The notes under the pieces are model-generated. The model ran no database searches. It saw only the letters and a list, made by a program, of their open reading frames with translations, and was not told the origin of the DNA. From Solitalea longa (lineage in GTDB: Bacteria > Bacteroidota > Bacteroidia > Sphingobacteriales > Sphingobacteriaceae), in contig NZ_PQVF01000004.1 in NCBI RefSeq assembly GCF_002920915.1, positions 62,001 to 126,000 on the forward strand: DNA of 64,000 nucleotides, given 5' to 3'. Positions 1 to 64,000 of the stretch are shown one piece after another; the first letter of the stretch is position 1; every line of letters begins with the position of its first letter. Both the position numbers and the translations under genes were made by a program.

Positions 1-1692
1 TGTATTCCTACTGTATTTGTTTCTTATACCGGTGAAGCGCTTGATTTTAAAGCTCCTTTATTAAAAGCCTTAAACTCTTTAGATAAAGCAGCTACAGCAG
101 TTTGTCAGTATTTCGACAAAGCGGTAACTAAAGTAAATTCATCTTTAGGTATTGAACAAGAGTATTTTGTTGTTGATGAAGATCTATTCTTCGCTCGTCC
201 TGACTTAGTAGCAACAGGTCGTACATTGTTTGGTCATGAGTCGGCTCGTAACCAACAATTAGAAGACCACTATTTTGGTTCAATTCCTGAGCGTGTATAT
301 GCCTTCATGTTAGATTTTGAAACAGAAGCTTTAAAATTAGGTATTCCATTAAAAACTCGTCACAATGAGGTGGCTCCTGGCCAGTTCGAGTGTGCTCCTA
401 TTTACGAAGAGATCAACTTAGCTATTGACCACAACCAATTGTTGATGGATCTGATGGATAAAGTTGCTCGTCGTCATAAACTTAAAGTTTTATTACACGA
501 AAAACCATTTGCTGGAATCAATGGTTCTGGTAAGCACAATAACTGGTCATTGATTACAAATACCGGTAAAAACTTATTAGCTCCGGGTAAAACGCCTAAA
601 AACAACTTAATGTTCTTAACATTCTTTGTTAATACCGTTAAAGCTGTTCATAACCATGCTGATTTATTACGCTCATCAATTGCTTCAGTTAACAATGACC
701 ACCGTTTAGGTGCTAACGAAGCTCCTCCTGCAATTATCTCTATTTTCTTAGGTGAGCAATTAAACGAGGTATTAGATGAGATCGAATCATCACATGTTGT
801 TAACCGTAAGAAAAAAGATCTTTCTGGCGCTTTAGGTTTGAATATTCCTAAAATCCCTCAGATCTTATTAGATAATACCGACCGTAACCGTACTTCTCCA
901 TTCGCCTTCACAGGAAACAAATTTGAATTCCGTGCTGTAGGTTCATCAGCTAACTCTGCTGCGCCAATGACTGTATTAAATGCAATTGTTGCTGAGCAGT
1001 TAACCATTTTCAAGCAAGATGTAGACAAATTGGTTAAGAAAGGTGAGAAAAAAGATGTGGCGATCATGAAAATTATTCGTCAATACATCAAAGAATCTAA
1101 AAGCATTCGTTTTGAAGGTAACGGTTATAGCGATGAGTGGGCACAGGAAGCTGCTTCTCGTGGCTTATCAAACATCAAAACTACTCCAAAAGCGTTAGAT
1201 GTTTTAATAACTGAAAAAACCGCTGAGTTATTCGAGAAACAACACATCTTCACTGAGCGCGAATTACATGCTCGTCATGAGATCTTCTTAGAAAACTATA
1301 CTAAGAAAATCCAAATTGAAGCACGTATCATGGGAGATCTTGTAACCAGCCAAATTATTCCTGCTGCGTTAAACTATCAAACCAGATTGATCGATAACGT
1401 TAAAGGTTTAAAAGAAATTGGCTTAAACGGTGCTTTATCAGCTAGCCAGTTAGAGATCATTACTGAAATTTCTGAGCGGGTTTCTACAATCAAAAAAGCT
1501 GTTTACGATATGATCGAAGCACGTAAAAAGGCTAACGTATTAACTGATGCACGTGAAATGGCTATCGCTTACGATGAAAAAGTAAAATCTTTCTTTGAAA
1601 CGATCCGTTACCATGTTGATAAATTAGAGCTTATCGTTGATGATGCTCAATGGCCTTTGCCTAAGTTCCGCGAATTGTTATTTATTAAATAA
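1..1692 (+). CDS. glnN: Glutamine synthetase type III, C-terminal part (5' end outside window)
   Basis: Ligates ammonia to glutamate using ATP in the cytosol. The reading frame is open from base 1, so the gene starts upstream; about 563 codons are visible of a family normally near 720-730 residues. Recognisable GSIII stretches include HNEVAPGQFE, FAGINGSGKHNNWS and RSSIASVNNDHRLGANEAPP, the last two being parts of the substrate and metal sites. The long helical C-terminal tail (from about base 1180) is typical of GSIII and absent from GSI. An internal ATG at 226 is not the true start, because the upstream frame encodes conserved GS sequence such as EQEYFVVDED. A terminator follows, so it is probably monocistronic. 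Identification is secure from sequence. Confidence 0.96.
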   Translation, partial: CIPTVFVSYTGEALDFKAPLLKALNSLDKAATAVCQYFDKAVTKVNSSLGIEQEYFVVDEDLFFARPDLVATGRTLFGHESARNQQLEDHYFGSIPERVYAFMLDFETEALKLGIPLKTRHNEVAPGQFECAPIYEEINLAIDHNQLLMDLMDKVARRHKLKVLLHEKPFAGINGSGKHNNWSLITNTGKNLLAPGKTPKNNLMFLTFFVNTVKAVHNHADLLRSSIASVNNDHRLGANEAPPAIISIFLGEQLNEVLDEIESSHVVNRKKKDLSGALGLNIPKIPQILLDNTDRNRTSPFAFTGNKFEFRAVGSSANSAAPMTVLNAIVAEQLTIFKQDVDKLVKKGEKKDVAIMKIIRQYIKESKSIRFEGNGYSDEWAQEAASRGLSNIKTTPKALDVLITEKTAELFEKQHIFTERELHARHEIFLENYTKKIQIEARIMGDLVTSQIIPAALNYQTRLIDNVKGLKEIGLNGALSASQLEIITEISERVSTIKKAVYDMIEARKKANVLTDAREMAIAYDEKVKSFFETIRYHVDKLELIVDDAQWPLPKFRELLFIK

Positions 1693-1716
1693 TAATTTGA
1701 ATTATAAGTTTTAAAT

Positions 1717-1749
1717 CCTTGTCAATTTAAATATTGGCAAGGGTTTTTT
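1717..1749 (+). terminator. Rho-independent terminator of glnN
   Basis: Inverted repeat ccttgtcaat / attggcaagg with a 6-base loop, followed by a run of T. It lies 25 bases after the glnN stop. Confidence 0.85.
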
Positions 1750-1798
1750 GTTTAAATTCAGCTAAAACGCTACATATTCAATTTAATTTATTGTTCAA

Positions 1799-2248
1799 AT
1801 GACAACTATTAAACGCGTTACATCAGAAAATGACGATTTTAAGTCTCTGGTTGCCTTGCTTGACGAAGATTTAGCAATAAGAGATGGTGATGAGCATGCA
1901 TTTTATCATCAGTTTAATAAAATAAACCTTATCAAACATGCAATTGTTGTTTATAGCGATCATACTCCAGTAGGTTGCGGTGCAATCAAGGCCTTTTCAG
2001 ATGATCGAATGGAAGTTAAAAGAATGTTTGTAAAACCCGAATTTAGAAGAAAGGGAATTGCGTCGATTATTCTGAATGAATTAGAGCTGTGGGCTGAAGA
2101 ATTAAATTATCCAGGTTTGGTATTAGAAACCGGAAAAAATCAACCTGAAGCGATAAGGCTTTACGAAAAAAATAATTTCGCTGTAATTCCAAATTATGGC
2201 CAATATATTGGCGTAACTAATAGTATATGTTTCGAAAAGATACTCTAA
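1799..2248 (+). CDS. GNAT family N-acetyltransferase
   Basis: A 149-residue single-domain acyl-CoA transferase. The acetyl-CoA pyrophosphate loop is seen as FRRKGIASIIL (about residues 80-90), preceded by the beta-4 strand MEVKRMFVKPEF and followed by the alpha-4 region EAIRLYEKNNF, a standard GNAT ending. The substrate cannot be read from sequence; small GNATs of this size act on amino acids, peptides, polyamines or drugs. It sits alone between the glnN terminator and the nfu promoter, and no strong promoter motif was found upstream. Confidence 0.88.
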   Translation: MTTIKRVTSENDDFKSLVALLDEDLAIRDGDEHAFYHQFNKINLIKHAIVVYSDHTPVGCGAIKAFSDDRMEVKRMFVKPEFRRKGIASIILNELELWAEELNYPGLVLETGKNQPEAIRLYEKNNFAVIPNYGQYIGVTNSICFEKIL

Positions 2249-2318
2249 GTAGTAAGTCATAAAATGTCATTTTAAAGCTAAAATCTAAAAACTGAATTTC
2301 CCTAAAACCTTTTTTACT

Positions 2319-2326
2319 TATCTTTG
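2319..2326 (+). promoter_or_regulatory. Bacteroidota -7 promoter element for the Nfu gene
   Basis: TATCTTTG matches the TAnnTTTG consensus exactly and lies 27 bases before the ATG at 2354. No convincing -33 TTTG is visible. Confidence 0.65.
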
Positions 2327-2353
2327 TACTTATTCTAAATAAATATTAAGAGA

Positions 2354-2917
2354 ATGAGTTTAACAGCCACTGTAAACGTATATACCGAGATAACACCTAA
2401 TCCGGCTACTATGAAGTTTATTACCAATAAGCTTTTAATTAACGGAAGTAAGGATTTTGCTACTAAAGAAAGTGCTCAGGAGTCTCCTTTCGCTAAAGAA
2501 TTATTCAAATTCTCTTTTGTGGACGGGGTGTTTTTTGCGAGCAATTTTGTAACAATTACTAAAGTTGCTGGATCTGACTGGGAAGATCTTATTCCTATCT
2601 TAAAGGAGTTTGTTAAAGGCGCTGTTGAATCAGAACTTAAGATTGTTAACGATCACAATGAGGAAGTAATTTTTGAAGGAACAGAAACAGAAAAGAAAAT
2701 CCAACAAATTTTACATGATTATGTTCGTCCGGCAGTTGAACAAGACGGTGGTGCTATTCACTATAAGTCATTTGATGAAGCTGGTGTTGTTACTGTTGAG
2801 CTTAAGGGTTCTTGCAGCGGATGTCCTTCATCAACCATTACACTTAAAGCAGGTATCGAAAACTTATTGAAAAGAATGGTGCCTGAAGTTACAGAAGTTA
2901 TTGCAGAAGCAGTGTAA
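2354..2917 (+). CDS. Nfu/NifU-type iron-sulfur cluster scaffold or carrier
   Basis: Two domains: an N-terminal Nfu_N domain (about residues 8-95, with TPNPATMKFI as its hallmark) and a C-terminal NifU-like domain (about 112-187). The C-terminal domain has the cluster-binding motif KGSCSGCPSS, with Cys154 and Cys157. Such proteins accept a 4Fe-4S cluster from the SUF/ISC machinery and pass it to apoproteins in the cytosol; the order Nfu_N then NifU is that of mitochondrial NFU1. Length (187 residues) is normal. It has its own promoter and a strong terminator, so it is probably transcribed alone. Confidence 0.93.
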   Translation: MSLTATVNVYTEITPNPATMKFITNKLLINGSKDFATKESAQESPFAKELFKFSFVDGVFFASNFVTITKVAGSDWEDLIPILKEFVKGAVESELKIVNDHNEEVIFEGTETEKKIQQILHDYVRPAVEQDGGAIHYKSFDEAGVVTVELKGSCSGCPSSTITLKAGIENLLKRMVPEVTEVIAEAV

Positions 2918-2938
2918 TTCCCCTAACCTTTCATAACG

Positions 2939-2976
2939 AAAATATCCTTGTTGAATTTATACAACAAGGATATTTT
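2939..2976. terminator. Bidirectional terminator between the Nfu gene and the outer-membrane protein gene
   Basis: Perfect 15-bp inverted repeat aaaatatccttgttg / caacaaggatatttt with an 8-base loop. The A-rich and T-rich flanks let it work for both convergent genes. Confidence 0.88.
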
Positions 2977-3008
2977 CATTTATTAGGGTCTATAATTTAT
3001 AACGAAAT

Positions 3009-4031
3009 TTAAAAATTAACCTTAACACCTACACTAAAGCCTAAACCTCCGATGTTAATATAAGATCGAAGATCTTCTGCATTTTTCGTTTTATCAAAAT
3101 TAGGATTGCGAGTAGTAGTCCCTAACGTGTATTCGGTGTTTGAAGAAGTGTTTAAGCTGGTTTTATAATCGGTAAATTTTTCTCCCTGCTCTAAATTTTC
3201 ATATGCAAGTGTCACCGGCTGCCCATTTACCCTACTTACCCCAGTACCACTATAGGCAGTAACTTCTTTGCCTTTGCTGCTCACCGCTATATTTCTGTAC
3301 TCAACCTCTGCATAAGCTTTAACCTTCTTTGCAACAGGATAATTGATACCTAACGCACCTAAAAAACCTATAGTTGCTCGGGGTTCAATTTCTTCTTCAC
3401 GATGCAAATTTAAATTGGCAATAGCACCACCCGTGGTAGCTCCATATCGGTCATAAATGTCTGTACTGATCTTTAAGCGTCCATGAATAGGCACTATCAC
3501 TCCTACTTTAGAATAAGGTTCGAAACCATTATTCAATGGAAGTTTGAATACAAGGTTTGGAGAAATATCAAATGCATAAACTCTTCCAGTGGCATCAATA
3601 CTTAATGCTGTTGTTCCCGCCTGAGCTGGGGTTACGTCATCTGTCAATGTTTTCATAGCCATTTGATGTGTATCGCTATGGAAGAAATGAAGTCCAACTT
3701 CAAGTGCAATATGTTTATTAAAACTGTATCCAGGAGTGGCATTGAATCGATATCCTTGTCCAAATGAGCCGGTAATAGTTTTATCAGTACTTAAAACCTC
3801 TTTAAGGGTATTTGTTCCATTTACTACGGTAAGAATCAATGATCCGGTGCTGATTCGTGGCTGAAGTGTACCCACATTTGGAAATTCAACCGGAGTTACG
3901 GTGATAAAATAGCTGGCACCACCTTTAATATACCAACCCCTACCTTCCTTTGGTTCAACATCTTTGCTTTGTGCAAATGCCACGGTACTTAACGCTCCAA
4001 GCATTAATGCCGAAAGTAAAATTTTCTTCAT
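3009..4031 (-). CDS. Exported outer-membrane beta-barrel protein, unknown role
   Basis: A 340-residue protein with a clear Sec signal peptide (MKKILLSALMLGALSTVAFAQ; cleavage after about residue 21). The mature part alternates polar and hydrophobic residues as amphipathic strands (for example ITVTPVEF, KAYAEVEYRNIAV) and ends FSVGVKVNF, with the terminal Phe expected for BAM-inserted barrels. The GYSFNKHIALEVGLHFF stretch resembles OmpW/OmpA-like small barrels. No peptidoglycan-binding domain is present. It converges on the Nfu gene with a shared terminator. Its role could be structural or small-molecule permeation; the sequence does not decide this. Confidence 0.8.
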   Translation of the reverse strand: MKKILLSALMLGALSTVAFAQSKDVEPKEGRGWYIKGGASYFITVTPVEFPNVGTLQPRISTGSLILTVVNGTNTLKEVLSTDKTITGSFGQGYRFNATPGYSFNKHIALEVGLHFFHSDTHQMAMKTLTDDVTPAQAGTTALSIDATGRVYAFDISPNLVFKLPLNNGFEPYSKVGVIVPIHGRLKISTDIYDRYGATTGGAIANLNLHREEEIEPRATIGFLGALGINYPVAKKVKAYAEVEYRNIAVSSKGKEVTAYSGTGVSRVNGQPVTLAYENLEQGEKFTDYKTSLNTSSNTEYTLGTTTRNPNFDKTKNAEDLRSYINIGGLGFSVGVKVNF

Positions 4032-4374
4032 AATTTGATTTAATCGATTTAATTAATTTACTAATAATAAACGAGTTATTAGCTGTTTAAACTTCAAAAA
4101 TCAGCCTTTAAGTATTCAAAACAAATCAACCACATCAAATGCATGCATAATATATTGAATTTCAAATTAAAAAAATTTATGAATGATTATTCAGTCATTA
4201 TTTCAATTTATACATTTTTCTAATTAGTTACGGATCCTAAACAATTGATTTAAGGTGGCCTTAACCTTATTGAAAAAGTGCCAATACGGAGCTTTAAATC
4301 TTGGAAATTGAAAACCCAAATGCTTATTTGAAAGGGATTCTTAAGTCATTAATCAAAAATTCTATCTTTGCGCT
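4032..4374. other. 343-bp AT-rich divergent intergenic region
   Basis: Lies between the divergent outer-membrane protein gene and purM. It holds the purM promoter (4363-4370) and presumably the outer-membrane gene's promoter, for which I found no TAnnTTTG match. No ORF or strong hairpin is visible. Confidence 0.6.
4363..4370 (+). promoter_or_regulatory. -7 promoter element of purM, almost abutting the start codon
   Basis: TATCTTTG matches TAnnTTTG and ends only 4 bases before the purM ATG at 4375. Transcription would therefore begin at or next to the start codon, implying a leaderless or near-leaderless mRNA. Confidence 0.65.
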
Positions 4375-5556
4375 ATGCAAACAGATGCCCGATATAATTT
4401 AAGAGGTGTATCAGCTTCGAAAGAAGATGTACACGCTGCTATTCAAAATATTGATAAAGGAATTTTCCCTAAAGCCTTTTGCAAAATTATTCCAGACATT
4501 ATTGGTGGAGATTCCGATTACTGTAATATCATGCACGCCGACGGGGCTGGAACCAAATCATCACTGGCTTATACCTATTGGAAGGAAACCGGTGATATAA
4601 GCGTTTGGAAAGGCATTGCACAAGATGCCATCATCATGAACATTGATGATTTGCTTTGTGTAGGTGCTGTGGATAATATCTTGCTTTCTTCAACAATTGG
4701 CCGTAATAAGAACCTGATTCCGGGTGAAGTGATCGCAGCCATTATTAATGGAACGGAAGAAATTTTAGCTGATTTAAGAGAGCATGGCATAAGTATCTTT
4801 TCAACTGGTGGTGAAACCGCTGATGTGGGCGATTTGGTTCGTACCATTATAGTTGATTCGACCGTTACATGCCGTATGAAACGTGAAGATGTGATCTCGA
4901 ATGATCGAATTAAAGCGGGTGATGTTATTGTTGGCCTGGCTTCATATGGAATAGCCTCTTACGAATCGGAATATAATGGCGGTATGGGAAGTAATGGACT
5001 GACCTCAGCTCGTCATGACGTATTCAACAAAACCATTGCTCAAAATTATCCTGAAAGCTTCGATCCTCAGGTTCCCTCAGATCTGGTTTTCTCTGGAAAT
5101 AAAAATTTGACCGATAAAGTTGATGTTCCCGGATTTGGCACTATTGACGCAGGTAAACTGGTGCTCTCTCCTACCCGTACTTATGCGCCGGTTATTAAAA
5201 AGATCTTAGAAAAATATCGTAAGCAAATTAACGGTATGGTTCATTGCAGTGGCGGAGCTCAAACCAAAGTATTACATTTCATAGATAATGTGCATGTTAT
5301 AAAAGATAACCTATTCCCAGTTCCTCCTTTGTTCAAATTAATTCATGAACAATCGGGCACTGATTGGAAAGAAATGTATAAAGTATTTAACATGGGTCAC
5401 CGTATGGAACTTTATGTTTCAGCAGAAATTGCTACCGATATTATAAACATTAGTAAAGAGTTTAATATTGATGCTCAGATTGTTGGTCGTGTAGAAGCCA
5501 GTGAAGCTAAAAAAGTGACTATCAAATCTGAGTTCGGGGAATTCATTTACGAATAA
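4375..5556 (+). CDS. purM: Phosphoribosylformylglycinamidine cyclo-ligase (AIR synthase), Bacteroidota type
   Basis: Closes the imidazole ring in purine biosynthesis (FGAM + ATP to AIR) in the cytosol. The 393-residue protein has the PurM fold signatures: MHADGAGTKSSLAY, MNIDDLLCVGA and STGGETADVGDLV (Mg-ATP and substrate loops), then the C-terminal AIRS domain with VHCSGGAQTKV. Bacteroidota PurM is longer and diverged from the enterobacterial enzyme (about 345 residues), and this length fits. The start is supported because the conserved N-terminal segment YNLRGVSASKEDV begins just after it. A strong terminator follows, so it appears monocistronic and away from other pur genes. Confidence 0.92.
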   Translation: MQTDARYNLRGVSASKEDVHAAIQNIDKGIFPKAFCKIIPDIIGGDSDYCNIMHADGAGTKSSLAYTYWKETGDISVWKGIAQDAIIMNIDDLLCVGAVDNILLSSTIGRNKNLIPGEVIAAIINGTEEILADLREHGISIFSTGGETADVGDLVRTIIVDSTVTCRMKREDVISNDRIKAGDVIVGLASYGIASYESEYNGGMGSNGLTSARHDVFNKTIAQNYPESFDPQVPSDLVFSGNKNLTDKVDVPGFGTIDAGKLVLSPTRTYAPVIKKILEKYRKQINGMVHCSGGAQTKVLHFIDNVHVIKDNLFPVPPLFKLIHEQSGTDWKEMYKVFNMGHRMELYVSAEIATDIINISKEFNIDAQIVGRVEASEAKKVTIKSEFGEFIYE

Positions 5557-5577
5557 GAGTTAATAAAGAACTTTAAC

Positions 5578-5608
5578 AGGTGTTTCGACAAATCGGAACA
5601 CCTTTTTT
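5578..5608. terminator. Terminator of purM, possibly bidirectional
   Basis: An 11-bp stem aggtgtttcga / tcggaacacct (one G-U pair) with a CAAA loop, followed by six T. It also lies just past the end of the convergent CWC gene. Confidence 0.88.
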
Positions 5609-5623
5609 ATTTAATACTTTTCT

Positions 5624-5866
5624 TTAACGCGTTTTTAAAATGCTGTTCATTTGTTCCTTTTTTTCTGTCAATGAACGATATTTTGCCTCCCGTTTAAGTT
5701 CCAACAAACATTTTCGGCATAAACAATCTGTATAATTATCAGCAACTAGATCTTTTTCCTCTGCCGTAAATGTAAGTCCATAACACTGGCATTGGGTTAT
5801 TGAACCTGCTTTGCATTCAAATGAAGAATTACATCTTGGACAAGTATTTATTTCGTGGGCTGCCAT
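5624..5866 (-). CDS. Small cysteine-rich CWC family protein
   Basis: 80 residues with nine cysteines, in the arrangement CPRCNSSFEC, QCQCYGL and CLCRKCLLEL. This matches the cysteine-rich CWC family, small proteins predicted to bind zinc or another metal; no function is established. There is no signal peptide, so it is cytosolic. It converges on purM, sharing the terminator. The C-terminal third is charged and probably helical. Confidence 0.8.
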   Translation of the reverse strand: MAAHEINTCPRCNSSFECKAGSITQCQCYGLTFTAEEKDLVADNYTDCLCRKCLLELKREAKYRSLTEKKEQMNSILKTR

Positions 5867-6186
5867 AAATCTTATTTCAAATATTACGTAGTTCTACCAT
5901 TCATTCTGCTAATTCAACAATGAATATTAAATAAACCCAAAGTCTTTAATTTTCATCCCAGGGTCAATAGCCGTAGACCAAAAAATGCAAAGAATTAGGT
6001 TTTACTAAGATAGTTTCATTTGATTCAAAAAGGTAAATAGCATGATAAAAAATATAGTTTTACAGACCTATCTCATTTTCTATCAATTTTTTAAAATATA
6101 ATGCAGGTTATTTACAATGAATAGACAGTAGAACCATTATTTTTCGTACTTTTGCAACCCGTAACCAGCAGCCATCAATTCAGATT
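5867..6186. other. 320-bp divergent intergenic region upstream of pyrG
   Basis: AT-rich region between the CWC gene and pyrG. It contains the pyrG -7 element and presumably the CWC promoter (a near match with one extra base lies around 5880). No ORF, tRNA or strong hairpin is visible. Confidence 0.55.
6147..6154 (+). promoter_or_regulatory. -7 promoter element of the pyrG-yidC operon
   Basis: TACTTTTG fits TAnnTTTG and lies 32 bases before the pyrG ATG. Confidence 0.6.
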
Positions 6187-7815
6187 ATGACTAAATACGT
6201 TTTTGTTACGGGGGGTGTTACCTCGTCGTTAGGGAAAGGAATTATTTCAGCTTCATTAGCTAAATTATTACAGTCGAGAGGATACAGGGTAACCATCCAA
6301 AAACTGGATCCATACATTAATATCGACCCTGGAACCTTAAATCCATATGAACATGGAGAATGTTATGTAACCGAAGATGGCGCAGAAACCGATCTTGACT
6401 TGGGTCATTATGAGCGTTTCTTAAATGTTCCAACATCGCAGGCCAACAACGTAACCACCGGCCGCATTTATCAGAATGTAATTAATAAAGAACGCAGAGG
6501 CGATTATTTAGGTAAGACCGTTCAGGTGGTACCACATATTACAGATGAGATTAAAGCCAATATTCAGCGCTTAGGTGACACCGGCGAATATGATATTGTT
6601 ATCACTGAACTTGGTGGAACCGTAGGCGATATTGAATCATTGCCTTATATCGAGGCTGTACGTCAGTTCCGTTGGGAACATGGTTCAACCAACACTCTGG
6701 TAATCCACCTAACCCTATTGCCTTATTTGGCTGCTGCAGGTGAGCTTAAAACCAAGCCTACTCAGCACTCAGTAAAAATGTTAATGGAGTACGGTGTGCA
6801 CCCAGATATTTTGGTTTGCCGTACCGAACATAGAATGACGCAAGATCTACGCAAAAAGATCGCTTTGTTCTGTAACGTTAACGTAAATGCGGTAATTGAA
6901 TCAGCTGATGCTTCAACTATTTATGACGTTCCGTTATTGATGTTAAAAGAGCAATTAGACCGTATCGTACTTACTAAACTTAAACTTCCAATTAAAGATG
7001 AACCTAATTTAGAGTCTTGGAAAGCTTTCTTAGGTAAGCTGAAAAACCCTACTTCAGAGGTGAAAATCGGTTTGGTTGGAAAATACGTTGAACTACCTGA
7101 TGCTTACAAATCAATTTGTGAATCGTTTATTCATGCCGGAGCTCAAAACGAGTGTAAGGTAAACTTGCAATATATTCACTCGGAACATATCACTGCAGAA
7201 AACGTTCAGGAGAAATTAGGTTTACTTGATGGTGTTCTGGTAGCACCAGGTTTTGGTAATCGTGGTATTGAAGGTAAGATTGAAGCCATTAAATATGTTC
7301 GCGAAAACAATGTTCCATTCTTTGGTATCTGTTTAGGTATGCAGTGTGCGGTAATTGAATTTGCGCGAAACGTATTGAACATGAAAGATGCTCATTCATT
7401 GGAAATGAATCCTGATACCTCAAATGCAGTGATCAACTTAATGGAGGAGCAAAAGCAGATAACGGAAATGGGAGGAACCATGCGTTTGGGTTCTTACCCT
7501 TGTGAAATCAAAAAGGGTTCTAAAGCGTTTGCAGCTTACGGAAAATCAAGAATTTCTGAACGCCACCGTCATCGTTATGAATTCAACAACGCTTACTTGC
7601 AACAATTCAATGATGCAGGAATGTTAACCTCTGGCATTAATCCTGATTCTGGCTTGGTTGAGATTATCGAATTAAAAAATCACCCTTATTTTGTTGGTGG
7701 TCAGTTTCACCCTGAATTAAGAAGTACAGTAGCTAATCCGCATCCTTTATTTGTTAAGTTTGTAGAAGCTGCAAAAACATATCATTACGAGAATAACCCA
7801 AAAAAAGCTAAATAG
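6187..7815 (+). CDS. pyrG: CTP synthase
   Basis: Makes CTP from UTP, ATP and glutamine. The N-terminal amidoligase domain (residues 1 to about 270) opens with [14 protein letters not shown] (P-loop) and contains [20 protein letters not shown]. The C-terminal class I glutaminase domain carries the nucleophile Cys382 in FFGICLGMQ and the partners His508 and Glu510 in GQFHPE. Length (542) is normal and all key residues are present. The next gene, yidC, starts 18 bases after the stop, and a terminator follows yidC, so the two form an operon. Confidence 0.98.
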
Positions 7816-7833
7816 TATTTAAGAACCCGATAA

Positions 7834-9624
7834 ATGGATAGAAACACGCTTACCGGTATGATGTTGATAGCTGCCATCCTGTTAGGATGGGGCTATTTCA
7901 TGAAGCCAAATGAGGCTGAAGTGAAACAATATCAGCATCAAACTGATTCAATCAAGAATGCAAAAGCAGGCATTAAACCTACTCCTGTAGCTGCCAATAA
8001 AAGCGTTGCAACGACCGCCGATTCGTCGGTTGTTAAAACGCAGCAATTTATTACGCTCGAAAACGAAAAGATTAAAGTTACCCTTTCAACAAAAGGTGGT
8101 CGCGTATATTCAACTGAAATTAAAGGTCAGAAAACATTTGACGGAAAACCGGTTGTGTTATTTAATGGCGATGATAACCGTTTCGGCTTTAAGCTTCCAT
8201 TAACCAGTAAGAATGTAAATACTAACGATGAATTTTTCCAACCTGTTGGTTCTTCATTTACTGTAGCAGGCAAAGATTCAAACAGCGTTACCATGCGTTT
8301 GACCTTCTCGCCTACTCAATATGTTGATTATGTTTATTCACTTAAAGGCGAAAGTTATTTACTGAATTATGGTGTTACACTGGTTGGAATGAATCAGTTG
8401 ATTTCACCAAGCGCTAAAGCTCTGAACCTGGAGTGGAAAAGCGATTTAAAACAACAGGAAAAAGATAAAAAGAACGAGCAAAGTTTCACCACAGTATATT
8501 ACCGACAAGAAAACGGTGATATAGACTATCTTTCTGAATCTAAAGACAAAGAGGAAAAACCTGAAGAACCTTTAAAATGGGTTTCGTTTAAACAGCATTT
8601 TTTCTCTTCAGTATTAATTGCTCAGGATAAATTTCAAGGCAGTACATTAAATACAGTTACCGATTTAACCAAACCGGCTCTTAAAAATTTATCTGCCGAT
8701 TTAGTGGTTCCCTATACTGCTAAACCAATTGATCAGCTAAACTTCAAATTCTATTTCGGCCCTAATCAGTTTAACCAACTTAAAAATGTGGGTTATGATT
8801 TAGAAAAACAAGTGAATTTAGGTTGGGGACCTTTAGGCTGGATTAACCGTTGGGCGGTTATTCCATTGTTTAACTTCCTTGCTAATAACTTTAACCTGAA
8901 CTTTGGTATCATCATCCTGATTTTAACTGTGGTGTTAAAATTAGTTTTATTACCGATCACTTATACTTCCTACATGTCGCAGGCGAAAATGCGCGCTTTA
9001 AAACCAGAAATGGATGCGATAAAAGAAAAGGTGGGTGAAGAGGATCAAACCAAACTGCAACAGGAGTACATGAAGCTCTACAAACAAGCTGGCGTTAATC
9101 CATTGGCAGGTTGTATTCCATTATTGCTTCAAATGCCAATATTGTTGGCTTTCTTCCGCTTCTTCCCTGCTTCATTTGAGCTGCGTCAGCAACCATTCTT
9201 ATGGATGAATGACCTTTCGACCTACGATTCAGTAATTAACTTTGGTGTTAATATTCCGTTTTTAGGTAGTCACTTAAGCTTAATGTGTGTGTTGATGACT
9301 ATTTCAACCCTGATCTATACCTGGATGAACAACCGTATTTCTGGTGTTACAGGTCAAATGAAATACATTGGTTACATTATGCCAATTGTATTCCTGGGAG
9401 CACTGAACAGTTTCCCTGCAGGTTTGAACTTCTATTATTTCTGTGCTAACATAATAACCTTTGCTCAGCAATTTATTATTGGTAAGTTCATTAATCAGGA
9501 TGCGATTCACGCTAAAATTCAGGAGAATAAAAAACGTCCAAATGCCAACAAAAAATCGAAATGGCAAATGCGTTTAGAAGAAATGACTAAACAGCAGCAA
9601 GCGGCTCAACAACGTAAAAAATAA
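7834..9624 (+). CDS. yidC: Membrane protein insertase YidC
   Basis: Inserts and folds inner-membrane proteins, alone or with SecYEG. Visible in order: an N-terminal membrane anchor (LTGMMLIAAILLGWGYFM), a large periplasmic beta domain (about residues 60-330) as in Gram-negative YidC, then the conserved Oxa1-type helices with the cytoplasmic hairpin (residues about 385-415), LAGCIPLLLQMPILLAFF and MPIVFLGALNSFPAGLNFYY. The C-terminus is basic (QQQAAQQRKK), suiting ribosome contact. Length 596 fits Bacteroidota YidC. Second gene of the pyrG operon. Confidence 0.97.
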   Translation: MDRNTLTGMMLIAAILLGWGYFMKPNEAEVKQYQHQTDSIKNAKAGIKPTPVAANKSVATTADSSVVKTQQFITLENEKIKVTLSTKGGRVYSTEIKGQKTFDGKPVVLFNGDDNRFGFKLPLTSKNVNTNDEFFQPVGSSFTVAGKDSNSVTMRLTFSPTQYVDYVYSLKGESYLLNYGVTLVGMNQLISPSAKALNLEWKSDLKQQEKDKKNEQSFTTVYYRQENGDIDYLSESKDKEEKPEEPLKWVSFKQHFFSSVLIAQDKFQGSTLNTVTDLTKPALKNLSADLVVPYTAKPIDQLNFKFYFGPNQFNQLKNVGYDLEKQVNLGWGPLGWINRWAVIPLFNFLANNFNLNFGIIILILTVVLKLVLLPITYTSYMSQAKMRALKPEMDAIKEKVGEEDQTKLQQEYMKLYKQAGVNPLAGCIPLLLQMPILLAFFRFFPASFELRQQPFLWMNDLSTYDSVINFGVNIPFLGSHLSLMCVLMTISTLIYTWMNNRISGVTGQMKYIGYIMPIVFLGALNSFPAGLNFYYFCANIITFAQQFIIGKFINQDAIHAKIQENKKRPNANKKSKWQMRLEEMTKQQQAAQQRKK

Positions 9625-9647
9625 GCTTGATTGCACTTAAATAGAAA

Positions 9648-9677
9648 ACGTCCCGGCAACACCGGGACGTTTTTTTA
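9648..9677 (+). terminator. Terminator of pyrG-yidC operon
   Basis: Perfect 9-bp GC-rich stem acgtcccgg / ccgggacgt with loop caaca and a run of seven T, 23 bases past the yidC stop. Confidence 0.95.
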
Positions 9678-9708
9678 TAAATAAATCTCTTCTGAATTCT
9701 TACAAAAA

Positions 9709-9743
9709 AAAGGAGTTGAAACCTGGGAAGAATCAACTCCTTT
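9709..9743 (-). terminator. Hairpin with T-tract on the minus strand
   Basis: Perfect 11-bp stem aaaggagttga / tcaactccttt with a 13-base loop. On the minus strand it is followed by seven T, so it could terminate the gene ending at 9996, although that is about 250 bases upstream. The stretch 9744-9995 between them is AT-rich with no ORF that I can support. Confidence 0.6.
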
Positions 9744-9995
9744 AATTTAACCTAAACCAAAAGAAAAAGAATAATGGAAGGAATATAAAATATAACTTAT
9801 ACTCTTTTTCCTAGAGCTAAGGTAGATTAATCATTTGAATTAGCAAAATATTTTTTAATTCAGATGGACAACCTTTAGTATTTCATTAAAATAACTCATT
9901 CACTTAAATTTTAATATAATAGTCTTAAAAATATTCAAAACTTGATATTATGACCTACTAAGCAACAACTTATTAGTTGCTGGGAGTTAAATTAC

Positions 9996-10487
9996 CTAAT
10001 CCTTTCTTTTAGCTTTTATCGGAATCCATATTTCTTCTTCCGATTCAGGGTCATCATTTTTATATTTTTTGCCAAGAACTTCAAAATGAGGTCGGTTATC
10101 GAGTACATAATCCGACTCTGGCAACCATACCCCAAAAATATATTGAAAGGTTTTTGCTCCGGTGCTTGCTGCTCCTTTATGTAAAAACACTGCATAAAGA
10201 CCCTCTTCCAATAAAAATGTTTCCATTCCATCAGGTATCCTATTAAAATCAGTAACCTCAACCGCTGCCCACTTTTCAAAAACTGCACCTGGATCAAAAT
10301 CTTCAAAACTGTAAGAAGCCTCGTAAACTTGCATTGAAATCAGATCAGTATTAATCGCGTTGGATATTTCTTTGTACTGATGCATGAAACTCCGCCATAA
10401 TTCCCCAGTTCTGTTATCAATTAATGACATAGCAAGGTGTTTACCAATTAATTTTTTAGTCGGTATGGATTGAATTCTTAGTAACAT
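9996..10487 (-). CDS. GyrI-like effector-binding domain protein
   Basis: 163 residues forming a stand-alone small-molecule binding domain of the GyrI/AraC-effector (SOUL-like) type. Supporting features are the opening RIQSIPTKKLIGKH, the middle KWAAVEV and DGMETFLLEEGLYAVFLHKG, and the ending FGVWLPESDYVLDNRPHFEVLGKKY with an acidic EEEIWIPIK tail. These are the strands of the duplicated GyrI fold. No DNA-binding domain is attached. Proteins like this bind lipophilic or cationic compounds; the ligand here is unknown. It is transcribed alone, divergently from the next large gene. Confidence 0.8.
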   Translation of the reverse strand: MLLRIQSIPTKKLIGKHLAMSLIDNRTGELWRSFMHQYKEISNAINTDLISMQVYEASYSFEDFDPGAVFEKWAAVEVTDFNRIPDGMETFLLEEGLYAVFLHKGAASTGAKTFQYIFGVWLPESDYVLDNRPHFEVLGKKYKNDDPESEEEIWIPIKAKRKD

Positions 10488-10753
10488 ATACGGGGAATAA
10501 ACTATTGATCTTCTTTAAGAGCCCCTAAAGTAGTTAAAATGCCAATTGTTTTACTGATGTGCTTACTGGCACCTGAAGTTTATCAAAGTGTATAAACAAA
10601 AAATACCTGCCAAGTTTAACTAGCTAAGACTTTATTTATTACATTGGAAAACTATCAACCTGCAATGTCGCTACCTATTCAACTTGAGATTTTTTAAGTC
10701 GAGTAAAATAAATCAAGACATTTAGTAAAGAATCGTTTGATTAAATAATAAAC

Positions 10754-13700
10754 ATGAAGCACCTACTAACCTCTATTATTGTTTTCAGTTCCATCTATTC
10801 GTTTGGACAAAATTGTACAACTGAATCCTTACTTCAAAAACCAGGAACCTGGAAAGAAACCAGCGGAGGGATGCAAGGTGTGGCCGCAGCAGATCTGGCA
10901 AAAGAGAAAAAAACAGTGGCCTTCATCAACAGCATGATCAAATCAAAGTATTCCCCCATCGCAGTGAATGCAACTGCTAACGGTGGCTACAATCGATCGG
11001 AATCGAATATGCCGGTTAATAGTTATACTTACAGTATCATCCCATTAGAGTCTTACTGTGATGGCAACATGATTAAAACAGCAGGGGAAACAGAAAGCTA
11101 CTTTTCTATTGGCATTAATTCCTTTTTTGATGAAATTTATGATACAGCCCAAGGAGACAGGGAACTCCAGGAAGGATTCAATGTGCTAAGCCAAATGCCG
11201 AGGCTTAAAGATGGATATTATTATTTCGATGAAAAAAAGATTCCCCTTGTTCTTGGGGGAACGGGCAAAAGCAATGCCTGGCTAATTACTTATGATGGCA
11301 AACTTCCCTGGGCATATGTAACCAAGAAAGAATTCCTGGAAAAAAGGAAAAAGAATTTATCTGTACAGATGGATATGGATGCATCAGGTATAAAAGACGT
11401 ACTTAAGAATATTGAGATTGAGAAAGGATTTAAAGAAACTGAATATAAAAATGATGCAGACAAGCTTCAACGATATATGAAGATGGATTACCTGCCTTCA
11501 AAAGAAAGGTATGGAAAACAGCTGGCTGAAATTGACAAAAGATACAAGCCGGTCTTTGATAAAGTTGATGATTTGCTAAAGATGCCTGCAACGGAGCTGA
11601 ATCAATATGCCATTGTAAAAATGGATCCAAAGGATGGTTTATCATACCTGTTTACTACTGAGGATGACCCTTTCGCAAAGATACTGATCAAACCCAACCC
11701 GGCATATTTCAATAAAAAACTACCACGATCTGCCCCACAATTCTTTACGGTATACATCAGAGGAAATCATAACGATCCGGTGGTAGCAAAATTTATGGCT
11801 GACATTATAAAGGCTATCGATTTTAATGTCCTAAAGAACATCCTAGGTAAAGAACCTAATCAACCTGTTGCACAAGCTAAAGCCACTCCGCCAGCAAAAC
11901 CAATAGCAATAAAGCCTGTAATCGAAATCAAAGCATATGACATCTATAAAAATGAACCTTCGAAAGGCTTTAAACAAACTGATGTTTCGCAACTAAAAAA
12001 TGTGGCACAATTACCTGCAGCTGTTAATAGCAAAATAAAAGCGAAAGCACTTTCTATCAGGCTTACAGCCTCAACTATTGTCGGCTATTTGAATGAGCTA
12101 CAGAACGACGTTGAAAAAAATCTTGATCAGCAACAAACAAAAAACACACAGATTATTTATGCAAAAGTAAAATCAGCACCAGTTGATCTTGCTGACCTTG
12201 GCATCTGGCTTTATTATAAAGGAGCGACAAAAGAAGCGCTTTGGTGTTTATCAAAGGCAGCAAGTATGGCACCAACCAATGACTATATCATCAGTAATTT
12301 AACAGGAATTATGAACCTGGCGCATGCTGAAGCAAGGGCATTGCCGCTCCACCGTTATCTCAAAACCAAATATCCAGTTAATACAACCATTCTCAACAAC
12401 CTGGGTCAGGCGCTTTATGCCCTAGGTGAAATAAGCAACAGCAAAACTGTGCTCGACTCATGTATAAAAATCTACGCCTATCATCCACAGGCCAATTACA
12501 CGAGGGCTATTATTGCAGAAAAAGAAGGAAAGAATGGTGAGGCAACGGCCTTTATTCAAAAAAGTATAAAAGGTTCTTACAGTGATAAAACAAATGAGTT
12601 TGCACAACGCAAAGGCATTAAACTCGATTACAGCAACCTGCTTAACCGATACCGGCCAACAACAAACGAATACATTAACCCGGCAAGGTTTCGCCCGCCT
12701 GCACAATGTAAAAATGTGTTTGAAGCAGAAAAGCTTGAAGCAGAATGGGATGAATGGAAGAATACAATGCAGGAGATCATCGCTAAGATCAACGGAGGGC
12801 TATCAACCGCCTCTTCAGACTTTCAGCAACAATCACAAAAACAAATACAACATAAAACAAGTGCTTCCGGTTTCTCTTTTGGCCCCTTACATGGAAAAGC
12901 AGAAAAGCTTTACAAAGTTTACCTCGATAAAATTGCCGCGGTACAGGAAGAAGCTCAATTCTACCTTGACCACACCTACAAAATGGATAAAACATCAATC
13001 GAAACAAATCACGAAAGTAAAATAGCAGAGATTGAAAAAAAATATGCCAGTATGAGTGGTGAAGGAAAGGGATCTTATTCAGAAGCGAGATGCAATGAGC
13101 TGAATGCAGAAAACAATAATTATCTGGAGTTAATGGCAGGTATAAACAACGCGTTTAACAATCGGTTTTCAGAACCTTTACGTTCTCTAAACATTGAAGC
13201 GATGTATTGGAGTCAGATGATGCCTGGCCCCGAAGGATCCAGGGAAATGCTTTATTACGATCGTGCAATATTTGCTGTAAATCCACTTCAGATCAATTCC
13301 ACCTTCATTCAGCCTTGTGAGCAAAACCAAAACGGGTCAGCAGGGAAATTAGAAGCGGAGATGCCTGATCCTTATTGCCCTATCAGTTTTAAATTTAAAG
13401 TGCAGTTTGTGAAAATTAATGGTGATTGTGGCAAATTTGAAGTTGAACTGGAATTTGAAGGCCTTGTTCTGAACCTTGAGCGAGATTTTGTGCAAAAAAA
13501 ATCGACCATTGCGTTTGGTGCAGGTATCTCGTTAGATCTTCAAAATAAAGTTGATGATATTTCACAGAATGTAATTGTACCCGGGAAAGTGGTTGAGCTA
13601 GTTGAATTTGGTGGTGGCGGTGTTGGAGTAAAAGCCCAGGGCTTTATAGAGATAGATTCCGATGGCGTTTCAGATTTTGGTTTGCGTGGCGAAGCTTCTG

Positions 13701-13834
13701 TTGAAGGTGTGTTTACAGATAAAGGGGATCTTAAAATCAGTGGAAAAATGGGTGTTAACTCAGGAGTTGATATCACTCCCTCTCCTGCCGTTCAAGGTAT
13801 TGGCAACACATTAAATGATGCCTTTCTGAGATAA
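10754..13834 (+). CDS. Large exported protein with a TPR-like central region, unknown function
   Basis: 1026 residues with a signal peptide (MKHLLTSIIVFSSIYSFGQ). Three regions are visible: an N-terminal globular part with aromatic-rich segments (about 20-380), a helical repeat region of TPR type (about 460-620, including ALWCLSKAASMAPTNDYIISNL and TTILNNLGQALYALGEISNSKTVLDSCI), and a C-terminal part that turns glycine-rich and strand-rich (VVELVEFGGGGVGVKAQG). The last third contains a short coiled-coil-like stretch. I recognise no enzyme motif. It is followed 101 bases later by another exported protein in the same orientation. It may be a periplasmic or surface scaffold. Confidence 0.72.
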   Translation: MKHLLTSIIVFSSIYSFGQNCTTESLLQKPGTWKETSGGMQGVAAADLAKEKKTVAFINSMIKSKYSPIAVNATANGGYNRSESNMPVNSYTYSIIPLESYCDGNMIKTAGETESYFSIGINSFFDEIYDTAQGDRELQEGFNVLSQMPRLKDGYYYFDEKKIPLVLGGTGKSNAWLITYDGKLPWAYVTKKEFLEKRKKNLSVQMDMDASGIKDVLKNIEIEKGFKETEYKNDADKLQRYMKMDYLPSKERYGKQLAEIDKRYKPVFDKVDDLLKMPATELNQYAIVKMDPKDGLSYLFTTEDDPFAKILIKPNPAYFNKKLPRSAPQFFTVYIRGNHNDPVVAKFMADIIKAIDFNVLKNILGKEPNQPVAQAKATPPAKPIAIKPVIEIKAYDIYKNEPSKGFKQTDVSQLKNVAQLPAAVNSKIKAKALSIRLTASTIVGYLNELQNDVEKNLDQQQTKNTQIIYAKVKSAPVDLADLGIWLYYKGATKEALWCLSKAASMAPTNDYIISNLTGIMNLAHAEARALPLHRYLKTKYPVNTTILNNLGQALYALGEISNSKTVLDSCIKIYAYHPQANYTRAIIAEKEGKNGEATAFIQKSIKGSYSDKTNEFAQRKGIKLDYSNLLNRYRPTTNEYINPARFRPPAQCKNVFEAEKLEAEWDEWKNTMQEIIAKINGGLSTASSDFQQQSQKQIQHKTSASGFSFGPLHGKAEKLYKVYLDKIAAVQEEAQFYLDHTYKMDKTSIETNHESKIAEIEKKYASMSGEGKGSYSEARCNELNAENNNYLELMAGINNAFNNRFSEPLRSLNIEAMYWSQMMPGPEGSREMLYYDRAIFAVNPLQINSTFIQPCEQNQNGSAGKLEAEMPDPYCPISFKFKVQFVKINGDCGKFEVELEFEGLVLNLERDFVQKKSTIAFGAGISLDLQNKVDDISQNVIVPGKVVELVEFGGGGVGVKAQGFIEIDSDGVSDFGLRGEASVEGVFTDKGDLKISGKMGVNSGVDITPSPAVQGIGNTLNDAFLR

Positions 13835-13935
13835 TATAAAAGCAATAGCTACCACTTTTGATTAAGAAATCATTGTTTTAAGGGATGGCTCTTGCCAACA
13901 TGTCCTGATTATTAAAAACGACAATAAGTTAAAAA

Positions 13936-14976
13936 ATGAAGCATATAATTTCTTTCTGTTTTTTCTGTGCTTTCGCTGTAACAGCCTTCGCACAAAAAGA
14001 AACCTTCGACCTTATAACTTACACAGCACCTCAGAACTGGACAAAGGATACCCGGGAGACCGTGGTGAGTTATGTTAACATTAATACGAAAAAGAAATCG
14101 TGGTGCAGGATCAGTATTTATAAAAGTACCACCAGCAAGGGAAACATTGAAAGTGATTTCGAAAGTGAATGGAATACTCTTGTTGCAAAAGAATACAAGG
14201 TAACCGAAGCTCCACAAACAAGCGAAGCTGTGGAAGCAGAAGGCAGGAAAGTAAAATCAGGCGCAGGGAAATTCATTTTTGATAATGCAAATGCCACCGC
14301 CCTGATTACCACGATAAGCGGTTTTGAACGTTGTGTGAGTGTTGTTGCTGTCACCAATGATCAGGAATATTTGTCGTTTGTTCAAAGTTTTATGGAAACG
14401 CTTGAGATGAAAGCGCCAGCTATAAAGGTGCAACCTGTCACCACCCAACAATCCACAATAAATGATCCCTCATCTGTTATTGGCATCTGGGGCAAAACTG
14501 CAACCAAAAACAGCAGCGGCGATATGGATAATGGCCTCCATGGCTATTTTAAATGTCAATACATGTTTAATAAAAATGGCACGTATAGTTATATCAGCAG
14601 AGTATTTTCTTATCAACCCGAAATTATTTTGGCAAAAGAAAGTGGCACCTATCATGTAAATGGCAATGTTATAACGCTAATACCTCAAAGCAGTATTATT
14701 CAAAAATGGAGTAAGGGTTATACTACTGAAACAGGTGGCCGGAAGGTATATTTGGATAAACTCGGCACTTTACTTTCGAGCCAGAACAGACCGTTGGAAA
14801 AAATCAGCTATCGGTTCAACAAGGAATATTTCTCCGGCATTCAGGAATGGAACCTGGCACTGCACGCCGACAAGGAAACACTTCGTGACGGGCCTTTCAA
14901 TGGTGGCAATTATTATCCCAATACATGGCTGTATAAAGCCATTGTTTCAGATGAATTTCTTGTAAAGACTGAATAA
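13936..14976 (+). CDS. Exported two-domain protein (PsbP-like plus lipocalin-like), unknown function
   Basis: 346 residues with a signal peptide (MKHIISFCFFCAFAVTAFAQ). The N-terminal half (about 22-160) runs from a TYTAPQNWTKD start to SFVQSFMETLEMK, resembling the PsbP/YfdX-type fold of many Bacteroidota exported proteins. The C-terminal half (from SVIGIWGKT, about 180) has the pattern of a lipocalin-like stress or ligand domain: FNKNGTYSY, then SGTYHVNGNVITLIP. Both assignments are by pattern only. A truncated, decayed copy of this gene lies at 17061-17266 beyond the next gene. It is probably co-transcribed with the 1026-residue protein. Confidence 0.75.
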   Translation: MKHIISFCFFCAFAVTAFAQKETFDLITYTAPQNWTKDTRETVVSYVNINTKKKSWCRISIYKSTTSKGNIESDFESEWNTLVAKEYKVTEAPQTSEAVEAEGRKVKSGAGKFIFDNANATALITTISGFERCVSVVAVTNDQEYLSFVQSFMETLEMKAPAIKVQPVTTQQSTINDPSSVIGIWGKTATKNSSGDMDNGLHGYFKCQYMFNKNGTYSYISRVFSYQPEIILAKESGTYHVNGNVITLIPQSSIIQKWSKGYTTETGGRKVYLDKLGTLLSSQNRPLEKISYRFNKEYFSGIQEWNLALHADKETLRDGPFNGGNYYPNTWLYKAIVSDEFLVKTE

Positions 14977-15008
14977 TGTTTAGCAGCGAAGAACATTTGT
15001 TAGAATAT

Positions 15009-15044
15009 AAAACCCCTTACAAAACATAATTTGCAAGGGGTTTT
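15009..15044. terminator. Bidirectional terminator between convergent genes
   Basis: Stem aaaacccctt / aaggggtttt with a 16-base loop that can pair further (acaaa / tttgc). It lies between the 346-residue protein gene and the PNGase-like gene. Confidence 0.85.
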
Positions 15045-15069
15045 GTATATGCTGAATTATATAATCGAC

Positions 15070-16992
15070 TTATTTCAGCACCCGCACCCGCTTGCGGGCT
15101 TTTTCCTGGCCGTTTACAAGTACCTTTAAATAATAAGTGCCTTTTTCATAACGCCCCAAATCGTAAGTAAAGAAACCTTCTTTGAGCTGTTGATAGCGGT
15201 GCTCCTCCAGCGGTACATCGTTATCTTTTACCAGTTGCACCAATACGTCTTCTTCCTTATTAGAAAAATAATCAAGCGTGGTTTTATCTTTTGTTTTTGA
15301 AGGGTAAACTCCCACCAGCAATTGATTGTTCTTCACTGAATCCGGTTGATCCTCGACACTGAAATTATAAGTCCAACCCGATCCGCAATCTGATTCAAAA
15401 AGCTTTAACAATTCTCCTTTTGTATTCATCAAACGGGTTCTTCCGCTCCCGTCCTGGGGTTTATACCAAAATTCCAGTCCATCACCGGCAGTATCGATCA
15501 ACGCCAAGGTATAAGCGCCTTTGGCCAGCTTTAAGGTATCGCGATAAATGGTGTTCGCCTTCAAGGTTCCTAGTTTTCTTTCCTTCATCACCTTTCCTTC
15601 GCTGTTGTATAAAATGTAGGCATTTTGTTCAGGTTGGTTATTGGTCATGAAATAAAAGATCAAACTATCCGAAAGTTTGGGAGCAGGCTTAAAAGCAACT
15701 GTTAACTTATTATCCTTTTGAAAAGCGTCTTTCTGTCCGTTAGGTTTTACAACTTCAGACCAAAACCTGTTTCCTTCGGGCTTAGACTCAATTCGGCCGG
15801 GCAAACTGATGGTAGCCGTAGCACCGCTAGCCAAATTGCCTTTCCACAGGTATTGTTTTTTTTCAAAACCCAGAGTTCCATAGTTAACCGTTAAACTATT
15901 GATTTCAGTAGCACCAAAGTTTTTAACCAAAATTTGAGGATTAGCTGCCGCCGGATTTTGTCGCCCGTAAATGGATTTGGAAGAAGGTACTATGATATCT
16001 TCTAATGCCACATCATTTACCGCGCTTACTTTTTTATATTGTATCAAATAAGCACTGATCACTTCATCTGCTGTCGGCTTTGCAATTTCATAGCGCTCCA
16101 TGTCGACTTTTACAGTATGCGATGTGCCCGGTTCTACTTTTATGTCAAGTAAATCAGGTTGCAGTAAAGTGCCTGGACACCAATTTGCCCTATCAAACAC
16201 CCAGGTGCCAGCTTGGGGATACAAAGGATTGTCTCCGCACTTTTTCCAGATAGATCGCTCATCGATCAATCTTCCGTCACACCAAACCAGGCGTTTCTTG
16301 CTGCAAAACTCACCGCAATTATCCGTATCGTTCATACCGTGTCCGGTTTGCAAAATGCGCAAACGGGCCAATTTTGCATCAGGACTTGCAGTAAAAGGAA
16401 AAGGTTTAAGCGCTTCGTCAATCGGGCTATTTTTATCTCCATATACAAAATGTCCATCATAAACTTTTTGAATGGAGATCGGCTCCATAGCCGGCTTGCC
16501 TTTTATTATCTCAAAATCGACGGTGACCGCCCAACCGCGCTCTTTATTTGATTCATAACCGGAATGGCCGTAGGCTATTTCAACGCTATCGCGCAGCAAC
16601 AAACTAAAATCAGTTACATCAACTTCCCAGTCGAACTTCCAGTTTTTAGAAAAAGACCAGCCATAAGGCGTAAGCATACGTCCGATTTCATAGTTCAGGG
16701 TTTCTCCCTTTTGACCACCCTTACGCAGGATGCTGATACGATCCATATAATCCCATTCGGCACAGCGCATACTATCTGGACAAGCAAATTGGACCTTCAT
16801 GGTAATTTTCCGGATGGGTACATTCGGAGCAAGGAACGCACCCCAATTCTTATAAGTGTTAACCCCTTTTGCAGGATCGGTTACTACAGTGGTTTTGTTG
16901 TGAGTTATAACATGAAGAGTATCTGATGGTGAGGCCTTCAGGTTGGAAATGATTAAAATGAAAGTTAAAATGAGTAAAAATATCCTGTTCAT
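15070..16992 (-). CDS. Exported PNGase F-like peptide-N-glycosidase with T9SS-type C-terminal domain
   Basis: 640 residues with a signal peptide (about 1-20). Residues about 25-320 match the paired eight-stranded domains of PNGase F, which releases N-glycans from asparagine. Asp60 of PNGase F corresponds to Asp81 (CAEWD) and Glu206 to Glu228 (NCGEFC); DVTDFSLLL, FDRANWCPG and the cysteines also match. Glu118 of PNGase F appears replaced (YGHSGY, about His143). A beta-sandwich (about 430-550, AGDGLEFWY) follows. The last 80 residues, with VGVYPSKTKDKTTL and KGTYYLKVLVNGQE, look like a type A T9SS sorting domain, so it is probably exported to the surface or medium. It has its own promoter. Activity is not certain given the Glu118 change. 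Confidence 0.82.
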   Translation of the reverse strand: MNRIFLLILTFILIISNLKASPSDTLHVITHNKTTVVTDPAKGVNTYKNWGAFLAPNVPIRKITMKVQFACPDSMRCAEWDYMDRISILRKGGQKGETLNYEIGRMLTPYGWSFSKNWKFDWEVDVTDFSLLLRDSVEIAYGHSGYESNKERGWAVTVDFEIIKGKPAMEPISIQKVYDGHFVYGDKNSPIDEALKPFPFTASPDAKLARLRILQTGHGMNDTDNCGEFCSKKRLVWCDGRLIDERSIWKKCGDNPLYPQAGTWVFDRANWCPGTLLQPDLLDIKVEPGTSHTVKVDMERYEIAKPTADEVISAYLIQYKKVSAVNDVALEDIIVPSSKSIYGRQNPAAANPQILVKNFGATEINSLTVNYGTLGFEKKQYLWKGNLASGATATISLPGRIESKPEGNRFWSEVVKPNGQKDAFQKDNKLTVAFKPAPKLSDSLIFYFMTNNQPEQNAYILYNSEGKVMKERKLGTLKANTIYRDTLKLAKGAYTLALIDTAGDGLEFWYKPQDGSGRTRLMNTKGELLKLFESDCGSGWTYNFSVEDQPDSVKNNQLLVGVYPSKTKDKTTLDYFSNKEEDVLVQLVKDNDVPLEEHRYQQLKEGFFTYDLGRYEKGTYYLKVLVNGQEKARKRVRVLK

Positions 16993-17023
16993 TAATTTCT
17001 AAATCGATTTATAAATAAAGCGA

Positions 17024-17031
17024 CAAAGATA
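17024..17031 (-). promoter_or_regulatory. -7 promoter element of the PNGase-like gene
   Basis: On the minus strand reads TATCTTTG, an exact TAnnTTTG match, 31 bases before the start codon. Confidence 0.6.
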
Positions 17032-17060
17032 ATTTTGACAGCCTACCAAAAAAATCTCTC

Positions 17061-17266
17061 AGGTAACAATACTGAGCAATTCCTCATTTATTCAAAGTTT
17101 TATTGAAACACTTGATATGAAAGTGTCGGATACATTAAGGAATGCAACCTGGCATTGCAGGCAAATAAGGAAACCCTTCATGACGGGTCTTTCAATGGTG
17201 GCAATTATTATCCTAGCTCATGGCAATATAAAGCCATTGTTTCGGATGAATTTCATGTAACGATTA
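17061..17266 (+). pseudogene. Decayed, internally deleted copy of the 3' part of the gene at 13936-14976
   Basis: Two blocks match the upstream gene. Bases about 17061-17137 match about 14352-14418 (shared ttcaaagttttatngaaac), and about 17138-17263 match about 14841-14970 (shared tttcaatggtggcaattatt and aagccattgtttc). The offset changes from 2710 to 2295, so about 415 bases are missing in the copy, which also shifts the frame. The encoded remnants of the C-terminus (SFNGGNYYP, YKAIVSDEF) are nearly unchanged. The PNGase-like gene lies between parent and copy. Confidence 0.88.
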
Positions 17267-17285
17267 ATGATTGGCAACTGATTTT

Positions 17286-17660
17286 CTACTTTTTCTTTTT
17301 TAAGCTTTTCAATAAACTCTCCTCTACCCTAAATTGAACAATACGCTCGATCAGCTCAAGGGGCATAGGTTTATCTAATGGAAACTGAATAGTTCCCTTA
17401 CCGCCTTTATAGCCCGAAAGCTCTTCTTTAAATGCCTCAATGGCTCTTGGTGCCGGATACAATCCGATATGGTTTGCATAGGCCGCAAAATGGACGAGGT
17501 TGCCATTCAAATAAAAAGTTGGTATGGCGTAACTGATCTTTTCTTCGGCTTCAGGAACCACCTTTTTAATTGTGGCCCTTATTTGCTCCAAAACCTGCTG
17601 AGTTTCCTTTGGGAAACCTGCAATGTATTCATCTATTGTATTGACTTTGGAAGTTTGCAT
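17286..17660 (-). CDS. DUF1801 / YdhG-like small cytosolic protein
   Basis: 124 residues of the DUF1801 family (YdhG type). Diagnostic segments are the opening TIDEYIAGFPKE, the KVVPEAEEKISYAIPTFYLNG turn, FAAYANHIGLYPAP and the GTIQFPLDKPMP element. Relatives include a proposed intracellular iron chaperone (Fra) in Bacillus, but the function is generally unknown. There is no signal peptide. The start is supported by a promoter element ending 7 bases upstream. It ends with a poly-lysine tail. Confidence 0.85.
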   Translation of the reverse strand: MQTSKVNTIDEYIAGFPKETQQVLEQIRATIKKVVPEAEEKISYAIPTFYLNGNLVHFAAYANHIGLYPAPRAIEAFKEELSGYKGGKGTIQFPLDKPMPLELIERIVQFRVEESLLKSLKKKK

Positions 17661-17667
17661 ATCAACT

Positions 17668-17675
17668 CAAATTTA
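17668..17675 (-). promoter_or_regulatory. -7 promoter element of the DUF1801 gene
   Basis: On the minus strand reads TAAATTTG (TAnnTTTG), with only 7 bases between its end and the ATG, implying a very short leader. Confidence 0.5.
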
Positions 17676-17712
17676 AGATGTATTTAAAAAGTTATTTTTG
17701 AGATCGATTCCA

Positions 17713-18216
17713 TTAATCCAACTCTAATAATTGCTTTCGCTTTTCAAAATCTTCCTCAAGTTTAATCAAATACGAGATTATTATTATAGGTACAATGTTA
17801 ATATAGAGGTAAAATTCATCGGTATGGTGCGGAGTGTATTTAACAGAAAAAGAAGATATGGAAAATATGATATCAGGGCCAAAGGATTCAGTCCATTCAA
17901 AACCAAAAGAAATGCGAGCCCCTGAGAAATAAGAAAATGCTATTGAAAAAATGCAAAATTGGAGTATTTGGACAGCCTGATTCCAGAATGAAAGTGTAAG
18001 CCCTTTTAATTCTGTTTTTCGAAGCAGGTTTCCACAATAAATTGAAAATGAAAATAGAGAGAACCCTAAAGCATAAAATAAAATATGTAATCCTCCCAAT
18101 GCATGTTCATCAATAAATAGCCCTAGTGTTCCAAATATGCCAATGATCCCACCAACAATTTGGTAGTAGCCGATGAACCTCATTCTATCCTCAATATCAA
18201 AAGAAAGTAGTCTCAT
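17713..18216 (-). CDS. Small integral membrane protein, unknown function
   Basis: 167 residues with four predicted membrane segments: about 17-35 (IVGGIIGIFGTLGLFI), 42-66 (HILFYALGFSLFSFSIYCGNL), 82-100 (QILQFCIFSIAFSYF) and 139-157 (NIVPIIIISYLI). A charged tail (KLEEDFEKRKQLLELD) ends it. I do not recognise a family. It is on the same strand as its neighbours with short gaps (52 and 46 bases), but no shared function is evident. Confidence 0.65.
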   Translation of the reverse strand: MRLLSFDIEDRMRFIGYYQIVGGIIGIFGTLGLFIDEHALGGLHILFYALGFSLFSFSIYCGNLLRKTELKGLTLSFWNQAVQILQFCIFSIAFSYFSGARISFGFEWTESFGPDIIFSISSFSVKYTPHHTDEFYLYINIVPIIIISYLIKLEEDFEKRKQLLELD

Positions 18217-18262
18217 ATTCTGTCAATAAATTAGTAAAAACAAAAACCGTATGGAGCCAGAG

Positions 18263-18718
18263 TTAATCCACCTTAATTCTATAGTTATAAAACTCCCTAT
18301 CTGCATCCTGTTTCTCAAAACCAATTTGCTCATATAAGCTTTGTGCAGTATAGTTGTCAATTGCAGTAGACAGGTCTACGTATTTTGCGCCATCTTCACG
18401 AGCAAATTGCAAGACCGTTTGAATAAGCTGCTCTCCAACACCTTGCTTACGATAGTTAGCATCAACATATAAATCATTCAACAGCCAATTTTTAACCGCT
18501 CTTACTGATGAGTAAATAGGAAACAGTTGTGTAAATCCTAAGGGTTCTTCTTTTTCATTTAAGGCTACAAAAATGATCGACTCGTTATTATCTAATCTAG
18601 CTTGAATAAATTGCTGAGCCAATAAAATATCTGAATCCTGCTTGTAAAAGATGCGATAATTGTTGAATAAATCAGTTACCAGGCTGCTTTCGGCAGCTGT
18701 AATTCGTTTAACTTGCAT
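18263..18718 (-). CDS. GNAT family N-acetyltransferase
   Basis: 151 residues. The acetyl-CoA motif is YRKQGVGEQLIQ (about 90-101), preceded by LLNDLYVDANY and followed by the alpha-4 segment AQSLYEQIGFEKQ. The domain is complete. Substrate not predictable. It is unrelated in detail to the GNAT at 1799-2248. Confidence 0.88.
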   Translation of the reverse strand: MQVKRITAAESSLVTDLFNNYRIFYKQDSDILLAQQFIQARLDNNESIIFVALNEKEEPLGFTQLFPIYSSVRAVKNWLLNDLYVDANYRKQGVGEQLIQTVLQFAREDGAKYVDLSTAIDNYTAQSLYEQIGFEKQDADREFYNYRIKVD

Positions 18719-18763
18719 AGGTAGAAAATGTGAAAATTAAGATAGTGTAATGGTTATAAAGAA

Positions 18764-19549
18764 TTAAACTGTTTTTGCTTTTCTGATGATCTTGCTTAAT
18801 AAGCCGGGAGCAAATCGTTTTAATAGTACTGCAAAGCGTTCACGTAAAGCCGCAACAATTACCTCTTCTTGTCCACTGCTAATAGCATTCAATATCTTTT
18901 GGGCAGCTTCTCCTGGTTTGAGTCCGTTTGCAGTAGCTTCATCCATTGTACCCTGAGAAGTTCCGTGAGCGGTAAGTGCATTAATGCTAATATTTGTTTG
19001 CACATAGCCTGGACAAACCAAGAGAACCTTAATGTTATCCTTATAGCATTCGGCCCTAAGTGTATCAAAATAACCATGTAAACCATGTTTTGAGGCTGCA
19101 TATGCCGAACGTAAGGGTGCTCCCAGTTTACCCATAATGCTTGAAACAGTAACAATTTGACCAGATCTCTGCTGTAACATCCGTGGCAAAACGGCACGCG
19201 TCATGGCAATGGTTCCTAAAAGGTTTACATCAACCATTTGCTTTTCCACTTCAAAATCGGTTTCAATGAGTAATGAGCGCTGGCTGATACCGGCATTATT
19301 GATAAGGATATCTACAGGCCCATCAATATTTTTCACCGTTTCAAAAACCTGTTGATGATTGCCTAAGTCTATCGGAACTAATTCAACGGCTGAAGCTCCT
19401 GTACAATTTGCTTTTACTCGTTGCAATTCTTTTAGATTTCTGCCCGAAAGAATAAGTTTAGCTCCTTCAGCGGCCATTGCATAAGACAAAGCTTCACCAA
19501 TTCCGGATGAAGCTCCAGTAATCCAAACTCTTTTATTTAAAAAACGCAT
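18764..19549 (-). CDS. Short-chain dehydrogenase/reductase (SDR)
   Basis: NAD(P)-dependent oxidoreductase of the classical SDR type. It has the cofactor motif TGASSGIG near the N-terminus, NNAG (ILINNAGIS), catalytic Ser in TVSSIMGKLG and Tyr/Lys in YAASKHG, followed by PGYVQTNI. About 261 residues. I chose the ATG at 19549 (MRFLNKRVW) rather than 19585, because the Rossmann fold begins right after it and the longer start would overlap the upstream gene. It lies 10 bases downstream of the TPR membrane protein gene, so it is probably third in that operon. The hydrophobic C-terminal end resembles SDRs acting on lipids; the substrate is unknown. Confidence 0.88.
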   Translation of the reverse strand: MRFLNKRVWITGASSGIGEALSYAMAAEGAKLILSGRNLKELQRVKANCTGASAVELVPIDLGNHQQVFETVKNIDGPVDILINNAGISQRSLLIETDFEVEKQMVDVNLLGTIAMTRAVLPRMLQQRSGQIVTVSSIMGKLGAPLRSAYAASKHGLHGYFDTLRAECYKDNIKVLLVCPGYVQTNISINALTAHGTSQGTMDEATANGLKPGEAAQKILNAISSGQEEVIVAALRERFAVLLKRFAPGLLSKIIRKAKTV

Positions 19550-19559
19550 TAACCATACC

Positions 19560-20795
19560 CTATTTAAGTGCAATGTAATTGGCAACCCATTGATAAGCTA
19601 TAAAGCCAAATAGATAGATACTGGAGAATGTATTGAGAACATCACCAGAATAAAATGTTTCAATTGTGGCTAAGATCCCTGCCACTACTAATCCGAGGGT
19701 ATAAAATAAAAGCAGTTTATTCTTTCCTCTGAACATACTCGAAAAGGGTATCATCATCGTTAAACCAAAGATTCCAGCAACAATGAACGCTGGATTAGAA
19801 AAGAAAAACGAGGAGGTAAAAGCTATAAGTGAAACCAAAATAGAAACCCCTACCAGATTAGAGCTTTTGATCTCATTTTTATCCAGAGCATATCTACCAT
19901 AAACATTCAGCCTTAAAAACAAGTTCGAAATTGGTGAAATTATCCAGGTAGAAAATGCGAATAATGAAATCAAAACAACGATTGGCATCAGTATTAATGC
20001 TGCTCCTTCATTGGTCTCGGCTAGTTTCCCCAAAAGTTTAGTCAACAGAAAAAAACCGATAATGAAGCCCCATTGCGATGCTTTCTTTTTATTGCCTAAC
20101 CAAAACTGGTATTGCAGAAACCATTTATAAACCAAATATTTTGATTTGATGGCCTCCACCATTCCTGCTTTTGCATAGTTTGAATTGGGGTCGAGTTTCA
20201 AAGATTCCCTGAAATGCTCCAACGCCTTTTCAGTATTTCCCTGTTCCAATAAACCCCAGCCGTAATTAGCATGGGTGAACGCATTTTCAGGATCGTTCTC
20301 CAGAGCAAAATCAATAGTTTGAGCAGCTTCTTCACCCCTATTCAATTTCACTAATGCCATACTGCGCAGGTTAAGGCAAAGGTGATTTTCAGGATCCAGG
20401 CTCAGGCCCTCATTTGCTTTTTCAAGGCTCTTTTCAAATTCCTTTTTAACCATTAAAATATTGGCCCAAATACCAAAATAGTTGGCATCATAAGGAAAAA
20501 GATGAATTGCCTCCTGTATGGTCTCCTCTGCCTCTTTAACTTTATCGTCGTCTAAAAGAATCTTACTGTAGGTATAAAAATAGATGCTATTATCAGGTTC
20601 CAGGGCAATAGCCTCCTTAATATTCTCTAATGCCTTACGCTTCTCTCCTAAATTCAGGTTACAGATCGCCATATAATAATGCAGCTCTGAATTGTCGGGC
20701 GCACTAGCCAATAATCCATGAATTTCTTTAATGGCCTCGGCATATCGTTTATGCATTATTAGCAATCCGGCTTTTTCTAGTTCCGTTGAAATCAT
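19560..20795 (-). CDS. TPR protein with C-terminal membrane domain
   Basis: 411 residues. The first 210 or so are consecutive tetratricopeptide repeats (for example ALENIKEAIALEPDNSIYFY, SLEKANEGLSLDPENHLCL, ALEHFRESLKLDPNSNYAKA). From about 235 to the end there are roughly six membrane helices (FIIGFFLLTKLLGKL, MPIVVLISLFAFSTWII, VSILVSLIAFTSSFFF, YTLGLVVAGILATIE). There is no signal peptide, so the TPR part should face the cytosol. Its gene starts 9 bases after the TPR-AAA ATPase gene, suggesting a membrane-anchored partner or adaptor for that ATPase. Confidence 0.8.
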   Translation of the reverse strand: MISTELEKAGLLIMHKRYAEAIKEIHGLLASAPDNSELHYYMAICNLNLGEKRKALENIKEAIALEPDNSIYFYTYSKILLDDDKVKEAEETIQEAIHLFPYDANYFGIWANILMVKKEFEKSLEKANEGLSLDPENHLCLNLRSMALVKLNRGEEAAQTIDFALENDPENAFTHANYGWGLLEQGNTEKALEHFRESLKLDPNSNYAKAGMVEAIKSKYLVYKWFLQYQFWLGNKKKASQWGFIIGFFLLTKLLGKLAETNEGAALILMPIVVLISLFAFSTWIISPISNLFLRLNVYGRYALDKNEIKSSNLVGVSILVSLIAFTSSFFFSNPAFIVAGIFGLTMMIPFSSMFRGKNKLLLFYTLGLVVAGILATIETFYSGDVLNTFSSIYLFGFIAYQWVANYIALK

Positions 20796-20804
20796 AAGGA
20801 GATT

Positions 20805-22127
20805 TTATTTTTTGATATTCAGATACGTTAACACATCATCATACAAGCCCGATTCATTAGAATACAAAGCATAGTTGCGTGCCGAGTTAAACCATTCCTT
20901 GGTACTTGGTCGGTGCTTTTTAGCAGCATTTATCAAATCTTTGTTCGACAATGGCGCGGGAACCCCTGATTTAAATGCCTCTTTCAATTTTTCTTCAATG
21001 GCAATATCCACCAGAGCCTTTAAATCAGCACCTGAAAAGTCGGTAGTGGCTTTTGCCACTGAGCTCAGGTCTAGTTTTTCGGTAGGTTTACCTTTCAGAA
21101 TGATCTGAAGAATTTGTGCTCTTGCTGCTGCATCAGGAGGATCAACAAAGATGATCCTATCGAAACGTCCCGGACGACGGAAAGCGCCATCCAGCTGCCA
21201 TGGAGCATTAGTAGCACCAATTATTAATACCCCCTCATTATTTGAATCAATGCCATCCATTTCAGCCAAAAACTGGTTGATCAACTGACGGCCACTTGAA
21301 TTGCGCATATCATAGCGGCTGGCACCCAAGGCATCTACTTCGTCAAAAAATAACACGCAAGGTTTGTTACGGCGGGCCATTTCAAATATTTCATGAAGGT
21401 TTTTCTCGCTGTTACCAATGTACATATCCAGAATATCGTTGATACCCACACTGATAAATTTGGCATCAACCTGCCCTGCTGTTGCCCGTGCAATATGTGT
21501 TTTACCACAGCCCGGAGGGCCGTATAACAAAATCCCACCTCCTATTTTCTTTCCATAAGCTGCATATAGCTCGGCGTGTTTTAATGGCTGAATGATCTTC
21601 AGGTCGATCTCCTCTTTCACACGGTCCATTCCTCCAACATCCTCGAAGCTTACGTTTGGTGTTTCTAAAAACCGGAGTGATTCTTCATCGATCAGATCAT
21701 TCATATCAAAATCACCATTGGTTGGCAGGCTCATTACTTTCAGCTTTGCATCCAGTTCATCATCGAAGAAATAAGGATCGAGGCTCAGTATTTTCTTATG
21801 AATATCAATCGCTTCGGAAATCCGGTTTTCCCTTACCAACACCCGTGCATACAACACTAAGATCTCCTTTACAGACGAATTAGGTGCAATTTCTTCAAGT
21901 ATTATTGAAGCTGTGGAAAAATCATTTTTATGAAAATAGCATTGAGCCAATCCAAATTTGGCTTTTGCATTGGTACGATCAAGCGCTAATATTTCCTTAA
22001 ATTCCGTTAATGCCTCTTCCATATTGTTTGCCAGAAGAAGCGCTTCAGCCAACATTAATTTTAAAGGCACATTATTAGGAGAGAATTTCAGTGCTTCTCT
22101 CAAGTTTTGAATATTATCGTTTTGCAT
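20805..22127 (-). CDS. TPR-AAA+ ATPase
   Basis: 440 residues. The N-terminal 135 residues hold TPR-like repeats (ALTEFKEILALDRTNAKA, AIDIHKKILSLDP). A classical AAA domain follows, introduced by FEDVGGMDRVKEEI: Walker A GPPGCGKT (203-210), Walker B LFFDEVDAL (Asp262, Glu263), sensor-1 GATNAPW, and the arginine-finger region RRPGRFDR. This is the CDC48/FtsH/katanin branch of AAA proteins that remodel or unfold substrates. No protease domain is present. It is the first gene of an operon with the TPR membrane protein and SDR, with a promoter element at 22201-22208. Substrate unknown. Confidence 0.87.
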   Translation of the reverse strand: MQNDNIQNLREALKFSPNNVPLKLMLAEALLLANNMEEALTEFKEILALDRTNAKAKFGLAQCYFHKNDFSTASIILEEIAPNSSVKEILVLYARVLVRENRISEAIDIHKKILSLDPYFFDDELDAKLKVMSLPTNGDFDMNDLIDEESLRFLETPNVSFEDVGGMDRVKEEIDLKIIQPLKHAELYAAYGKKIGGGILLYGPPGCGKTHIARATAGQVDAKFISVGINDILDMYIGNSEKNLHEIFEMARRNKPCVLFFDEVDALGASRYDMRNSSGRQLINQFLAEMDGIDSNNEGVLIIGATNAPWQLDGAFRRPGRFDRIIFVDPPDAAARAQILQIILKGKPTEKLDLSSVAKATTDFSGADLKALVDIAIEEKLKEAFKSGVPAPLSNKDLINAAKKHRPSTKEWFNSARNYALYSNESGLYDDVLTYLNIKK

Positions 22128-22200
22128 TATTTGGCAATGAATTAATATTATTTTTCTTCTAAATTTTCTGCTATTTCTTCATCATCAGAATAAGCATAAA

Positions 22201-22208
22201 CAAAAGTA
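22201..22208 (-). promoter_or_regulatory. Possible -7 promoter element upstream of the TPR-AAA operon
   Basis: On the minus strand reads TACTTTTG (TAnnTTTG), 73 bases before the start at 22127. Confidence 0.45.
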
Positions 22209-22298
22209 AGATATGGAATCCAGATTGAAACCCTTAGACCCTCAATCAAAAACTACACAGTTGTCTGATTTGGGAAAATAAATAAAAGTCCTAACCTA

Positions 22299-23096
22299 TT
22301 ACCATCCGGTTACCAATAAATTTTTAGCAGCTTTTTCACCGCATTTTTGATATTTGGAATAAGCCAAAGCCGCTCTTGTTCGGATCTGCTCATTCGATTC
22401 ATTATTTAAATAGCCAACAATCGCATCGTGAATGGTATAAGCTTCAGGGCACATTAATCCTGTTGTCCAGACAAGTGGGTTAACTTTTGCGCTTTTTAAA
22501 TGGGTCGAAAAATAAGACTTACTTATACAAGCCAATATGATTATATCCCGGGTTTTAGCATCTGTGTTTCGAAAAGTTTCTGAGAGTTGAAAATCCATAA
22601 GTCCATCATGACCGATATATGCTACCAAGCTGGCATTGCCTGAAATTCCGATGGTTTTATTGTCAATATTGATGGTATTCTTTAACTGTCCGCAGCTACT
22701 TCGAAGGAAATCTTTGGTACATTCCTTTATATTTTTTCCGTTATAGGCATCGGCAATCAGATAGTAATTTTTTGTGGTGTGTTTAAAAATTAATCTTTCC
22801 AGTTTGATGCTATCTAACTTTTGGGTTTTAATCAGTTTCCATTCTTTACTATTCTTAAAATAGGTCCGAATTCCATAGCTGCAGCCCCAATATAAATTAC
22901 TGTTAGGATCTTGCCCATTCCCAATTTTAGACGGTACCGGAACAATTCCTTGATATTTATTATCGCAAAGGGCAACGTAAATATGAATTGTTTTAATGCT
23001 GGAGTCTGGTTTAACGGCAGGCTTATTTTGTAAACCCTGCGCATTACAATTTATAAGTATTAAATAGGATAAGAACGCCAGAACTAAAGACTTCAT
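22299..23096 (-). CDS. Exported protein with a caspase-like His/Cys pattern
   Basis: 265 residues with a signal peptide (MKSLVLAFLSYLILINC; a weak lipobox LINC ends at Cys17). A histidine follows a predicted strand in LVAYIGHDGLMDF (His163), and a cysteine ends the next core strand in DIIILACISKSYF (Cys190). This strand-His-Gly then strand-Ala-Cys spacing is what the caspase/gingipain/clostripain fold (clan CD) shows, although here the His is followed by Asp-Gly. LVWTTGLMCPEAYTIHDAI follows. Peptidase activity is inference only; it could be a conserved exported protein of another fold. It lies 52 bases downstream of bioA and may be co-transcribed. Confidence 0.6.
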   Translation of the reverse strand: MKSLVLAFLSYLILINCNAQGLQNKPAVKPDSSIKTIHIYVALCDNKYQGIVPVPSKIGNGQDPNSNLYWGCSYGIRTYFKNSKEWKLIKTQKLDSIKLERLIFKHTTKNYYLIADAYNGKNIKECTKDFLRSSCGQLKNTINIDNKTIGISGNASLVAYIGHDGLMDFQLSETFRNTDAKTRDIIILACISKSYFSTHLKSAKVNPLVWTTGLMCPEAYTIHDAIVGYLNNESNEQIRTRAALAYSKYQKCGEKAAKNLLVTGW

Positions 23097-23148
23097 GGTG
23101 ATATGTTTTAATTAAGCAACGATGGTTGATAATTGACTTCTTCCTAAA

Positions 23149-24414
23149 CTATATGACCTCCAATGCTTCTTCAATTTTTCCATAAACCAGATTTAATTCA
23201 TCCGGAGAAATACAATACGGAGGTAGTAAGTAAAGTACGTTACCCATTGGCCTAAGGATAATGCCTTGTTGCAGGAAGAAATAATATAAACGGTCACGAA
23301 TTGTATTAAAATACGAAGTTTCTTCGCCCGCATTCCAGTCCATAGCTAGTATGGTTCCGGTTTGGCGCACATTACTCAACTTTTGATGATTTTTAATCTT
23401 CGCCTTGAATTGTGTATGCTTAGTGCAGATCATTTGAATTTGGGATTGCGTTTGGGAACTAAGCAGCAGATCCATACTGGCCAATGAAGCCGCACATGCC
23501 ACAGGGTTGGCGGTGAATGAATGACCATGGAATAAGGTCTTTAACTTATCGTCTGACAAAAACCGGTCGTAGATCTTTTGAGTGCAAGAGGTTATTCCCA
23601 AGGGCATTGTTCCACCCGTCAACCCTTTGGAAAAACACATCATATCAGGTTGTTCCGTTAAATATTCGCTGGCAAAAAGTTTTCCGGTGCGACCAAACCC
23701 AGTCATTACCTCATCAGCTATGATCAATATTTCTTGTTCCTTGCAAAAACGGATCAGTTCATTTAAAGGTTCAGCTTCGTACATGATCATCCCTCCTGCT
23801 CCCTGCACTAAAGGTTCGAAAATGAAAGAAGAGATTTGAGATTTTAGACTTGAGATTTTAGATTTAAGACCATTCAAATTCTCATGGGTAGGAAGATCGA
23901 TATATTCTACATCAAATAATAAACCTTCAAACGCCTGTGTAAAAGCACTGCGTGCACTTACCGACATAGCGCCAAACGTGTCGCCGTGATAGGAGTTATG
24001 AAAAGCCAGTACCTTTTTCTTTTGGGTACCGCTATTGTACCAATACTGAAAAGCCATTTTTAAAGCCACTTCAACAGCGGTGGAACCGTTATCTGAGTAA
24101 AATATTTTGCTTTGATTATTAGGTATAATTTCAAGTAAACGCTCTGCCAGTTCAACTGCTGTTGGATGAGTAAAACCTGCAAAGATCACATGCTCAAGGG
24201 TGTTCAACTGTTCTGATACTTTTTGAGCAATATATGGGTGAGCATGTCCATGAATATTTACCCACCACGAAGCCACAACATCCATATATCGTTTCCCATT
24301 CTCATCGATCAGGTACAAACCTTCGCCCCGAACAATAGGAATGGGCGGTTGAGCGGTTTTCATTTGGGTATATGGGTGCCAGATAACGTTTAGGTCGCGT
24401 TCGGTTAATGTCAT
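23149..24414 (-). CDS. bioA: Adenosylmethionine-8-amino-7-oxononanoate aminotransferase
   Basis: PLP enzyme of biotin synthesis that makes 7,8-diaminopelargonate using S-adenosylmethionine as amino donor. It opens with the BioA signature IWHPYTQMKTAQPP; VASWWVNIHGHAHP, FYSDNGSTAVEVALKMA and SYHGDTFGAMSVS bind PLP and substrate; the PLP lysine is in CFSKGLTGGTMPLG; LFHGHSFTANPVACA and LRPMGNVLYLLPPY are typical. Length 421 is normal. The segment GLKSKISSLKSQISS (about residues 180-195) is encoded by a short AT-rich repeat at 23831-23870. No other bio gene lies in this window. Confidence 0.95.
   Translation of the reverse strand: MTLTERDLNVIWHPYTQMKTAQPPIPIVRGEGLYLIDENGKRYMDVVASWWVNIHGHAHPYIAQKVSEQLNTLEHVIFAGFTHPTAVELAERLLEIIPNNQSKIFYSDNGSTAVEVALKMAFQYWYNSGTQKKKVLAFHNSYHGDTFGAMSVSARSAFTQAFEGLLFDVEYIDLPTHENLNGLKSKISSLKSQISSFIFEPLVQGAGGMIMYEAEPLNELIRFCKEQEILIIADEVMTGFGRTGKLFASEYLTEQPDMMCFSKGLTGGTMPLGITSCTQKIYDRFLSDDKLKTLFHGHSFTANPVACAASLASMDLLLSSQTQSQIQMICTKHTQFKAKIKNHQKLSNVRQTGTILAMDWNAGEETSYFNTIRDRLYYFFLQQGIILRPMGNVLYLLPPYCISPDELNLVYGKIEEALEVI
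23831..23870. repeat. Short degenerate tandem repeat (ttgagattttaga type) inside bioA
   Basis: About 40 bases made of two imperfect copies of gatttgagattttagac. It is in frame with bioA and encodes the repeated peptide SLKSQISS / GLKSKISS. Similar simple repeats are, as I recall, scattered in intergenic DNA of many Bacteroidota genomes. Confidence 0.75.
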
Positions 24415-24571
24415 AATCAGGTATCAGGGTTTATTACAAAGGCTCAAATATCATAAAGAATACCGTTAATTCCGATCAGTAAAGATTAAAAGTTTGGGTG
24501 TTATATCAGCCTAACTCCTAAATTTCAAAATCAATTAAGGTCTTTTTAGTAAATTAGATTAATGCTAAAAG

Positions 24572-25549
24572 ATGAGCTCTATCGTTAATTGTGCTGCATA
24601 TGCGGATGGCAAGCGGGTGGCTAACATTGAGCTAAACGAAATTGGCCAAACCCTCACACAAACCGATCAATTTGTGTGGATTGGTCTTCATGAGCCTAGT
24701 GAGGAGTTACTGAGTCAGGTGCAGCGCGAGTTCGGTTTACATGAGCTTGCTGTTGAAGATGCACATCGTGCCCACCAACGCCCAAAGTTGGAGCCTTATG
24801 GTGATACTTTTTTCATCGTTCTTCGCACTGCTCAAATCAACAATCAGCAAAGGCGAATTGATTTTGGTGAAACCCACTTTTTCCTGGGAAATAATTTTAT
24901 TGTCACGGTACGCCACGGTTCCTCCCTGTCTTATACCGAAGTGCGTAATCGTTGTGAAAGCACCCCTCAATTATTGCGTAAAGGCCCCGGCTTTGCACTT
25001 TATGCCGTAATGGACGCCATTGTAGATCAGTATTTTCCGGTTATAGATGCACTTGTTGAGGAATTAGAGGAACTGGAAGAAAAAATCTTTAACGAAACCT
25101 ATAAGCGCGAAACTACCGCCCAGATTTACAATCTGAAACGGCAGCTGCTTGCAGTGAAACACGCGGTTTCCCCTTTGACTGATATTTGTAACCGATTGAT
25201 GCGGTTCGATTCAGAAATAATTCAGGAAGATACACGGCCCTATTTCCGCGATGTATATGATCATTCGGTACGAATAAACGAGATGATTGACAATACCCGC
25301 GAATTATTGACCACGGCTTTGGAAGCCAATTTTTCCCTCATTTCCATTTCTCAAAATGAAATATCTAAAAAGTTCGCAGGCTGGGCTGCGATTATAGGAG
25401 TTCCCACCATGATTGCCGGCATTTACGGAATGAACTTCAGTTTTATGCCCGAATTGAACTGGCATTATGGATATCCCTTTGCTTTGGCTTTAACCCTGGG
25501 CTCCTGCCTGACGCTTTACCTAATTTTTAAACGCTCGGGTTGGTTATGA
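24572..25549 (+). CDS. corA: CorA family magnesium/cobalt transporter
   Basis: 325 residues. An N-terminal cytoplasmic domain is followed by the long stalk helix (VDALVEELEELEEKIFNETYKRE) and two C-terminal membrane helices. The family signature YGMNF is followed by MPELNWHYGYPFAL, the periplasmic loop between the helices. It ends with a short positively charged tail (FKRSGWL). The channel lets Mg2+ (or Co2+/Ni2+) into the cell. The stop overlaps the start of the next gene (ATGA), so they are translationally coupled. A second copy of the GMNF-loop DNA follows that gene (26313-26367). Confidence 0.95.
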   Translation: MSSIVNCAAYADGKRVANIELNEIGQTLTQTDQFVWIGLHEPSEELLSQVQREFGLHELAVEDAHRAHQRPKLEPYGDTFFIVLRTAQINNQQRRIDFGETHFFLGNNFIVTVRHGSSLSYTEVRNRCESTPQLLRKGPGFALYAVMDAIVDQYFPVIDALVEELEELEEKIFNETYKRETTAQIYNLKRQLLAVKHAVSPLTDICNRLMRFDSEIIQEDTRPYFRDVYDHSVRINEMIDNTRELLTTALEANFSLISISQNEISKKFAGWAAIIGVPTMIAGIYGMNFSFMPELNWHYGYPFALALTLGSCLTLYLIFKRSGWL

Positions 25550-26319
25550 TGCAGGTCTTTGAGTTTGAAGATCAAAAATGGTTTCCGAATTTTATTCGGG
25601 AAAGTATGACTGATTATCTGAGGTACGTTCTAAATACTACAAATTTCTATAGGCCTACTACTTTATTATTATATGACTGTTTGAATCAATCCAATGCGAA
25701 TATTTGTGTGGATCTATGTTCGGGAGGAGGTGGCCCAATTGAATCCGTTATTAAGAACTTAAAGGATGAACATGATCTCGATGTGCGTTTTATACTTACC
25801 GATAAGTTTCCCAACCAGGAAGCTTTTAATTTTATAAAGAAACGTTTACCAAACAATATTGAGTTTATTGAATCATCTATTGACGCAATGGAGGTCCCGG
25901 CAGAACTTGTAGGTGTGCGAACCATGTATTCGGCAATACACCATTTTGAAAGGGAAACCATAAAATCAGTTATTCAAGATGCAATAAAAGCTAAAGTCCC
26001 CATAGCAATATTTGATGGCAGTGATAAAAGCTTATTAACTATTGTTATTATCATCATCTTCCATCCAATTGCTTTTTTCTTATTCACCCCATTTTTTAAA
26101 CCCTTTAAGTTCTCCAGGATACTTTTTACATACATCATTCCTGTTATTCCGTTCTGTACAATTTGGGATGGTGTAGTTTCAATATTGCGATTATATCAGC
26201 CCGGGGATTTACTAAAAATCGTACAAGAAGTTGACAGTAATTATAAATGGAAAGCAGGAAAAGTCAGGAATAATCTGTACATGAACATTACCTATTTGAC
26301 GGGAATTCCAGAGAAATGA
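25546..26319 (+). CDS. Class I SAM-dependent methyltransferase-like protein
   Basis: About 257 residues from the ATG at 25546, which overlaps the corA stop by 4 bases. CVDLCSGGGGPIESVI is a SAM-binding motif I (strand, then a Gly-rich loop), FILTDKF fits motif II, and ESSIDAMEVPAE and MYSAIHHF fit the later Rossmann strands. A strongly hydrophobic stretch (TIVIIIIFHPIAFFLFTPFF, about 165-190) interrupts the C-terminal half, suggesting membrane association or a lipid-like substrate. The stop codon falls inside a duplicated piece of corA sequence. Specific substrate unknown. Confidence 0.72.
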   Translation: MMQVFEFEDQKWFPNFIRESMTDYLRYVLNTTNFYRPTTLLLYDCLNQSNANICVDLCSGGGGPIESVIKNLKDEHDLDVRFILTDKFPNQEAFNFIKKRLPNNIEFIESSIDAMEVPAELVGVRTMYSAIHHFERETIKSVIQDAIKAKVPIAIFDGSDKSLLTIVIIIIFHPIAFFLFTPFFKPFKFSRILFTYIIPVIPFCTIWDGVVSILRLYQPGDLLKIVQEVDSNYKWKAGKVRNNLYMNITYLTGIPEK

Positions 26320-26367
26320 ACTTCAGTTGTATGCCCGAATTGAATGGCATTAGGGATATCCCCTTAG
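26313..26367 (+). pseudogene. Second, decayed copy of the corA 3' segment
   Basis: aatgaacttcagttgtatgc and the bases after it match corA bases 25429-25480 with about 48 of 52 identical, including one single-base deletion. The copy begins in the last codons of the methyltransferase-like gene and loses similarity after about 26367. The two copies are direct repeats 886 bases apart and bracket the methyltransferase-like gene. Confidence 0.88.
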
Positions 26368-26472
26368 CTGCTGTTAGTTTCCAGATGCACTAAAATAGAA
26401 ATTCTGGTAATATTCAGGCATTAAAAAATGGTATTAAAACTTGTGAGTGCTTCCATCTAGCTAAAATAATAA

Positions 26473-26517
26473 CGGTTCTTTTAAGCATCCAATATGAAAG
26501 ATGACCTAAAAGAACCG
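26473..26517. terminator. Hairpin, probable terminator of the NmrA gene
   Basis: 11-bp stem cggttctttta / taaaagaaccg with a 23-base loop, between the end of the corA remnant and the convergent NmrA gene. T-rich sequence follows on the minus strand. Confidence 0.55.
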
Positions 26518-26545
26518 AACAATGAATTCTGATTTAATTCGATTT

Positions 26546-27496
26546 TTATTCTATCGGAATGCGGGAGGCATTTGCTGCCAGCCACTTATCAAAGTTTTGC
26601 AATTGTGGATTGAGTTCGGCTGAAAAAGCTTCATTGCGAATGCCATTGAAGTCGTCGTTAAAGTCTCTTTTAAACTGAAACATATTTCCCAAATCATCGG
26701 CACCGGGAAAACCAAAACTGCGATAGGTTTCCGGGCTTACATTATTGTAATGAACCTTAACACCCAAGGCAGCTGAAAGTTTTGAGGCCATTTCTTCTCC
26801 GCTAAGTTTTTCGCCAACAATACCAATGGTTTTGCCTATTACTTCATTGCCTTTTTTGAAAATACCATAAGCGCATTTGCCAATATCTTCAGCAGCAATG
26901 CCTGCTAACGTTTTATCGTCCATCGGTAGGGTAATATAATACTTCCCATCCGGGCCTTTTTGTGGCCCCATGCCGAAATAGATGAAATTGTCCCAATAAA
27001 AAGAAGTTCTTAAAAAGGTAACAGGTAAGCCGGCTTCTGTAAATAATTTATCAGAGGCTCCCTTGCCGTCGAAATGGGGTACTTTATAATTGCCATGTAA
27101 GGTGGGCATGCGGTTGTCATCTAAAGGTACCCAGTTTCGGGTGTCTTCCAGGGTCGACCAAACAACATGTTGAAGGTTGCTTTCCTTCGCAGCCTGAATA
27201 AAGTTGGCTACTTCTTCTTGTTCTTTCTCTGCTGAAAAATGCTCCCAGAAAAAGGTGACAAAGTAGGCTCCGTAAGCTCCATGGAGTGCCTTTTTAATGC
27301 TTTCCACATCATCAATATCGGCAGATACAACTTCCGCCCCAAGGTTTTCCAAAGCCTTTGCCTTTTCTGAACTCGCATCCCTGGTCACGGCTCTTACTTT
27401 AAATGCTGAATTGCTGTCGGCTAAAATAGCTCTTACAAGCCCGCCGCCCTGTGCTCCGGTGGCACCAAACACGGTTATGATTTTTTTTTCTTCCAT
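26546..27496 (-). CDS. NmrA-like NAD(P)-binding protein
   Basis: 316 residues of the atypical SDR/NmrA (HSCARG) group. The N-terminus ITVFGATGAQGGGLVRAIL holds the GxxGxxG dinucleotide motif. GAYGAYFVTFFWE and VVWSTLEDTRNW follow, and the loop GLPVTFLRTSFYWDNF is typical. The usual SDR Tyr-x3-Lys is absent, as in NmrA proteins, which sense NAD(P) redox state or act as isoflavone-reductase-like enzymes. Cytosolic. It is upstream in sequence and on the same strand as DJ-1 and Crp/Fnr genes, but a 354-base gap separates it from DJ-1. Confidence 0.85.
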   Translation of the reverse strand: MEEKKIITVFGATGAQGGGLVRAILADSNSAFKVRAVTRDASSEKAKALENLGAEVVSADIDDVESIKKALHGAYGAYFVTFFWEHFSAEKEQEEVANFIQAAKESNLQHVVWSTLEDTRNWVPLDDNRMPTLHGNYKVPHFDGKGASDKLFTEAGLPVTFLRTSFYWDNFIYFGMGPQKGPDGKYYITLPMDDKTLAGIAAEDIGKCAYGIFKKGNEVIGKTIGIVGEKLSGEEMASKLSAALGVKVHYNNVSPETYRSFGFPGADDLGNMFQFKRDFNDDFNGIRNEAFSAELNPQLQNFDKWLAANASRIPIE

Positions 27497-27850
27497 TATT
27501 TATTCTTGATTGTAAAGTTTTAGATGTAGTACTTCATCCGGCCACATGCATCATTCTTCAACAGTAATAAACAGGTAGCCAGTGTATTAAACTTAAACAA
27601 TCTTGCTATTTATTCCAATATGGAAGAGGACAATATTTTACTTAATTACCTGATGAGTTTATTATTTTCTGCTATTCCCTAGACTCCAACCTTTAATGAA
27701 TTTTCAGGCAAAATAAAGCCCCTGATAATTGTAGAATCAATTTCAGAGGCTTTATTTGAACATTGCTTTACGAGAGCAATTACCTTTGTTATTTCAATTT
27801 CCTTAAACAGATAAGGGATGAATGGTTCTTAACTACAAAAGAATTGAGTA
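27497..27850. other. 354-bp intergenic region between NmrA and DJ-1 genes
   Basis: Should contain the NmrA promoter near its left end and the DJ-1 terminator at 27711-27757. The ORFs in it are short and unsupported. No TAnnTTTG match was found. Confidence 0.55.
27711..27757 (-). terminator. Terminator downstream of the DJ-1/PfpI gene
   Basis: 15-bp stem aaataaagcccctga / tcagaggctttattt with one mismatch and a 17-base loop, about 95 bases past the gene's stop. Confidence 0.75.
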
Positions 27851-28636
27851 TTACTTCAGTTTATTCAGTTCAGCTAATGTTGCTTCCCCTACACTTTTTG
27901 CCGAGGCAGGGTTTTGTCCGGTTATCACTCGCTGGTCAGTTACCACATGAATTTGCCAAAGTCCTGATTTTTCGAAGATTGCTCCACGTTCAATTAATTT
28001 ACTTTCCAACATAAATGGAACAACTTTTTCCAGTCCCACGGCTGTTTCCTCTTCGTTGGTAAATGAATTGATCTTTTTCCCTTCCACCAAATACTTACCA
28101 TTGCTTAATTTAATGTTTACTAAACCTGCTGGCCCATGACAAACGGCACTTACTATTCCGTTGTTCTCATAAATTTTTTGGGCAATAGCGGCTAGTTCCT
28201 TGTTATCGGCAAAGTCCCACATGGTTCCATGACCACCAGCATAAAATATGGCCGAATACTCTTCAGGCTTTACCTCACTGGGTTTCATGGTATTTTCAAT
28301 TTTAGCACGATATTTTGCATCGTTCCAAAACTCTTTATTGGTAGCATCTTCCAAATTAAAACCATCAACCGGAGCTTTACCGCCTTTGGGACTCACAAAA
28401 TCAATTTCGTAACCTGCCCTATGCAAAACTTCCCATGGATGCGCAACTTCTGCTAAATAAAAACCTGTGGGTTCTCCGGTATCTCCTTTTTTGTCGTGGC
28501 TGGTTACCACGAATAATACTTTCTTCATTTTGGTTGCGTTTTTAGATTGTGCTGTTGCTTGATTAATACCCAGAAGTATGGTGCAACCTGCAATAACCAT
28601 AAATGCTGTAATGATACTTTTAATTGATTGTTTCAT
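27851..28636 (-). CDS. Exported DJ-1/PfpI superfamily protein (Hsp31-like)
   Basis: 261 residues. The DJ-1 core carries FYAGGHGTMWDF and the nucleophile elbow SAVCHGPAGL (Cys-His), and the N-terminal strand VLFVVTSHDKKG leads to GFYLAEVAHPW with the conserved Glu. This is the type 1 glutamine-amidotransferase-like group that includes Hsp31 chaperones and glyoxalase III-like enzymes. Unusually, a hydrophobic N-terminus (IITAFMVIAGCTILLGINQATAQ) precedes it, predicting export. An internal ATG (MKKVLF) would give a cytosolic form, so the start should be checked. A Crp/Fnr gene lies just upstream. Confidence 0.87.
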   Translation of the reverse strand: MKQSIKSIITAFMVIAGCTILLGINQATAQSKNATKMKKVLFVVTSHDKKGDTGEPTGFYLAEVAHPWEVLHRAGYEIDFVSPKGGKAPVDGFNLEDATNKEFWNDAKYRAKIENTMKPSEVKPEEYSAIFYAGGHGTMWDFADNKELAAIAQKIYENNGIVSAVCHGPAGLVNIKLSNGKYLVEGKKINSFTNEEETAVGLEKVVPFMLESKLIERGAIFEKSGLWQIHVVTDQRVITGQNPASAKSVGEATLAELNKLK

Positions 28637-28729
28637 TTTTAATTGTCAAAAGATTACAATTCAAAATTCCCTACAAATATTAAGATGCCACAGGACCTAC
28701 CTCACAGATTTTATGTGATGTAAATCACA

Positions 28730-29293
28730 CTAAGAAGAAAGTCGGCTTAACGTTTCTCTGGAAACCCCTAAATAAGAAGCGATCAAGGTTTTCGGAACCC
28801 GCTGAAAAAGTGAGGGGTACTGAAGTAATAACTGTTCATAGCGTTCTTTGGCACTACTATTCAGCAGTGACAAAATTCTTCGTTGCAAAGCAACATAGCC
28901 TAAATTTGATTTACGCCTGAAAAAGTGTTCTATTTTATGCAATTCTGAACAAATTTTATCCCTGTTTTGAAGTGATAAGCACAGTAGCTCCGAATCCTCA
29001 ATACAGTTGATATGAAGTGTTGCTGTTGTTTGACTAAAATAGGCTTGGTAATCTGTTATCCACCAATCTTCCATAGCAAATTGCATAATGTATTCTTTTC
29101 CTTCCTTATCAATATGCGATGCTTTCAAAAGCCCTTTTACTACAAAATAATCATTTGTAACAGTATCTTCTTCCTGAATCAGGTATTGATGCTTTTTAAG
29201 TTTTTTGGTGGTAAAATGAGATAGTATATAATCAAACTCCTGATCTGTTAATGGGGTGATCTTCTCAAAATGTTTTCTTAATTCAATACTCAT
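28730..29293 (-). CDS. Crp/Fnr family transcriptional regulator
   Basis: 187 residues. An N-terminal cyclic-nucleotide-binding-like barrel (about 15-115) is followed by a short C-terminal helix-turn-helix seen in LIASYLGVSRETLSRL. No Fe-S cysteine cluster of the FNR type is visible. The compact length is typical of Bacteroidota members, which often control a neighbouring stress gene. The DJ-1 gene begins 93 bases downstream on the same strand, so it is a plausible target. Confidence 0.88.
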   Translation of the reverse strand: MSIELRKHFEKITPLTDQEFDYILSHFTTKKLKKHQYLIQEEDTVTNDYFVVKGLLKASHIDKEGKEYIMQFAMEDWWITDYQAYFSQTTATLHINCIEDSELLCLSLQNRDKICSELHKIEHFFRRKSNLGYVALQRRILSLLNSSAKERYEQLLLQYPSLFQRVPKTLIASYLGVSRETLSRLSS

Positions 29294-29485
29294 ATCAGAT
29301 GGATTGTTAAATATCTTTCGGTTTTATGTATAACTTAACAGTGTAATGGTATGCAGCTAGCTCTAAAATAAATATTCCTCCCATTTCTTCAACGTTTTAA
29401 ACGAGTTGGACTTAGTTGAAAACAGTACTACTATAACGTAAAAGCAATTTTATAAGATGAATAAGACTTCAATAAAACATGAAAC

Positions 29486-29518
29486 ACAAAGCCTCTGAGA
29501 TTCTCCCAGAGGCTTTGT
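29486..29518 (-). terminator. Terminator of the serine hydrolase gene
   Basis: Perfect 12-bp stem acaaagcctctg / cagaggctttgt with a 9-base loop, 46 bases past the gene's stop. Confidence 0.85.
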
Positions 29519-29563
29519 AAATACTGCTGATGGTTTTCTTTAGAAGATGCCGTTAATTAACCA

Positions 29564-31045
29564 TTAGCCAACTTTTGCTAATACAAAAGTATTCCCGCCA
29601 GCTTGCTGCTGTATTCCGGTCACCGTATTATTTGAATCTTTTAAAAAGGAAAAAGCAAATCCCGGTACTTCCATAATGAAAAATTCGGTATTGGAAGTAA
29701 AGTTTAATTTCATTTTCATTCCGTTTTGAACGGCTATTAACTGGTCACCTTCTCTTTCAACCGAAACAATTACATTGTCGACCTTATAATTTCCTACGTA
29801 GATATCCAAAATAGCCTTATCAACTGTAGCAAGCTTTTTATGCACAGGGTTATAAAAGCCTTTCCAATCATACACTGTTGCCACACCGTTTATAATCTCA
29901 TTTAAAATATCCATACTAAGGCTATTGGTCATTACCACAACGCCATTACCATTTTCCATACTGCCATAGTACTGTGCTACGAAACCTTCATCACCTCCAC
30001 TATGCTGGAAATAAGTTTGTTTACCCATTTTATTGATAAATACACCCAAGGCGCAAAAATCACTCACATAAGGTGTTAACCGTAATTTGGTCATTTCCTG
30101 AGAGAGAACCTTAGTTGACTTTCCCTTCAAAGACAATTGCGTTTCGATAATGTATTTAGCTAAGTCGCTAGGGTTAGTCCAAAGGCCCGCTGCCGCTTGC
30201 TCAGGGTAAAGATGATAATCTCCTTTCACTGGCTTTCCGTCGTTGTAATAAGCGGTTGCCAACTGGCTTTGTTTTTCTTTAACCGTAGGTTGTGTAAATG
30301 AACTATTGAGCATTCCCAGAGGGTTCAATACATTTTCCCACATATATTGGTCATAGGCTTTACCACTAACATCTTGAACAATAACTTGTGAAATGGTTGT
30401 ACCTCCTCCAGAATATTGAAATTTCGCTCCCGGCTCAAAGGCAGAACGAACTGCTGGACTATTGGCCGGAGGAGTTCCATTAAGCACTTGAGGAAGAGTT
30501 GGTAAAGGAGTTCCAACTTCATAACCCTGAAAGCCGTGAACGGTTAAACCCGCCGAATGACTCAGCAAATTAGCAGTATTTATCTTTTTCCCTTTGGAAA
30601 GACTATCGTAAGGAAACTTCCAGGACTTTAAATAATCATTTATATCATTCAACAGGTTCAATTTTCCATCCTGCACCAGTTTAAGCACTCCTATCCCATT
30701 TAATGATTTACTAATAGAACCTGCCTGAAACAGTGTTGTGGTGGTTACCGGACGTTGCTCAGCTTGGTTGGCCCAGCCATAGCCCCTCGCCCATTCCACT
30801 TTATAGTCTTTAATTACCGCTATGCTAATACCATTTACATTGTAATGAGCCATGCGTTCCTGCAGGGTATGATGGTTATTTTCTCCTTCAATTTGCACCC
30901 ATAAACCTAGGTTATTTTCCACCTCATTGATCTTTTCCTCAACTTGGGGGCTGTATTTTATATCCTGCGCATAAGCCGTTGATTGCAATAACTGAAATAA
31001 TAAAAGGAGCAGCGAGCCTAAATAGATGTTTTGTTTTTTTCTCAT
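29564..31045 (-). CDS. Exported beta-lactamase-family serine hydrolase (class C fold)
   Basis: 493 residues with a signal peptide (about 1-27). The catalytic SxxK is Ser110-Ile-Ser-Lys113 (FQAGSISKSLNG). The second motif is YSG (Tyr211, in FQYSGGG), where class C enzymes have YxN, and HSGGDEGF is the third. Such proteins are usually D-aminopeptidases, esterases or penicillin-binding-like hydrolases rather than true beta-lactamases. The last 100 residues form a lipocalin-like beta domain (LDIYVGNYKVDNVIVSVE). It is monocistronic with its own terminator. Confidence 0.88.
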   Translation of the reverse strand: MRKKQNIYLGSLLLLLFQLLQSTAYAQDIKYSPQVEEKINEVENNLGLWVQIEGENNHHTLQERMAHYNVNGISIAVIKDYKVEWARGYGWANQAEQRPVTTTTLFQAGSISKSLNGIGVLKLVQDGKLNLLNDINDYLKSWKFPYDSLSKGKKINTANLLSHSAGLTVHGFQGYEVGTPLPTLPQVLNGTPPANSPAVRSAFEPGAKFQYSGGGTTISQVIVQDVSGKAYDQYMWENVLNPLGMLNSSFTQPTVKEKQSQLATAYYNDGKPVKGDYHLYPEQAAAGLWTNPSDLAKYIIETQLSLKGKSTKVLSQEMTKLRLTPYVSDFCALGVFINKMGKQTYFQHSGGDEGFVAQYYGSMENGNGVVVMTNSLSMDILNEIINGVATVYDWKGFYNPVHKKLATVDKAILDIYVGNYKVDNVIVSVEREGDQLIAVQNGMKMKLNFTSNTEFFIMEVPGFAFSFLKDSNNTVTGIQQQAGGNTFVLAKVG

Positions 31046-31205
31046 AAATGTAATTTGTAGTAATGTTTGCGTGGGCTTTGACGCCTCAATCCAGAAAAAT
31101 GTTTCAGACGATCTGTGGATTTTTTTAATAAAATTGATTTGCAGGTGATGTGAATATTTTACTGCATGGATCTGATCATTTTAGCCGGAATCCAACCAAA
31201 TAAAA

Positions 31206-31230
31206 GGTGCGCTGTAAAATTCAGAGCACC
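31206..31230 (-). terminator. Terminator of the DcaP-like porin gene
   Basis: Stem ggtgcgctg / cagagcacc with a 7-base loop and T-rich sequence on the minus strand, 50 bases after the gene's stop. Confidence 0.7.
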
Positions 31231-31280
31231 AAATTATTAAAAAGTTATAAAATCATGAATAGAAATTAGTTGTCGGGCTA

Positions 31281-32483
31281 TTATTCTTGTTTAAACTTAA
31301 ACTCATGCCTAAAGCTGTATTTAAAACTAATTTGAATTTTGGTTGCCGATGTTTCCCATCCATCCTGATAATTTTTACGATTGATCCACTGAAGTTCCAC
31401 ACCAGCAGTTACATTAGGTATCGGATAATATAATAGATTGGTGCTGGCGTAGCTTCCTTTATGAAAAGCATCAGGAGCTTGTCCATCAGAATTATCAACA
31501 ATAATTCCTGAATATCCAATGACACTACTGAACTTATTATTCCATTGATGGTTTATATAGGCTGAATAGCTATAAAGTGGTAAAGGAACACCTTTAAGAG
31601 GAGAAACTGGATTGGAAAAGTTGTTTTTTATGCCAATATCAGTAGGTGCATCATTCATGTTATTTTCAATACCTTCCCCAATTACTGTTTGACCAACAAA
31701 TAAGGACTTTTTTCCCAATTTAAGGTTAGTACTTAAGTTAAAACCCCATCCAATAGCATGCCCAGTAAAATCGTATGGTTCTTCTCCCTGATCTTCCCAG
31801 GCAATTTTTCTGATAATGCCCGCTAATTCGGCATAACCCCAGTTACGTGTTACCCGAAATTCGGCAGACAGGTCCGGTAAATTAAATTTTGGTTTTATAT
31901 CATCCAGTTCAATCCGGTCGCGGTAAATTCCCTGATCGGCACTTGCGCCAGGGCTTTCCAAGGCAAAAGCTAACCGGTTTCGTCCGCTAAGTGGGATAAA
32001 ACGTAACTGAACGTTTTTACAGAGCGATAAACCAACCGGGCCCCAATACTCTACAATATTAGGGTAACCATCAATATCAGAGAACAAACTCCAGTTATGA
32101 CCTACCCCAATTTTACCGAGTTCTACATAAGCAAAAATCATGTGAAAGGCTGTTCGTCCGGCATTATTGCCCGTACCAAACAAATCAAAGGCAAACCGGG
32201 CATTTAAGGTTCCCAATGGAGTTTGAATAATACTTCTAACTCCAAAAAAGCTTTGCCTTACTCCAAAAAAAACGTTTCCATCTGTTCCATATTGATTTTT
32301 ATGAGCTGGCAATTGCGTGGGGCGCATCACATCAAAATAATCAGGATTTATCTGGTTAAAATTGTAACCCATATCACTCATTACCGTCCCAGCAATTTCT
32401 AACACATTTGGGAGCTCCTGCTGTTGAGCAAACAAGCGCATACAAATAAAACTGAAGCCCAAGGTTAAGTAGTATTTTTTCAT
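31281..32483 (-). CDS. DcaP-like outer-membrane porin
   Basis: 400 residues with a signal peptide (about 1-19) and no plug or TonB box. The DcaP-family pattern is visible: an N-terminal strand segment EIAGTVMSDMGYNFNQ, then SFFGVRSIIQTPLGTLNARFAFDLFG, FAYVELGKIGVGHNWSLF and the later ELQWINRKNYQDGW, with amphipathic strands to the end. DcaP proteins are trimeric 16-strand barrels that pass dicarboxylates or other small anions. It lies downstream of, and on the same strand as, an exported carbonic anhydrase (gap about 225 bases). Confidence 0.8.
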   Translation of the reverse strand: MKKYYLTLGFSFICMRLFAQQQELPNVLEIAGTVMSDMGYNFNQINPDYFDVMRPTQLPAHKNQYGTDGNVFFGVRQSFFGVRSIIQTPLGTLNARFAFDLFGTGNNAGRTAFHMIFAYVELGKIGVGHNWSLFSDIDGYPNIVEYWGPVGLSLCKNVQLRFIPLSGRNRLAFALESPGASADQGIYRDRIELDDIKPKFNLPDLSAEFRVTRNWGYAELAGIIRKIAWEDQGEEPYDFTGHAIGWGFNLSTNLKLGKKSLFVGQTVIGEGIENNMNDAPTDIGIKNNFSNPVSPLKGVPLPLYSYSAYINHQWNNKFSSVIGYSGIIVDNSDGQAPDAFHKGSYASTNLLYYPIPNVTAGVELQWINRKNYQDGWETSATKIQISFKYSFRHEFKFKQE

Positions 32484-32708
32484 AAGAAAAGATTGAGGTC
32501 TTTAGTTTAAAGAATTTGCAAAGTAGTTAGGATAACCGCGCGCTCTTTAGGATTTTTATCAGAGCTTTTGATGAGATGCAAACAGTTTTGAGCGTAAGTT
32601 GCTGTTAGTAATCTATTAAATATAAGATTTTCAAACTTTAACTAAAAACTTTAGGCCTTTAAAGATTTAAGAACAGCTATCATTAAGGTAACATGTGCGA
32701 GAAGGAAG

Positions 32709-33389
32709 CTAATGTTGAGTAGCCATAGTTGCGGGCTTTAACCATTCTACTTTACCTGAAGCAAGATCATAGACAGCGCCTACAACCTTTAACTCTCCCT
32801 TTTTTACAGCTTCACTTAATACGGGCCGGCTTTGATTTAGCGATGAAACCGTAAAAATAATATTGGATAATAAAGCCTTTTGGGTGAAATCTTTCTCGTT
32901 TAATTTTTCAGTGGCAATGGCAAGTTCAATTTTGTCGGTTAACACGCGAATATGATTATTGATCTCATTTTCAGGTTTTTGCAAATCAGCCACCGCAGCA
33001 CCGATCGCACCACAGTTTTTATGTCCCATAACTACCACCAATGGGGTGTGTAAATGTTCAACTGCATATTCAATACTGCCAACCACGGCATCATCTGCAA
33101 TATTTCCGGCAATTCGTATCACAAAGAGATCACCCAAACCTTTATCGAATATTAATTCCGGAGATACTCTTGAGTCGGAGCAGGTAAGAATAACGGCTTT
33201 GGGATGTTGCTCCTTAGATAAGCCAATGCGCAGGGACGAATCAACACCATGCACATTAAACTCTCCATGTACAAACTCTTTATTGCCTGTTTTAAGCCAT
33301 GTCAAAACAGAATCGGGACTTGATACATGTTGACAAAATACCTCAGAAGAAATAAGAAAGAGCAGGAGAAATGGAGCTAAATATTTCAT
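32709..33389 (-). CDS. Exported beta-carbonic anhydrase
   Basis: 226 residues with a signal peptide (about 1-20), so it should act in the periplasm. Zinc ligands and the catalytic dyad of beta-class enzymes are present: Cys70, Asp72 and Arg74 in ILTCSDSRV, and His123 and Cys126 in MGHKNCGAIG. FVIRIAGN follows as usual. It interconverts CO2 and bicarbonate. Cytosolic beta-CAs are commoner; export suggests supply of bicarbonate or pH control in the periplasm. The DcaP-like porin gene follows on the same strand. Confidence 0.93.
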   Translation of the reverse strand: MKYLAPFLLLFLISSEVFCQHVSSPDSVLTWLKTGNKEFVHGEFNVHGVDSSLRIGLSKEQHPKAVILTCSDSRVSPELIFDKGLGDLFVIRIAGNIADDAVVGSIEYAVEHLHTPLVVVMGHKNCGAIGAAVADLQKPENEINNHIRVLTDKIELAIATEKLNEKDFTQKALLSNIIFTVSSLNQSRPVLSEAVKKGELKVVGAVYDLASGKVEWLKPATMATQH

Positions 33390-33446
33390 TGCAGTTGTGG
33401 GTTAGCAAAATGAACTATTTTACTATTGCATTCCAGCAATAGATTC

Positions 33447-33608
33447 TTATAAATATAACCAATAAAACAGATCAGCGTTAGTACACGGGCTCTCTTTTAC
33501 ACAGTTTCTTATATACTCCCAAAATTCACCATCAGCTGCACTGGTTACTTTTCTGTAGAAGCCCAAAGATTCAGGTTTGCGCCTCATCCTGCCAAATGTA
33601 AAAACCAT
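33447..33608 (-). CDS. Possible small ORF, 53 codons, unknown
   Basis: Reads from an ATG at 33608 to a TAA at 33447. The peptide is basic at the start (FGRMRRKPESLGFYR) and has an EFWEYIRNCV segment that could be a helix. I find no recognisable family. It lies just downstream of a decayed fragment and may itself be a remnant. Support is weak. Confidence 0.25.
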   Translation of the reverse strand: MVFTFGRMRRKPESLGFYRKVTSAADGEFWEYIRNCVKESPCTNADLFYWLYL

Positions 33609-33631
33609 TGTTGATGAATTTTTTATTTCTA

Positions 33632-33828
33632 TTAGTCAAGTCCAAGTTGTTTTCTAAAATCAAGATTTAAACCGTATTGTTCTTCAACGGGAACTGCCAA
33701 AAGTTTTAAATGAGAGTAATAAGAATACAGCAATTGTCAAAAGTCTTGTCATTATTCAGGGTCTTTCTAAAATAGTCGCCAACGGTTAAGTGTTTATATT
33801 GTACTGATTTATAGAACTTCAGATTCCA
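33632..33828 (-). pseudogene. Frameshifted fragment of an unknown coding sequence
   Basis: Two overlapping frames on the minus strand read as one protein tail broken by a frameshift near 33723-33738. The first part contains FYKSVQYKHLTVGDYFRKTL and the second LLYSYYSHLKLLAVPVEEQYG, ending LDFRKQLGLD then stop. Together they give about 65 codons without a start. The family is not recognised. It accounts for much of the 497-base gap 33390-33886; the remainder shows nothing else I can support. Confidence 0.45.
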
Positions 33829-33886
33829 TCAGCACTAAAGTAAGTAAAAAGTAGAGGGTTAAACATAATGTTAGCCCTTGTGTATT

Positions 33887-34381
33887 TTATCCAACACCAT
33901 TTATTGCCAGTTCACTAAATCCTAATTCCGTTGGGTCAAATAGCGCCCCCCAAAATGATTTTCCTCCGTCGCAAAAAATAAGTGGTTCACTCTTCCAGTT
34001 TTTATAGAAAGTCGTTAAATCTTCCTCCTTGTCAAAACTAAAGGCATTAAGATAAATATACCTATTGTTCTTTATTTCAACACCAACGTATTGAAAAGCA
34101 AAATCCTTTAAGTTAGAAACCCTACTACCAGTAGAGCAGCAAGTCTTTGAATTTATTGTCAATACCTTTTTTAAGTTTCGTTGTAGCAAATCTATATCCT
34201 TCTCCGAGAGTGTCCAAAAATTAGAAATATCCTTTGGGACGGCCCTTGAACATTGTTCCATCAATTTCGGTCCTTTACTAGCGTCAAGGATTGTGCTATG
34301 TTTAGGTTTAAATTCATCTCTTTGAGCCATCGGTATTATTGGCTGAAAGAATAAAGTCACGATGAGAAGAATTCTTAGCAT
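33887..34381 (-). CDS. Small exported protein of unknown function
   Basis: 164 residues with a signal peptide (MLRILLIVTLFFQPIIPMAQ). The mature part is a single small domain with four cysteines, including adjacent CC in SKTCCSTGS, and a C-terminal segment WKSEPLIFCDGGKSFWGALFD. I do not recognise the family; the alternation of strands (FQYVGVEIKNNRYIYLNAF) suggests a mixed alpha/beta fold. No operon partner is evident. Confidence 0.65.
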   Translation of the reverse strand: MLRILLIVTLFFQPIIPMAQRDEFKPKHSTILDASKGPKLMEQCSRAVPKDISNFWTLSEKDIDLLQRNLKKVLTINSKTCCSTGSRVSNLKDFAFQYVGVEIKNNRYIYLNAFSFDKEEDLTTFYKNWKSEPLIFCDGGKSFWGALFDPTELGFSELAINGVG

Positions 34382-34588
34382 TTAGTCAAGTTTATATGAG
34401 GCCTAACAAGTCGCTTTACGCAACCAATTGCATGTATTTTTGTTTAGTTGTGTATCTATTTCCTTTAACTGAATAAATATGTTTTTCACGATGTAATTGT
34501 ATTCAGGTATCAAAGTTCTAAAATAGCGATTCCGACAGTTTCTCCAAATTTTAAGCTCTTTGCCAATTTTCGTTTTTTCTAAAAACAA

Positions 34589-34622
34589 CAAAGGCCCGTA
34601 AATTAAAATTCACGAGCCTTTG
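34589..34622 (-). terminator. Terminator of the menaquinone operon
   Basis: 16-bp stem caaaggcccgtaaatt / aattcacgagcctttg with two G-U pairs and a tiny loop; T-rich on the minus strand. It lies 30 bases past the DUF3050 stop. Confidence 0.8.
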
Positions 34623-34651
34623 CGTTAAGTTATATTCTTTAGCTATTTGCT

Positions 34652-35449
34652 TTAATTAAGCTCAGCCATGGCTTTGTTATTGTATTGCATTATTTCTTCC
34701 AGCACACCATCCCATAGTTTAATACGTGAATTCAGGGCATTTACTATCGCCTTTTCGGCCGCTTTCCATTTATCCTCATCGTCCTCACAAAGGTCCGTGG
34801 TCATTTGTATGGCCAGTTCGCCATGATGGCCACCGTCTACTTCAATATGTCGTTCGATATAATACCTGAAAATGCTGATCTCGCCCGGATGCTGCTGATC
34901 GAGCTCCCTTAATATGGAAACAAACATATCAGGTATCAGGTCTTCCCGACCGAAAGTGAAAACAGCTGCCTGTGTATGTAACTTACCTTCGGCAATGGTG
35001 TTGAATGTATAGTTCACAAACTGCTGCACTGATTCAGGTAATTCCGCTGTGCGCAAGGCATTGGTTACCGAATAGATCCCGGTTACGCATTTTAAGAAAA
35101 ACTTTAACTGAGATTTGTTCGCGCCGGCTTGTTTCATCGCATCGAGGTACAACTCGAAATGACTGATACGATTACCCTGCTCATCTACATCACTTTCTTC
35201 ACCGGTAACGATCTCATTGATCAGGTAGCGTGTAGCTGCCGAACCTACCGGACGCCAAGGCGCTTCGGTACAGGTAAGGTTTTGCTGCAGGCTCTTTAAC
35301 AACGACATAAAATCCCATACGGCAAACACATGGTGCTGCATAAAAATACGCAGATGCTCAATAGTTTTTATATGCTCATATAAAGTATGCGTAATGAGCT
35401 TTTGACGCAAAGGCTCAATATTAGCACGTATTTGTTCAACATTAGACAT
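34652..35449 (-). CDS. DUF3050 protein, heme-oxygenase-like fold
   Basis: 265 mostly helical residues of the DUF3050 family. FMQHHVFAVWDFMSLLKSLQ, PWRPVGSAATRYLINEIV and YYIERHIEVDGGHHGELA resemble helices of TenA/CADD/PqqC heme-oxygenase-like proteins. In the last of these, His201-x3-Asp205-x2-His208 matches the H-x3-D-x2-H iron ligands of CADD (His174, Asp178, His181), and Glu79 is a candidate for another ligand. A non-heme diiron oxidase role is inference. The gene starts 16 bases after mqnA, so it is last in the menaquinone operon, followed by a terminator. Confidence 0.78.
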   Translation of the reverse strand: MSNVEQIRANIEPLRQKLITHTLYEHIKTIEHLRIFMQHHVFAVWDFMSLLKSLQQNLTCTEAPWRPVGSAATRYLINEIVTGEESDVDEQGNRISHFELYLDAMKQAGANKSQLKFFLKCVTGIYSVTNALRTAELPESVQQFVNYTFNTIAEGKLHTQAAVFTFGREDLIPDMFVSILRELDQQHPGEISIFRYYIERHIEVDGGHHGELAIQMTTDLCEDDEDKWKAAEKAIVNALNSRIKLWDGVLEEIMQYNNKAMAELN

Positions 35450-35465
35450 AATGGGGAGTGTAAAT

Positions 35466-36209
35466 TTAAATTGCGCTTACCGGGCTATGATCTATCTCTT
35501 TCAGGTATTCGAGGTATAAATTCAGGGCTTGATGTTTTTTATCATCAAACACATAATCAATTTTATGTAAAAGATAATCATCCAAATCGAAATCGACACG
35601 CTTTTCCATGGTTTTTAACAACTCCTTGCGATGAGCTATTCCATAAGCCAAGGCCCTGTTCAACTCCGCTTTCAGTTGTTCGTTAATCGGTTTATTTGCC
35701 GCCCAAACAGCAAAAGCAAAAGGTAAGCCTGTAAAGTTCATCCATTCCTCTGCCAAGTCGTAAGCATAATTAAAATCCTGTTTGCGGCCAAAAGTACGGT
35801 CGCCGATCAACACCTGTGCATCCGCTTCACCTTCATGCAAAATTATAGGATCTATTTTCCAGTATTTTTTCATTAAAATGCGGGCCAGATTGTTTGAAGT
35901 GCGTGATTGTGGATCTAACCGAATGGTAGTAATTTCTTCAACAGGAACATCACTGAATATAAATACAGAATTAACCGCCCCGGTTGCCCCAATGCAAAAA
36001 TCGCCAATGATCTCATAATAGGGTAAGCGTAAAAGCGCCGCCACAGGAATCAAACCAACATCTACTTTATCATCAATCAGCTTTTGTGCACAATCGGCAG
36101 GGATATCTAGCGAAAGTTCGATCTTATCTAAAACATTTGAATGTTCAATACCGTACAAAAACGGTTTAGTATTGGTATATGATACTGCCGAAACTCTTAA
36201 TTTCTCCAT
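35466..36209 (-). CDS. mqnA: Chorismate dehydratase of the futalosine menaquinone pathway
   Basis: 247 residues of the MqnA/MqnD periplasmic-binding-protein-like fold. It opens with LRVSAVSYTNTKPFLYGI, then DIPADCAQKLIDDKVDVGLIPVAALL and IGATGAVNSVFIFS, which are MqnA signatures; LNRALAYGIAHRKEL is in the last helices. MqnA dehydrates chorismate to 3-enolpyruvylbenzoate. It lies 4 bases after the phosphatase gene and close to mqnE, whose product uses this compound. Distinguished from MqnD by the opening and by its position with mqnE. Confidence 0.93.
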   Translation of the reverse strand: MEKLRVSAVSYTNTKPFLYGIEHSNVLDKIELSLDIPADCAQKLIDDKVDVGLIPVAALLRLPYYEIIGDFCIGATGAVNSVFIFSDVPVEEITTIRLDPQSRTSNNLARILMKKYWKIDPIILHEGEADAQVLIGDRTFGRKQDFNYAYDLAEEWMNFTGLPFAFAVWAANKPINEQLKAELNRALAYGIAHRKELLKTMEKRVDFDLDDYLLHKIDYVFDDKKHQALNLYLEYLKEIDHSPVSAI

Positions 36210-36213
36210 CTCT

Positions 36214-36894
36214 CTATTTCTCCAAGTGAGTCAGCGAATTAAATGTAATTAATTCAAACTGCTGCCCGTCGTAACCCAATGTATATAATGATGTATTTTG
36301 ATGGATAAACTTATCCATATGCCTAAATTCGATATTCAACAAACCACATAACAAAATGCGCATAGCACGACCGTGCATGCAGATCAACACATTTTTCTCC
36401 TCCTCTTTGCTTAATACAAATTCCATGGCCTGCATTTGACGTTCGCTAACTTCCAAAGGACTTTCGCCACCAGTAAAACGCACATCATAATAACCATCGG
36501 TCCAGGCGCTGGTAACAGCTGTAAAACTGTCGATAACATCCATTTTATAAGGTTTTCCTTCGTTTTCTCCCCAATCCAGCTCATCGAAGCCAGCGTATTG
36601 TTCCCACACCAGGCCTTTTGAAATAAAAGGTTCCATGGTTTGATGGGTACGCTTTAATGTAGAGGTATAAACTTTATCAAAGGGAATATGTTTGTAAGAA
36701 TGATAAAATGAATCCGCTTGCTCACGTCCCAGTTGGTTTAAATCCGTATTCACTCCACGACCCTGCACTACGCCGTTACGGTTGTAATCGGTTTCGCCAT
36801 GTCGCACAACGTACAGTATCTTCTTGTAATCCCGGTTTTGAACGTCAACTTCACCTTCCTGAAACGCCGGGTGATTCATAAAAATTTCCTTCAT
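36214..36894 (-). CDS. Histidine phosphatase family protein in the menaquinone operon
   Basis: 226 residues of the phosphoglycerate-mutase-like (histidine phosphatase) superfamily. The catalytic RHG is Arg31-His32-Gly33 in YVVRHGETDYN. The second arginine is in STLKRTHQTMEP, GFDELDWGENEGKPY supplies the acid, and the second histidine is in ICMHGRAMRILL. Most relatives act on small phosphate esters. Its place between mqnE and mqnA suggests a role near menaquinone or its precursors, but no phosphatase step is known in the futalosine route. Confidence 0.87.
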   Translation of the reverse strand: MKEIFMNHPAFQEGEVDVQNRDYKKILYVVRHGETDYNRNGVVQGRGVNTDLNQLGREQADSFYHSYKHIPFDKVYTSTLKRTHQTMEPFISKGLVWEQYAGFDELDWGENEGKPYKMDVIDSFTAVTSAWTDGYYDVRFTGGESPLEVSERQMQAMEFVLSKEEEKNVLICMHGRAMRILLCGLLNIEFRHMDKFIHQNTSLYTLGYDGQQFELITFNSLTHLEK

Positions 36895-36898
36895 TCTT

Positions 36899-36936
36899 TA
36901 TAGTTTAGTGGTCCATGGTCAACAGTCCATAGAATA
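36899..36936. repeat. Simple direct-repeat element (gtccat / cata type)
   Basis: gtggtccatggtcaacagtc and the catagaatag after it form two imperfect copies of a ggtcca(t/g)-like unit between mqnE and the phosphatase gene. A related sequence is at 40328-40380. A short tandem gtactttgtactt (36967-36980) lies alongside. Confidence 0.5.
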
Positions 36937-36985
36937 GCTTTCAGCATCATTATCTGTTTTGAACCTGTACTTTGTACTTCTAACT

Positions 36986-38194
36986 TTAATTAATGCCTTC
37001 GTTAATAACCGGCAAGGCGATAAAGCCAGCTTCTTTCTCTTCGGCACTGAAATCGTAATTATTATAATCGGTGAGCACATTATACAACGTATCGCGTTCA
37101 ACCGGATGACGATTTACATGTTTGATCAAGTCAACCAATTCGCGGGTGCTCATTGCCGGATGTTGTTCTTCCGAACCGGCCATTGAGTAAATCTTGGTCG
37201 TATCGTCAATAGTCCCGTCAATATCATCAACACCAAAAGCCAGGGAAAGCTGTGTGGTATCGCGGCCGATCATGGCCCAGTATGATTTAATGTGATCGAA
37301 ATTATCTAAATAAATACGGCTTACGGCGTAGTTCTTCAGGTCTTCAATTACAGAAACCTCTGCTACGTTCGACATTTGATTGTCTTTATTTCTGAATTTC
37401 AGTGGAATAAATGTTTGGAAACCACCGGTACGGTCCTGAAGTTTACGCAGTTCCTCCAAATGGTGGATACGGTGCCAATAACTTTCGATATGGCCGTACA
37501 GGATAGTTGCATTGGAGCGCATACCCAATTTATGCCATTCCTCATGAATTTGCAGCCACTGCTCACCGGTACATTTATCGGCAGCGATCTTTTCCCGAAT
37601 TTCAGGATGGAAGATCTCCGCTCCTCCTCCCGGCATTGATTCAAGGCCGGCTTCCTTCATCAGGCGCATGCCATCAGCATAGCTGAGCTTGGCTTTTTTA
37701 AAGATATAATGATATTCAACAGGTGTAAGCGCTTTAACATGCAGCTCCGGACGGTGTGCTTTTATTGCTCTGAACAATTCGGTATAAAACTTAAAATCAT
37801 ACTGTGGTAAAACTCCACCAACAATATGGGCTTCAGTAACCGGCTGTCCATCGTATTTCTTAACGATGTTCATCATATCCTCCATCGTTAACTCCCAGCC
37901 TTCGGCACGTTGCTTAATTAAGCGTGAATACGAACAGAATTTACAGTCGTACACGCATAAATTAGTAGGTTCAATATGAAAATTGCGATTGAAATACGTG
38001 AAATCACCATGTCTCTTTTCCCTGATGTAATTGGCTAAGGTTCCGAGATAACCTAGATCGCCCTTTTCAAAAAGCAACACACCTTCATCGAAAGTAATGC
38101 GTTCACTGTTTTTTACTTTTTGAGCAATATTTTTTAATTCGGGAGCAAGATGTGGATCTGCTAATAGTATGTCGATTTGTGTTTCAGATCTCAT
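36986..38194 (-). CDS. mqnE: Aminofutalosine synthase (radical SAM)
   Basis: 402 residues. The radical-SAM cluster motif is Cys80-x3-Cys84-x2-Cys87 in EPTNLCVYDCKFCSYS. EAHIVGGVLP, AGLESMPGGGAEIF, MRSNATILYGHIES and RTGGFQTFIPL match MqnE rather than MqnC (MqnC has a different ATMMFGH-type loop), and KIYSMAGSEEQHP with NRHPVERDTLYN completes the pattern. It joins 3-enolpyruvylbenzoate and S-adenosylmethionine to make aminofutalosine. First gene of the operon, with a -7 promoter element 14 bases upstream. Confidence 0.92.
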   Translation of the reverse strand: MRSETQIDILLADPHLAPELKNIAQKVKNSERITFDEGVLLFEKGDLGYLGTLANYIREKRHGDFTYFNRNFHIEPTNLCVYDCKFCSYSRLIKQRAEGWELTMEDMMNIVKKYDGQPVTEAHIVGGVLPQYDFKFYTELFRAIKAHRPELHVKALTPVEYHYIFKKAKLSYADGMRLMKEAGLESMPGGGAEIFHPEIREKIAADKCTGEQWLQIHEEWHKLGMRSNATILYGHIESYWHRIHHLEELRKLQDRTGGFQTFIPLKFRNKDNQMSNVAEVSVIEDLKNYAVSRIYLDNFDHIKSYWAMIGRDTTQLSLAFGVDDIDGTIDDTTKIYSMAGSEEQHPAMSTRELVDLIKHVNRHPVERDTLYNVLTDYNNYDFSAEEKEAGFIALPVINEGIN

Positions 38195-38208
38195 GTACTA
38201 AGTTTTGA

Positions 38209-38216
38209 CAAAAATA
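38209..38216 (-). promoter_or_regulatory. -7 promoter element of the menaquinone operon
   Basis: On the minus strand reads TATTTTTG (TAnnTTTG), 14 bases before the mqnE start, giving a short leader. Confidence 0.5.
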
Positions 38217-38337
38217 GAAAACCTTTGATAGCTTCTAAGGCTAAAAAGAAATTTAAACGGTTTAGTTCGTTGATAATAGTCGCAAATAGTAATCATCACT
38301 GACTACCGCTTTAAACTTCAAAAGGTTGGAAAAGTTT

Positions 38338-39198
38338 TCAAAGGTGCGAATTATTCGCCAATAAAGTAAGTTTCTTCAAGCAATCTACCCGTAGTTTTTC
38401 AATAAAAACATTGAGATTCAATACTCTATGCGTCAAATGTTGGTCGCGTTCATTCTCATTAATATGCTTAGTAACAAATTTACAAAGCAGTTCATAGTCA
38501 TGTAATTTTCCTAATTCCTCCTGCAAATGGTCAATATGCTCTAATGTAATAGTAGGAGGCAAAGGTTTATGAAATAGCTTGCTCAACAGTAAAACATGCT
38601 TTAATCGAGCCCTGATATGATGCAACTGATCTTTATCCGGACCGCGCAAGAGTTCTTCTTCAATATTAAGTTTATCGTTACTAAATGCTTTTAAAGCATC
38701 AGCAAGCCGGTTCTTTTTGGTATCAGGTTCGATATAATTTGCAAGGATATTCAAACTCTCATTTGCTTCTTCTGTTTGATAGTTGTCTATTTTATTGATG
38801 AATTTATCCTTAAGTTGATGTCTTTCAGCTGCAAGTAGTTCATGTAAATCCTCAATCCATTTATTTTCATCTGAGAAATAATGGCGAAGATGCTTCTCCA
38901 GCTGATGATTATCGCGCAAACTACCCGCATGTTTGAACAACTTTTTGAAAGGTTCGAAGATTTTTAGTTTTGGATCAGGAGAATTGAGGTGATGATCATA
39001 TAAAATGCATAAAGCCTTAATAGTTTTAAGCTTTAAACGCAGCGTGTGCAGGTTTTCATTTGAACAATCATCTGACAACAAGGCCAAAACCTCATTTAAA
39101 TCAGAAGAAAGTGTATCGATACTATGATTTTCTGTTTCCACATGCTGATTCTTTATTAAATTTAGGCTTTTTAAAACACGTTCTACAATTATCAACAT
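38338..39198 (-). CDS. CHAD domain protein
   Basis: 286 residues, almost entirely helical and rich in conserved His, Lys and Arg. LHTLRLKLKTIKALC, LHHIRARLKHVLLLSKLF and DHLQEELGKLHDYELL match the repeated CHAD (conserved histidine alpha-helical domain) pattern with its basic pocket, known to bind inorganic polyphosphate. There is no attached CYTH triphosphatase domain, and no ppk gene is nearby. Only 14 bases separate its start from that of the divergent trans-sulfuration gene. Confidence 0.83.
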   Translation of the reverse strand: MLIIVERVLKSLNLIKNQHVETENHSIDTLSSDLNEVLALLSDDCSNENLHTLRLKLKTIKALCILYDHHLNSPDPKLKIFEPFKKLFKHAGSLRDNHQLEKHLRHYFSDENKWIEDLHELLAAERHQLKDKFINKIDNYQTEEANESLNILANYIEPDTKKNRLADALKAFSNDKLNIEEELLRGPDKDQLHHIRARLKHVLLLSKLFHKPLPPTITLEHIDHLQEELGKLHDYELLCKFVTKHINENERDQHLTHRVLNLNVFIEKLRVDCLKKLTLLANNSHL

Positions 39199-39212
39199 AC
39201 TAATTTCTTAAT

Positions 39213-40328
39213 ATGAAGCTAGAAACCTTAGCCGTACATGCAGGCAACCATCCCGACAGTGCTACCGGTGCTGTAACCTCTCCTATTCATTTATCAACCA
39301 CTTTTTTAAGAGATGACGATTTGGGTTATTCGAAAGGATTTATGTACACACGTCATAACAATCCAAACCGGCAGCAACTGGAAACCTGCCTGGCAGCATT
39401 AGAAGGTGGTGAAGCAGCATTGGCATTTGGTTCAGGTTCCGCAGCAGCATTTGCAGTTTTTCAGGCTTTACAACCAGGTGATCATATTATTGCTCCTGAT
39501 GATATGTATCATGGTTTACGCACCCAGCTTCGTCAAATATTTGTAGAATTGAAGATGTGGGTAACCTTCGTCGACTTTAATGAAATTGAGGATCATATAC
39601 GTCCGAATACCCGTTTAATTTGGATGGAAACCCCTTCAAATCCATTAATGAAAATTACCAATATCGAACGCGTTGTTCAGTTAGCAAAGCAGCATAATAT
39701 CATTACCGCTGTCGATAATACCTTTGCCACCCCCTGCATTCAACGTCCATTAGATATGGGAGTTGACCTGGTGATGCATTCAATTACTAAATATATCAAC
39801 GGCCACAGTGATGTTTTAGGAGGTGTTGTTATTACCAAAAAGAACGATGATTTCTTTGGAAGGATAAAAATGGTGCAGATTTTAGCCGGTGGAGTTCCTT
39901 CTCCTTTCGACTGCTACTTAACCCTGCGTGGAATTAAAACATTGCCTTATCGAATGAAAGGGCATTGTGAAAATGCAATGGCGTTGGCTAAATTCCTGGA
40001 GCAACATCCTAAAGTGGAAAAAGTGTATTATCCGGGCTTAGCATCTCACCCTGATCATGAAATTGCAGTTAAACAAATGAGTAATGGTTTTGGGGGTATG
40101 CTTTCTTTTGAAGTAAAAGGAGGTGCCGAAGAAGCAGTAAATGTAGCCATCTCCACCCAATTTTTTACTCAGGCTACAAGTTTGGGTGGCGTTGAAAGTT
40201 TAATTGAACACCGCGCTTCGCAGGAAGGTCCCGATACCAAAACGCCGCAAAATTTATTACGTGTATCTGTGGGTTTAGAACATATTGACGACTTGATCGC
40301 TGACATTGATCAAGCGCTCTGGAAATAG
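39213..40328 (+). CDS. Cys/Met metabolism PLP enzyme (cystathionine gamma-synthase/lyase or methionine gamma-lyase type)
   Basis: 371 residues of the trans-sulfuration family. TLAVHAGNHPDSATGAVTSP opens it; YTRHNNPNRQQLETCLAALEGGEAALAFGSG, WMETPSNPLMKITNI and VDNTFATP bind PLP, and the Schiff-base lysine is in MHSITKYINGHSD. SLGGVESLIEHRAS and LRVSVGLEHIDDLIADI complete the family pattern. The family is sure; which reaction (cystathionine synthesis, cystathionine cleavage or sulfhydrylation) is not decided by sequence alone. It is transcribed alone. Confidence 0.9.
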   Translation: MKLETLAVHAGNHPDSATGAVTSPIHLSTTFLRDDDLGYSKGFMYTRHNNPNRQQLETCLAALEGGEAALAFGSGSAAAFAVFQALQPGDHIIAPDDMYHGLRTQLRQIFVELKMWVTFVDFNEIEDHIRPNTRLIWMETPSNPLMKITNIERVVQLAKQHNIITAVDNTFATPCIQRPLDMGVDLVMHSITKYINGHSDVLGGVVITKKNDDFFGRIKMVQILAGGVPSPFDCYLTLRGIKTLPYRMKGHCENAMALAKFLEQHPKVEKVYYPGLASHPDHEIAVKQMSNGFGGMLSFEVKGGAEEAVNVAISTQFFTQATSLGGVESLIEHRASQEGPDTKTPQNLLRVSVGLEHIDDLIADIDQALWK

Positions 40329-40380
40329 TTCATCGTCGATAGTTGATAGACCATAGTTATAGGCTATTGTCTATCAGCTA
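40328..40380. repeat. Simple repeat element (gatagttgatag / accatag type)
   Basis: Tandem-like run containing gtcgatagttgatagaccat and further copies to 40380, with a partial inverted arrangement (tgatagaccatag and ctattgtctatcag). It is related to the element at 36899-36936 and lies immediately after the trans-sulfuration gene. Confidence 0.55.
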
Positions 40381-40452
40381 CTTTGTTGTTTTACCACCCA
40401 TTTTGGTTAACACACTATCTACGGGTTCCCAAAGTTCTATTTGTCCGCACAT
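40378..40452 (-). CDS. Possible 24-residue micro-ORF
   Basis: ATG at 40452 to TAG at 40378 encodes a peptide starting MCGQIELWEPVDSVLTKMGG. It begins 26 bases after the stop of the frameshifted membrane protein gene on the same strand. The composition looks coding rather than random, but no family is recognised and an in-frame stop lies just upstream. Could also be the decayed end of another gene. Confidence 0.25.
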   Translation of the reverse strand: MCGQIELWEPVDSVLTKMGGKTTK

Positions 40453-40478
40453 ATTTTAAAAATCATTATAGAACTTGA

Positions 40479-41095
40479 TTATTTTCCAACTAATATCCCA
40501 TATTCTTTAGGAATAACAACCACATTAAAGCGATTGGTCAAGCCGTAAAATAAAGTAAGGGTTAAAATCGATCCAATTAGCAAAATGAGAACCGATTGCG
40601 TTTTAGGTGTTAGCAAGAGTAACGAATGCTTCATCTTTTTATGATGAATGGAAGCAACATGTCCGAAAAATGCGAGAATTGCCAATCCGTAGTACGGCGC
40701 AAAAAAAAGACTGTAAGGAAATGTGTTTAACCCGGCTACTCCGAAATAAAAATTGGTATCCAGATTCAAAATATACCTTCCTGTAAAAACAGCACCAAGA
40801 TGAATAACAAAAAACAAGGCCAGATATAAACCACTGTAAATATGCAGTTTCTCAAAAAAGGTAGAAACCTCTTTACGATTGACAACAAACAGCTTTAGGC
40901 CCGATATAACCTGTATAACAACGGCTGTAAGAAGAACTGTTTCAGAAATAGTATTACGTAAACATGCCGTAACAACTTCATTGCTGCTATGTGATTTTCG
41001 GCACCCCAAATACTGCAAAAATGGTTACAGAGATGCATTGCTACGAAAATAGCAATCACCACTCCCGAAACATAATGTAGTTGTCTGATTTTCAT
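40479..41095 (-). pseudogene. Frameshifted integral membrane protein (cytochrome b-like helix bundle)
   Basis: Two overlapping frames together give one protein of about 205 residues: the first encodes MKIRQLHYVSGVVIAIFVAM to ENHIAAMKLLRHVY, the second continues as RNTISETVLLTAVVIQVI and runs to the stop. A single missing base near 40957 explains the break. Six membrane helices with conserved histidines (His7, His21, His25, and others in HIYSGLYLALFFVIHLG) resemble a heme-binding succinate-dehydrogenase-b or ferric-reductase-like bundle; that assignment is by pattern. It ends the operon of the DinB gene. Could be a sequencing error rather than a true pseudogene. Confidence 0.7.
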
Positions 41096-41124
41096 TGGTA
41101 GATTTGGTTTCGATTCCGTAAAAG

Positions 41125-41586
41125 CTAGTTGTTAACCAGTTTTTTTAATGCCATAATATAGCCCAAGTGTAAGCCCTCGTGATATATAATAAAATCAAGT
41201 GCTTCTTCGATATTGTTTAATTCGACACCATACCGGGTTGTCCATGAAGTATAATTATCAAAAACATGGTTTTCATAGTCAGTTTCAAACTGATCGAGCA
41301 CAGAAATCAATAAGCCTTTAATTGTTTCCACTTCTTCACCGTTTACCAACCCTTCTGGTTTGGTTCCCGGTCGGTGGTTGTTGAATAAATGCTCATCAAT
41401 AGTTACAGGATTACCCGAACGAACATAGCAAACTCCTTGTTTACTGGCGAGCAAATGGCCAAGGTGCCAAACGATGTTGTTGTTAAATCCTTCAGGAATT
41501 TTATTCAATTGTTCAACAGTAAGTTCGTTGATTACACTTAAAGTAAAAGCTCGCGTTTTTCTTAATGTTTCAATTTGTCTGTTCAT
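41125..41586 (-). CDS. DinB family protein
   Basis: 153 residues forming a four-helix bundle of the DinB/YfiT type. The three metal-ligand histidines are in NIVWHLGHLLASKQG and IIYHEGLHLGYI, the usual places. Members are metal-dependent hydrolases or thiol (bacillithiol/mycothiol) transferases. The partner thiol in this organism is unknown. It starts 10 bases after the SGNH hydrolase gene and belongs to that operon. Confidence 0.87.
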   Translation of the reverse strand: MNRQIETLRKTRAFTLSVINELTVEQLNKIPEGFNNNIVWHLGHLLASKQGVCYVRSGNPVTIDEHLFNNHRPGTKPEGLVNGEEVETIKGLLISVLDQFETDYENHVFDNYTSWTTRYGVELNNIEEALDFIIYHEGLHLGYIMALKKLVNN

Positions 41587-41596
41587 GTTTGTGTTT

Positions 41597-42352
41597 TTAG
41601 TTTTTCAAATCTTCCCAGCCTACTTTGGTTGTAAGTGCTGAGGTATTTAATTGTGTCAATTCATTTAAAATGCAATTAGCAAATAGGCAAGCTCCATCTT
41701 TATTTAGGTGAATGCCGTCAATAGTTAAAAACAGATTTCTTTTGCTGCTTAGTTTGCCGGTATTAATTGCCAATTGATCAAATAGGGTAATTGCCCAAAA
41801 GCTATCAAGACAGTAAGCCGATTGCGGTTTATCTTTCAGAAAGAGCTCGAATTCATGACCTAGATCTGCCAATAACAGGTTTTCATCCGAAGCAACTTTT
41901 CTAATTGCCTGGTTGAATTCGTTTCGATGGAAATTGGATGGAGAGCTTAAATCTTCGCCAATACAGCCCACTGTGAGCAATATCAGTTTGCCATTAAAAA
42001 GTGTTTTAATATCCTGCACGGTTTTTTTTAGCAAAATATAGCTTTCGTCGAAATGAGCAAATGGCTGATATCCCTTTTTCAACTGCTGGCTGTAAGCAAA
42101 ATTGAAGAGTTTACCTTTGGCTTTAAAAGTTGGCAACAATAGATCGTTATAACCTCCTTGTAAAATTATGTAATCATAATTATTATTCAGCTTTAAATGG
42201 GACAATAGCCGCGTGAATATAACATTACAGGTTTCGCCATCATTACCCAAATTGGTTATGTTAAATTCAGGATGGTGATTCCCAATAATATAAACGAAAC
42301 TTTCGCCCAGTTTTCCTTTAGTGATACTGTCACCAATGAATAACAAATTCAT
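41597..42352 (-). CDS. SGNH/GDSL-type hydrolase
   Basis: 251 residues. The four SGNH blocks are visible: nucleophile Ser in LLFIGDSITKG, Gly in TNLGNDGETC, Asn in LQGGYNDLLLP and the Asp-x-x-His of TIDGIHLNKDG. It has no signal peptide, so it is a cytosolic esterase-like enzyme, probably on an acyl or acetyl ester. It is between the decarboxylase and DinB genes in one operon (gaps of 13 and 10 bases). Confidence 0.88.
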   Translation of the reverse strand: MNLLFIGDSITKGKLGESFVYIIGNHHPEFNITNLGNDGETCNVIFTRLLSHLKLNNNYDYIILQGGYNDLLLPTFKAKGKLFNFAYSQQLKKGYQPFAHFDESYILLKKTVQDIKTLFNGKLILLTVGCIGEDLSSPSNFHRNEFNQAIRKVASDENLLLADLGHEFELFLKDKPQSAYCLDSFWAITLFDQLAINTGKLSSKRNLFLTIDGIHLNKDGACLFANCILNELTQLNTSALTTKVGWEDLKN

Positions 42353-42365
42353 ATTATTAAAACGA

Positions 42366-43763
42366 TTATATAAATAAACCTTCCATCTCTTTGATTACCA
42401 ATTCAATATCTTGTTTAGAAGTTCTCCAGTTTACAAAGGCAGCACGGATTCCATTTTTTCCTTGGTAAACCGTAGGTGTCATAAACACTTTGCCGGTCTC
42501 GTTCAATAATTGGAGGAATTTTGAAACGCTCCCTTGCTGCTCCTCACCTTTTAATGTAAAACAAACATTGTTCAACCTAACAGGAGCTAATAGTTCGAAA
42601 TTGGAACTATTCTGAATGTATGTTCCGAATTGTTTCGCCAATTCCACCGAATTTTCAACAATATCACTGTATCCATTTTTACCATAAGCATTTAGGGTAA
42701 ACCAGGCGGGCAAAGCCTTCAATCGCCGGGAATTCTCCGGCAGAAAATTTAAATAGTTAAAATTCGTCAATGGATCGCCCAAATAAGGTGCGTTGGAATT
42801 TTGGTAGGTCTCGGATTGCAAAACTCTATGTGTTTCCTTAATCAAAAAGAAAGCACTTTCATAAGGAACATTTAACCATTTATGGCAATCAATGGTAATA
42901 CTATCGGCAACCTCCCAGCCGCTTAACAGCGATCTGTATTTAGGAGAACAGGCCGCAAAACCACCAAATGCCGCATCAATATGTAACCAGAAATTATATT
43001 TAGCTTTAAGCTGGGCAATTGCTTTGAAATCGTCAAAATCAACTGTGTTCACCGTGCCGGCATTGGCAATAAGTATAAATGGCTGACCATTTAAGGCTTT
43101 TATTCTTGTTTCCAGATCTTCGATATCGATTGCTTCCCGATTTCCCTTTAGCACATTTACCTTATCGAAATTATTGCTGCCAATACCCAGCATCGATAAC
43201 GATTTAACGACAGAAGAGTGCGGGACAGCGGAAAGGATTTTGATAGCACCACTTAACCCTTCTTTAGCATAATCTTTACCTAGTTGGCGGCCAATCCATT
43301 GTCGGCCCACTCCAAGGCATGTAAAGTTCGACATAGTCGCTCCTGTTACAAATCCACCTAAAAAGTCCGTAGGCAAACCAAATAAATCCAGCAATAATTG
43401 TATGGTTTCATTTTCAATTGAAGCCGAAATATCACCCTGTCCTTTTAGTGCCTGCGTGTTCTGATCATAAAAAGTAGCCAGCATATCGCCCATAATCGAA
43501 GCCGGTGTTGATCCGCCTGTAACAAAGCCCCAATACCTTGGGCCAGAAGAAGCCACCATTAAAGGTTCAAATTTTTCATTGAACAGGTTAAGCGTTTCCA
43601 AGCCGCCTAAACCTGTTTCGGTTAATTTGTCTGTAGGTTTAACCACTAAATTGCAAGAAGTATAGCGGTCATTGAGTTCATTCAGGTAGTCGATCCCTTG
43701 TATTTTAATGCTTTCCAATAAAAGCTCTAGGTTTTTAAGATCATCTTGTAATAGTTTATTCAT
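42366..43763 (-). CDS. PLP-dependent aromatic-amino-acid/pyridoxal-dependent decarboxylase
   Basis: 465 residues of the group II decarboxylase (DDC/GAD) family. PRYWGFVTGGSTPASIMGDM opens the substrate region; GGFVTGATMSNFTCLGVGRQ and ANAGTVNTVDFDDF bind PLP; HIDAAFGGFA holds the aspartate; and the PLP lysine is in TIDCHKWLNVPYES. AVNWRTSKQDIE is near the C-terminus. Relatives decarboxylate tyrosine, tryptophan, DOPA or similar. First gene of the operon with SGNH hydrolase, DinB and the membrane protein. Substrate not determined. Confidence 0.87.
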   Translation of the reverse strand: MNKLLQDDLKNLELLLESIKIQGIDYLNELNDRYTSCNLVVKPTDKLTETGLGGLETLNLFNEKFEPLMVASSGPRYWGFVTGGSTPASIMGDMLATFYDQNTQALKGQGDISASIENETIQLLLDLFGLPTDFLGGFVTGATMSNFTCLGVGRQWIGRQLGKDYAKEGLSGAIKILSAVPHSSVVKSLSMLGIGSNNFDKVNVLKGNREAIDIEDLETRIKALNGQPFILIANAGTVNTVDFDDFKAIAQLKAKYNFWLHIDAAFGGFAACSPKYRSLLSGWEVADSITIDCHKWLNVPYESAFFLIKETHRVLQSETYQNSNAPYLGDPLTNFNYLNFLPENSRRLKALPAWFTLNAYGKNGYSDIVENSVELAKQFGTYIQNSSNFELLAPVRLNNVCFTLKGEEQQGSVSKFLQLLNETGKVFMTPTVYQGKNGIRAAFVNWRTSKQDIELVIKEMEGLFI

Positions 43764-43916
43764 CGTATTTGTGGGGTGTTTTGCGGTTGCTAATTAATTT
43801 TCAGCCTAAATTAAATCTTTGTTTTCAGTGTGGATAGATGTTCAAGACAAGTAATTGTCCGAGTTATTAAATAAAAGAGGTTTATAAAAACAACAATATA
43901 AATGAAGCTTTTCAGA

Positions 43917-44654
43917 TCAATCAAAAAGAGGATCACTTAGGATATTGGTAGTTTTTGTATCATAGATCAATTGACCTTCAGTAACACCATCTAATTGGGC
44001 AATTAATTGGCCTTGTTGATCCCAAACAGATGACCTTCCGGCACATTCATAGCCACCAGATTGGCCAACATAATTAGCCATAAACACGGTCATTTTATAC
44101 TTTTTGGCAATTGCCGAAAGTTTTTCAATATCAGCATCAACACCGGTTACTGAGTTCAAAACGCTGGCAATGTAAATAGTTGCTTTCTGTTCTGCTGCAT
44201 ATTCGTGGTGTTCAGGGTTCGAAAGCTCGAAGCAAATTGCCGGAGCAACAATATGTTCATTATCAAAATGAAATACTAATGGGTTGTTTCCTGAAGTAAA
44301 TATTTCCCTTTCTGGCGGAAACAAATACTGTTTAGAGTATGTGATCTTATTTTGATTGGGCTGAATGATAATCATGCTTATAAACAGCTGGTTGTTATTT
44401 CTTGTGGGTAAACCCACCCAAATACTGATAGAATGTTTATCACTAAGTTGCTGAAGCACATCAAGCCGCGAATCACTTGCTGTGGTAGCCAGTTCCTGAG
44501 CTAGTTCGGGTTCATAACCTGTTAATGATAGTTCCGGAAAAACAATAAGGTCCACATTTTTATTAACCGCCGCTTCTATAAATTTCACATGTGATCTAAG
44601 ATTTTGATCAATAGTTCCTTTTAAAGGTTTAGTTTGAACAATACTTATTCTCAT
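43917..44654 (-). CDS. Carbon-nitrogen hydrolase (nitrilase superfamily)
   Basis: 245 residues. The catalytic Glu-Lys-Cys triad is visible: Glu in FPELSLTGYEPE, Lys in YSKQYLFPPERE and Cys in APAICFELSNPE. These enzymes hydrolyse amides or nitriles. ASVLNSVTGVDAD and VFMANYVGQSGGYECAGRSS are in line with an omega-amidase or beta-ureidopropionase-like member. It is on the same strand as the decarboxylase operon but separated from it by 153 bases. Substrate unknown. Confidence 0.88.
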   Translation of the reverse strand: MRISIVQTKPLKGTIDQNLRSHVKFIEAAVNKNVDLIVFPELSLTGYEPELAQELATTASDSRLDVLQQLSDKHSISIWVGLPTRNNNQLFISMIIIQPNQNKITYSKQYLFPPEREIFTSGNNPLVFHFDNEHIVAPAICFELSNPEHHEYAAEQKATIYIASVLNSVTGVDADIEKLSAIAKKYKMTVFMANYVGQSGGYECAGRSSVWDQQGQLIAQLDGVTEGQLIYDTKTTNILSDPLFD

Positions 44655-44866
44655 AAATTAATTAATGTATAAAATATGATTTTAGTTGACAGGGTTTTAT
44701 CAATTTAGGTTGAAGTAATAGTTAAATAGTCAATTGAATGTACGCTAATTGACCGTTTTTTACAGGCATTGTAAATATAGGGCTATTTTGTTGATACAGC
44801 CGCAACGTAAAATAGAAAATTTGATAGTACAAATTCAGTTAATAAACTGTTCGACTAAAAAAACAA

Positions 44867-44895
44867 AAAGCCGTTTTGTTGATCAAAACGGCTTT
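44867..44895 (-). terminator. Terminator of the first GIN-domain gene
   Basis: Perfect 12-bp stem aaagccgttttg / caaaacggcttt with loop ttgat, and a T-rich run on the minus strand. Confidence 0.88.
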
Positions 44896-44914
44896 GCTAT
44901 GAATGGGTTACACC

Positions 44915-45304
44915 TTAGTTTTTCACAATTTTAACATCACCATAAGTGCTTATATTCCTTATGTCTTTTAACGTAACATAAAGCGTAATTCGTTTCTTTA
45001 CAGTATCTGTTGTATACACATTAAGCTCAGTATTATCTAAAAAAGATTGTACACTACCGGTTAATTGCTCAGGAGCCTCAACTACCACCTTTTGCTCTGT
45101 ACCTTCGATTAAAACAACTTTGAAATTGCCACTTATTTTAATGGTTTCAAATGCAGGAGTGCTTAATTCTTTTTTTACCAATTCTGTACCTGGTTTACCT
45201 TTTTTAGGACTACTATCATCCGTTGAAATGGTAAACGACATAGTGCTCATTGTTAATAATACAACTGCTACAGCTGCACCAATTTGTTGAATCATTTTTT
45301 TCAT
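44915..45304 (-). CDS. Small exported GIN-domain-like protein (copy 1)
   Basis: 129 residues with a signal peptide (IGAAVAVVLLTMSTMSFT). The mature part, from FETIKISGNFKVVLIEG to ISTYGDVKIVKN, matches the N-terminal half of the head GIN domain (DUF2807), which is normally about twice as long and forms an exported beta-helix of unknown role. Its neighbour at 45591-45971 is about 76 percent identical over the last 79 residues, so the two arose by tandem duplication, terminators included. Confidence 0.75.
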   Translation of the reverse strand: MKKMIQQIGAAVAVVLLTMSTMSFTISTDDSSPKKGKPGTELVKKELSTPAFETIKISGNFKVVLIEGTEQKVVVEAPEQLTGSVQSFLDNTELNVYTTDTVKKRITLYVTLKDIRNISTYGDVKIVKN

Positions 45305-45540
45305 AATTATCAGTTAAGTTTTAAGAGTTTTTTAGGTTGACTCGTTTCAGTGATTCAAAGTTGCAGTGTAAACAGCATTTTTTCGTAACAATAGCAGTAA
45401 CATACTGAGTGCAGTGGTGTAAAATAGCGGATACTGAGAAATAGGAATTTTACAGATCGTTAAGATTTTTTAACAATTAAGAAAGATGTCTTTAATGGAA
45501 AAATCTTATAAAAAATAGAAGGAGAATGTGAGAAAAAACA

Positions 45541-45572
45541 AAAGCCGCTTTAGAGGGATCTAAAACGGCTTT
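45541..45572 (-). terminator. Terminator of the second GIN-domain gene
   Basis: 14-bp stem aaagccgctttaga / tctaaaacggcttt with a single G-U pair and 4-base loop. It has the same position relative to its gene, and the same aaagcc ends, as the terminator at 44867-44895. Confidence 0.85.
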
Positions 45573-45590
45573 ATATTCATAATACAGAAA

Positions 45591-45971
45591 TTAGTTTTTC
45601 ACTATTTTAACATCACCAAAGGTGGAAATGTTCCTAATGTCATTAAGTGTTATATGAAGTGTAATTCTTTTTTTCACATCACTTACAGTATACACATTAA
45701 ATTCCCCGTTGTGTAAAAATGATTTAACTGAAGTGGTTAATTTTTCAGGTGCTTCAACAACGATCTTTTGTTCTGCCCCTTCCGTTAGTATTACTTTAAA
45801 ATTGCCGCTAACTTTAATTGTTTCGAAAGTAGGAGCGGTCACTTCTTTCTTTATTATTTCTTCCCCGTTTTTAGTTTTGTTTTCGTCATTAATAAATGAC
45901 ATAGTGCTCATAGATAATAACACAACTGCTACAGTTGTAAAAATTTGGCTGATCATCTTTTTCATAATCAT
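45591..45971 (-). CDS. Small exported GIN-domain-like protein (copy 2)
   Basis: 126 residues, signal peptide then a half-length GIN-like strand region ending ISTFGDVKIVKN. It is paralogous to 44915-45304 and lies upstream of it on the same strand, with its own terminator in between, so each has separate transcription or readthrough. Truncation relative to the family is shared by both, so it predates the duplication. Confidence 0.75.
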   Translation of the reverse strand: MIMKKMISQIFTTVAVVLLSMSTMSFINDENKTKNGEEIIKKEVTAPTFETIKVSGNFKVILTEGAEQKIVVEAPEKLTTSVKSFLHNGEFNVYTVSDVKKRITLHITLNDIRNISTFGDVKIVKN

Positions 45972-46087
45972 CTAAAATTTAGTTTATATTGATTGGTCTA
46001 TTAAGAGGCGCATTTTGATGGCGCAAATGTGCAGTGAATAATTACTGTTTAAGCAACACAATTGTAACATATAGAATACACTAAAGT

Positions 46088-46118
46088 AACTTTTATGTTA
46101 CCATGTAACATAAAAGTT
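46088..46118. repeat. Perfect 14-bp inverted repeat between a GIN-domain gene and recQ
   Basis: aacttttatgttac and gtaacataaaagtt separated by 3 bases. It lies about 110 bases upstream of the GIN copy 2 start (45971) and about 80 bases past the recQ stop (46197). It could be an operator or, less likely given weak T-tracts, a terminator. Confidence 0.7.
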
Positions 46119-46196
46119 ATTTATCAGTATTTTAATTTGCATTTAACGAAAATATTTAGTATGTACAGTATAAAACCGAAATAAAACAAAATAATA

Positions 46197-48104
46197 TTAG
46201 GCAAGATTCAGAATTTCATTTTCTGACAGAAAAAGAGTTCCATCATCGATTAAAAGGCGTATATAGTAGGTAAATTGTTCACTCGGGTACTGAGTAAATT
46301 TCTGTTGCAAGTCATCAATGGTCATCGTCCTTTCTGCTAAAATAACAACAATTTGATTCCTAAAATGATTAAAATCAGTTTCTAAAATTGTAACATTCTT
46401 TTTACTTTCTATACAGATATCACAAGTACCACATGGCGAGGTATTGATTTCATCAAAATATTTTCGTATGAACATACTACGGCATACATCCGTTTCAGCG
46501 GCATACTTAAACATCACAGCCAGCTTATTCTCCTGGTTACTTTTACGTTCTTCGATATAAGCCTTATTGATGAACATGTTTTTGGCATCAGCCCTTGGTG
46601 TTAGAAAAGTTACACGTGGACAGTCTGATTGTGGCAAATAATTAATTATTCCCAGTTCGTCGAGCTTTTTTAATAACTGGATATAGGTGACATAATCAAT
46701 GTGTGTCCGTGAGGCCAGCAGCTTTTCATCAATTGAAACATAACTATCGAATAAACTACCATATGAACGCAAAATGATTTTTATTGGAATATCAAATTTG
46801 GCATTGGCAATTTGAAAACGGTACAGCTCATCATTGTTTACCACAAATTTTATCCGTGAAGAAATAAACACCCCTTCGTTAAAACTTAAATAACCATCTT
46901 TCTCCAAAAACTTGAAGCAGTTGAGCACTTTAACCGCTTTTAAATTATAACGCGAACAAAACTCATTGATATTAAGATCATAACTTAAAAACTCCCCTGC
47001 CCCAATTGCCAATTGAAAATAGTTGCCCAGGGCCTGATAAACCGCCCGAATGTCCACTACCTCAGGGAATGAAAGCTGCTGTTTCTGCTCCATTTCTACC
47101 CTATCTGCATCGCAATAAAGTAAAACCGCAAAGGCTTTTTTTTCATCCCTGCCAGCCCTGCCTGCTTCCTGGTAATAGGATTCAATACTGTCGGAAGGTT
47201 CATAATGAACCACAAAACGAACATCGGGCTTATCGATTCCCATTCCAAAAGCATTGGTGCAAACCATCACCCGGAGTTTATTATTGATCCAGGCGGTTTG
47301 CTTCTTAAACCGATCAGCTGTTGGTAAGCCGGCATGATAAAAATCGGCACTTATTTTATTCAACCATAGAAAGCGAGCCAACTCTTGCGTTTCACGGCGG
47401 TTACGAACATAAACAATTCCACTTCCTGCTATTTTGTTAATGATCTCCAGCAGTTTCTCATGTTTATTCTCAGCGTTTCTAACAGCATATACCAGATTTT
47501 TACGCTCAAAACTTTTGGTAAAAACCCGTGCATTTTTAAACTGAAGTTTTGCCTGAATATCTTCTTTAACCTCTTTTGTAGCAGTAGCTGTTAGGGCCAG
47601 AAAAGAAATACCGGGCAATAATTCACGTAAATCGGCAATTTTTAAATAAGAAGGTCGAAAATCGTAGCCCCATTGTGAAATGCAATGAGCCTCGTCAACG
47701 GCTATGAAGCTAACTTTCATCCTTCGTAAACGAACCTTCACGATTTCAGTTGAAAGCCTCTCGGGCGACATATACAGAAATTTAACATCACCATAAATGC
47801 AGTTATCCAACGCAATATCAATTTCACGGTAACTCATTCCCAAAAAAATGGCCACCGCTTTTATGCCTCTGCTTTTCAGGTTTTCTACCTGGTCTTTCAT
47901 TAAGGCAATTAATGGCGATATAACTATGCAAACTCCGTTGAGGTGCAAAGCAGGAACCTGAAAACAAATGGACTTCCCCCCGCCTGTTGGCAGTAATGCC
48001 AGCGTATCATTTCCCTGCAACACCGATTCAATGATGTCTTGCTGCAAAGGCCTGAATGTATCATAACCCCAGTATTGCTTTAATATTTGCTGAATGTCTG
48101 CCAT
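46197..48104 (-). CDS. RecQ-family ATP-dependent DNA helicase
   Basis: 635 residues from the ATG at 48104 (MADIQQILKQYW), which I prefer to the ATG at 48131 because the family's first helix starts here. Motif 0 is FRPLQQDII, Walker A LLPTGGGKSICF, DEAH-like FIAVDEAHCISQWGYDFRP, and later YVRNRRETQELA, GMGIDKPDVRFVVHY and YYQEAGRAGRDEKKA. A zinc-binding subdomain is visible in CRSMFIRKYF and PCGTCDIC. The C-terminal HRDC domain of long RecQ proteins is not evident. Unwinds DNA in recombination and repair. Divergent from the kinase gene. Confidence 0.9.
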   Translation of the reverse strand: MADIQQILKQYWGYDTFRPLQQDIIESVLQGNDTLALLPTGGGKSICFQVPALHLNGVCIVISPLIALMKDQVENLKSRGIKAVAIFLGMSYREIDIALDNCIYGDVKFLYMSPERLSTEIVKVRLRRMKVSFIAVDEAHCISQWGYDFRPSYLKIADLRELLPGISFLALTATATKEVKEDIQAKLQFKNARVFTKSFERKNLVYAVRNAENKHEKLLEIINKIAGSGIVYVRNRRETQELARFLWLNKISADFYHAGLPTADRFKKQTAWINNKLRVMVCTNAFGMGIDKPDVRFVVHYEPSDSIESYYQEAGRAGRDEKKAFAVLLYCDADRVEMEQKQQLSFPEVVDIRAVYQALGNYFQLAIGAGEFLSYDLNINEFCSRYNLKAVKVLNCFKFLEKDGYLSFNEGVFISSRIKFVVNNDELYRFQIANAKFDIPIKIILRSYGSLFDSYVSIDEKLLASRTHIDYVTYIQLLKKLDELGIINYLPQSDCPRVTFLTPRADAKNMFINKAYIEERKSNQENKLAVMFKYAAETDVCRSMFIRKYFDEINTSPCGTCDICIESKKNVTILETDFNHFRNQIVVILAERTMTIDDLQQKFTQYPSEQFTYYIRLLIDDGTLFLSENEILNLA

Positions 48105-48213
48105 TAACTTTAAACCATGAAAATAAGACAAAGCTCAACACACTGCAACCCGGTTTTACTAATCCGCTTATTTTCAAAGCATTAATTCATTACGGTTGTT
48201 TATCTTTAATAAG

Positions 48214-49077
48214 ATGAAAACAATTTTTCAACAGGCATTAAGTCAGGCTTTAAACACTGAAGTTACTGTAACTGACTTTCGGGCACTTGAGGGTGGTTCT
48301 ATTAGCAAAGCTGCAAAAATTGAAAGCAATGAAGGGCCGTTTTTCATCAAATGGAATGATGCTTCATACCATAAACTATTTGAAACAGAAGAACTTGGAC
48401 TCCTAAAACTGAGGAAAGTTTTACCTGATTTTGTTCCCCAATTTATAGGCTCTGGAATCGTTGATTATACCGCATTTATTATTTTAGAATGGATTGAACC
48501 AGCCAAGCTGAAACCTGATTACTGGGAAGATTTTGGCAAAAAAATGGCCTTACTACATCAAAACAGCGATAATTCGTATGGTTTAGATTATACTAACTTT
48601 ATTGGGAGTTTACCGCAATACAATGCTATAGGCAATTCGTGGATTGATTTTTTCATTACAAACCGGCTACAGGTATTGATAGAAAATGCTTTCAATAAAA
48701 ACCTTTTAGGTAACTCTCATTTAAAAAAGTTTTTTGGTTTTTACAGCAAGTTATATTCTCTAATTCCTGAAGAAAAGCCTGCGTTATTACATGGCGATTT
48801 GTGGACCGGCAATGTTTTATGTGGAAATGACGGGTTGGTGAGAGTTTGTGATCCAGCCATATATTATGGTCACAGGGAAATGGATCTTGCCATGACCACT
48901 CTATTTGGTGTATTTAACGAACGGTTTTACGATACGTATAATCAATATTTTCCGCTTGAACCTGGATATAAGGAGCGTTTCAACATACATAATTTATACC
49001 CTTTATTAGTTCACCTGAATTTATTCGGCTTAAGTTATTTAAGTCCGATAGAGCAGATCTTAAAGGCATACGCATAA
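48214..49077 (+). CDS. Fructosamine-3-kinase family protein
   Basis: 287 residues from the ATG at 48214, preferred to the one at 48196 because the family begins with a helix like KTIFQQALSQAL. The kinase-like fold shows LHGDLWTGNVLC (catalytic Asp) and VRVCDPAIYYGHREMDLAMT (metal-binding Asp). Bacterial members phosphorylate ketosamines or ribulosamines on glycated proteins, marking them for deglycation. It lies 42 bases before the trehalose gene and may share its promoter; co-location of deglycation and sugar stress genes is plausible but not proven. Confidence 0.9.
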   Translation: MKTIFQQALSQALNTEVTVTDFRALEGGSISKAAKIESNEGPFFIKWNDASYHKLFETEELGLLKLRKVLPDFVPQFIGSGIVDYTAFIILEWIEPAKLKPDYWEDFGKKMALLHQNSDNSYGLDYTNFIGSLPQYNAIGNSWIDFFITNRLQVLIENAFNKNLLGNSHLKKFFGFYSKLYSLIPEEKPALLHGDLWTGNVLCGNDGLVRVCDPAIYYGHREMDLAMTTLFGVFNERFYDTYNQYFPLEPGYKERFNIHNLYPLLVHLNLFGLSYLSPIEQILKAYA

Positions 49078-49119
49078 GCTTCTTTAAAATTCAGGCGAAC
49101 TCTTCAATGATCTAAATTT

Positions 49120-51321
49120 ATGAATAGGGCAAAAACTATAATTGTATCTAATCGTTTGCCAGTAAAAATTGTATTTAATGGCGAACAAATGATTTACCAG
49201 TCAAGTGAAGGTGGTTTAGCAACAGGATTAGGCAGCATTTATAAAGATGGTGATAATATTTGGATTGGCTGGCCAGGAGCTATAATCAATGAAGAAACTA
49301 AACAGGAAAAAATTGCTGATGATCTGACAGATAGAAACTTATCCCCTATTTTTTTAACCGAAGAAGAATACAATAAATATTACGAAGGATTTTCAAACGA
49401 AACGCTTTGGCCGCTTTTTCACTATTTCCCCTCCTACGCCAATTATTCAGATGAAAATTGGAATATGTATAAAGCTGTAAATCAAAAATTTGCTGACGCT
49501 GTTTTGGAAGTTTTAAAGAATGACGACCAGATTTGGGTGCATGATTATCAATTAATGTTAGTGCCGCAAATGATCAGGGCTAAAGCTCGGAATGCTAAAA
49601 TTGGATTTTTCCTACATATCCCCTTTCCTTCTTATGAAGTATTCCGGTTACTTCCATGGCGGGATGAACTATTGAAAGGTCTTGTTGGCGCCGACCTACT
49701 TGGTTTTCACACCTATGATGATTCTAAATATTTTATCAATTCCTGTCAGCGTATCCTTGGCCTAACTACAAATTCAAACCAATTATTTATACACGATAAG
49801 CCAATAATTGCTGATGCCTTCCCGATAAGCATTGATTTTGATAAATTCAATAGCCTGGCTAATGATCCTCTGCAGAAACCACATGAAGAAAATATCGTTA
49901 AGCGAAAAGGGAAAGCGAAGCTTATGATTTCAGTGGACCGACTCGATTATAGTAAAGGACTCATCAACCGGCTTAAAGCTTTTGATAAATTACTGGAGCA
50001 AAACCCTCAATATATAGAAAAGGTGGTATTTGTTCAATTGGTGGTTCCATCAAGAGATACTGTAAAACAATACGCTGATTTAAAAGAAGAAGTTGACAAG
50101 ATGGTGAGCAACATCAATTCTAAATATTCAACCCTCGAATGGGTGCCTATCCATTATTTCTACAGGTCGTTTTCAATAGACTTGCTGGCTGCACTTTATA
50201 AAACTGCAGATATAGCCCTTGTAACCCCCATGCGCGACGGAATGAATTTAGTAAGTAAAGAATACGTTGCTTGTAAAACAGATGAAACAGGTGTATTGAT
50301 TTTAAGTGAAATGGCAGGAGCCTCGAAAGAGTTAAACGATGCCTTAGTGATCAACCCCAATGATTCAAATAAATTCGTTAAAGCATTGGTTCATGCTCTG
50401 GAAATGCCTGTTGACGAGCAAAGACAGCGAATGCGATCAATGCGTGAGATTGTATCGCGGTTTAATATTCATCATTGGGTTAAAGTTTTCATGAACCGCC
50501 TTGAAGATGTTAAGGTTTTGCAACGCAAATTATCAGTTCGTGAGATCACGCCAATGATTGAAACGATGATTAAAGAACGCTACCAACGTGATCAGAAACG
50601 ATTGCTTTTATTAGATTATGACGGAACCTTGGTTGAATTCAATAACAATCCCTTATTAGCCTACCCTGATTTCGAGTTAATTCAGTTGATCCAAAAGCTG
50701 ATTGATGATCATAAAAACACGGTTGTGCTTATTAGCGGACGTAAACAAGAAACCCTGGATGAGTGGTTCGGACACATGAACCTTAGTATTGTTGCTGAAC
50801 ATGGTGCCTGGATCAAACGCAGAGGTAAAATTTGGCAGCATCATGAAATTGATGTAAGCTGGAAGGAGGACATTTATAATACTATGCAATCAATAAATGA
50901 GCGCACTCCCCGATCGTTCATTGAAGATAAAAGCTATTCGGTTGCCTGGCATTATCGCAATGTTGAAATTGGCCTGGGAGAATTACGTGCTAAGGAACTG
51001 GTTGAAAACCTGAAAACCATAGCGGCCGATAATGGGCTACAAATAATGCATGGTAATAAGGTTATTGAAGTAAAAAGTAACGAAGTAAATAAAGGCAAAG
51101 CGGCTAAAAAATGGATCGATCATCATAATTACGATTTTATTATGGCTATTGGCGATGACTTTACTGATGAAGATACTTTTAGAGCATTACCCAAAGGTTC
51201 AGTTAGTATAAAAGTAGGAGGCACTAGTTCCGAAGCTGCTTTTTATCTGCACACTCCAACCGATGTAAGATTACTGCTTAAAAAATTAATAAAAACCAAA
51301 GAGAAGATAACGATAGAATAG
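49120..51321 (+). CDS. Bifunctional trehalose-6-phosphate synthase/phosphatase
   Basis: 733 residues, fusing the OtsA-type glycosyltransferase (about 1-470) and the OtsB-type HAD phosphatase (about 490-733). The GT20 part has [52 protein letters not shown] and [12 protein letters not shown]. The phosphatase has the nucleophile Asp499 in [12 protein letters not shown], and [15 protein letters not shown] as its final motif. The product converts UDP-glucose and glucose-6-phosphate to trehalose, an osmolyte and storage sugar. Fused TPS-TPP is common in Bacteroidota. Confidence 0.95.
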
Positions 51322-51860
51322 CTTATATATTGTACGTACTTGTAATTGTAGCCATCTCCTCCTTTTTTAAGCAAAGGCCGGAAGAAAACAAATAAATTCT
51401 ATTGAAAATCAGTTACATATAAATAAAACCGTTTTAATAAGATTCTGCTCTCCCCCTCTAAAACTCCCCATATTAACCAAATCCTGAGGCAGCCTCTCCC
51501 CGTTTTCTTTATTCATAATTGTTTTTCACTAAAAAATAGTGGAATAATCCATTGTTTTAACACTTGATTAAAATCAAATTGTGCTTTCAAAGCAATACAG
51601 AAAATAAAATTTTCTAAAGGCCCCAAAAGGCCACCAATTAATGAATAAAGCAACATTTTTATTACATGTTATGCTTTCCATTTTAAGACCTAAACTAAAA
51701 ATTAAATGAAAGGAGCGCCATAGTAAAAAATCAACACTAAAAAATAATGGAAACGGGCGATGTTGCAGCATCACCCGTGTGAGGTAAGTTTAATAAATTC
51801 CTTTGCTTTCAACCGGCAAAACAGGGACTTATTGTGTTTAACTAAACCCAATCAAATCTA
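51322..51860. other. 539-bp leader/intergenic region before susC, with a hairpin at 51753-51778
   Basis: AT-rich region with no supportable gene. The hairpin acgggcgatg / catcacccgt (10-bp stem with one wobble, 6-base loop, no T-tract) lies about 80 bases before susC. Similar cactaaaaaatantgga motifs recur at about 51529 and 51735. It is probably the promoter and 5' untranslated leader of the susC operon; no TAnnTTTG match was found, only a near match TTCCTTTG at about 51798. Confidence 0.55.
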
Positions 51861-54800
51861 ATGAAAAATTGTTACGAAAAAGTTATTACAAAAAAATACA
51901 ACCCTAAAGCTTGTTTCAGAAAAAAGAGCTTTTTAGCTCTACTGTTAATGGCGTCTTCCATTAATCTAATGGCGCAATCAGAGCCACAGCAAGCCAAAGA
52001 AGAAAAAACGGCAGCTACGGCAACCCGAAAGAAAATCCAGATCAACGGAACAATTACCGATGAAAATAACAACCCATTGATAAGAGTTACTGTTGGAGAA
52101 TTAGGTACCAAAAACGGGACTGTTACCAATGAAAAAGGTCATTTTCATTTAATAGTACAAGATAACGCTGTTGTGTTGATTACCTATTTGGGAATGGAAT
52201 CACAAAAACTGCGAATGGATGGTAAAACTACTTTCAATATTGTAATGAAAGAAAGTAGCACTTCTATTAAGGAAGTGGTGGTAACTGGTATTCCTTTTAA
52301 CCGTAAAGCTGAAAGTTTTACAGGTTCCTACACAAAAATTACTGCTCAGGAATTACAAAGCGCAGGAACTCAAAACATTTTTCAAAGCTTGAAAAATTTA
52401 GAGCCATCCTTGAACTTTATTGACAATAATGCCACCGGTTCTGATCCTAATAAAATGCCTGAATTGCAGATCAGAGGAGCATCTTCATTCCCTGATGTGA
52501 ACAATGAGTATGCGACCAAACCCAATCAGCCGCTGTTCATTGTTGACGGCTTTGAGATGGCCATTGAAAAAGTAGCAGACTTGCCTCTACCCCGAATAGA
52601 ATCTGTTACCATTTTAAAAGATGCATCAGCTAAAGCTTTATATGGTGCAAGAGCGGCTAATGGAGTTATTGTTATTGAAACGGTAAAACCAAAAGGAGGA
52701 GCATTAAGAATTAGTTATAATGGAACTCTGGGTATTGAAGCCCCTGATTTTAGCAGTTATAACTTAACGAATTCATCCGAAAAATTAGCCCTGGAAAGAC
52801 AATTAGGCGCATACAATCAAAAACAACCAATTGAGGGCTTACGATTTGATAGTTTGTATTATGCTAACTTAAAAGCGGTACAAAATGGAGTAAATACCGA
52901 TTGGTTGGCTCAGCCTACTCAAACCGGTATAACCAACAGACATACAATTAACATTGAAGGTGGTGATGAGCATTGGACTACCGGGTTTTCATTATTTAGC
53001 AATGGCACCCAAGGAGCAATGAAAGGTAGTGAAAGAAATAATTTAGGAGGAACGCTTAGTATAGGTTATCGCCAAAGCAAGATCTTGTTCCGAAACCAGT
53101 TATCATTAACCAAATCTAATTCAACAAACTCCCCGTATGGCGATTTTTCGTTCTATGCCCAATTAAATCCATATTGGAGACCTTATAATGATGATGGTAG
53201 CGTTCGCAAGGTTTTAGGCCTTAGTCCGTTATACGGACAGACTGTTTACAACCCAATGTTCAATGCTACCCTGAATGGTCGTTCAACTTCAGCATATACA
53301 GATCTTACAAATAATACTCAGCTTGAATATGCTTTCACCGATCATTTTAAGGTAGTTGGACGTGTAGGATTTACCAATACAGTTAATGGCTCAGACGAAT
53401 TCATTCCTGGAAGTAATCTCAAGTTTATTGCTTTTGTAGGTGATAACTTATATAACAGAGGATCGTATGACAAAACAAACGGCAAGTCTTCATCGGTAAA
53501 CGGTGACTTGAACGCTAACTACAGCAACAGATGGGGAAGACATTTAATTTTTGTCAACGCTGCTGCCAATATCCGTGAAGATAATAGTGAATCTTATTCA
53601 TACTCGGCAACAGGTTTTCCGAATGACAAAATGGATAACATCATCTTCGCTAAACAATACGCTTCAAGCGCACTTAAGCCAACCGGCAGTGAGGCTACAA
53701 CAAGGGAACTGGGAGCATTGGGTATGATCAACTACTCTTTTGATGAAAGATACGTTGCTGATTTTTCTCTTCGCACGAGTACTTCTTCTCAATATGGTGC
53801 GGATAACCGCTGGGGTATGTTCTGGTCGGCAGGTGCGGGCTGGAACGTTCATAAAGAGAAGTTCTTTGGAGATAACCAGTACATCAATTTATTGAAACTG
53901 AGAGGCTCAATGGGTAATACCGGTTCACAAAACTTCAATGCTTACCAGGCAATGTTGTTGTATAACTACTTTGTTGACCAATCTTATCAGGGAATGGTAG
54001 GTACGTATTTGAACAACCTTAATAATCCGGGTTTGAAGTGGCAGCAACGCATGGACTATAACGTTGGTCTTGATGTTGATTTTATGAAACGGTTAAGTCT
54101 TCGCTTAGACGTATACAAAGGTGTAACCAATAACCTTCTTACTGATATCACCACTCCGCCCTCACTTGGCTTCGCAACTTATAAAGCCAATTTAGGCCAG
54201 CTTGTAAATAACGGTTTCGAGTTCCGTGTGAATTACAAAATGTTTGTAAATACTGCGAACAGACAAGTGCTGAATGTTTTTGTATCAGGGGCATCCAATA
54301 ATAATAAAATTACCAAGATCTCTAATTCGCTACAGAGCCTTACAAATTTACAGGATACTAAATCCAGAACCAGTAACAAGCCATTGGTAAGATTCCAGGA
54401 AGGCCAGTCTCTAAATTCAATTTGGGCAGTTCGCTCAAATGGTATTGATCCGGCTACCGGAAAAGAGATCTATGTGAAATTAGATGGAACCTTAACTGAT
54501 GTATGGGATCCGGCAGATAAAGTTGTAGTAGGTGATAACTTGCCTAAAATGATGGGAACTGCGGGAGCAAACTTTGCTTACAAAGGTTTAACGATAGGTG
54601 TAATAGGTCGCTACAGAGTAGGCGGTCAAACCTATAATCAAACACTGGTTGATAAGGTAGAAAACGCATCATTAAATAACAACGTTGATGCACGTGCTTA
54701 TTACGATAGTTGGAAACAAGCAGGTGATAATGTGCTGTTCAGAAGTATTGGCACAACCCAAACCACCACTCTTGCTTCATCACGTTTTGTGCAAGATTTG

Positions 54801-54998
54801 AGTGAACTATCAATATCATCTGTTAATCTTGGCTATGATTTTTATAGTTATTCGTTTGTTAAAAAGTTAAAATTATCAGCATTGAGAATGGGACTTAATC
54901 TAAACGATGTTTACCAAATCAGTACTGTTAAGGTAGAAAGAGGTACTTCGTATCCGTTTGCCCGTAACTGTTCATTAACGCTTAATGCCAGCTTCTAA
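51861..54998 (+). CDS. SusC/RagA-family TonB-linked outer-membrane protein
   Basis: 1045 residues. A long N-terminus precedes the signal peptide (FLALLLMASSINLMAQ). An N-terminal carboxypeptidase-like domain (INGTITDENNNPLIRVTVGEL, about 55-135) is followed by the plug with RIESVTILKDASAKALYGARAANGVIVI, the SusC hallmark, and a large barrel ending NCSLTLNASF with terminal Phe. No STN domain is present, so it does not directly signal to an anti-sigma factor. SusC pumps oligosaccharides or peptides across the outer membrane with TonB energy. The partner SusD follows 32 bases later. Confidence 0.95.
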   Translation: MKNCYEKVITKKYNPKACFRKKSFLALLLMASSINLMAQSEPQQAKEEKTAATATRKKIQINGTITDENNNPLIRVTVGELGTKNGTVTNEKGHFHLIVQDNAVVLITYLGMESQKLRMDGKTTFNIVMKESSTSIKEVVVTGIPFNRKAESFTGSYTKITAQELQSAGTQNIFQSLKNLEPSLNFIDNNATGSDPNKMPELQIRGASSFPDVNNEYATKPNQPLFIVDGFEMAIEKVADLPLPRIESVTILKDASAKALYGARAANGVIVIETVKPKGGALRISYNGTLGIEAPDFSSYNLTNSSEKLALERQLGAYNQKQPIEGLRFDSLYYANLKAVQNGVNTDWLAQPTQTGITNRHTINIEGGDEHWTTGFSLFSNGTQGAMKGSERNNLGGTLSIGYRQSKILFRNQLSLTKSNSTNSPYGDFSFYAQLNPYWRPYNDDGSVRKVLGLSPLYGQTVYNPMFNATLNGRSTSAYTDLTNNTQLEYAFTDHFKVVGRVGFTNTVNGSDEFIPGSNLKFIAFVGDNLYNRGSYDKTNGKSSSVNGDLNANYSNRWGRHLIFVNAAANIREDNSESYSYSATGFPNDKMDNIIFAKQYASSALKPTGSEATTRELGALGMINYSFDERYVADFSLRTSTSSQYGADNRWGMFWSAGAGWNVHKEKFFGDNQYINLLKLRGSMGNTGSQNFNAYQAMLLYNYFVDQSYQGMVGTYLNNLNNPGLKWQQRMDYNVGLDVDFMKRLSLRLDVYKGVTNNLLTDITTPPSLGFATYKANLGQLVNNGFEFRVNYKMFVNTANRQVLNVFVSGASNNNKITKISNSLQSLTNLQDTKSRTSNKPLVRFQEGQSLNSIWAVRSNGIDPATGKEIYVKLDGTLTDVWDPADKVVVGDNLPKMMGTAGANFAYKGLTIGVIGRYRVGGQTYNQTLVDKVENASLNNNVDARAYYDSWKQAGDNVLFRSIGTTQTTTLASSRFVQDLSELSISSVNLGYDFYSYSFVKKLKLSALRMGLNLNDVYQISTVKVERGTSYPFARNCSLTLNASF

Positions 54999-55030
54999 GG
55001 GATTTTTTATCAACCAAAAAAGAATTTGAA

Positions 55031-56488
55031 ATGAGAAATAAAATATTAGCAAGCTTACTGACACTGATCACATTGATTAGTACCACTTCTTGTGAAAAAT
55101 GGATGGATGTGGCCCCTGCTACAAAAATTAAATCAGAGGTGTTGTTGCAAAACGAGCAGGGATATAAAGATGCATTGATAGGTTGCTATACACTAATGAA
55201 AGGGCAGTCGATGTATGGCCGTGAACTTACTTTTGGTTTCATGGACGCCGCCATTTTGCAATATGATCTTGGCAACGTTACTTCATATAAAGATTTAAGT
55301 CTGAAACCACTAACCTATACCTCTACTGGTATTCGCACAATAGTGGATAATGCCTGGAAAAACATGTATAACGTGATCGCTAACGTAAATAACATCTTAG
55401 ATCATATTGATGCAGATAAGGCCAAATTTACAGGAGATAATTATCAGATCATTAAAGGTGAAGCATTGGCAATAAGAGCCTTCATTCATTTAGATCTGTT
55501 GCGCTTATTTGGTTCTACTGATTTAACCCAAACGGCAATTCCTTATGTTACTACCCTTGGCACCAACGTTACGCCACGTTCCAAAGGAGAGCAAGTAATG
55601 GAATTAATCTTGAAGGATTTGAATGATGCTGCTGACAATTTAAAAGTAGATCCTATTAAAATTGGTTTGAAACGTAATTCGGATATCTTCCTTGATAATC
55701 GTCACCAACACTTAAACTATTATGCCGTTAAGGCCATTATGGCCAGAGCCTATTTGTGGAAGAACGATAAAGAGAATGCCCTTATAAATGCAAAAGAGGT
55801 TATCGATATAGCTAACAAAACATTCCCTTGGATTCTACCGGCAAATATTACCGCCTCTTTAGAAAGAGACAGGGATTACACATTTTCAACAGAAAACCTT
55901 TTTGCGCTGAATGTATTTGATTTGAAAACAATTGGAAATACCTGGCTTTATACTGCTACTACTACAAGTCAACTCCAAAAGTCGGGTGCCGCGGCTGGTA
56001 CTTCTGGTTATACTCAAATGTTCGAAACCGCTAGTATAGGTGCCAATGATCTCCGTTTGTTGTACGTTACAAAGAAAGTAGGAACCTCAACCTATATCGT
56101 TAATAAATTTTATCAGCCCGACAACTTGAGGCCAGATTATGCAGCAATGATGCCTCTACTTCGTCGCTCGGAGATGAACTACATCGCTGCTGAATGTAAT
56201 ATTGGTATTGATAATCAGGCAGCTATTAATTACCTAAATGAAGTAAGAGGTAACAGAGGTATTGTTGTGCCACTTAGTTCTTCATTAACCGATGATCAAA
56301 TTCGGACAGAAATTTTGAAGGAGTACAGAAAAGAGTTTCAGGGAGAAGGCCAGCTATTTGCCTACTGTAAAAGAACCAAACAAACCATTATTCCAGGAAC
56401 TCCATCTGGAGGATACATTGGTACTCCAATAACTGAAGTTCAAATGATACTTCCATTGCCTGATAGCGAAGTAGAATTCGGCAGATAG
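55031..56488 (+). CDS. SusD/RagB-family surface lipoprotein
   Basis: 485 residues with a lipobox (LISTTSCEKW). The SusD-like fold shows an N-terminal helical TPR core starting GYKDALIGCYTLMKG and NNILDHIDADKA, plus ALAIRAFIHLDLLRLFG and NYYAVKAIMARAYLWKNDKENAL, with the C-terminal MNYIAAECNIGIDNQAAINYLNEVRG and EILKEYRKEFQGEGQ. It forms the hinged lid over SusC and binds the substrate. Together they suggest a nutrient uptake pair; the substrate cannot be read from it, but neighbours suggest peptides. Confidence 0.94.
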   Translation: MRNKILASLLTLITLISTTSCEKWMDVAPATKIKSEVLLQNEQGYKDALIGCYTLMKGQSMYGRELTFGFMDAAILQYDLGNVTSYKDLSLKPLTYTSTGIRTIVDNAWKNMYNVIANVNNILDHIDADKAKFTGDNYQIIKGEALAIRAFIHLDLLRLFGSTDLTQTAIPYVTTLGTNVTPRSKGEQVMELILKDLNDAADNLKVDPIKIGLKRNSDIFLDNRHQHLNYYAVKAIMARAYLWKNDKENALINAKEVIDIANKTFPWILPANITASLERDRDYTFSTENLFALNVFDLKTIGNTWLYTATTTSQLQKSGAAAGTSGYTQMFETASIGANDLRLLYVTKKVGTSTYIVNKFYQPDNLRPDYAAMMPLLRRSEMNYIAAECNIGIDNQAAINYLNEVRGNRGIVVPLSSSLTDDQIRTEILKEYRKEFQGEGQLFAYCKRTKQTIIPGTPSGGYIGTPITEVQMILPLPDSEVEFGR

Positions 56489-56531
56489 AGAGGTTTAATT
56501 CATATTGTAAAACGTTAAAAAAATTATAAAA

Positions 56532-57269
56532 ATGAAAGCAATAGTTAAAGCATGTTCTTTAGTTCTTTCATTGGGCTTTCTTTTAAGTGCCTGTTCTGAA
56601 ATGGATATTCCAGGCTACGAGAATGATCCCAGAATGTTTTTTCAAATTCCTGGAATTGGAAATACTTTACGCGATTCAATTATTTATTCATTCCCGGCAC
56701 ATCCAACCATTACAGAGGCTGATACCCTTTGGTTTGATGCATGTATTATGGGCAATGCTGCTCCCGTTGATCGTGAAATTGGAATTAAAATAAACACCGA
56801 AAAAACCACCGCTGTTGAAGGAGTTAACTTTAAGTTTCCGAGTAAGATAATGCCTGCCAACGCTTTTAAAGCGCGTATTCCAATTGTGATCTATAGATCC
56901 GGATTAAAAGACAAATCGGTTCGTCTGCAAATAGAAGTGCAAGAAAGTAAAGACTTCAAAATTGGTTATAACAGATATAATTCTGCGGTTTTTATTTGGG
57001 GTGATAAATATTTGAAACCGGATATCTGGGATATTTCGGAATATGTTAAGGCATTTGGTACATTTTCAGAGAAAAAGTATGCCTTCATTTTGGAATCATG
57101 TAAACTAACTGAACTTCCTGATCCTAATGATAAACCAGCATTGCAGTATTATAATGCATTGGTAAGAAACGCTCTAATAGAGTATAACGCCTCTCATCCT
57201 GCATTAACCGATGAAAATGGAGCAGTAATAATAATAAATCAATATTCTGCCGCCGGAGGTGTTGGTTAA
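56532..57269 (+). CDS. DUF4843 surface lipoprotein
   Basis: 245 residues with a lipobox (SLGFLLSACSEM). It has the DUF4843 outline: a beta-rich domain (FPAHPTITEADTLWFDACIMG, AVEGVNFKFPSKIMPANAF) followed by a short C-terminal helical part (KPALQYYNALVRNALIEYNASHP). DUF4843 proteins occur right after SusD in many Bacteroidota loci, where they may help bind substrate. It is 43 bases after susD, in the same operon. Confidence 0.85.
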   Translation: MKAIVKACSLVLSLGFLLSACSEMDIPGYENDPRMFFQIPGIGNTLRDSIIYSFPAHPTITEADTLWFDACIMGNAAPVDREIGIKINTEKTTAVEGVNFKFPSKIMPANAFKARIPIVIYRSGLKDKSVRLQIEVQESKDFKIGYNRYNSAVFIWGDKYLKPDIWDISEYVKAFGTFSEKKYAFILESCKLTELPDPNDKPALQYYNALVRNALIEYNASHPALTDENGAVIIINQYSAAGGVG

Positions 57270-57318
57270 CAGTTATTAGAGATCGACAAAAGTTAATTTT
57301 TACTAAAAAGGAAATTAC

Positions 57319-58860
57319 ATGAAAAGAAAATATTGTTTCGCAGCTTTAATGGCCCTTTCATTATTCTGGGCAGGTTGCGCAAAAGATGAGGGAAATTATA
57401 CCTATAAAAATTTAAGCACTTATTTTGTTGATACGGCAGGTATGCCAAAATCGTATCTGGCTAAACAAAATGATGTGGTAAATATAAATCTGAATAACGT
57501 AGAAGGTGCTTCAACAGATTTATCGTACGAATGGAAGCTGGTGACGCAGAGTTACGCGGCCGATCCAAATACCGGCACTTATGTTAATAAAACATTGGCA
57601 ACTACAAAAGATCTTTCTTTTAAGGTAGTGGATGTGCCGGGAGAGTATTATTTGGTTCTGTATACTAAAGATAATTCAAACGGAGGAATCACTCAAACCA
57701 TTAAAAAAGCCTTGACTATCAGCGGTTATGCTTCGCCGGGATTGATGGTGGTACACGGATCAAATAATGAAAGTGACATAAGTATTCTTGTAAACAGTAA
57801 ACTGTATAGTGCATATACCCAGGCCGATAAAATTCAGTCAAATGTTTTCTCTGAGATCAATGGAACTAAAATACCTGGTGACGGCGCAGGGGTTACTCAT
57901 ATGGTACAAGGTTGGGTAAGTGTGTTCACCAATAACAACAGTGGCGGATATCGTTTAAATCTGAACGACTTGCGCATAATGAATACTTACCCTAACATGT
58001 TCGTTATGCCTATGGCTTCTGGTGATGTGCAATTTCAGGCCTATGATAGCTGGAGTTATAACGAGCTAATGATAAATAAGGGGGATCTCTATTTTATGTC
58101 GCAGGCACAGGTTAATATTTTCAATAAATATGGCTATAAGTGCTACGGTCAGGATTATGTAGCGGCTCCATTTATCGCCGCAACGGATGGCGGTAAATCC
58201 CCTTTTGTTTTTTACGGTGTGATCTACGATGCCAAGAACAGACGCTTCCTTTACATTGATTATAACCATGATATAAAATTGTTTAAATCCCTGCCTGCAA
58301 ATGGAGCCGGGAAATTTGACATGAGTAATGTAGGTAAGGACATGGTATATGCAGAAATGGGACTAGGAACCACTACACCGAAATGGTATTGCGTAATGCA
58401 GAGCCCGAATAATCCTGCAACCAGACAATTATACGTATGTCAGTTTAACGTAGCAGACGATGGTAACAGAGGTGTTGATCTAATCGATATCAGTGCAGCT
58501 ACTGATTTAGCTAATTCGAAATATTTTGCATTCGGAAGCAAGGCTAATATTATGTACCATGCTACCGATACAAAGATCTATCAGAACAATTATGCTAGTG
58601 ATAAAAAATCGAATTTATTATTAGATATTTCTGGTTCTTATCCGGGAAGTGTGATTACATCAATGAAAATATTCAAATACACTTCGTCTCCTGTTCATCC
58701 AAACGATGGCAAGCTTTTATATGTTGCCCTTTACAATGCAACAACTAATGAAAGTACGCTTTTACAAATTAACGTAAGTGAAATAAACGGTTCATTTGGC
58801 ACTATAACTCCTTATTTGTTTAGTGGTAAAATTTCGGCGATGAGCTATAAAGCAAAATAA
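57319..58860 (+). CDS. PKD-like family surface lipoprotein
   Basis: 513 residues with a lipobox (LFWAGCAKDEG). An Ig/PKD-like domain (about 35-130, with LSYEWKLVTQSY and VVDVPGEYYLVLYTKDNSNG) is followed by a seven-bladed-like beta region (SGYASPGLMVVHGSNNESDI, FLYIDYNHDIKLFKSL). This PKD-like lipoprotein is a usual fourth partner after SusC, SusD and DUF4843 and is probably a surface binding protein for the same substrate. It ends the first operon segment, before a strong hairpin. Confidence 0.85.
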   Translation: MKRKYCFAALMALSLFWAGCAKDEGNYTYKNLSTYFVDTAGMPKSYLAKQNDVVNINLNNVEGASTDLSYEWKLVTQSYAADPNTGTYVNKTLATTKDLSFKVVDVPGEYYLVLYTKDNSNGGITQTIKKALTISGYASPGLMVVHGSNNESDISILVNSKLYSAYTQADKIQSNVFSEINGTKIPGDGAGVTHMVQGWVSVFTNNNSGGYRLNLNDLRIMNTYPNMFVMPMASGDVQFQAYDSWSYNELMINKGDLYFMSQAQVNIFNKYGYKCYGQDYVAAPFIAATDGGKSPFVFYGVIYDAKNRRFLYIDYNHDIKLFKSLPANGAGKFDMSNVGKDMVYAEMGLGTTTPKWYCVMQSPNNPATRQLYVCQFNVADDGNRGVDLIDISAATDLANSKYFAFGSKANIMYHATDTKIYQNNYASDKKSNLLLDISGSYPGSVITSMKIFKYTSSPVHPNDGKLLYVALYNATTNESTLLQINVSEINGSFGTITPYLFSGKISAMSYKAK

Positions 58861-58879
58861 TTTTATTCATTTTTTGAGG

Positions 58880-58915
58880 GGAATTCACCGCTGCTAAGGC
58901 GGTGAGTTCCATTTT
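58880..58915 (+). terminator. Hairpin terminator after the PKD-like gene
   Basis: 12-bp stem ggaattcaccgc / gcggtgagttcc with one mismatch and a 7-base loop, then atttttaa. May act as terminator or partial attenuator in the locus. Confidence 0.75.
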
Positions 58916-58947
58916 TAACCTATCAATTAAACCAAAGATTTAAAGAA

Positions 58948-60087
58948 ATGAATTTGAATAGACTTAAGTGGGTCTTGGTGTTAACAGTCTCCCTTTTGCA
59001 GTTGCAAAGTGTTGCCGGTGATAAGTCTTTAAGTGTGCAGGAAGATAGAATTAGTGGTTTAGAGAAAGAGTCAAAAAAAGTTGAGCTATCCAATTACCCT
59101 AAGCCAACCTCCTTACAGGAAATCTCTGACCTGTTAACGAATGCAATAAAATCACTTACAAAAACTATTTATTTTGACGCATCTGCTATGAAAATGACAG
59201 ATAGTCAGCTAAAGATGACCGTTCTAAATGCATATTATAATGCATTGAATAAGGATAATTCTTTGAAACACACTTATAAGGTGGTGCCCACTCGTAAACC
59301 AGGAACAAAGATCATGGTATGTGAGATTAAATACATGCCTTATAAGCTGGGTATCAACCCAAAAACAATACCAGCGGGTACTAAAAAGATCAATAGTTAT
59401 AACGATCTCCTATCTGCAACATTAAACTCCCCTTCCGGGAAGAATATTCCGATCGCTATAACCAACAAAGATCTTGATTTTACTACTATGCAGTTAATAT
59501 TAGGATCCAATTGTGGCTACGGATATTTTGTTTATACGTTTAATGCCGAGGCAACCACCATTAACTGTACTCCTGCCCCTAAAGGCTTACCCGGAGCGCC
59601 AACAAGCGTAAGTGACTGTATATTAAAGATCAATACTGTTAAAGATTCGGTTACAGCGATCTTAACTCGTATTATAACTCCTGAAATGACCAATGATCAA
59701 AAATTGACCTCGATTTACAATTATGTAACTCGAACTTCATACGATTTCAATTATAATACTCCCAAGTTGCCTTTTGATTCACAAACGGCTTATGGTGTTT
59801 TTGTAAATAGAAAAGCTGTATGCGGTGGATATTCATGGGCCTTTAATTTGTTGGCAAATGCCGCAGGAATTAAATGTTATAATGTGGGTGGAAAGGGTGA
59901 CAATGTTACTCATGCCTGGAGTATGGCCAACTATAATGGCGAGTATTATTACTTTGATAGTACCTGGGACCGTGGCTTAAACCAACACCCCTATAGATAT
60001 TTCGGCCAAACAGAATCCTATTTCCAATCAAAAAGACATGTTTGGAATAACTCAATGATCAATGCTTTGGTGGCTGAGAATCAATAA
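58948..60087 (+). CDS. Exported transglutaminase-like protein
   Basis: 379 residues with a signal peptide (VLVLTVSLLQLQSVAG). The transglutaminase/protease-like core holds Cys292 (KAVCGGYSWAF), His322 (VTHAWSMANYN) and Asp337 (YYYFDSTWD), the catalytic triad in the right order. The N-terminal half is not recognised. Members can act as peptidases, amidases or cross-linking enzymes. In this locus a peptide-processing role is likely; that is inference from neighbours. Confidence 0.85.
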   Translation: MNLNRLKWVLVLTVSLLQLQSVAGDKSLSVQEDRISGLEKESKKVELSNYPKPTSLQEISDLLTNAIKSLTKTIYFDASAMKMTDSQLKMTVLNAYYNALNKDNSLKHTYKVVPTRKPGTKIMVCEIKYMPYKLGINPKTIPAGTKKINSYNDLLSATLNSPSGKNIPIAITNKDLDFTTMQLILGSNCGYGYFVYTFNAEATTINCTPAPKGLPGAPTSVSDCILKINTVKDSVTAILTRIITPEMTNDQKLTSIYNYVTRTSYDFNYNTPKLPFDSQTAYGVFVNRKAVCGGYSWAFNLLANAAGIKCYNVGGKGDNVTHAWSMANYNGEYYYFDSTWDRGLNQHPYRYFGQTESYFQSKRHVWNNSMINALVAENQ

Positions 60088-60103
60088 ACGCTTTGTTAAT
60101 CAA

Positions 60104-60137
60104 TAGAGTATAGAAATCTTTTACGGTTTATACTCTA
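60104..60137 (+). terminator. Hairpin after the transglutaminase-like gene
   Basis: 9-bp perfect stem tagagtata / tatactcta with a 16-base loop, followed by AT-rich sequence. A weak terminator. Confidence 0.5.
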
Positions 60138-60167
60138 ATTTAATTTGACCTTTTACAATAAGTATAG

Positions 60168-61283
60168 ATGAAAACGAATAACCTAAAGTGTTACATCACA
60201 ACGCTTGGTATTTCCCTTTTGAGTTTGCAAGGTTTTGCACAAAGCAAAGATTGTATAGTTAGTGGAAAAATCAACGGAATAGATAAAACATCAAAAATAA
60301 CTGTCGGTCGCGATCACGGCGATCATGGGGGCCGAGAGATCTTAAAGCAGTCAACAATAGATGCGAATGGAAATTTCTCATTTACAATTCCGGCTCAATT
60401 AGCTAATGAAGTATATGATTTTCAAATTGAAGGAATTCGATCAGCTTTTAATTTCGTGGCAGAAAAAGGCCACATTGAGATTACTGGTGATAAAAACAAA
60501 CTTTACGCTTGTGAAATAAAGGGAACTCCTCAAAACGAACATTGGAATAACTATCAGAAATTCTCCCTGGCACAAACCATGAAGAGTAATCAGGTGATGA
60601 TGAATAGCCAGCAATATTCTAAAGAAGAAAAAGTGGCTTTTTTCAAGAAAGCGGAAGCCGAAAAAAAAGCTTACACCGATTCGTTGATCAAGAATTACCC
60701 GAATTCTATTGTTTCATTGTACCTGGCTAAGGGTCCTTTAATGATGATGAAGTATGATCAGATTGATGCTGTTCTAAAAAACTTCAACCCCTACTTTTCT
60801 AAGCACCCCTATTACCTTGCCATGAAGCAGCGCGCGGATATCATTCGCAAAACGGCTCCCGGTGCAATTGCTCCTGATTTTACTGTGTTTGAGAAAGATG
60901 GAAAATCGAAGATCACACTCTCTTCTTTCCGTGGAAAATATGTAATGCTCGACTTCTGGGCCTCTTGGTGTGTTCCTTGTCGTGCTGAAAATGTGCACAC
61001 AAAAGAGATGTATGAGAAATATCATGCTAAAGGTTTAGAGGTAATTTCCTTCTCATTAGATCATGAACTCGACAAATGGCAAGAAGCCTTAACGAAAGAT
61101 GGTTTGATATGGAACAATGCTTCTGATCTGATAGGTGGCTTAAAATCACCTGTAGCTAAAAAATACGGTATCGATGGTATTCCTGCTATTTGGATCATTG
61201 ATCCTAACGGGAAGATCATTACCGAAGGTGTAAGAGGCGAAGAGTTGAATAAAGTACTGGAATCGATCTTTAATAAAGGATAG
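60168..61283 (+). CDS. TlpA-like thiol:disulfide oxidoreductase with N-terminal DUF4369-like domain
   Basis: 371 residues with a signal peptide (LGISLLSLQGFAQ). The N-terminal DUF4369-like beta domain (CIVSGKINGIDKTSKITVGR) is followed by a helical linker and the thioredoxin fold (from about 240), with active site Cys268-Val-Pro-Cys271 in DFWASWCVPCRAEN. IDGIPAIWIIDP is the cis-Pro loop. These periplasmic proteins reduce or shuffle disulfides. In a peptide locus it may open disulfide-bonded substrates or keep partner proteins reduced. Confidence 0.92.
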   Translation: MKTNNLKCYITTLGISLLSLQGFAQSKDCIVSGKINGIDKTSKITVGRDHGDHGGREILKQSTIDANGNFSFTIPAQLANEVYDFQIEGIRSAFNFVAEKGHIEITGDKNKLYACEIKGTPQNEHWNNYQKFSLAQTMKSNQVMMNSQQYSKEEKVAFFKKAEAEKKAYTDSLIKNYPNSIVSLYLAKGPLMMMKYDQIDAVLKNFNPYFSKHPYYLAMKQRADIIRKTAPGAIAPDFTVFEKDGKSKITLSSFRGKYVMLDFWASWCVPCRAENVHTKEMYEKYHAKGLEVISFSLDHELDKWQEALTKDGLIWNNASDLIGGLKSPVAKKYGIDGIPAIWIIDPNGKIITEGVRGEELNKVLESIFNKG

Positions 61284-61312
61284 TTTCATTTGGAGATTAT
61301 CAAGTCATAAAC

Positions 61313-61349
61313 GGCCCCTCTGACCATAGCTGAAGCAGGGGCCTTTTTT
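61313..61349 (+). terminator. Terminator between TlpA-like and S46 peptidase genes
   Basis: 7-bp GC-rich stem ggcccct / aggggcc with a 17-base loop and six T. It ends only about 24 bases before the next ATG, so some readthrough must serve the peptidase gene unless it has its own unseen promoter. Confidence 0.85.
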
Positions 61350-61373
61350 CAACCAATCAATAGAAAAACTGAA

Positions 61374-63512
61374 ATGTATAAGAAAACCATTATAAGATGG
61401 TCATTGCTGATTGCTTTTTTATTGTCGTTCACTGCCCAGGTACGTGCAGATGAAGGCATGTGGCTACTGGCCTTGTTAAAAAAGAACAATGCTGACGAGA
61501 TGAAAGCAATGGGGCTGAACATTCCCATAGAAAAAATTACCGGCGATGACGGTGCTTTAAGCGAATCGGTAATTGGATTTGGTTCAGGATGTACCGGTTC
61601 TATCATTTCAGGTTCAGGTTTAATACTTACCAACTATCACTGTTCCTACAGTGCTATTCAACAGTACGTTACACCTACAAATGACATTTTTCAAAATGGT
61701 TTTTGGGCCAATACTACAGAACAGGAGCTTCCTGTTCATGATTTAACCATTACCATCAATAAAAAGATACTTGATATCACAGCCGAAATTAAAGGTGCTA
61801 GCGACGGCAATTTTAAGGATGCAATGGATGCTGTTTCGAAAAAATATCAGCAAAAGTATCCTAAGTATAAGGTCCTTATTAAGTCGTACAAAAACAACAG
61901 CCTATTTGTATTATTTCTTCAGCTGCAATACAAAGATGTACGTTTTGTAGGGGTAGCACCTAAAAATGTTGCCAAGTTTGGTGGCGAAACTGATAACTGG
62001 ATGTGGCCTCGCCATAGTGCCGATTTTGCGTTCTTTAGGGTATATGCAGATAAAAATGGAGCGCCGGCGGCTTATTCAAAAAACAATGTGCCATTGGCGG
62101 TTAAAAACTACTTACGTATTTCTACCGAAGGTTATAAAAAAAGTGATTTTGCCATGTCAATGGGTTATCCTGCCATGTCCGATCGTAATGCTACTTCTTC
62201 AGAAATCTGGGATAAAACGCAGGTGGTTAATTCGGCAATGATAGCCGCCCGTAAGCTTCGTCAATCAATTCTGGAAGAAGAAATGGATAAAAGTCCGCTC
62301 GTTAAGCAATTATATGCTGAAAAATATGCCACCTCAGCCAACTATTATAAGAATGCTGTAGGTATGAATTTTTGGGTGGATAAATTAACTATCATCTCAC
62401 GCAAAGAAAGCTATGAAAAGGAATGGATGAAATGGGCGACCCAAGACGAAAGCAAGAAAAACCTTTATGCCACTTTATTGCAGGATTTGAAAAGTGGAAC
62501 AGAAGCAAATGCGCAATATAAAAAGGCGCTTAACTATTATGTAGAAGGCTTTGGGTCATGTGAAATGATTCAGTTTCTTTCAGCCTTTGCGAATTCATAT
62601 ACAAATTATGTTACGAGTTTAAAAACGAGGCCAACTCTTCAAAACGACTTATCAAGCACAGCCAGAGGATATTATAAAAATTTCAATGCAGAAATTGACA
62701 AGAGGGTAACCAAGGCAATGCTTAAGCTTATGGCTGATAGTATTCCTGAGCAATTATTGCCTGAGATTTTTTCTTCGAAGAACCTTCATTCTTCTGCAGC
62801 GATTGATCAGTATGTTGATGAGCTGTTCCAAAGTTCAGTTTTTGCGAATGCGGATAAACTTCAGAATTGGTTAAAGAACCCATCGACACCGATTGAAAAT
62901 GACCCTGCGGTGTTATTAAACGAATCGATAGAGAAAAAGCGTAGAGAACTCTTCAAAATAAACTCTTCTAATTCAAACAAACTATACAGATACGCTTCTG
63001 CCTACTCAAACAGCCTGGATGATTTTAAAGGTGGCCGATTTTATCCGGATGCAGATAGAACCATCCGTCTTTCATATGGAACTGTTACAGACCTGCAAGT
63101 GGACGGTAAGACTATCCCCTATCAAACCATGTTTAGTGGGTTGATCGCCAAAGCTGCCGATACAACAATTAAAGATTATCAACTCAATTCAAAACTGAAG
63201 ACGATTTGGCATAACAAAGAGTTTGGGAAGTATGGAGTAAACAGCGACATACCGACTTGCTTTGTGACCAACGGAGATGTTACCGGTGGTAATTCCGGCA
63301 GCCCGATGATGAATGCCAATGGAGAAATTATCGGACTGGTATTCGACTGTAACTGGGAATCAATGACAAGGGAGTTCAATTTCGAAAAAGACCTACACAA
63401 AGTAATCTGCGTAGACATTCGCTATTTACTCTTTATTACAGAGAAGTTTTCTGGTTCAAATAGAATAATCGCTGAAATTGAGAAGGCCAATCAAACTAGC
63501 AACCTAAATTAA
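61374..63512 (+). CDS. S46 family dipeptidyl-peptidase (DPP7/DPP11 type)
   Basis: 712 residues with a signal peptide. It removes dipeptides from peptide N-termini in the periplasm. The chymotrypsin-fold triad is His89 (ILTNYHCSYSAIQ), Asp217 (WPRHSADFAFF; assigned by position) and Ser641 (GGNSGSPMM). DEGMWLLALL at the mature start and the helical insert (about 280-600) are S46-typical. The P1 specificity position is 18 residues after the serine: Gly in DPP7-type, Arg in DPP11-type, and here Cys659 (GLVFDCNWES). So its specificity cannot be assigned by that rule. Confidence 0.95.
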   Translation: MYKKTIIRWSLLIAFLLSFTAQVRADEGMWLLALLKKNNADEMKAMGLNIPIEKITGDDGALSESVIGFGSGCTGSIISGSGLILTNYHCSYSAIQQYVTPTNDIFQNGFWANTTEQELPVHDLTITINKKILDITAEIKGASDGNFKDAMDAVSKKYQQKYPKYKVLIKSYKNNSLFVLFLQLQYKDVRFVGVAPKNVAKFGGETDNWMWPRHSADFAFFRVYADKNGAPAAYSKNNVPLAVKNYLRISTEGYKKSDFAMSMGYPAMSDRNATSSEIWDKTQVVNSAMIAARKLRQSILEEEMDKSPLVKQLYAEKYATSANYYKNAVGMNFWVDKLTIISRKESYEKEWMKWATQDESKKNLYATLLQDLKSGTEANAQYKKALNYYVEGFGSCEMIQFLSAFANSYTNYVTSLKTRPTLQNDLSSTARGYYKNFNAEIDKRVTKAMLKLMADSIPEQLLPEIFSSKNLHSSAAIDQYVDELFQSSVFANADKLQNWLKNPSTPIENDPAVLLNESIEKKRRELFKINSSNSNKLYRYASAYSNSLDDFKGGRFYPDADRTIRLSYGTVTDLQVDGKTIPYQTMFSGLIAKAADTTIKDYQLNSKLKTIWHNKEFGKYGVNSDIPTCFVTNGDVTGGNSGSPMMNANGEIIGLVFDCNWESMTREFNFEKDLHKVICVDIRYLLFITEKFSGSNRIIAEIEKANQTSNLN

Positions 63513-63522
63513 TCAATAAAGG

Positions 63523-63558
63523 TGAGGCTGCTTCTCAGGAAACTGGTAAACAGCCTCA
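63523..63558 (+). terminator. Terminator after the S46 peptidase gene
   Basis: 8-bp stem tgaggctg / cagcctca with a 20-base loop, followed by ttgattttt. It lies 11 bases past the peptidase stop and 28 bases before the next start. Confidence 0.7.
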
Positions 63559-63585
63559 TTGATTTTTCAGTATTGAATTATAGCA

Positions 63586-64000
63586 ATGAAAAATATATTC
63601 AGGCAAGCCGCAATTGTTTCTTTAGGGTTGATAATTACTATCCAGACGTATGCTGAAGACGGTATCAAAACCATCGTGAAAGGTTCGGTTCAAAACGCAA
63701 AGATCAAATCGATCATGATCTCGAGGCGCACTAATATGCGCGGCGATAAGGTCACCGATTCTATAGCATCCAATGGTCAGTTTCAATTATCAATGAATGT
63801 AAAACAGGCTGGATTTTACGTATTATCAAGCATCTCAGGCAATCTTGATGGAGTAGATATGTATCTAAAACCAGGTGATCAAATTGCAATAAAAATAGAA
63901 AAGTATCAGTTGGTGATGAGTGGCAAAGGAAGCGAACTAAACCAGTTTCTATATAACATTCAAAAATCGATGCCTTACCAAGGCTGGGTTGCCAGCTATA
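63586..64000 (+). CDS. Start of an exported DUF4369-like protein, probably thioredoxin-family (3' end outside window)
   Basis: 138 codons are visible before the window ends, open throughout. A signal peptide (AAIVSLGLIITIQTYAE) is followed by a beta domain with TIVKGSVQNAKIKSIMISRR, VDMYLKPGDQIAIKIEKYQ and MSGKGSELNQFLYNIQ. This is the DUF4369-like pattern seen before TlpA/AhpC thioredoxin domains; the thioredoxin part would lie beyond 64000 and is not seen. It is the eighth gene of the peptide locus. Confidence 0.75.
   Translation, partial: MKNIFRQAAIVSLGLIITIQTYAEDGIKTIVKGSVQNAKIKSIMISRRTNMRGDKVTDSIASNGQFQLSMNVKQAGFYVLSSISGNLDGVDMYLKPGDQIAIKIEKYQLVMSGKGSELNQFLYNIQKSMPYQGWVASY

Follow-up and report, generated by a model that had tools for sequence, protein, structure and literature searches.

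The window analysed here (64,000 nt of the genome of the soil bacterium Solitalea longa) ends with eight open reading frames (ORFs) on the plus strand, spanning 51861–64000 in the order SusC, SusD, DUF4843, PKD_2, transglutaminase-like protein, TlpA, S46 dipeptidyl-peptidase and the start of a DUF4369/TlpA protein, with gaps of 32, 43, 49, 87, 80, 90 and 73 nt (Table 1). ORFs of at least 90 aa were called mechanically and joined into runs with a gap limit of 350 nt. Beyond the window end the second TlpA gene is completed and a third follows, giving nine genes in total. The gene content and order of the preliminary description are confirmed by Pfam. What it took for the start of a DUF4369-like protein is indeed a plus-strand gene, but belongs to a complete 451-aa TlpA-like protein, whose DUF4369 match is slightly below the curated cut-off and which is followed by the third TlpA. 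In line with that description, the nine genes include, by Pfam, no sugar enzyme such as a glycoside hydrolase or sulfatase, so that by this measure the locus lacks the glycan-active enzyme of a polysaccharide utilisation locus.

All nine genes are present in the same order in genome G003 and in Solitalea agri, a congener of the source organism; Pinibacter soli has the first eight. This makes a chance cluster unlikely. A Pyridoxal_deC gene lies 99 nt downstream of the third TlpA gene; it was rejected as part of the conserved unit, since neither G003 nor S. agri has it in this position.

Table 1. Features of the locus. Positions refer to the window, or to locus L004 where marked.
Feature	Length	Position	Strand	Basis or remark
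SusC/RagA-family TonB-dependent outer-membrane barrel	1045 aa	51861..54998	+	CarbopepD_reg_2, Plug (Pfam); TIGR04056 (NCBIfam)
SusD-like lipoprotein lid	485 aa	55031..56488	+	SusD-like_3 PF14322, SusD_RagB PF07980; PDB SusD-superfamily matches
DUF4843 lipoprotein, partner of SusD and PKD_2	245 aa	56532..57269	+	PF16132, 105 bits
PKD_2 (PKD-like) lipoprotein	513 aa	57319..58860	+	PF16407, 70 bits
Hairpin between importer and enzyme blocks	13-bp stem, T run	58880..58910 (L004 10881-10911)	+	
Exported transglutaminase-like enzyme, optional accessory	379 aa	58948..60087	+	Transglut_core PF01841
TlpA-like thioredoxin with N-terminal DUF4369	371 aa	60168..61283	+	AhpC-TSA, DUF4369 (Pfam); CVPC motif
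S46 dipeptidyl-peptidase	712 aa	61374..63512	+	Peptidase_S46, 603 bits (Pfam)
Second TlpA, start (completed outside the window)	451 aa	63586..64000 (full: L004 15587-16942)	+	CRPC
Third TlpA, 3 nt after the second	453 aa	L004 16946-18307	+	CGPC

Importer block and accessory enzymes

The barrel scores 568 bits against the NCBIfam SusC/RagA model TIGR04056 (cut-off 368) and adjoins a SusD lipoprotein, the arrangement of a SusCD (RagAB) importer. In the PDB it is matched best by 8aa4, a chain of a SusC homolog, with RagA ranking lower, and the match to BT_2264 is weak. An STN signalling domain was detected in the SusC proteins from S. agri, Pinibacter and two G444 loci, and in neither that of the window nor that of G003. 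For DUF4843, PDB searches to E 1 gave no match, either with the single sequence or with a profile, and PKD_2 has none below E 0.1; a PKD_2 structure model from a three-row alignment has a mean pLDDT of 47. The surface lipoproteins look as if they had been swapped between loci as one block.

The S46 protein has a full-length domain with the His-Asp-Ser triad at His89, Asp217 and Ser641, and the triad motifs are conserved in the alignments. The residue of P1 specificity, position 673 in PgDPP11, is reported as glycine in DPP7s and arginine or serine in DPP11s (PMC8041751). Here this position is occupied by a cysteine, Cys659, as in all seven aligned locus S46 sequences (7/7), whereas the paralogues of the source genome have glycine or arginine. 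The enzyme thus falls into neither subgroup by this residue, and its score against the NCBIfam Dpp7 model is 544 bits (cut-off 1200). All six FDCNWE matches in 251 genomes of the family are S46 genes in loci of this kind (6/6), likewise in Pinibacter. Locus S46 proteins also carry cysteines additional to those common with the paralogues, Cys659 among them. A locus-encoded S46 peptidase predicted by alignment to have cysteine at the P1-specificity position is, we believe, new.

In the transglutaminase-like protein, Cys292, His322 and Asp337 are invariant among aligned relatives in two alignments (A1 and A4); together with the Transglut_core domain they place it in the transglutaminase-like superfamily, and from family knowledge we take them to be the catalytic triad. 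In the PDB, a single protein is matched with a clear E-value, and it too has a transglutaminase-like domain; a model from a three-row alignment has a mean pLDDT of 45. Additional copies occur in Pinibacter and G436. The gene was nevertheless rejected as the core of the system, since at E ≤ 1e-10 it is found in its own genome and two others out of 120, and one congener is without it. Action on isopeptide links, proposed previously, finds no support here: only 4 of 84 counted loci carry the gene, L136 and L137 have the TlpA-S46-TlpA arrangement without it, and the PDB match is uninformative on hydrolysis versus transfer. Most likely, the protein is a cysteine-dependent hydrolase that cuts amide bonds, either of the peptide backbone or of side chains.

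All three TlpA-like proteins combine a thioredoxin fold and a CxxC motif with a signal peptide, as judged by eye, and are predicted disulfide reductases. DsbD is encoded in the source genome, where 13 of 39 Redoxin-domain matches fall inside its five DUF4843/PKD_2 loci. Going by rough endpoints, these loci make up some 69 kb, 1.5% of the genome (binomial p ~1e-14, with tandem duplicates treated as independent).

The hairpin in Table 1 lies between importer and enzyme blocks, and folds are common in the same gap of related loci. Terminator-like sites in the region number 16, within the chance expectation of 12.9 (sd 3.1). A promoter pattern that we assume to be of Bacteroidetes type matches the window three times, with 5.6 expected by chance, and not upstream of SusC; a sigma-70 scan gave 42 sites versus 55 in shuffled sequences.

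Recurrence in related genomes

PKD_2 is found in 96 of 251 genomes of the family and 5 of 296 genomes of the phylum, the source genome being counted in both. The survey comprises 84 loci: 67 from the family (one each from 67 of the 96 PKD_2-positive genomes, all outside the source genus, the best among the matches listed), three from the phylum, five from the source genome, five from G003, three from S. agri and one from Pinibacter. In the family sample, the edge loci of G451 and G550 were replaced and G526 was passed over; L024, L030 and L042, repeat or truncated copies, were dropped before counting. Twenty extra loci were counted apart, three picked for FDCNWE hits and 17 being further PKD_2 matches of multi-copy genomes. 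Several parallel loci of this kind occur per genome.

The SusC-SusD-DUF4843-PKD_2 order is kept in 82 of the 84 loci, the exceptions being L065, which is truncated at the end of a contig, and L083, in which SusD is split into two ORFs. Thus, the search for the same order in other Bacteroidota that had been suggested shows that it is not confined to the source genome. TlpA is encoded in the run at 81 of the 84 loci, as the first downstream gene in 64, and with up to four copies per run; 126 of the 139 TlpA genes of the counted runs have CxPC (regular expression). In the extra set, TlpA is in the run at 16 of 20 loci, and in L138 it lies beyond the gap limit. DsbD itself is encoded within run L123 (by Pfam) and in its cluster mate L122 (by clustering), and another 23 ORFs downstream form a cluster whose scanned members match Thioredoxin_7.

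The protease family varies from locus to locus. A protease or transglutaminase-like gene is detected with local HMMs in 50 of the 84 loci, to which Trypsin_2 in L104 and M60 in L072 (both by Pfam) and in L069 (clustered with L072) are added; six families are confirmed by Pfam, namely, S46, Asp_protease_2, Trypsin_2, metzincin, M60 and M16. The other 31 runs have no known protease among the genes labelled or scanned, indicating that thioredoxin alone often accompanies the importer. Unlabelled downstream ORFs (110, in 55 clusters) were covered by Pfam scans of 30 proteins from 28 clusters, with the first 25 of 43 families listed. A gene of GDPD-GH16 type is present in six related runs (L070, L080, L095, L099, L100 and L111), in one of them by scanning and in five by clustering, and L148 of the extra set encodes ABC and GH16 proteins without a TlpA. 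Upstream, FecR is found in 76 of the 84 loci, and in 63 both an ECF sigma factor and FecR.

The other SusD loci of the source genome served as a control (30 SusD matches, two of them below the curated cut-off and one, L052, missed by our own SusD HMM; 41 of 66 listed unlabelled downstream ORFs scanned with Pfam). TlpA occurs at all five PKD_2 loci, compared with four of the 24 remaining SusD loci (Fisher p 0.001). Pfam detected no sugar enzyme in the PKD_2 loci, as far as their genes were scanned. Glycoside hydrolases or sulfatases occur at 11 of the 24 other SusD loci, none of which has TlpA in the run. This distribution supports peptide uptake with disulfide reduction.

Proposed function and alternatives

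We consider it probable that the locus belongs to a widespread SusCD class for proteins or peptides, in which import is combined with periplasmic disulfide reduction and an exchangeable protease. That this is a peptide rather than a glycan locus, with disulfide chemistry, had been proposed before, and is supported, with disulfide chemistry near-constant, by TlpA in 81 of 84 loci, six swappable protease kinds, DsbD in L122 and L123, and 0 of 11 sugar-enzyme SusD loci with TlpA. We infer the substrate, the redox direction and the division of labour as follows. The surface lipoproteins SusD, DUF4843 and PKD_2 would capture a polypeptide fragment. Members of the SusC family perform TonB-energised import, and SusC would bring the fragment in with TonB energy. 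Once in the periplasm, the fragment may have its disulfides reduced by the TlpA-like thioredoxins, with the DsbD of the genome recharging these, after which the opened chain would be degraded by the locus-specific protease, here S46 clipping off dipeptides, presumably assisted by the transglutaminase-like enzyme. We count against the peptide reading the GH16-type genes of the six runs and of L148, the runs in which no protease is seen, the mismatch of DUF4843 and PKD_2 with the lipoproteins of the solved Bt2261-64 complex, a possible role of TlpA in envelope-protein folding, and L030, another SusD locus of the source genome with an upstream TlpA gene beyond the gap limit.

A more specific and rather doubtful possibility is that the locus S46 forms a third, redox-linked specificity class. 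A cysteine lining the S1 pocket might select cysteine-containing or mixed-disulfide P1 residues, or act as a switch kept reduced by the flanking TlpA proteins, such that uptake, reduction of disulfides and the freeing of dipeptides would be coupled for one cysteine-rich substrate class.

The TlpA proteins could instead serve the folding of envelope proteins, reducing or isomerising wrong disulfides in the SusC, lipoproteins and proteases of the locus itself and not in the cargo. The extra cysteines of the locus S46 relative to its paralogues, including Cys659, are consistent with this, as are the four SusD loci without DUF4843 and PKD_2 that still adjoin TlpA. However, TlpA also accompanies aspartic and trypsin-like proteases and most metzincins, and occurs in runs in which no protease is seen, suggesting that its presence is not tied to a single client with cysteines, and as many as four TlpA genes in a run are a lot for housekeeping. 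We regard such upkeep as unlikely.

Less likely still is a cargo consisting of a specific small peptide, or a natural product of peptide type, that contains a thiol or disulfide (siderophore-like, an antimicrobial peptide or glutathione-like) rather than bulk protein. The ECF sigma/FecR layout is also used by signalling uptake systems, and its frequency upstream of the loci, the several parallel loci per genome and the apparent blockwise exchange of surface lipoproteins would fit such a cargo. Yet the proteases are of general types, and in the source genome FecI/FecR also precedes S9-peptidase and GH13 SusCD loci. A glycan or glycoprotein locus with its sugar enzymes encoded elsewhere is very improbable: 8aa4 is ahead of RagA as SusC match and seven related loci carry a GH16-type gene within the run or close to it, but the scanned genes of the five source-genome PKD_2 loci are without sugar enzymes, while 11 of the 24 other SusD loci have a glycoside hydrolase or sulfatase.

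SusCD loci are generally taken to serve sugars. DUF4843, PKD_2 and TlpA following SusCD appear to be the signature of a large set of loci, most likely for feeding on protein, in which the protease family is exchangeable. If this is true, substrate classes could be predicted from genomes, and DUF4843 and PKD_2 would gain a likely role as surface partners. It also raises the question of whether disulfide-bonded peptides are imported by Bacteroidota and then opened in the periplasm. In full-text searches, mostly without subscription papers, no paper joined SusC, SusD, transglutaminase, thioredoxin and Bacteroidetes, none of the phrasings tried for a protein- or peptide-utilisation locus was found, and DUF4843 and DUF4369 were each mentioned in two papers.

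Comparison with known systems

RagAB of Porphyromonas gingivalis is reported to be a peptide transporter (PMC7782687), and the same organism has an S46 dipeptidyl-peptidase (PMC6753110). The present locus is similar in its SusC/SusD-type pair, the window SusC matching RagA, and differs in that RagA ranks below 8aa4 as a PDB match. We know of no DUF4843, PKD_2 or TlpA around ragAB. The second system, Bt2261-64 of Bacteroides thetaiotaomicron, is a SusCD complex described with a bound oligopeptide (PMC7782687). Here the likeness is again the SusCD pair, and the differences are the unlike extra lipoproteins and the weak match of SusC to BT_2264. Bt2261-64 presumably includes two further lipoproteins, and we assume that the Bt2261 and Bt2262 chains are present in the PDB set. 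If so, DUF4843 and PKD_2, whose profiles have no PDB match below E 0.1, are not of the Bt2261/Bt2262 families by sequence; they were rejected as homologues, and the locus, without homologues of both extra lipoproteins, is not of the Bt2261-64 type.

The locus S46 shares the full-length domain and triad motifs with DPP7 and DPP11, and differs in having cysteine for the glycine or arginine/serine reported for these enzymes (PMC8041751). Peptidases are also reported to be raised on laminarin in a marine Formosa (PMC6246565). With polysaccharide utilisation loci, the present locus shares a SusC-SusD-lipoprotein block followed by exported enzymes; the difference is that its nine genes include no glycoside hydrolase, and the enzymes following the block are proteases and thioredoxins.

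Recurrence of the gene order

All eight genes that the preliminary description listed are present in the order it gave, according to ORF calls and Pfam. The window spans contig 31 of a 4.5-Mb draft genome from base 62001 to base 126000; the genus, Solitalea, belongs to the Sphingobacteriaceae. Read beyond the window (locus L004), the gene cut at its end proves to encode a complete TlpA protein, 3 nt past which a third TlpA starts. The top NCBIfam models of the Pyridoxal_deC protein further downstream (see table) are histidine and tyrosine decarboxylase, both under the cut-off; in the two related genomes compared, G003 (same genus) and S. agri, no such gene occupies the matching place.

The preliminary description proposed looking for the same order elsewhere. 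The nine-gene order is also found in G003 and S. agri, and Pinibacter soli, a member of Chitinophagaceae whose class differs from that of Solitalea in the NCBI taxonomy, has it with one TlpA fewer. The broader type is more widespread. Our main survey comprised 84 distinct PKD_2 loci: 67 from family genomes outside the genus (one each), three from other families (phylum-wide draw), five each from the own genome and G003, three from S. agri and one from Pinibacter. The order SusC-SusD-DUF4843-PKD_2 is found in 82 of them, the exceptions being L065, cut by a contig end, and L083, where SusD is split over two ORFs. TlpA lies within the run (gap limit 350 nt) at 81/84 loci and is the first gene past PKD_2 at 64. 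The runs without it are L062, where the genes after PKD_2 resemble an ABC transporter by appearance rather than by domain scan, and L089 and L105, each with a metzincin by local HMM. A second set comprised 20 loci, of which three had been chosen for S46 matches. TlpA is within the run at 16 of these; L138 carries it outside the gap limit, and L139, L145 and L148 lack it.

Other SusD loci of the same genome served as the control. SusD-like_3 identifies 30 SusD genes (28 above the cut-off), five of them in DUF4843/PKD_2 loci; from the remaining 25, L042 was dropped, being the upstream half of a tandem arrangement that also includes a PKD_2 block. TlpA is in the run at 5/5 PKD_2 loci versus 4/24 control loci (L031, L035, L037 and L039; Fisher p 0.001), with L030 scored as lacking TlpA because its copy lies on the upstream side of SusC and exceeds the gap limit. 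The control scan covered part of the genes (41 of 66 listed downstream ORFs in one tally and 21 proteins scanned singly) and found glycoside hydrolases or sulfatases at 11 of the 24 loci, none with TlpA in the run, as well as S9 peptidases at L032, L033 and L037 and an M14 carboxypeptidase at L040. The three S9 loci, whose peptidases stand behind ECF/FecR genes without DUF4843/PKD_2, are a second peptide-type class of SusCD loci in this genome.

Features and loci of the analysis
Feature	Coordinates	Location or loci	Basis
SusC gene without STN	window 51861-54998		
Upstream stretch without FecR	window 51322-51860	upstream of SusC	
13-bp hairpin with T run	window 58880-58910	between importer and enzyme genes	
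Pyridoxal_deC protein (pyridoxal-dependent decarboxylase)	L004 18407-19759	99 nt past last TlpA	Pfam
FDCNWE S46 genes		own genome, G003, S. agri, G444 (two loci), G436 (one locus)	DNA pattern
Glycoside hydrolase/sulfatase control loci		L036, L038, L043, L044, L045, L046, L048, L049, L050, L051, L053	
GDPD-GH16 type runs		L095	scanned
GDPD-GH16 type runs		L070, L080, L099, L100, L111	clustering

Proteases and the cysteine-type S46 enzyme

Proteases are the variable part of PKD_2 loci. By local HMMs, 50 of the 84 runs hold a gene of protease or transglutaminase-like type, and no protease was identified in 31, domain scans having covered part of the downstream ORFs. Asp_protease_2, Trypsin_2 and metzincins were confirmed by Pfam on representatives. 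Pfam also places Trypsin_2 in L104, M60 in L072, M16 in L122 and DsbD in L123, and by clustering L069 joins the M60 protein, L123 the M16 protein and L122 the DsbD protein. Downstream ORFs without a label (110) form 55 clusters; the Pfam tally took in 30 proteins, drawn from 28 of these clusters, and lists the first 25 of 43 families, and the largest cluster (n = 23) includes scanned members that match Thioredoxin_7. DsbD passes electrons from the cytoplasm on to thiols in the periplasm, so finding it in the runs speaks for reduction. A single DsbD_TM match was obtained in the own genome, on a different contig from the locus.

The S46 enzyme of the locus is full length and keeps the triad motifs (Pfam and alignment). 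According to PMC8041751, position 673 of PgDPP11 governs P1 preference, with Gly in DPP7s and Arg or Ser in DPP11s. The locus enzyme has Cys659 at this position, where its two S46 paralogues in the own genome carry Gly and Arg, respectively. Searched as a DNA pattern, FDCNWE gives six matches in 5/251 family genomes and its reversed control none, a rarity established for the exact motif only. All six matches are S46 genes inside SusC-SusD-DUF4843-PKD_2 loci, and Pinibacter has a seventh Cys-type locus enzyme. Six of the seven proteins have a further cysteine, Cys629, which the paralogues lack. At all seven loci S46 stands between two TlpA genes, the first of them directly upstream; the transglutaminase-like gene is found at five and is missing from both G444 loci. 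Thus, the unit consists of the importer, TlpA, Cys-type S46 and TlpA, and the transglutaminase-like gene is an addition to it.

S. agri and the window genome share 69% identity in SusC, 89% in the first TlpA and 72% in S46, and 51%, 48% and 41% in SusD, DUF4843 and PKD_2. Between S. agri and Pinibacter, SusD, DUF4843 and PKD_2 share 67%, 56% and 66%, and SusC, TlpA and S46 share 56%, 55% and 64%; the transglutaminase-like protein of S. agri is 64% identical to both. The lipoprotein block of S. agri (comparison of L028 and L029) is closer to that of Pinibacter than to that of its own genus, whereas SusC, TlpA and S46 are not, suggesting cassette exchange. Judged by identities rather than a tree, SusD, DUF4843 and PKD_2 were likely exchanged together, which would fit a common role in cargo recognition.

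Regulation and expression layout

FecR is encoded upstream in 76 of the 84 PKD_2 loci, and ECF sigma factor and FecR together in 63. Among the eight loci without FecR, L065 has no visible SusC, and L021, L022, L092, L127 and L129 have no same-strand gene upstream within the stretch fetched; L004 and L023 (G003) have other genes upstream of SusC. The STN domain was not found in the locus SusC of the own genome or G003; it is present in that of S. agri, Pinibacter and both G444 loci, and at two other loci of the own genome. FecR and STN are absent together in the own genome and G003. Among own-genome controls, FecI/FecR also lie upstream of S9 loci, TlpA loci, an ABC locus and one GH13 locus, so they are no peptide marker by themselves.

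Median gaps are 11, 11 and 19 nt within the importer block and 38 nt past PKD_2. Fold z-scores (mononucleotide shuffles, gaps under 25 nt left out) fall below -2 in 26/57 gaps past PKD_2 versus 2/47 within the importer block, where gaps are shorter; 39/79 gaps between later genes fold as well. Terminator-like sites in the region number 16 against 12.9 expected (sd 3.1), within chance. G003 shows no comparable fold in the gap as called, its ORF start being placed far upstream. The gap hairpin may dose the importer above the enzymes.

Proposed mechanism and comparison with known systems

In line with the peptide reading of the preliminary description, SusD, DUF4843 and PKD_2 would capture cargo, which would enter via SusC, driven by TonB. 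TlpA proteins, recharged by DsbD, could reduce cargo disulfides, and S46 would release dipeptides, presumably helped by the transglutaminase-like hydrolase. For the action on isopeptide links that the preliminary description proposed for this enzyme, the one relevant observation, in either direction, is that its gene is optional in these loci. The observations behind this scheme are gene content, gene order and conserved residues. Several findings count against this reading. Many runs have TlpA and no identified protease. Six runs, all from genus g13, carry a GDPD-GH16 type gene followed by a ~789-aa gene, probably the phosphoesterase/phospholipase C of the Pfam tally. L148 combines ABC and GH16 genes without TlpA, and PKD_2 is patchy across the phylum (5/296 genomes of the phylum-wide draw).

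The literature searched described neither this combination as a protein-utilisation class that recurs with thioredoxins nearly always present, nor a Cys-type S46; most subscription papers lie outside it, so this is no proof of absence. In the accessible part of PMC10434189, the one paper found that brings together SusC, SusD, a peptidase and TlpA, a TlpA gene is listed as iron-responsive and no such locus is shown. The component families of the locus are already known, and SusCD complexes that carry peptides are represented by RagAB and Bt2261-64 (PMC7782687).
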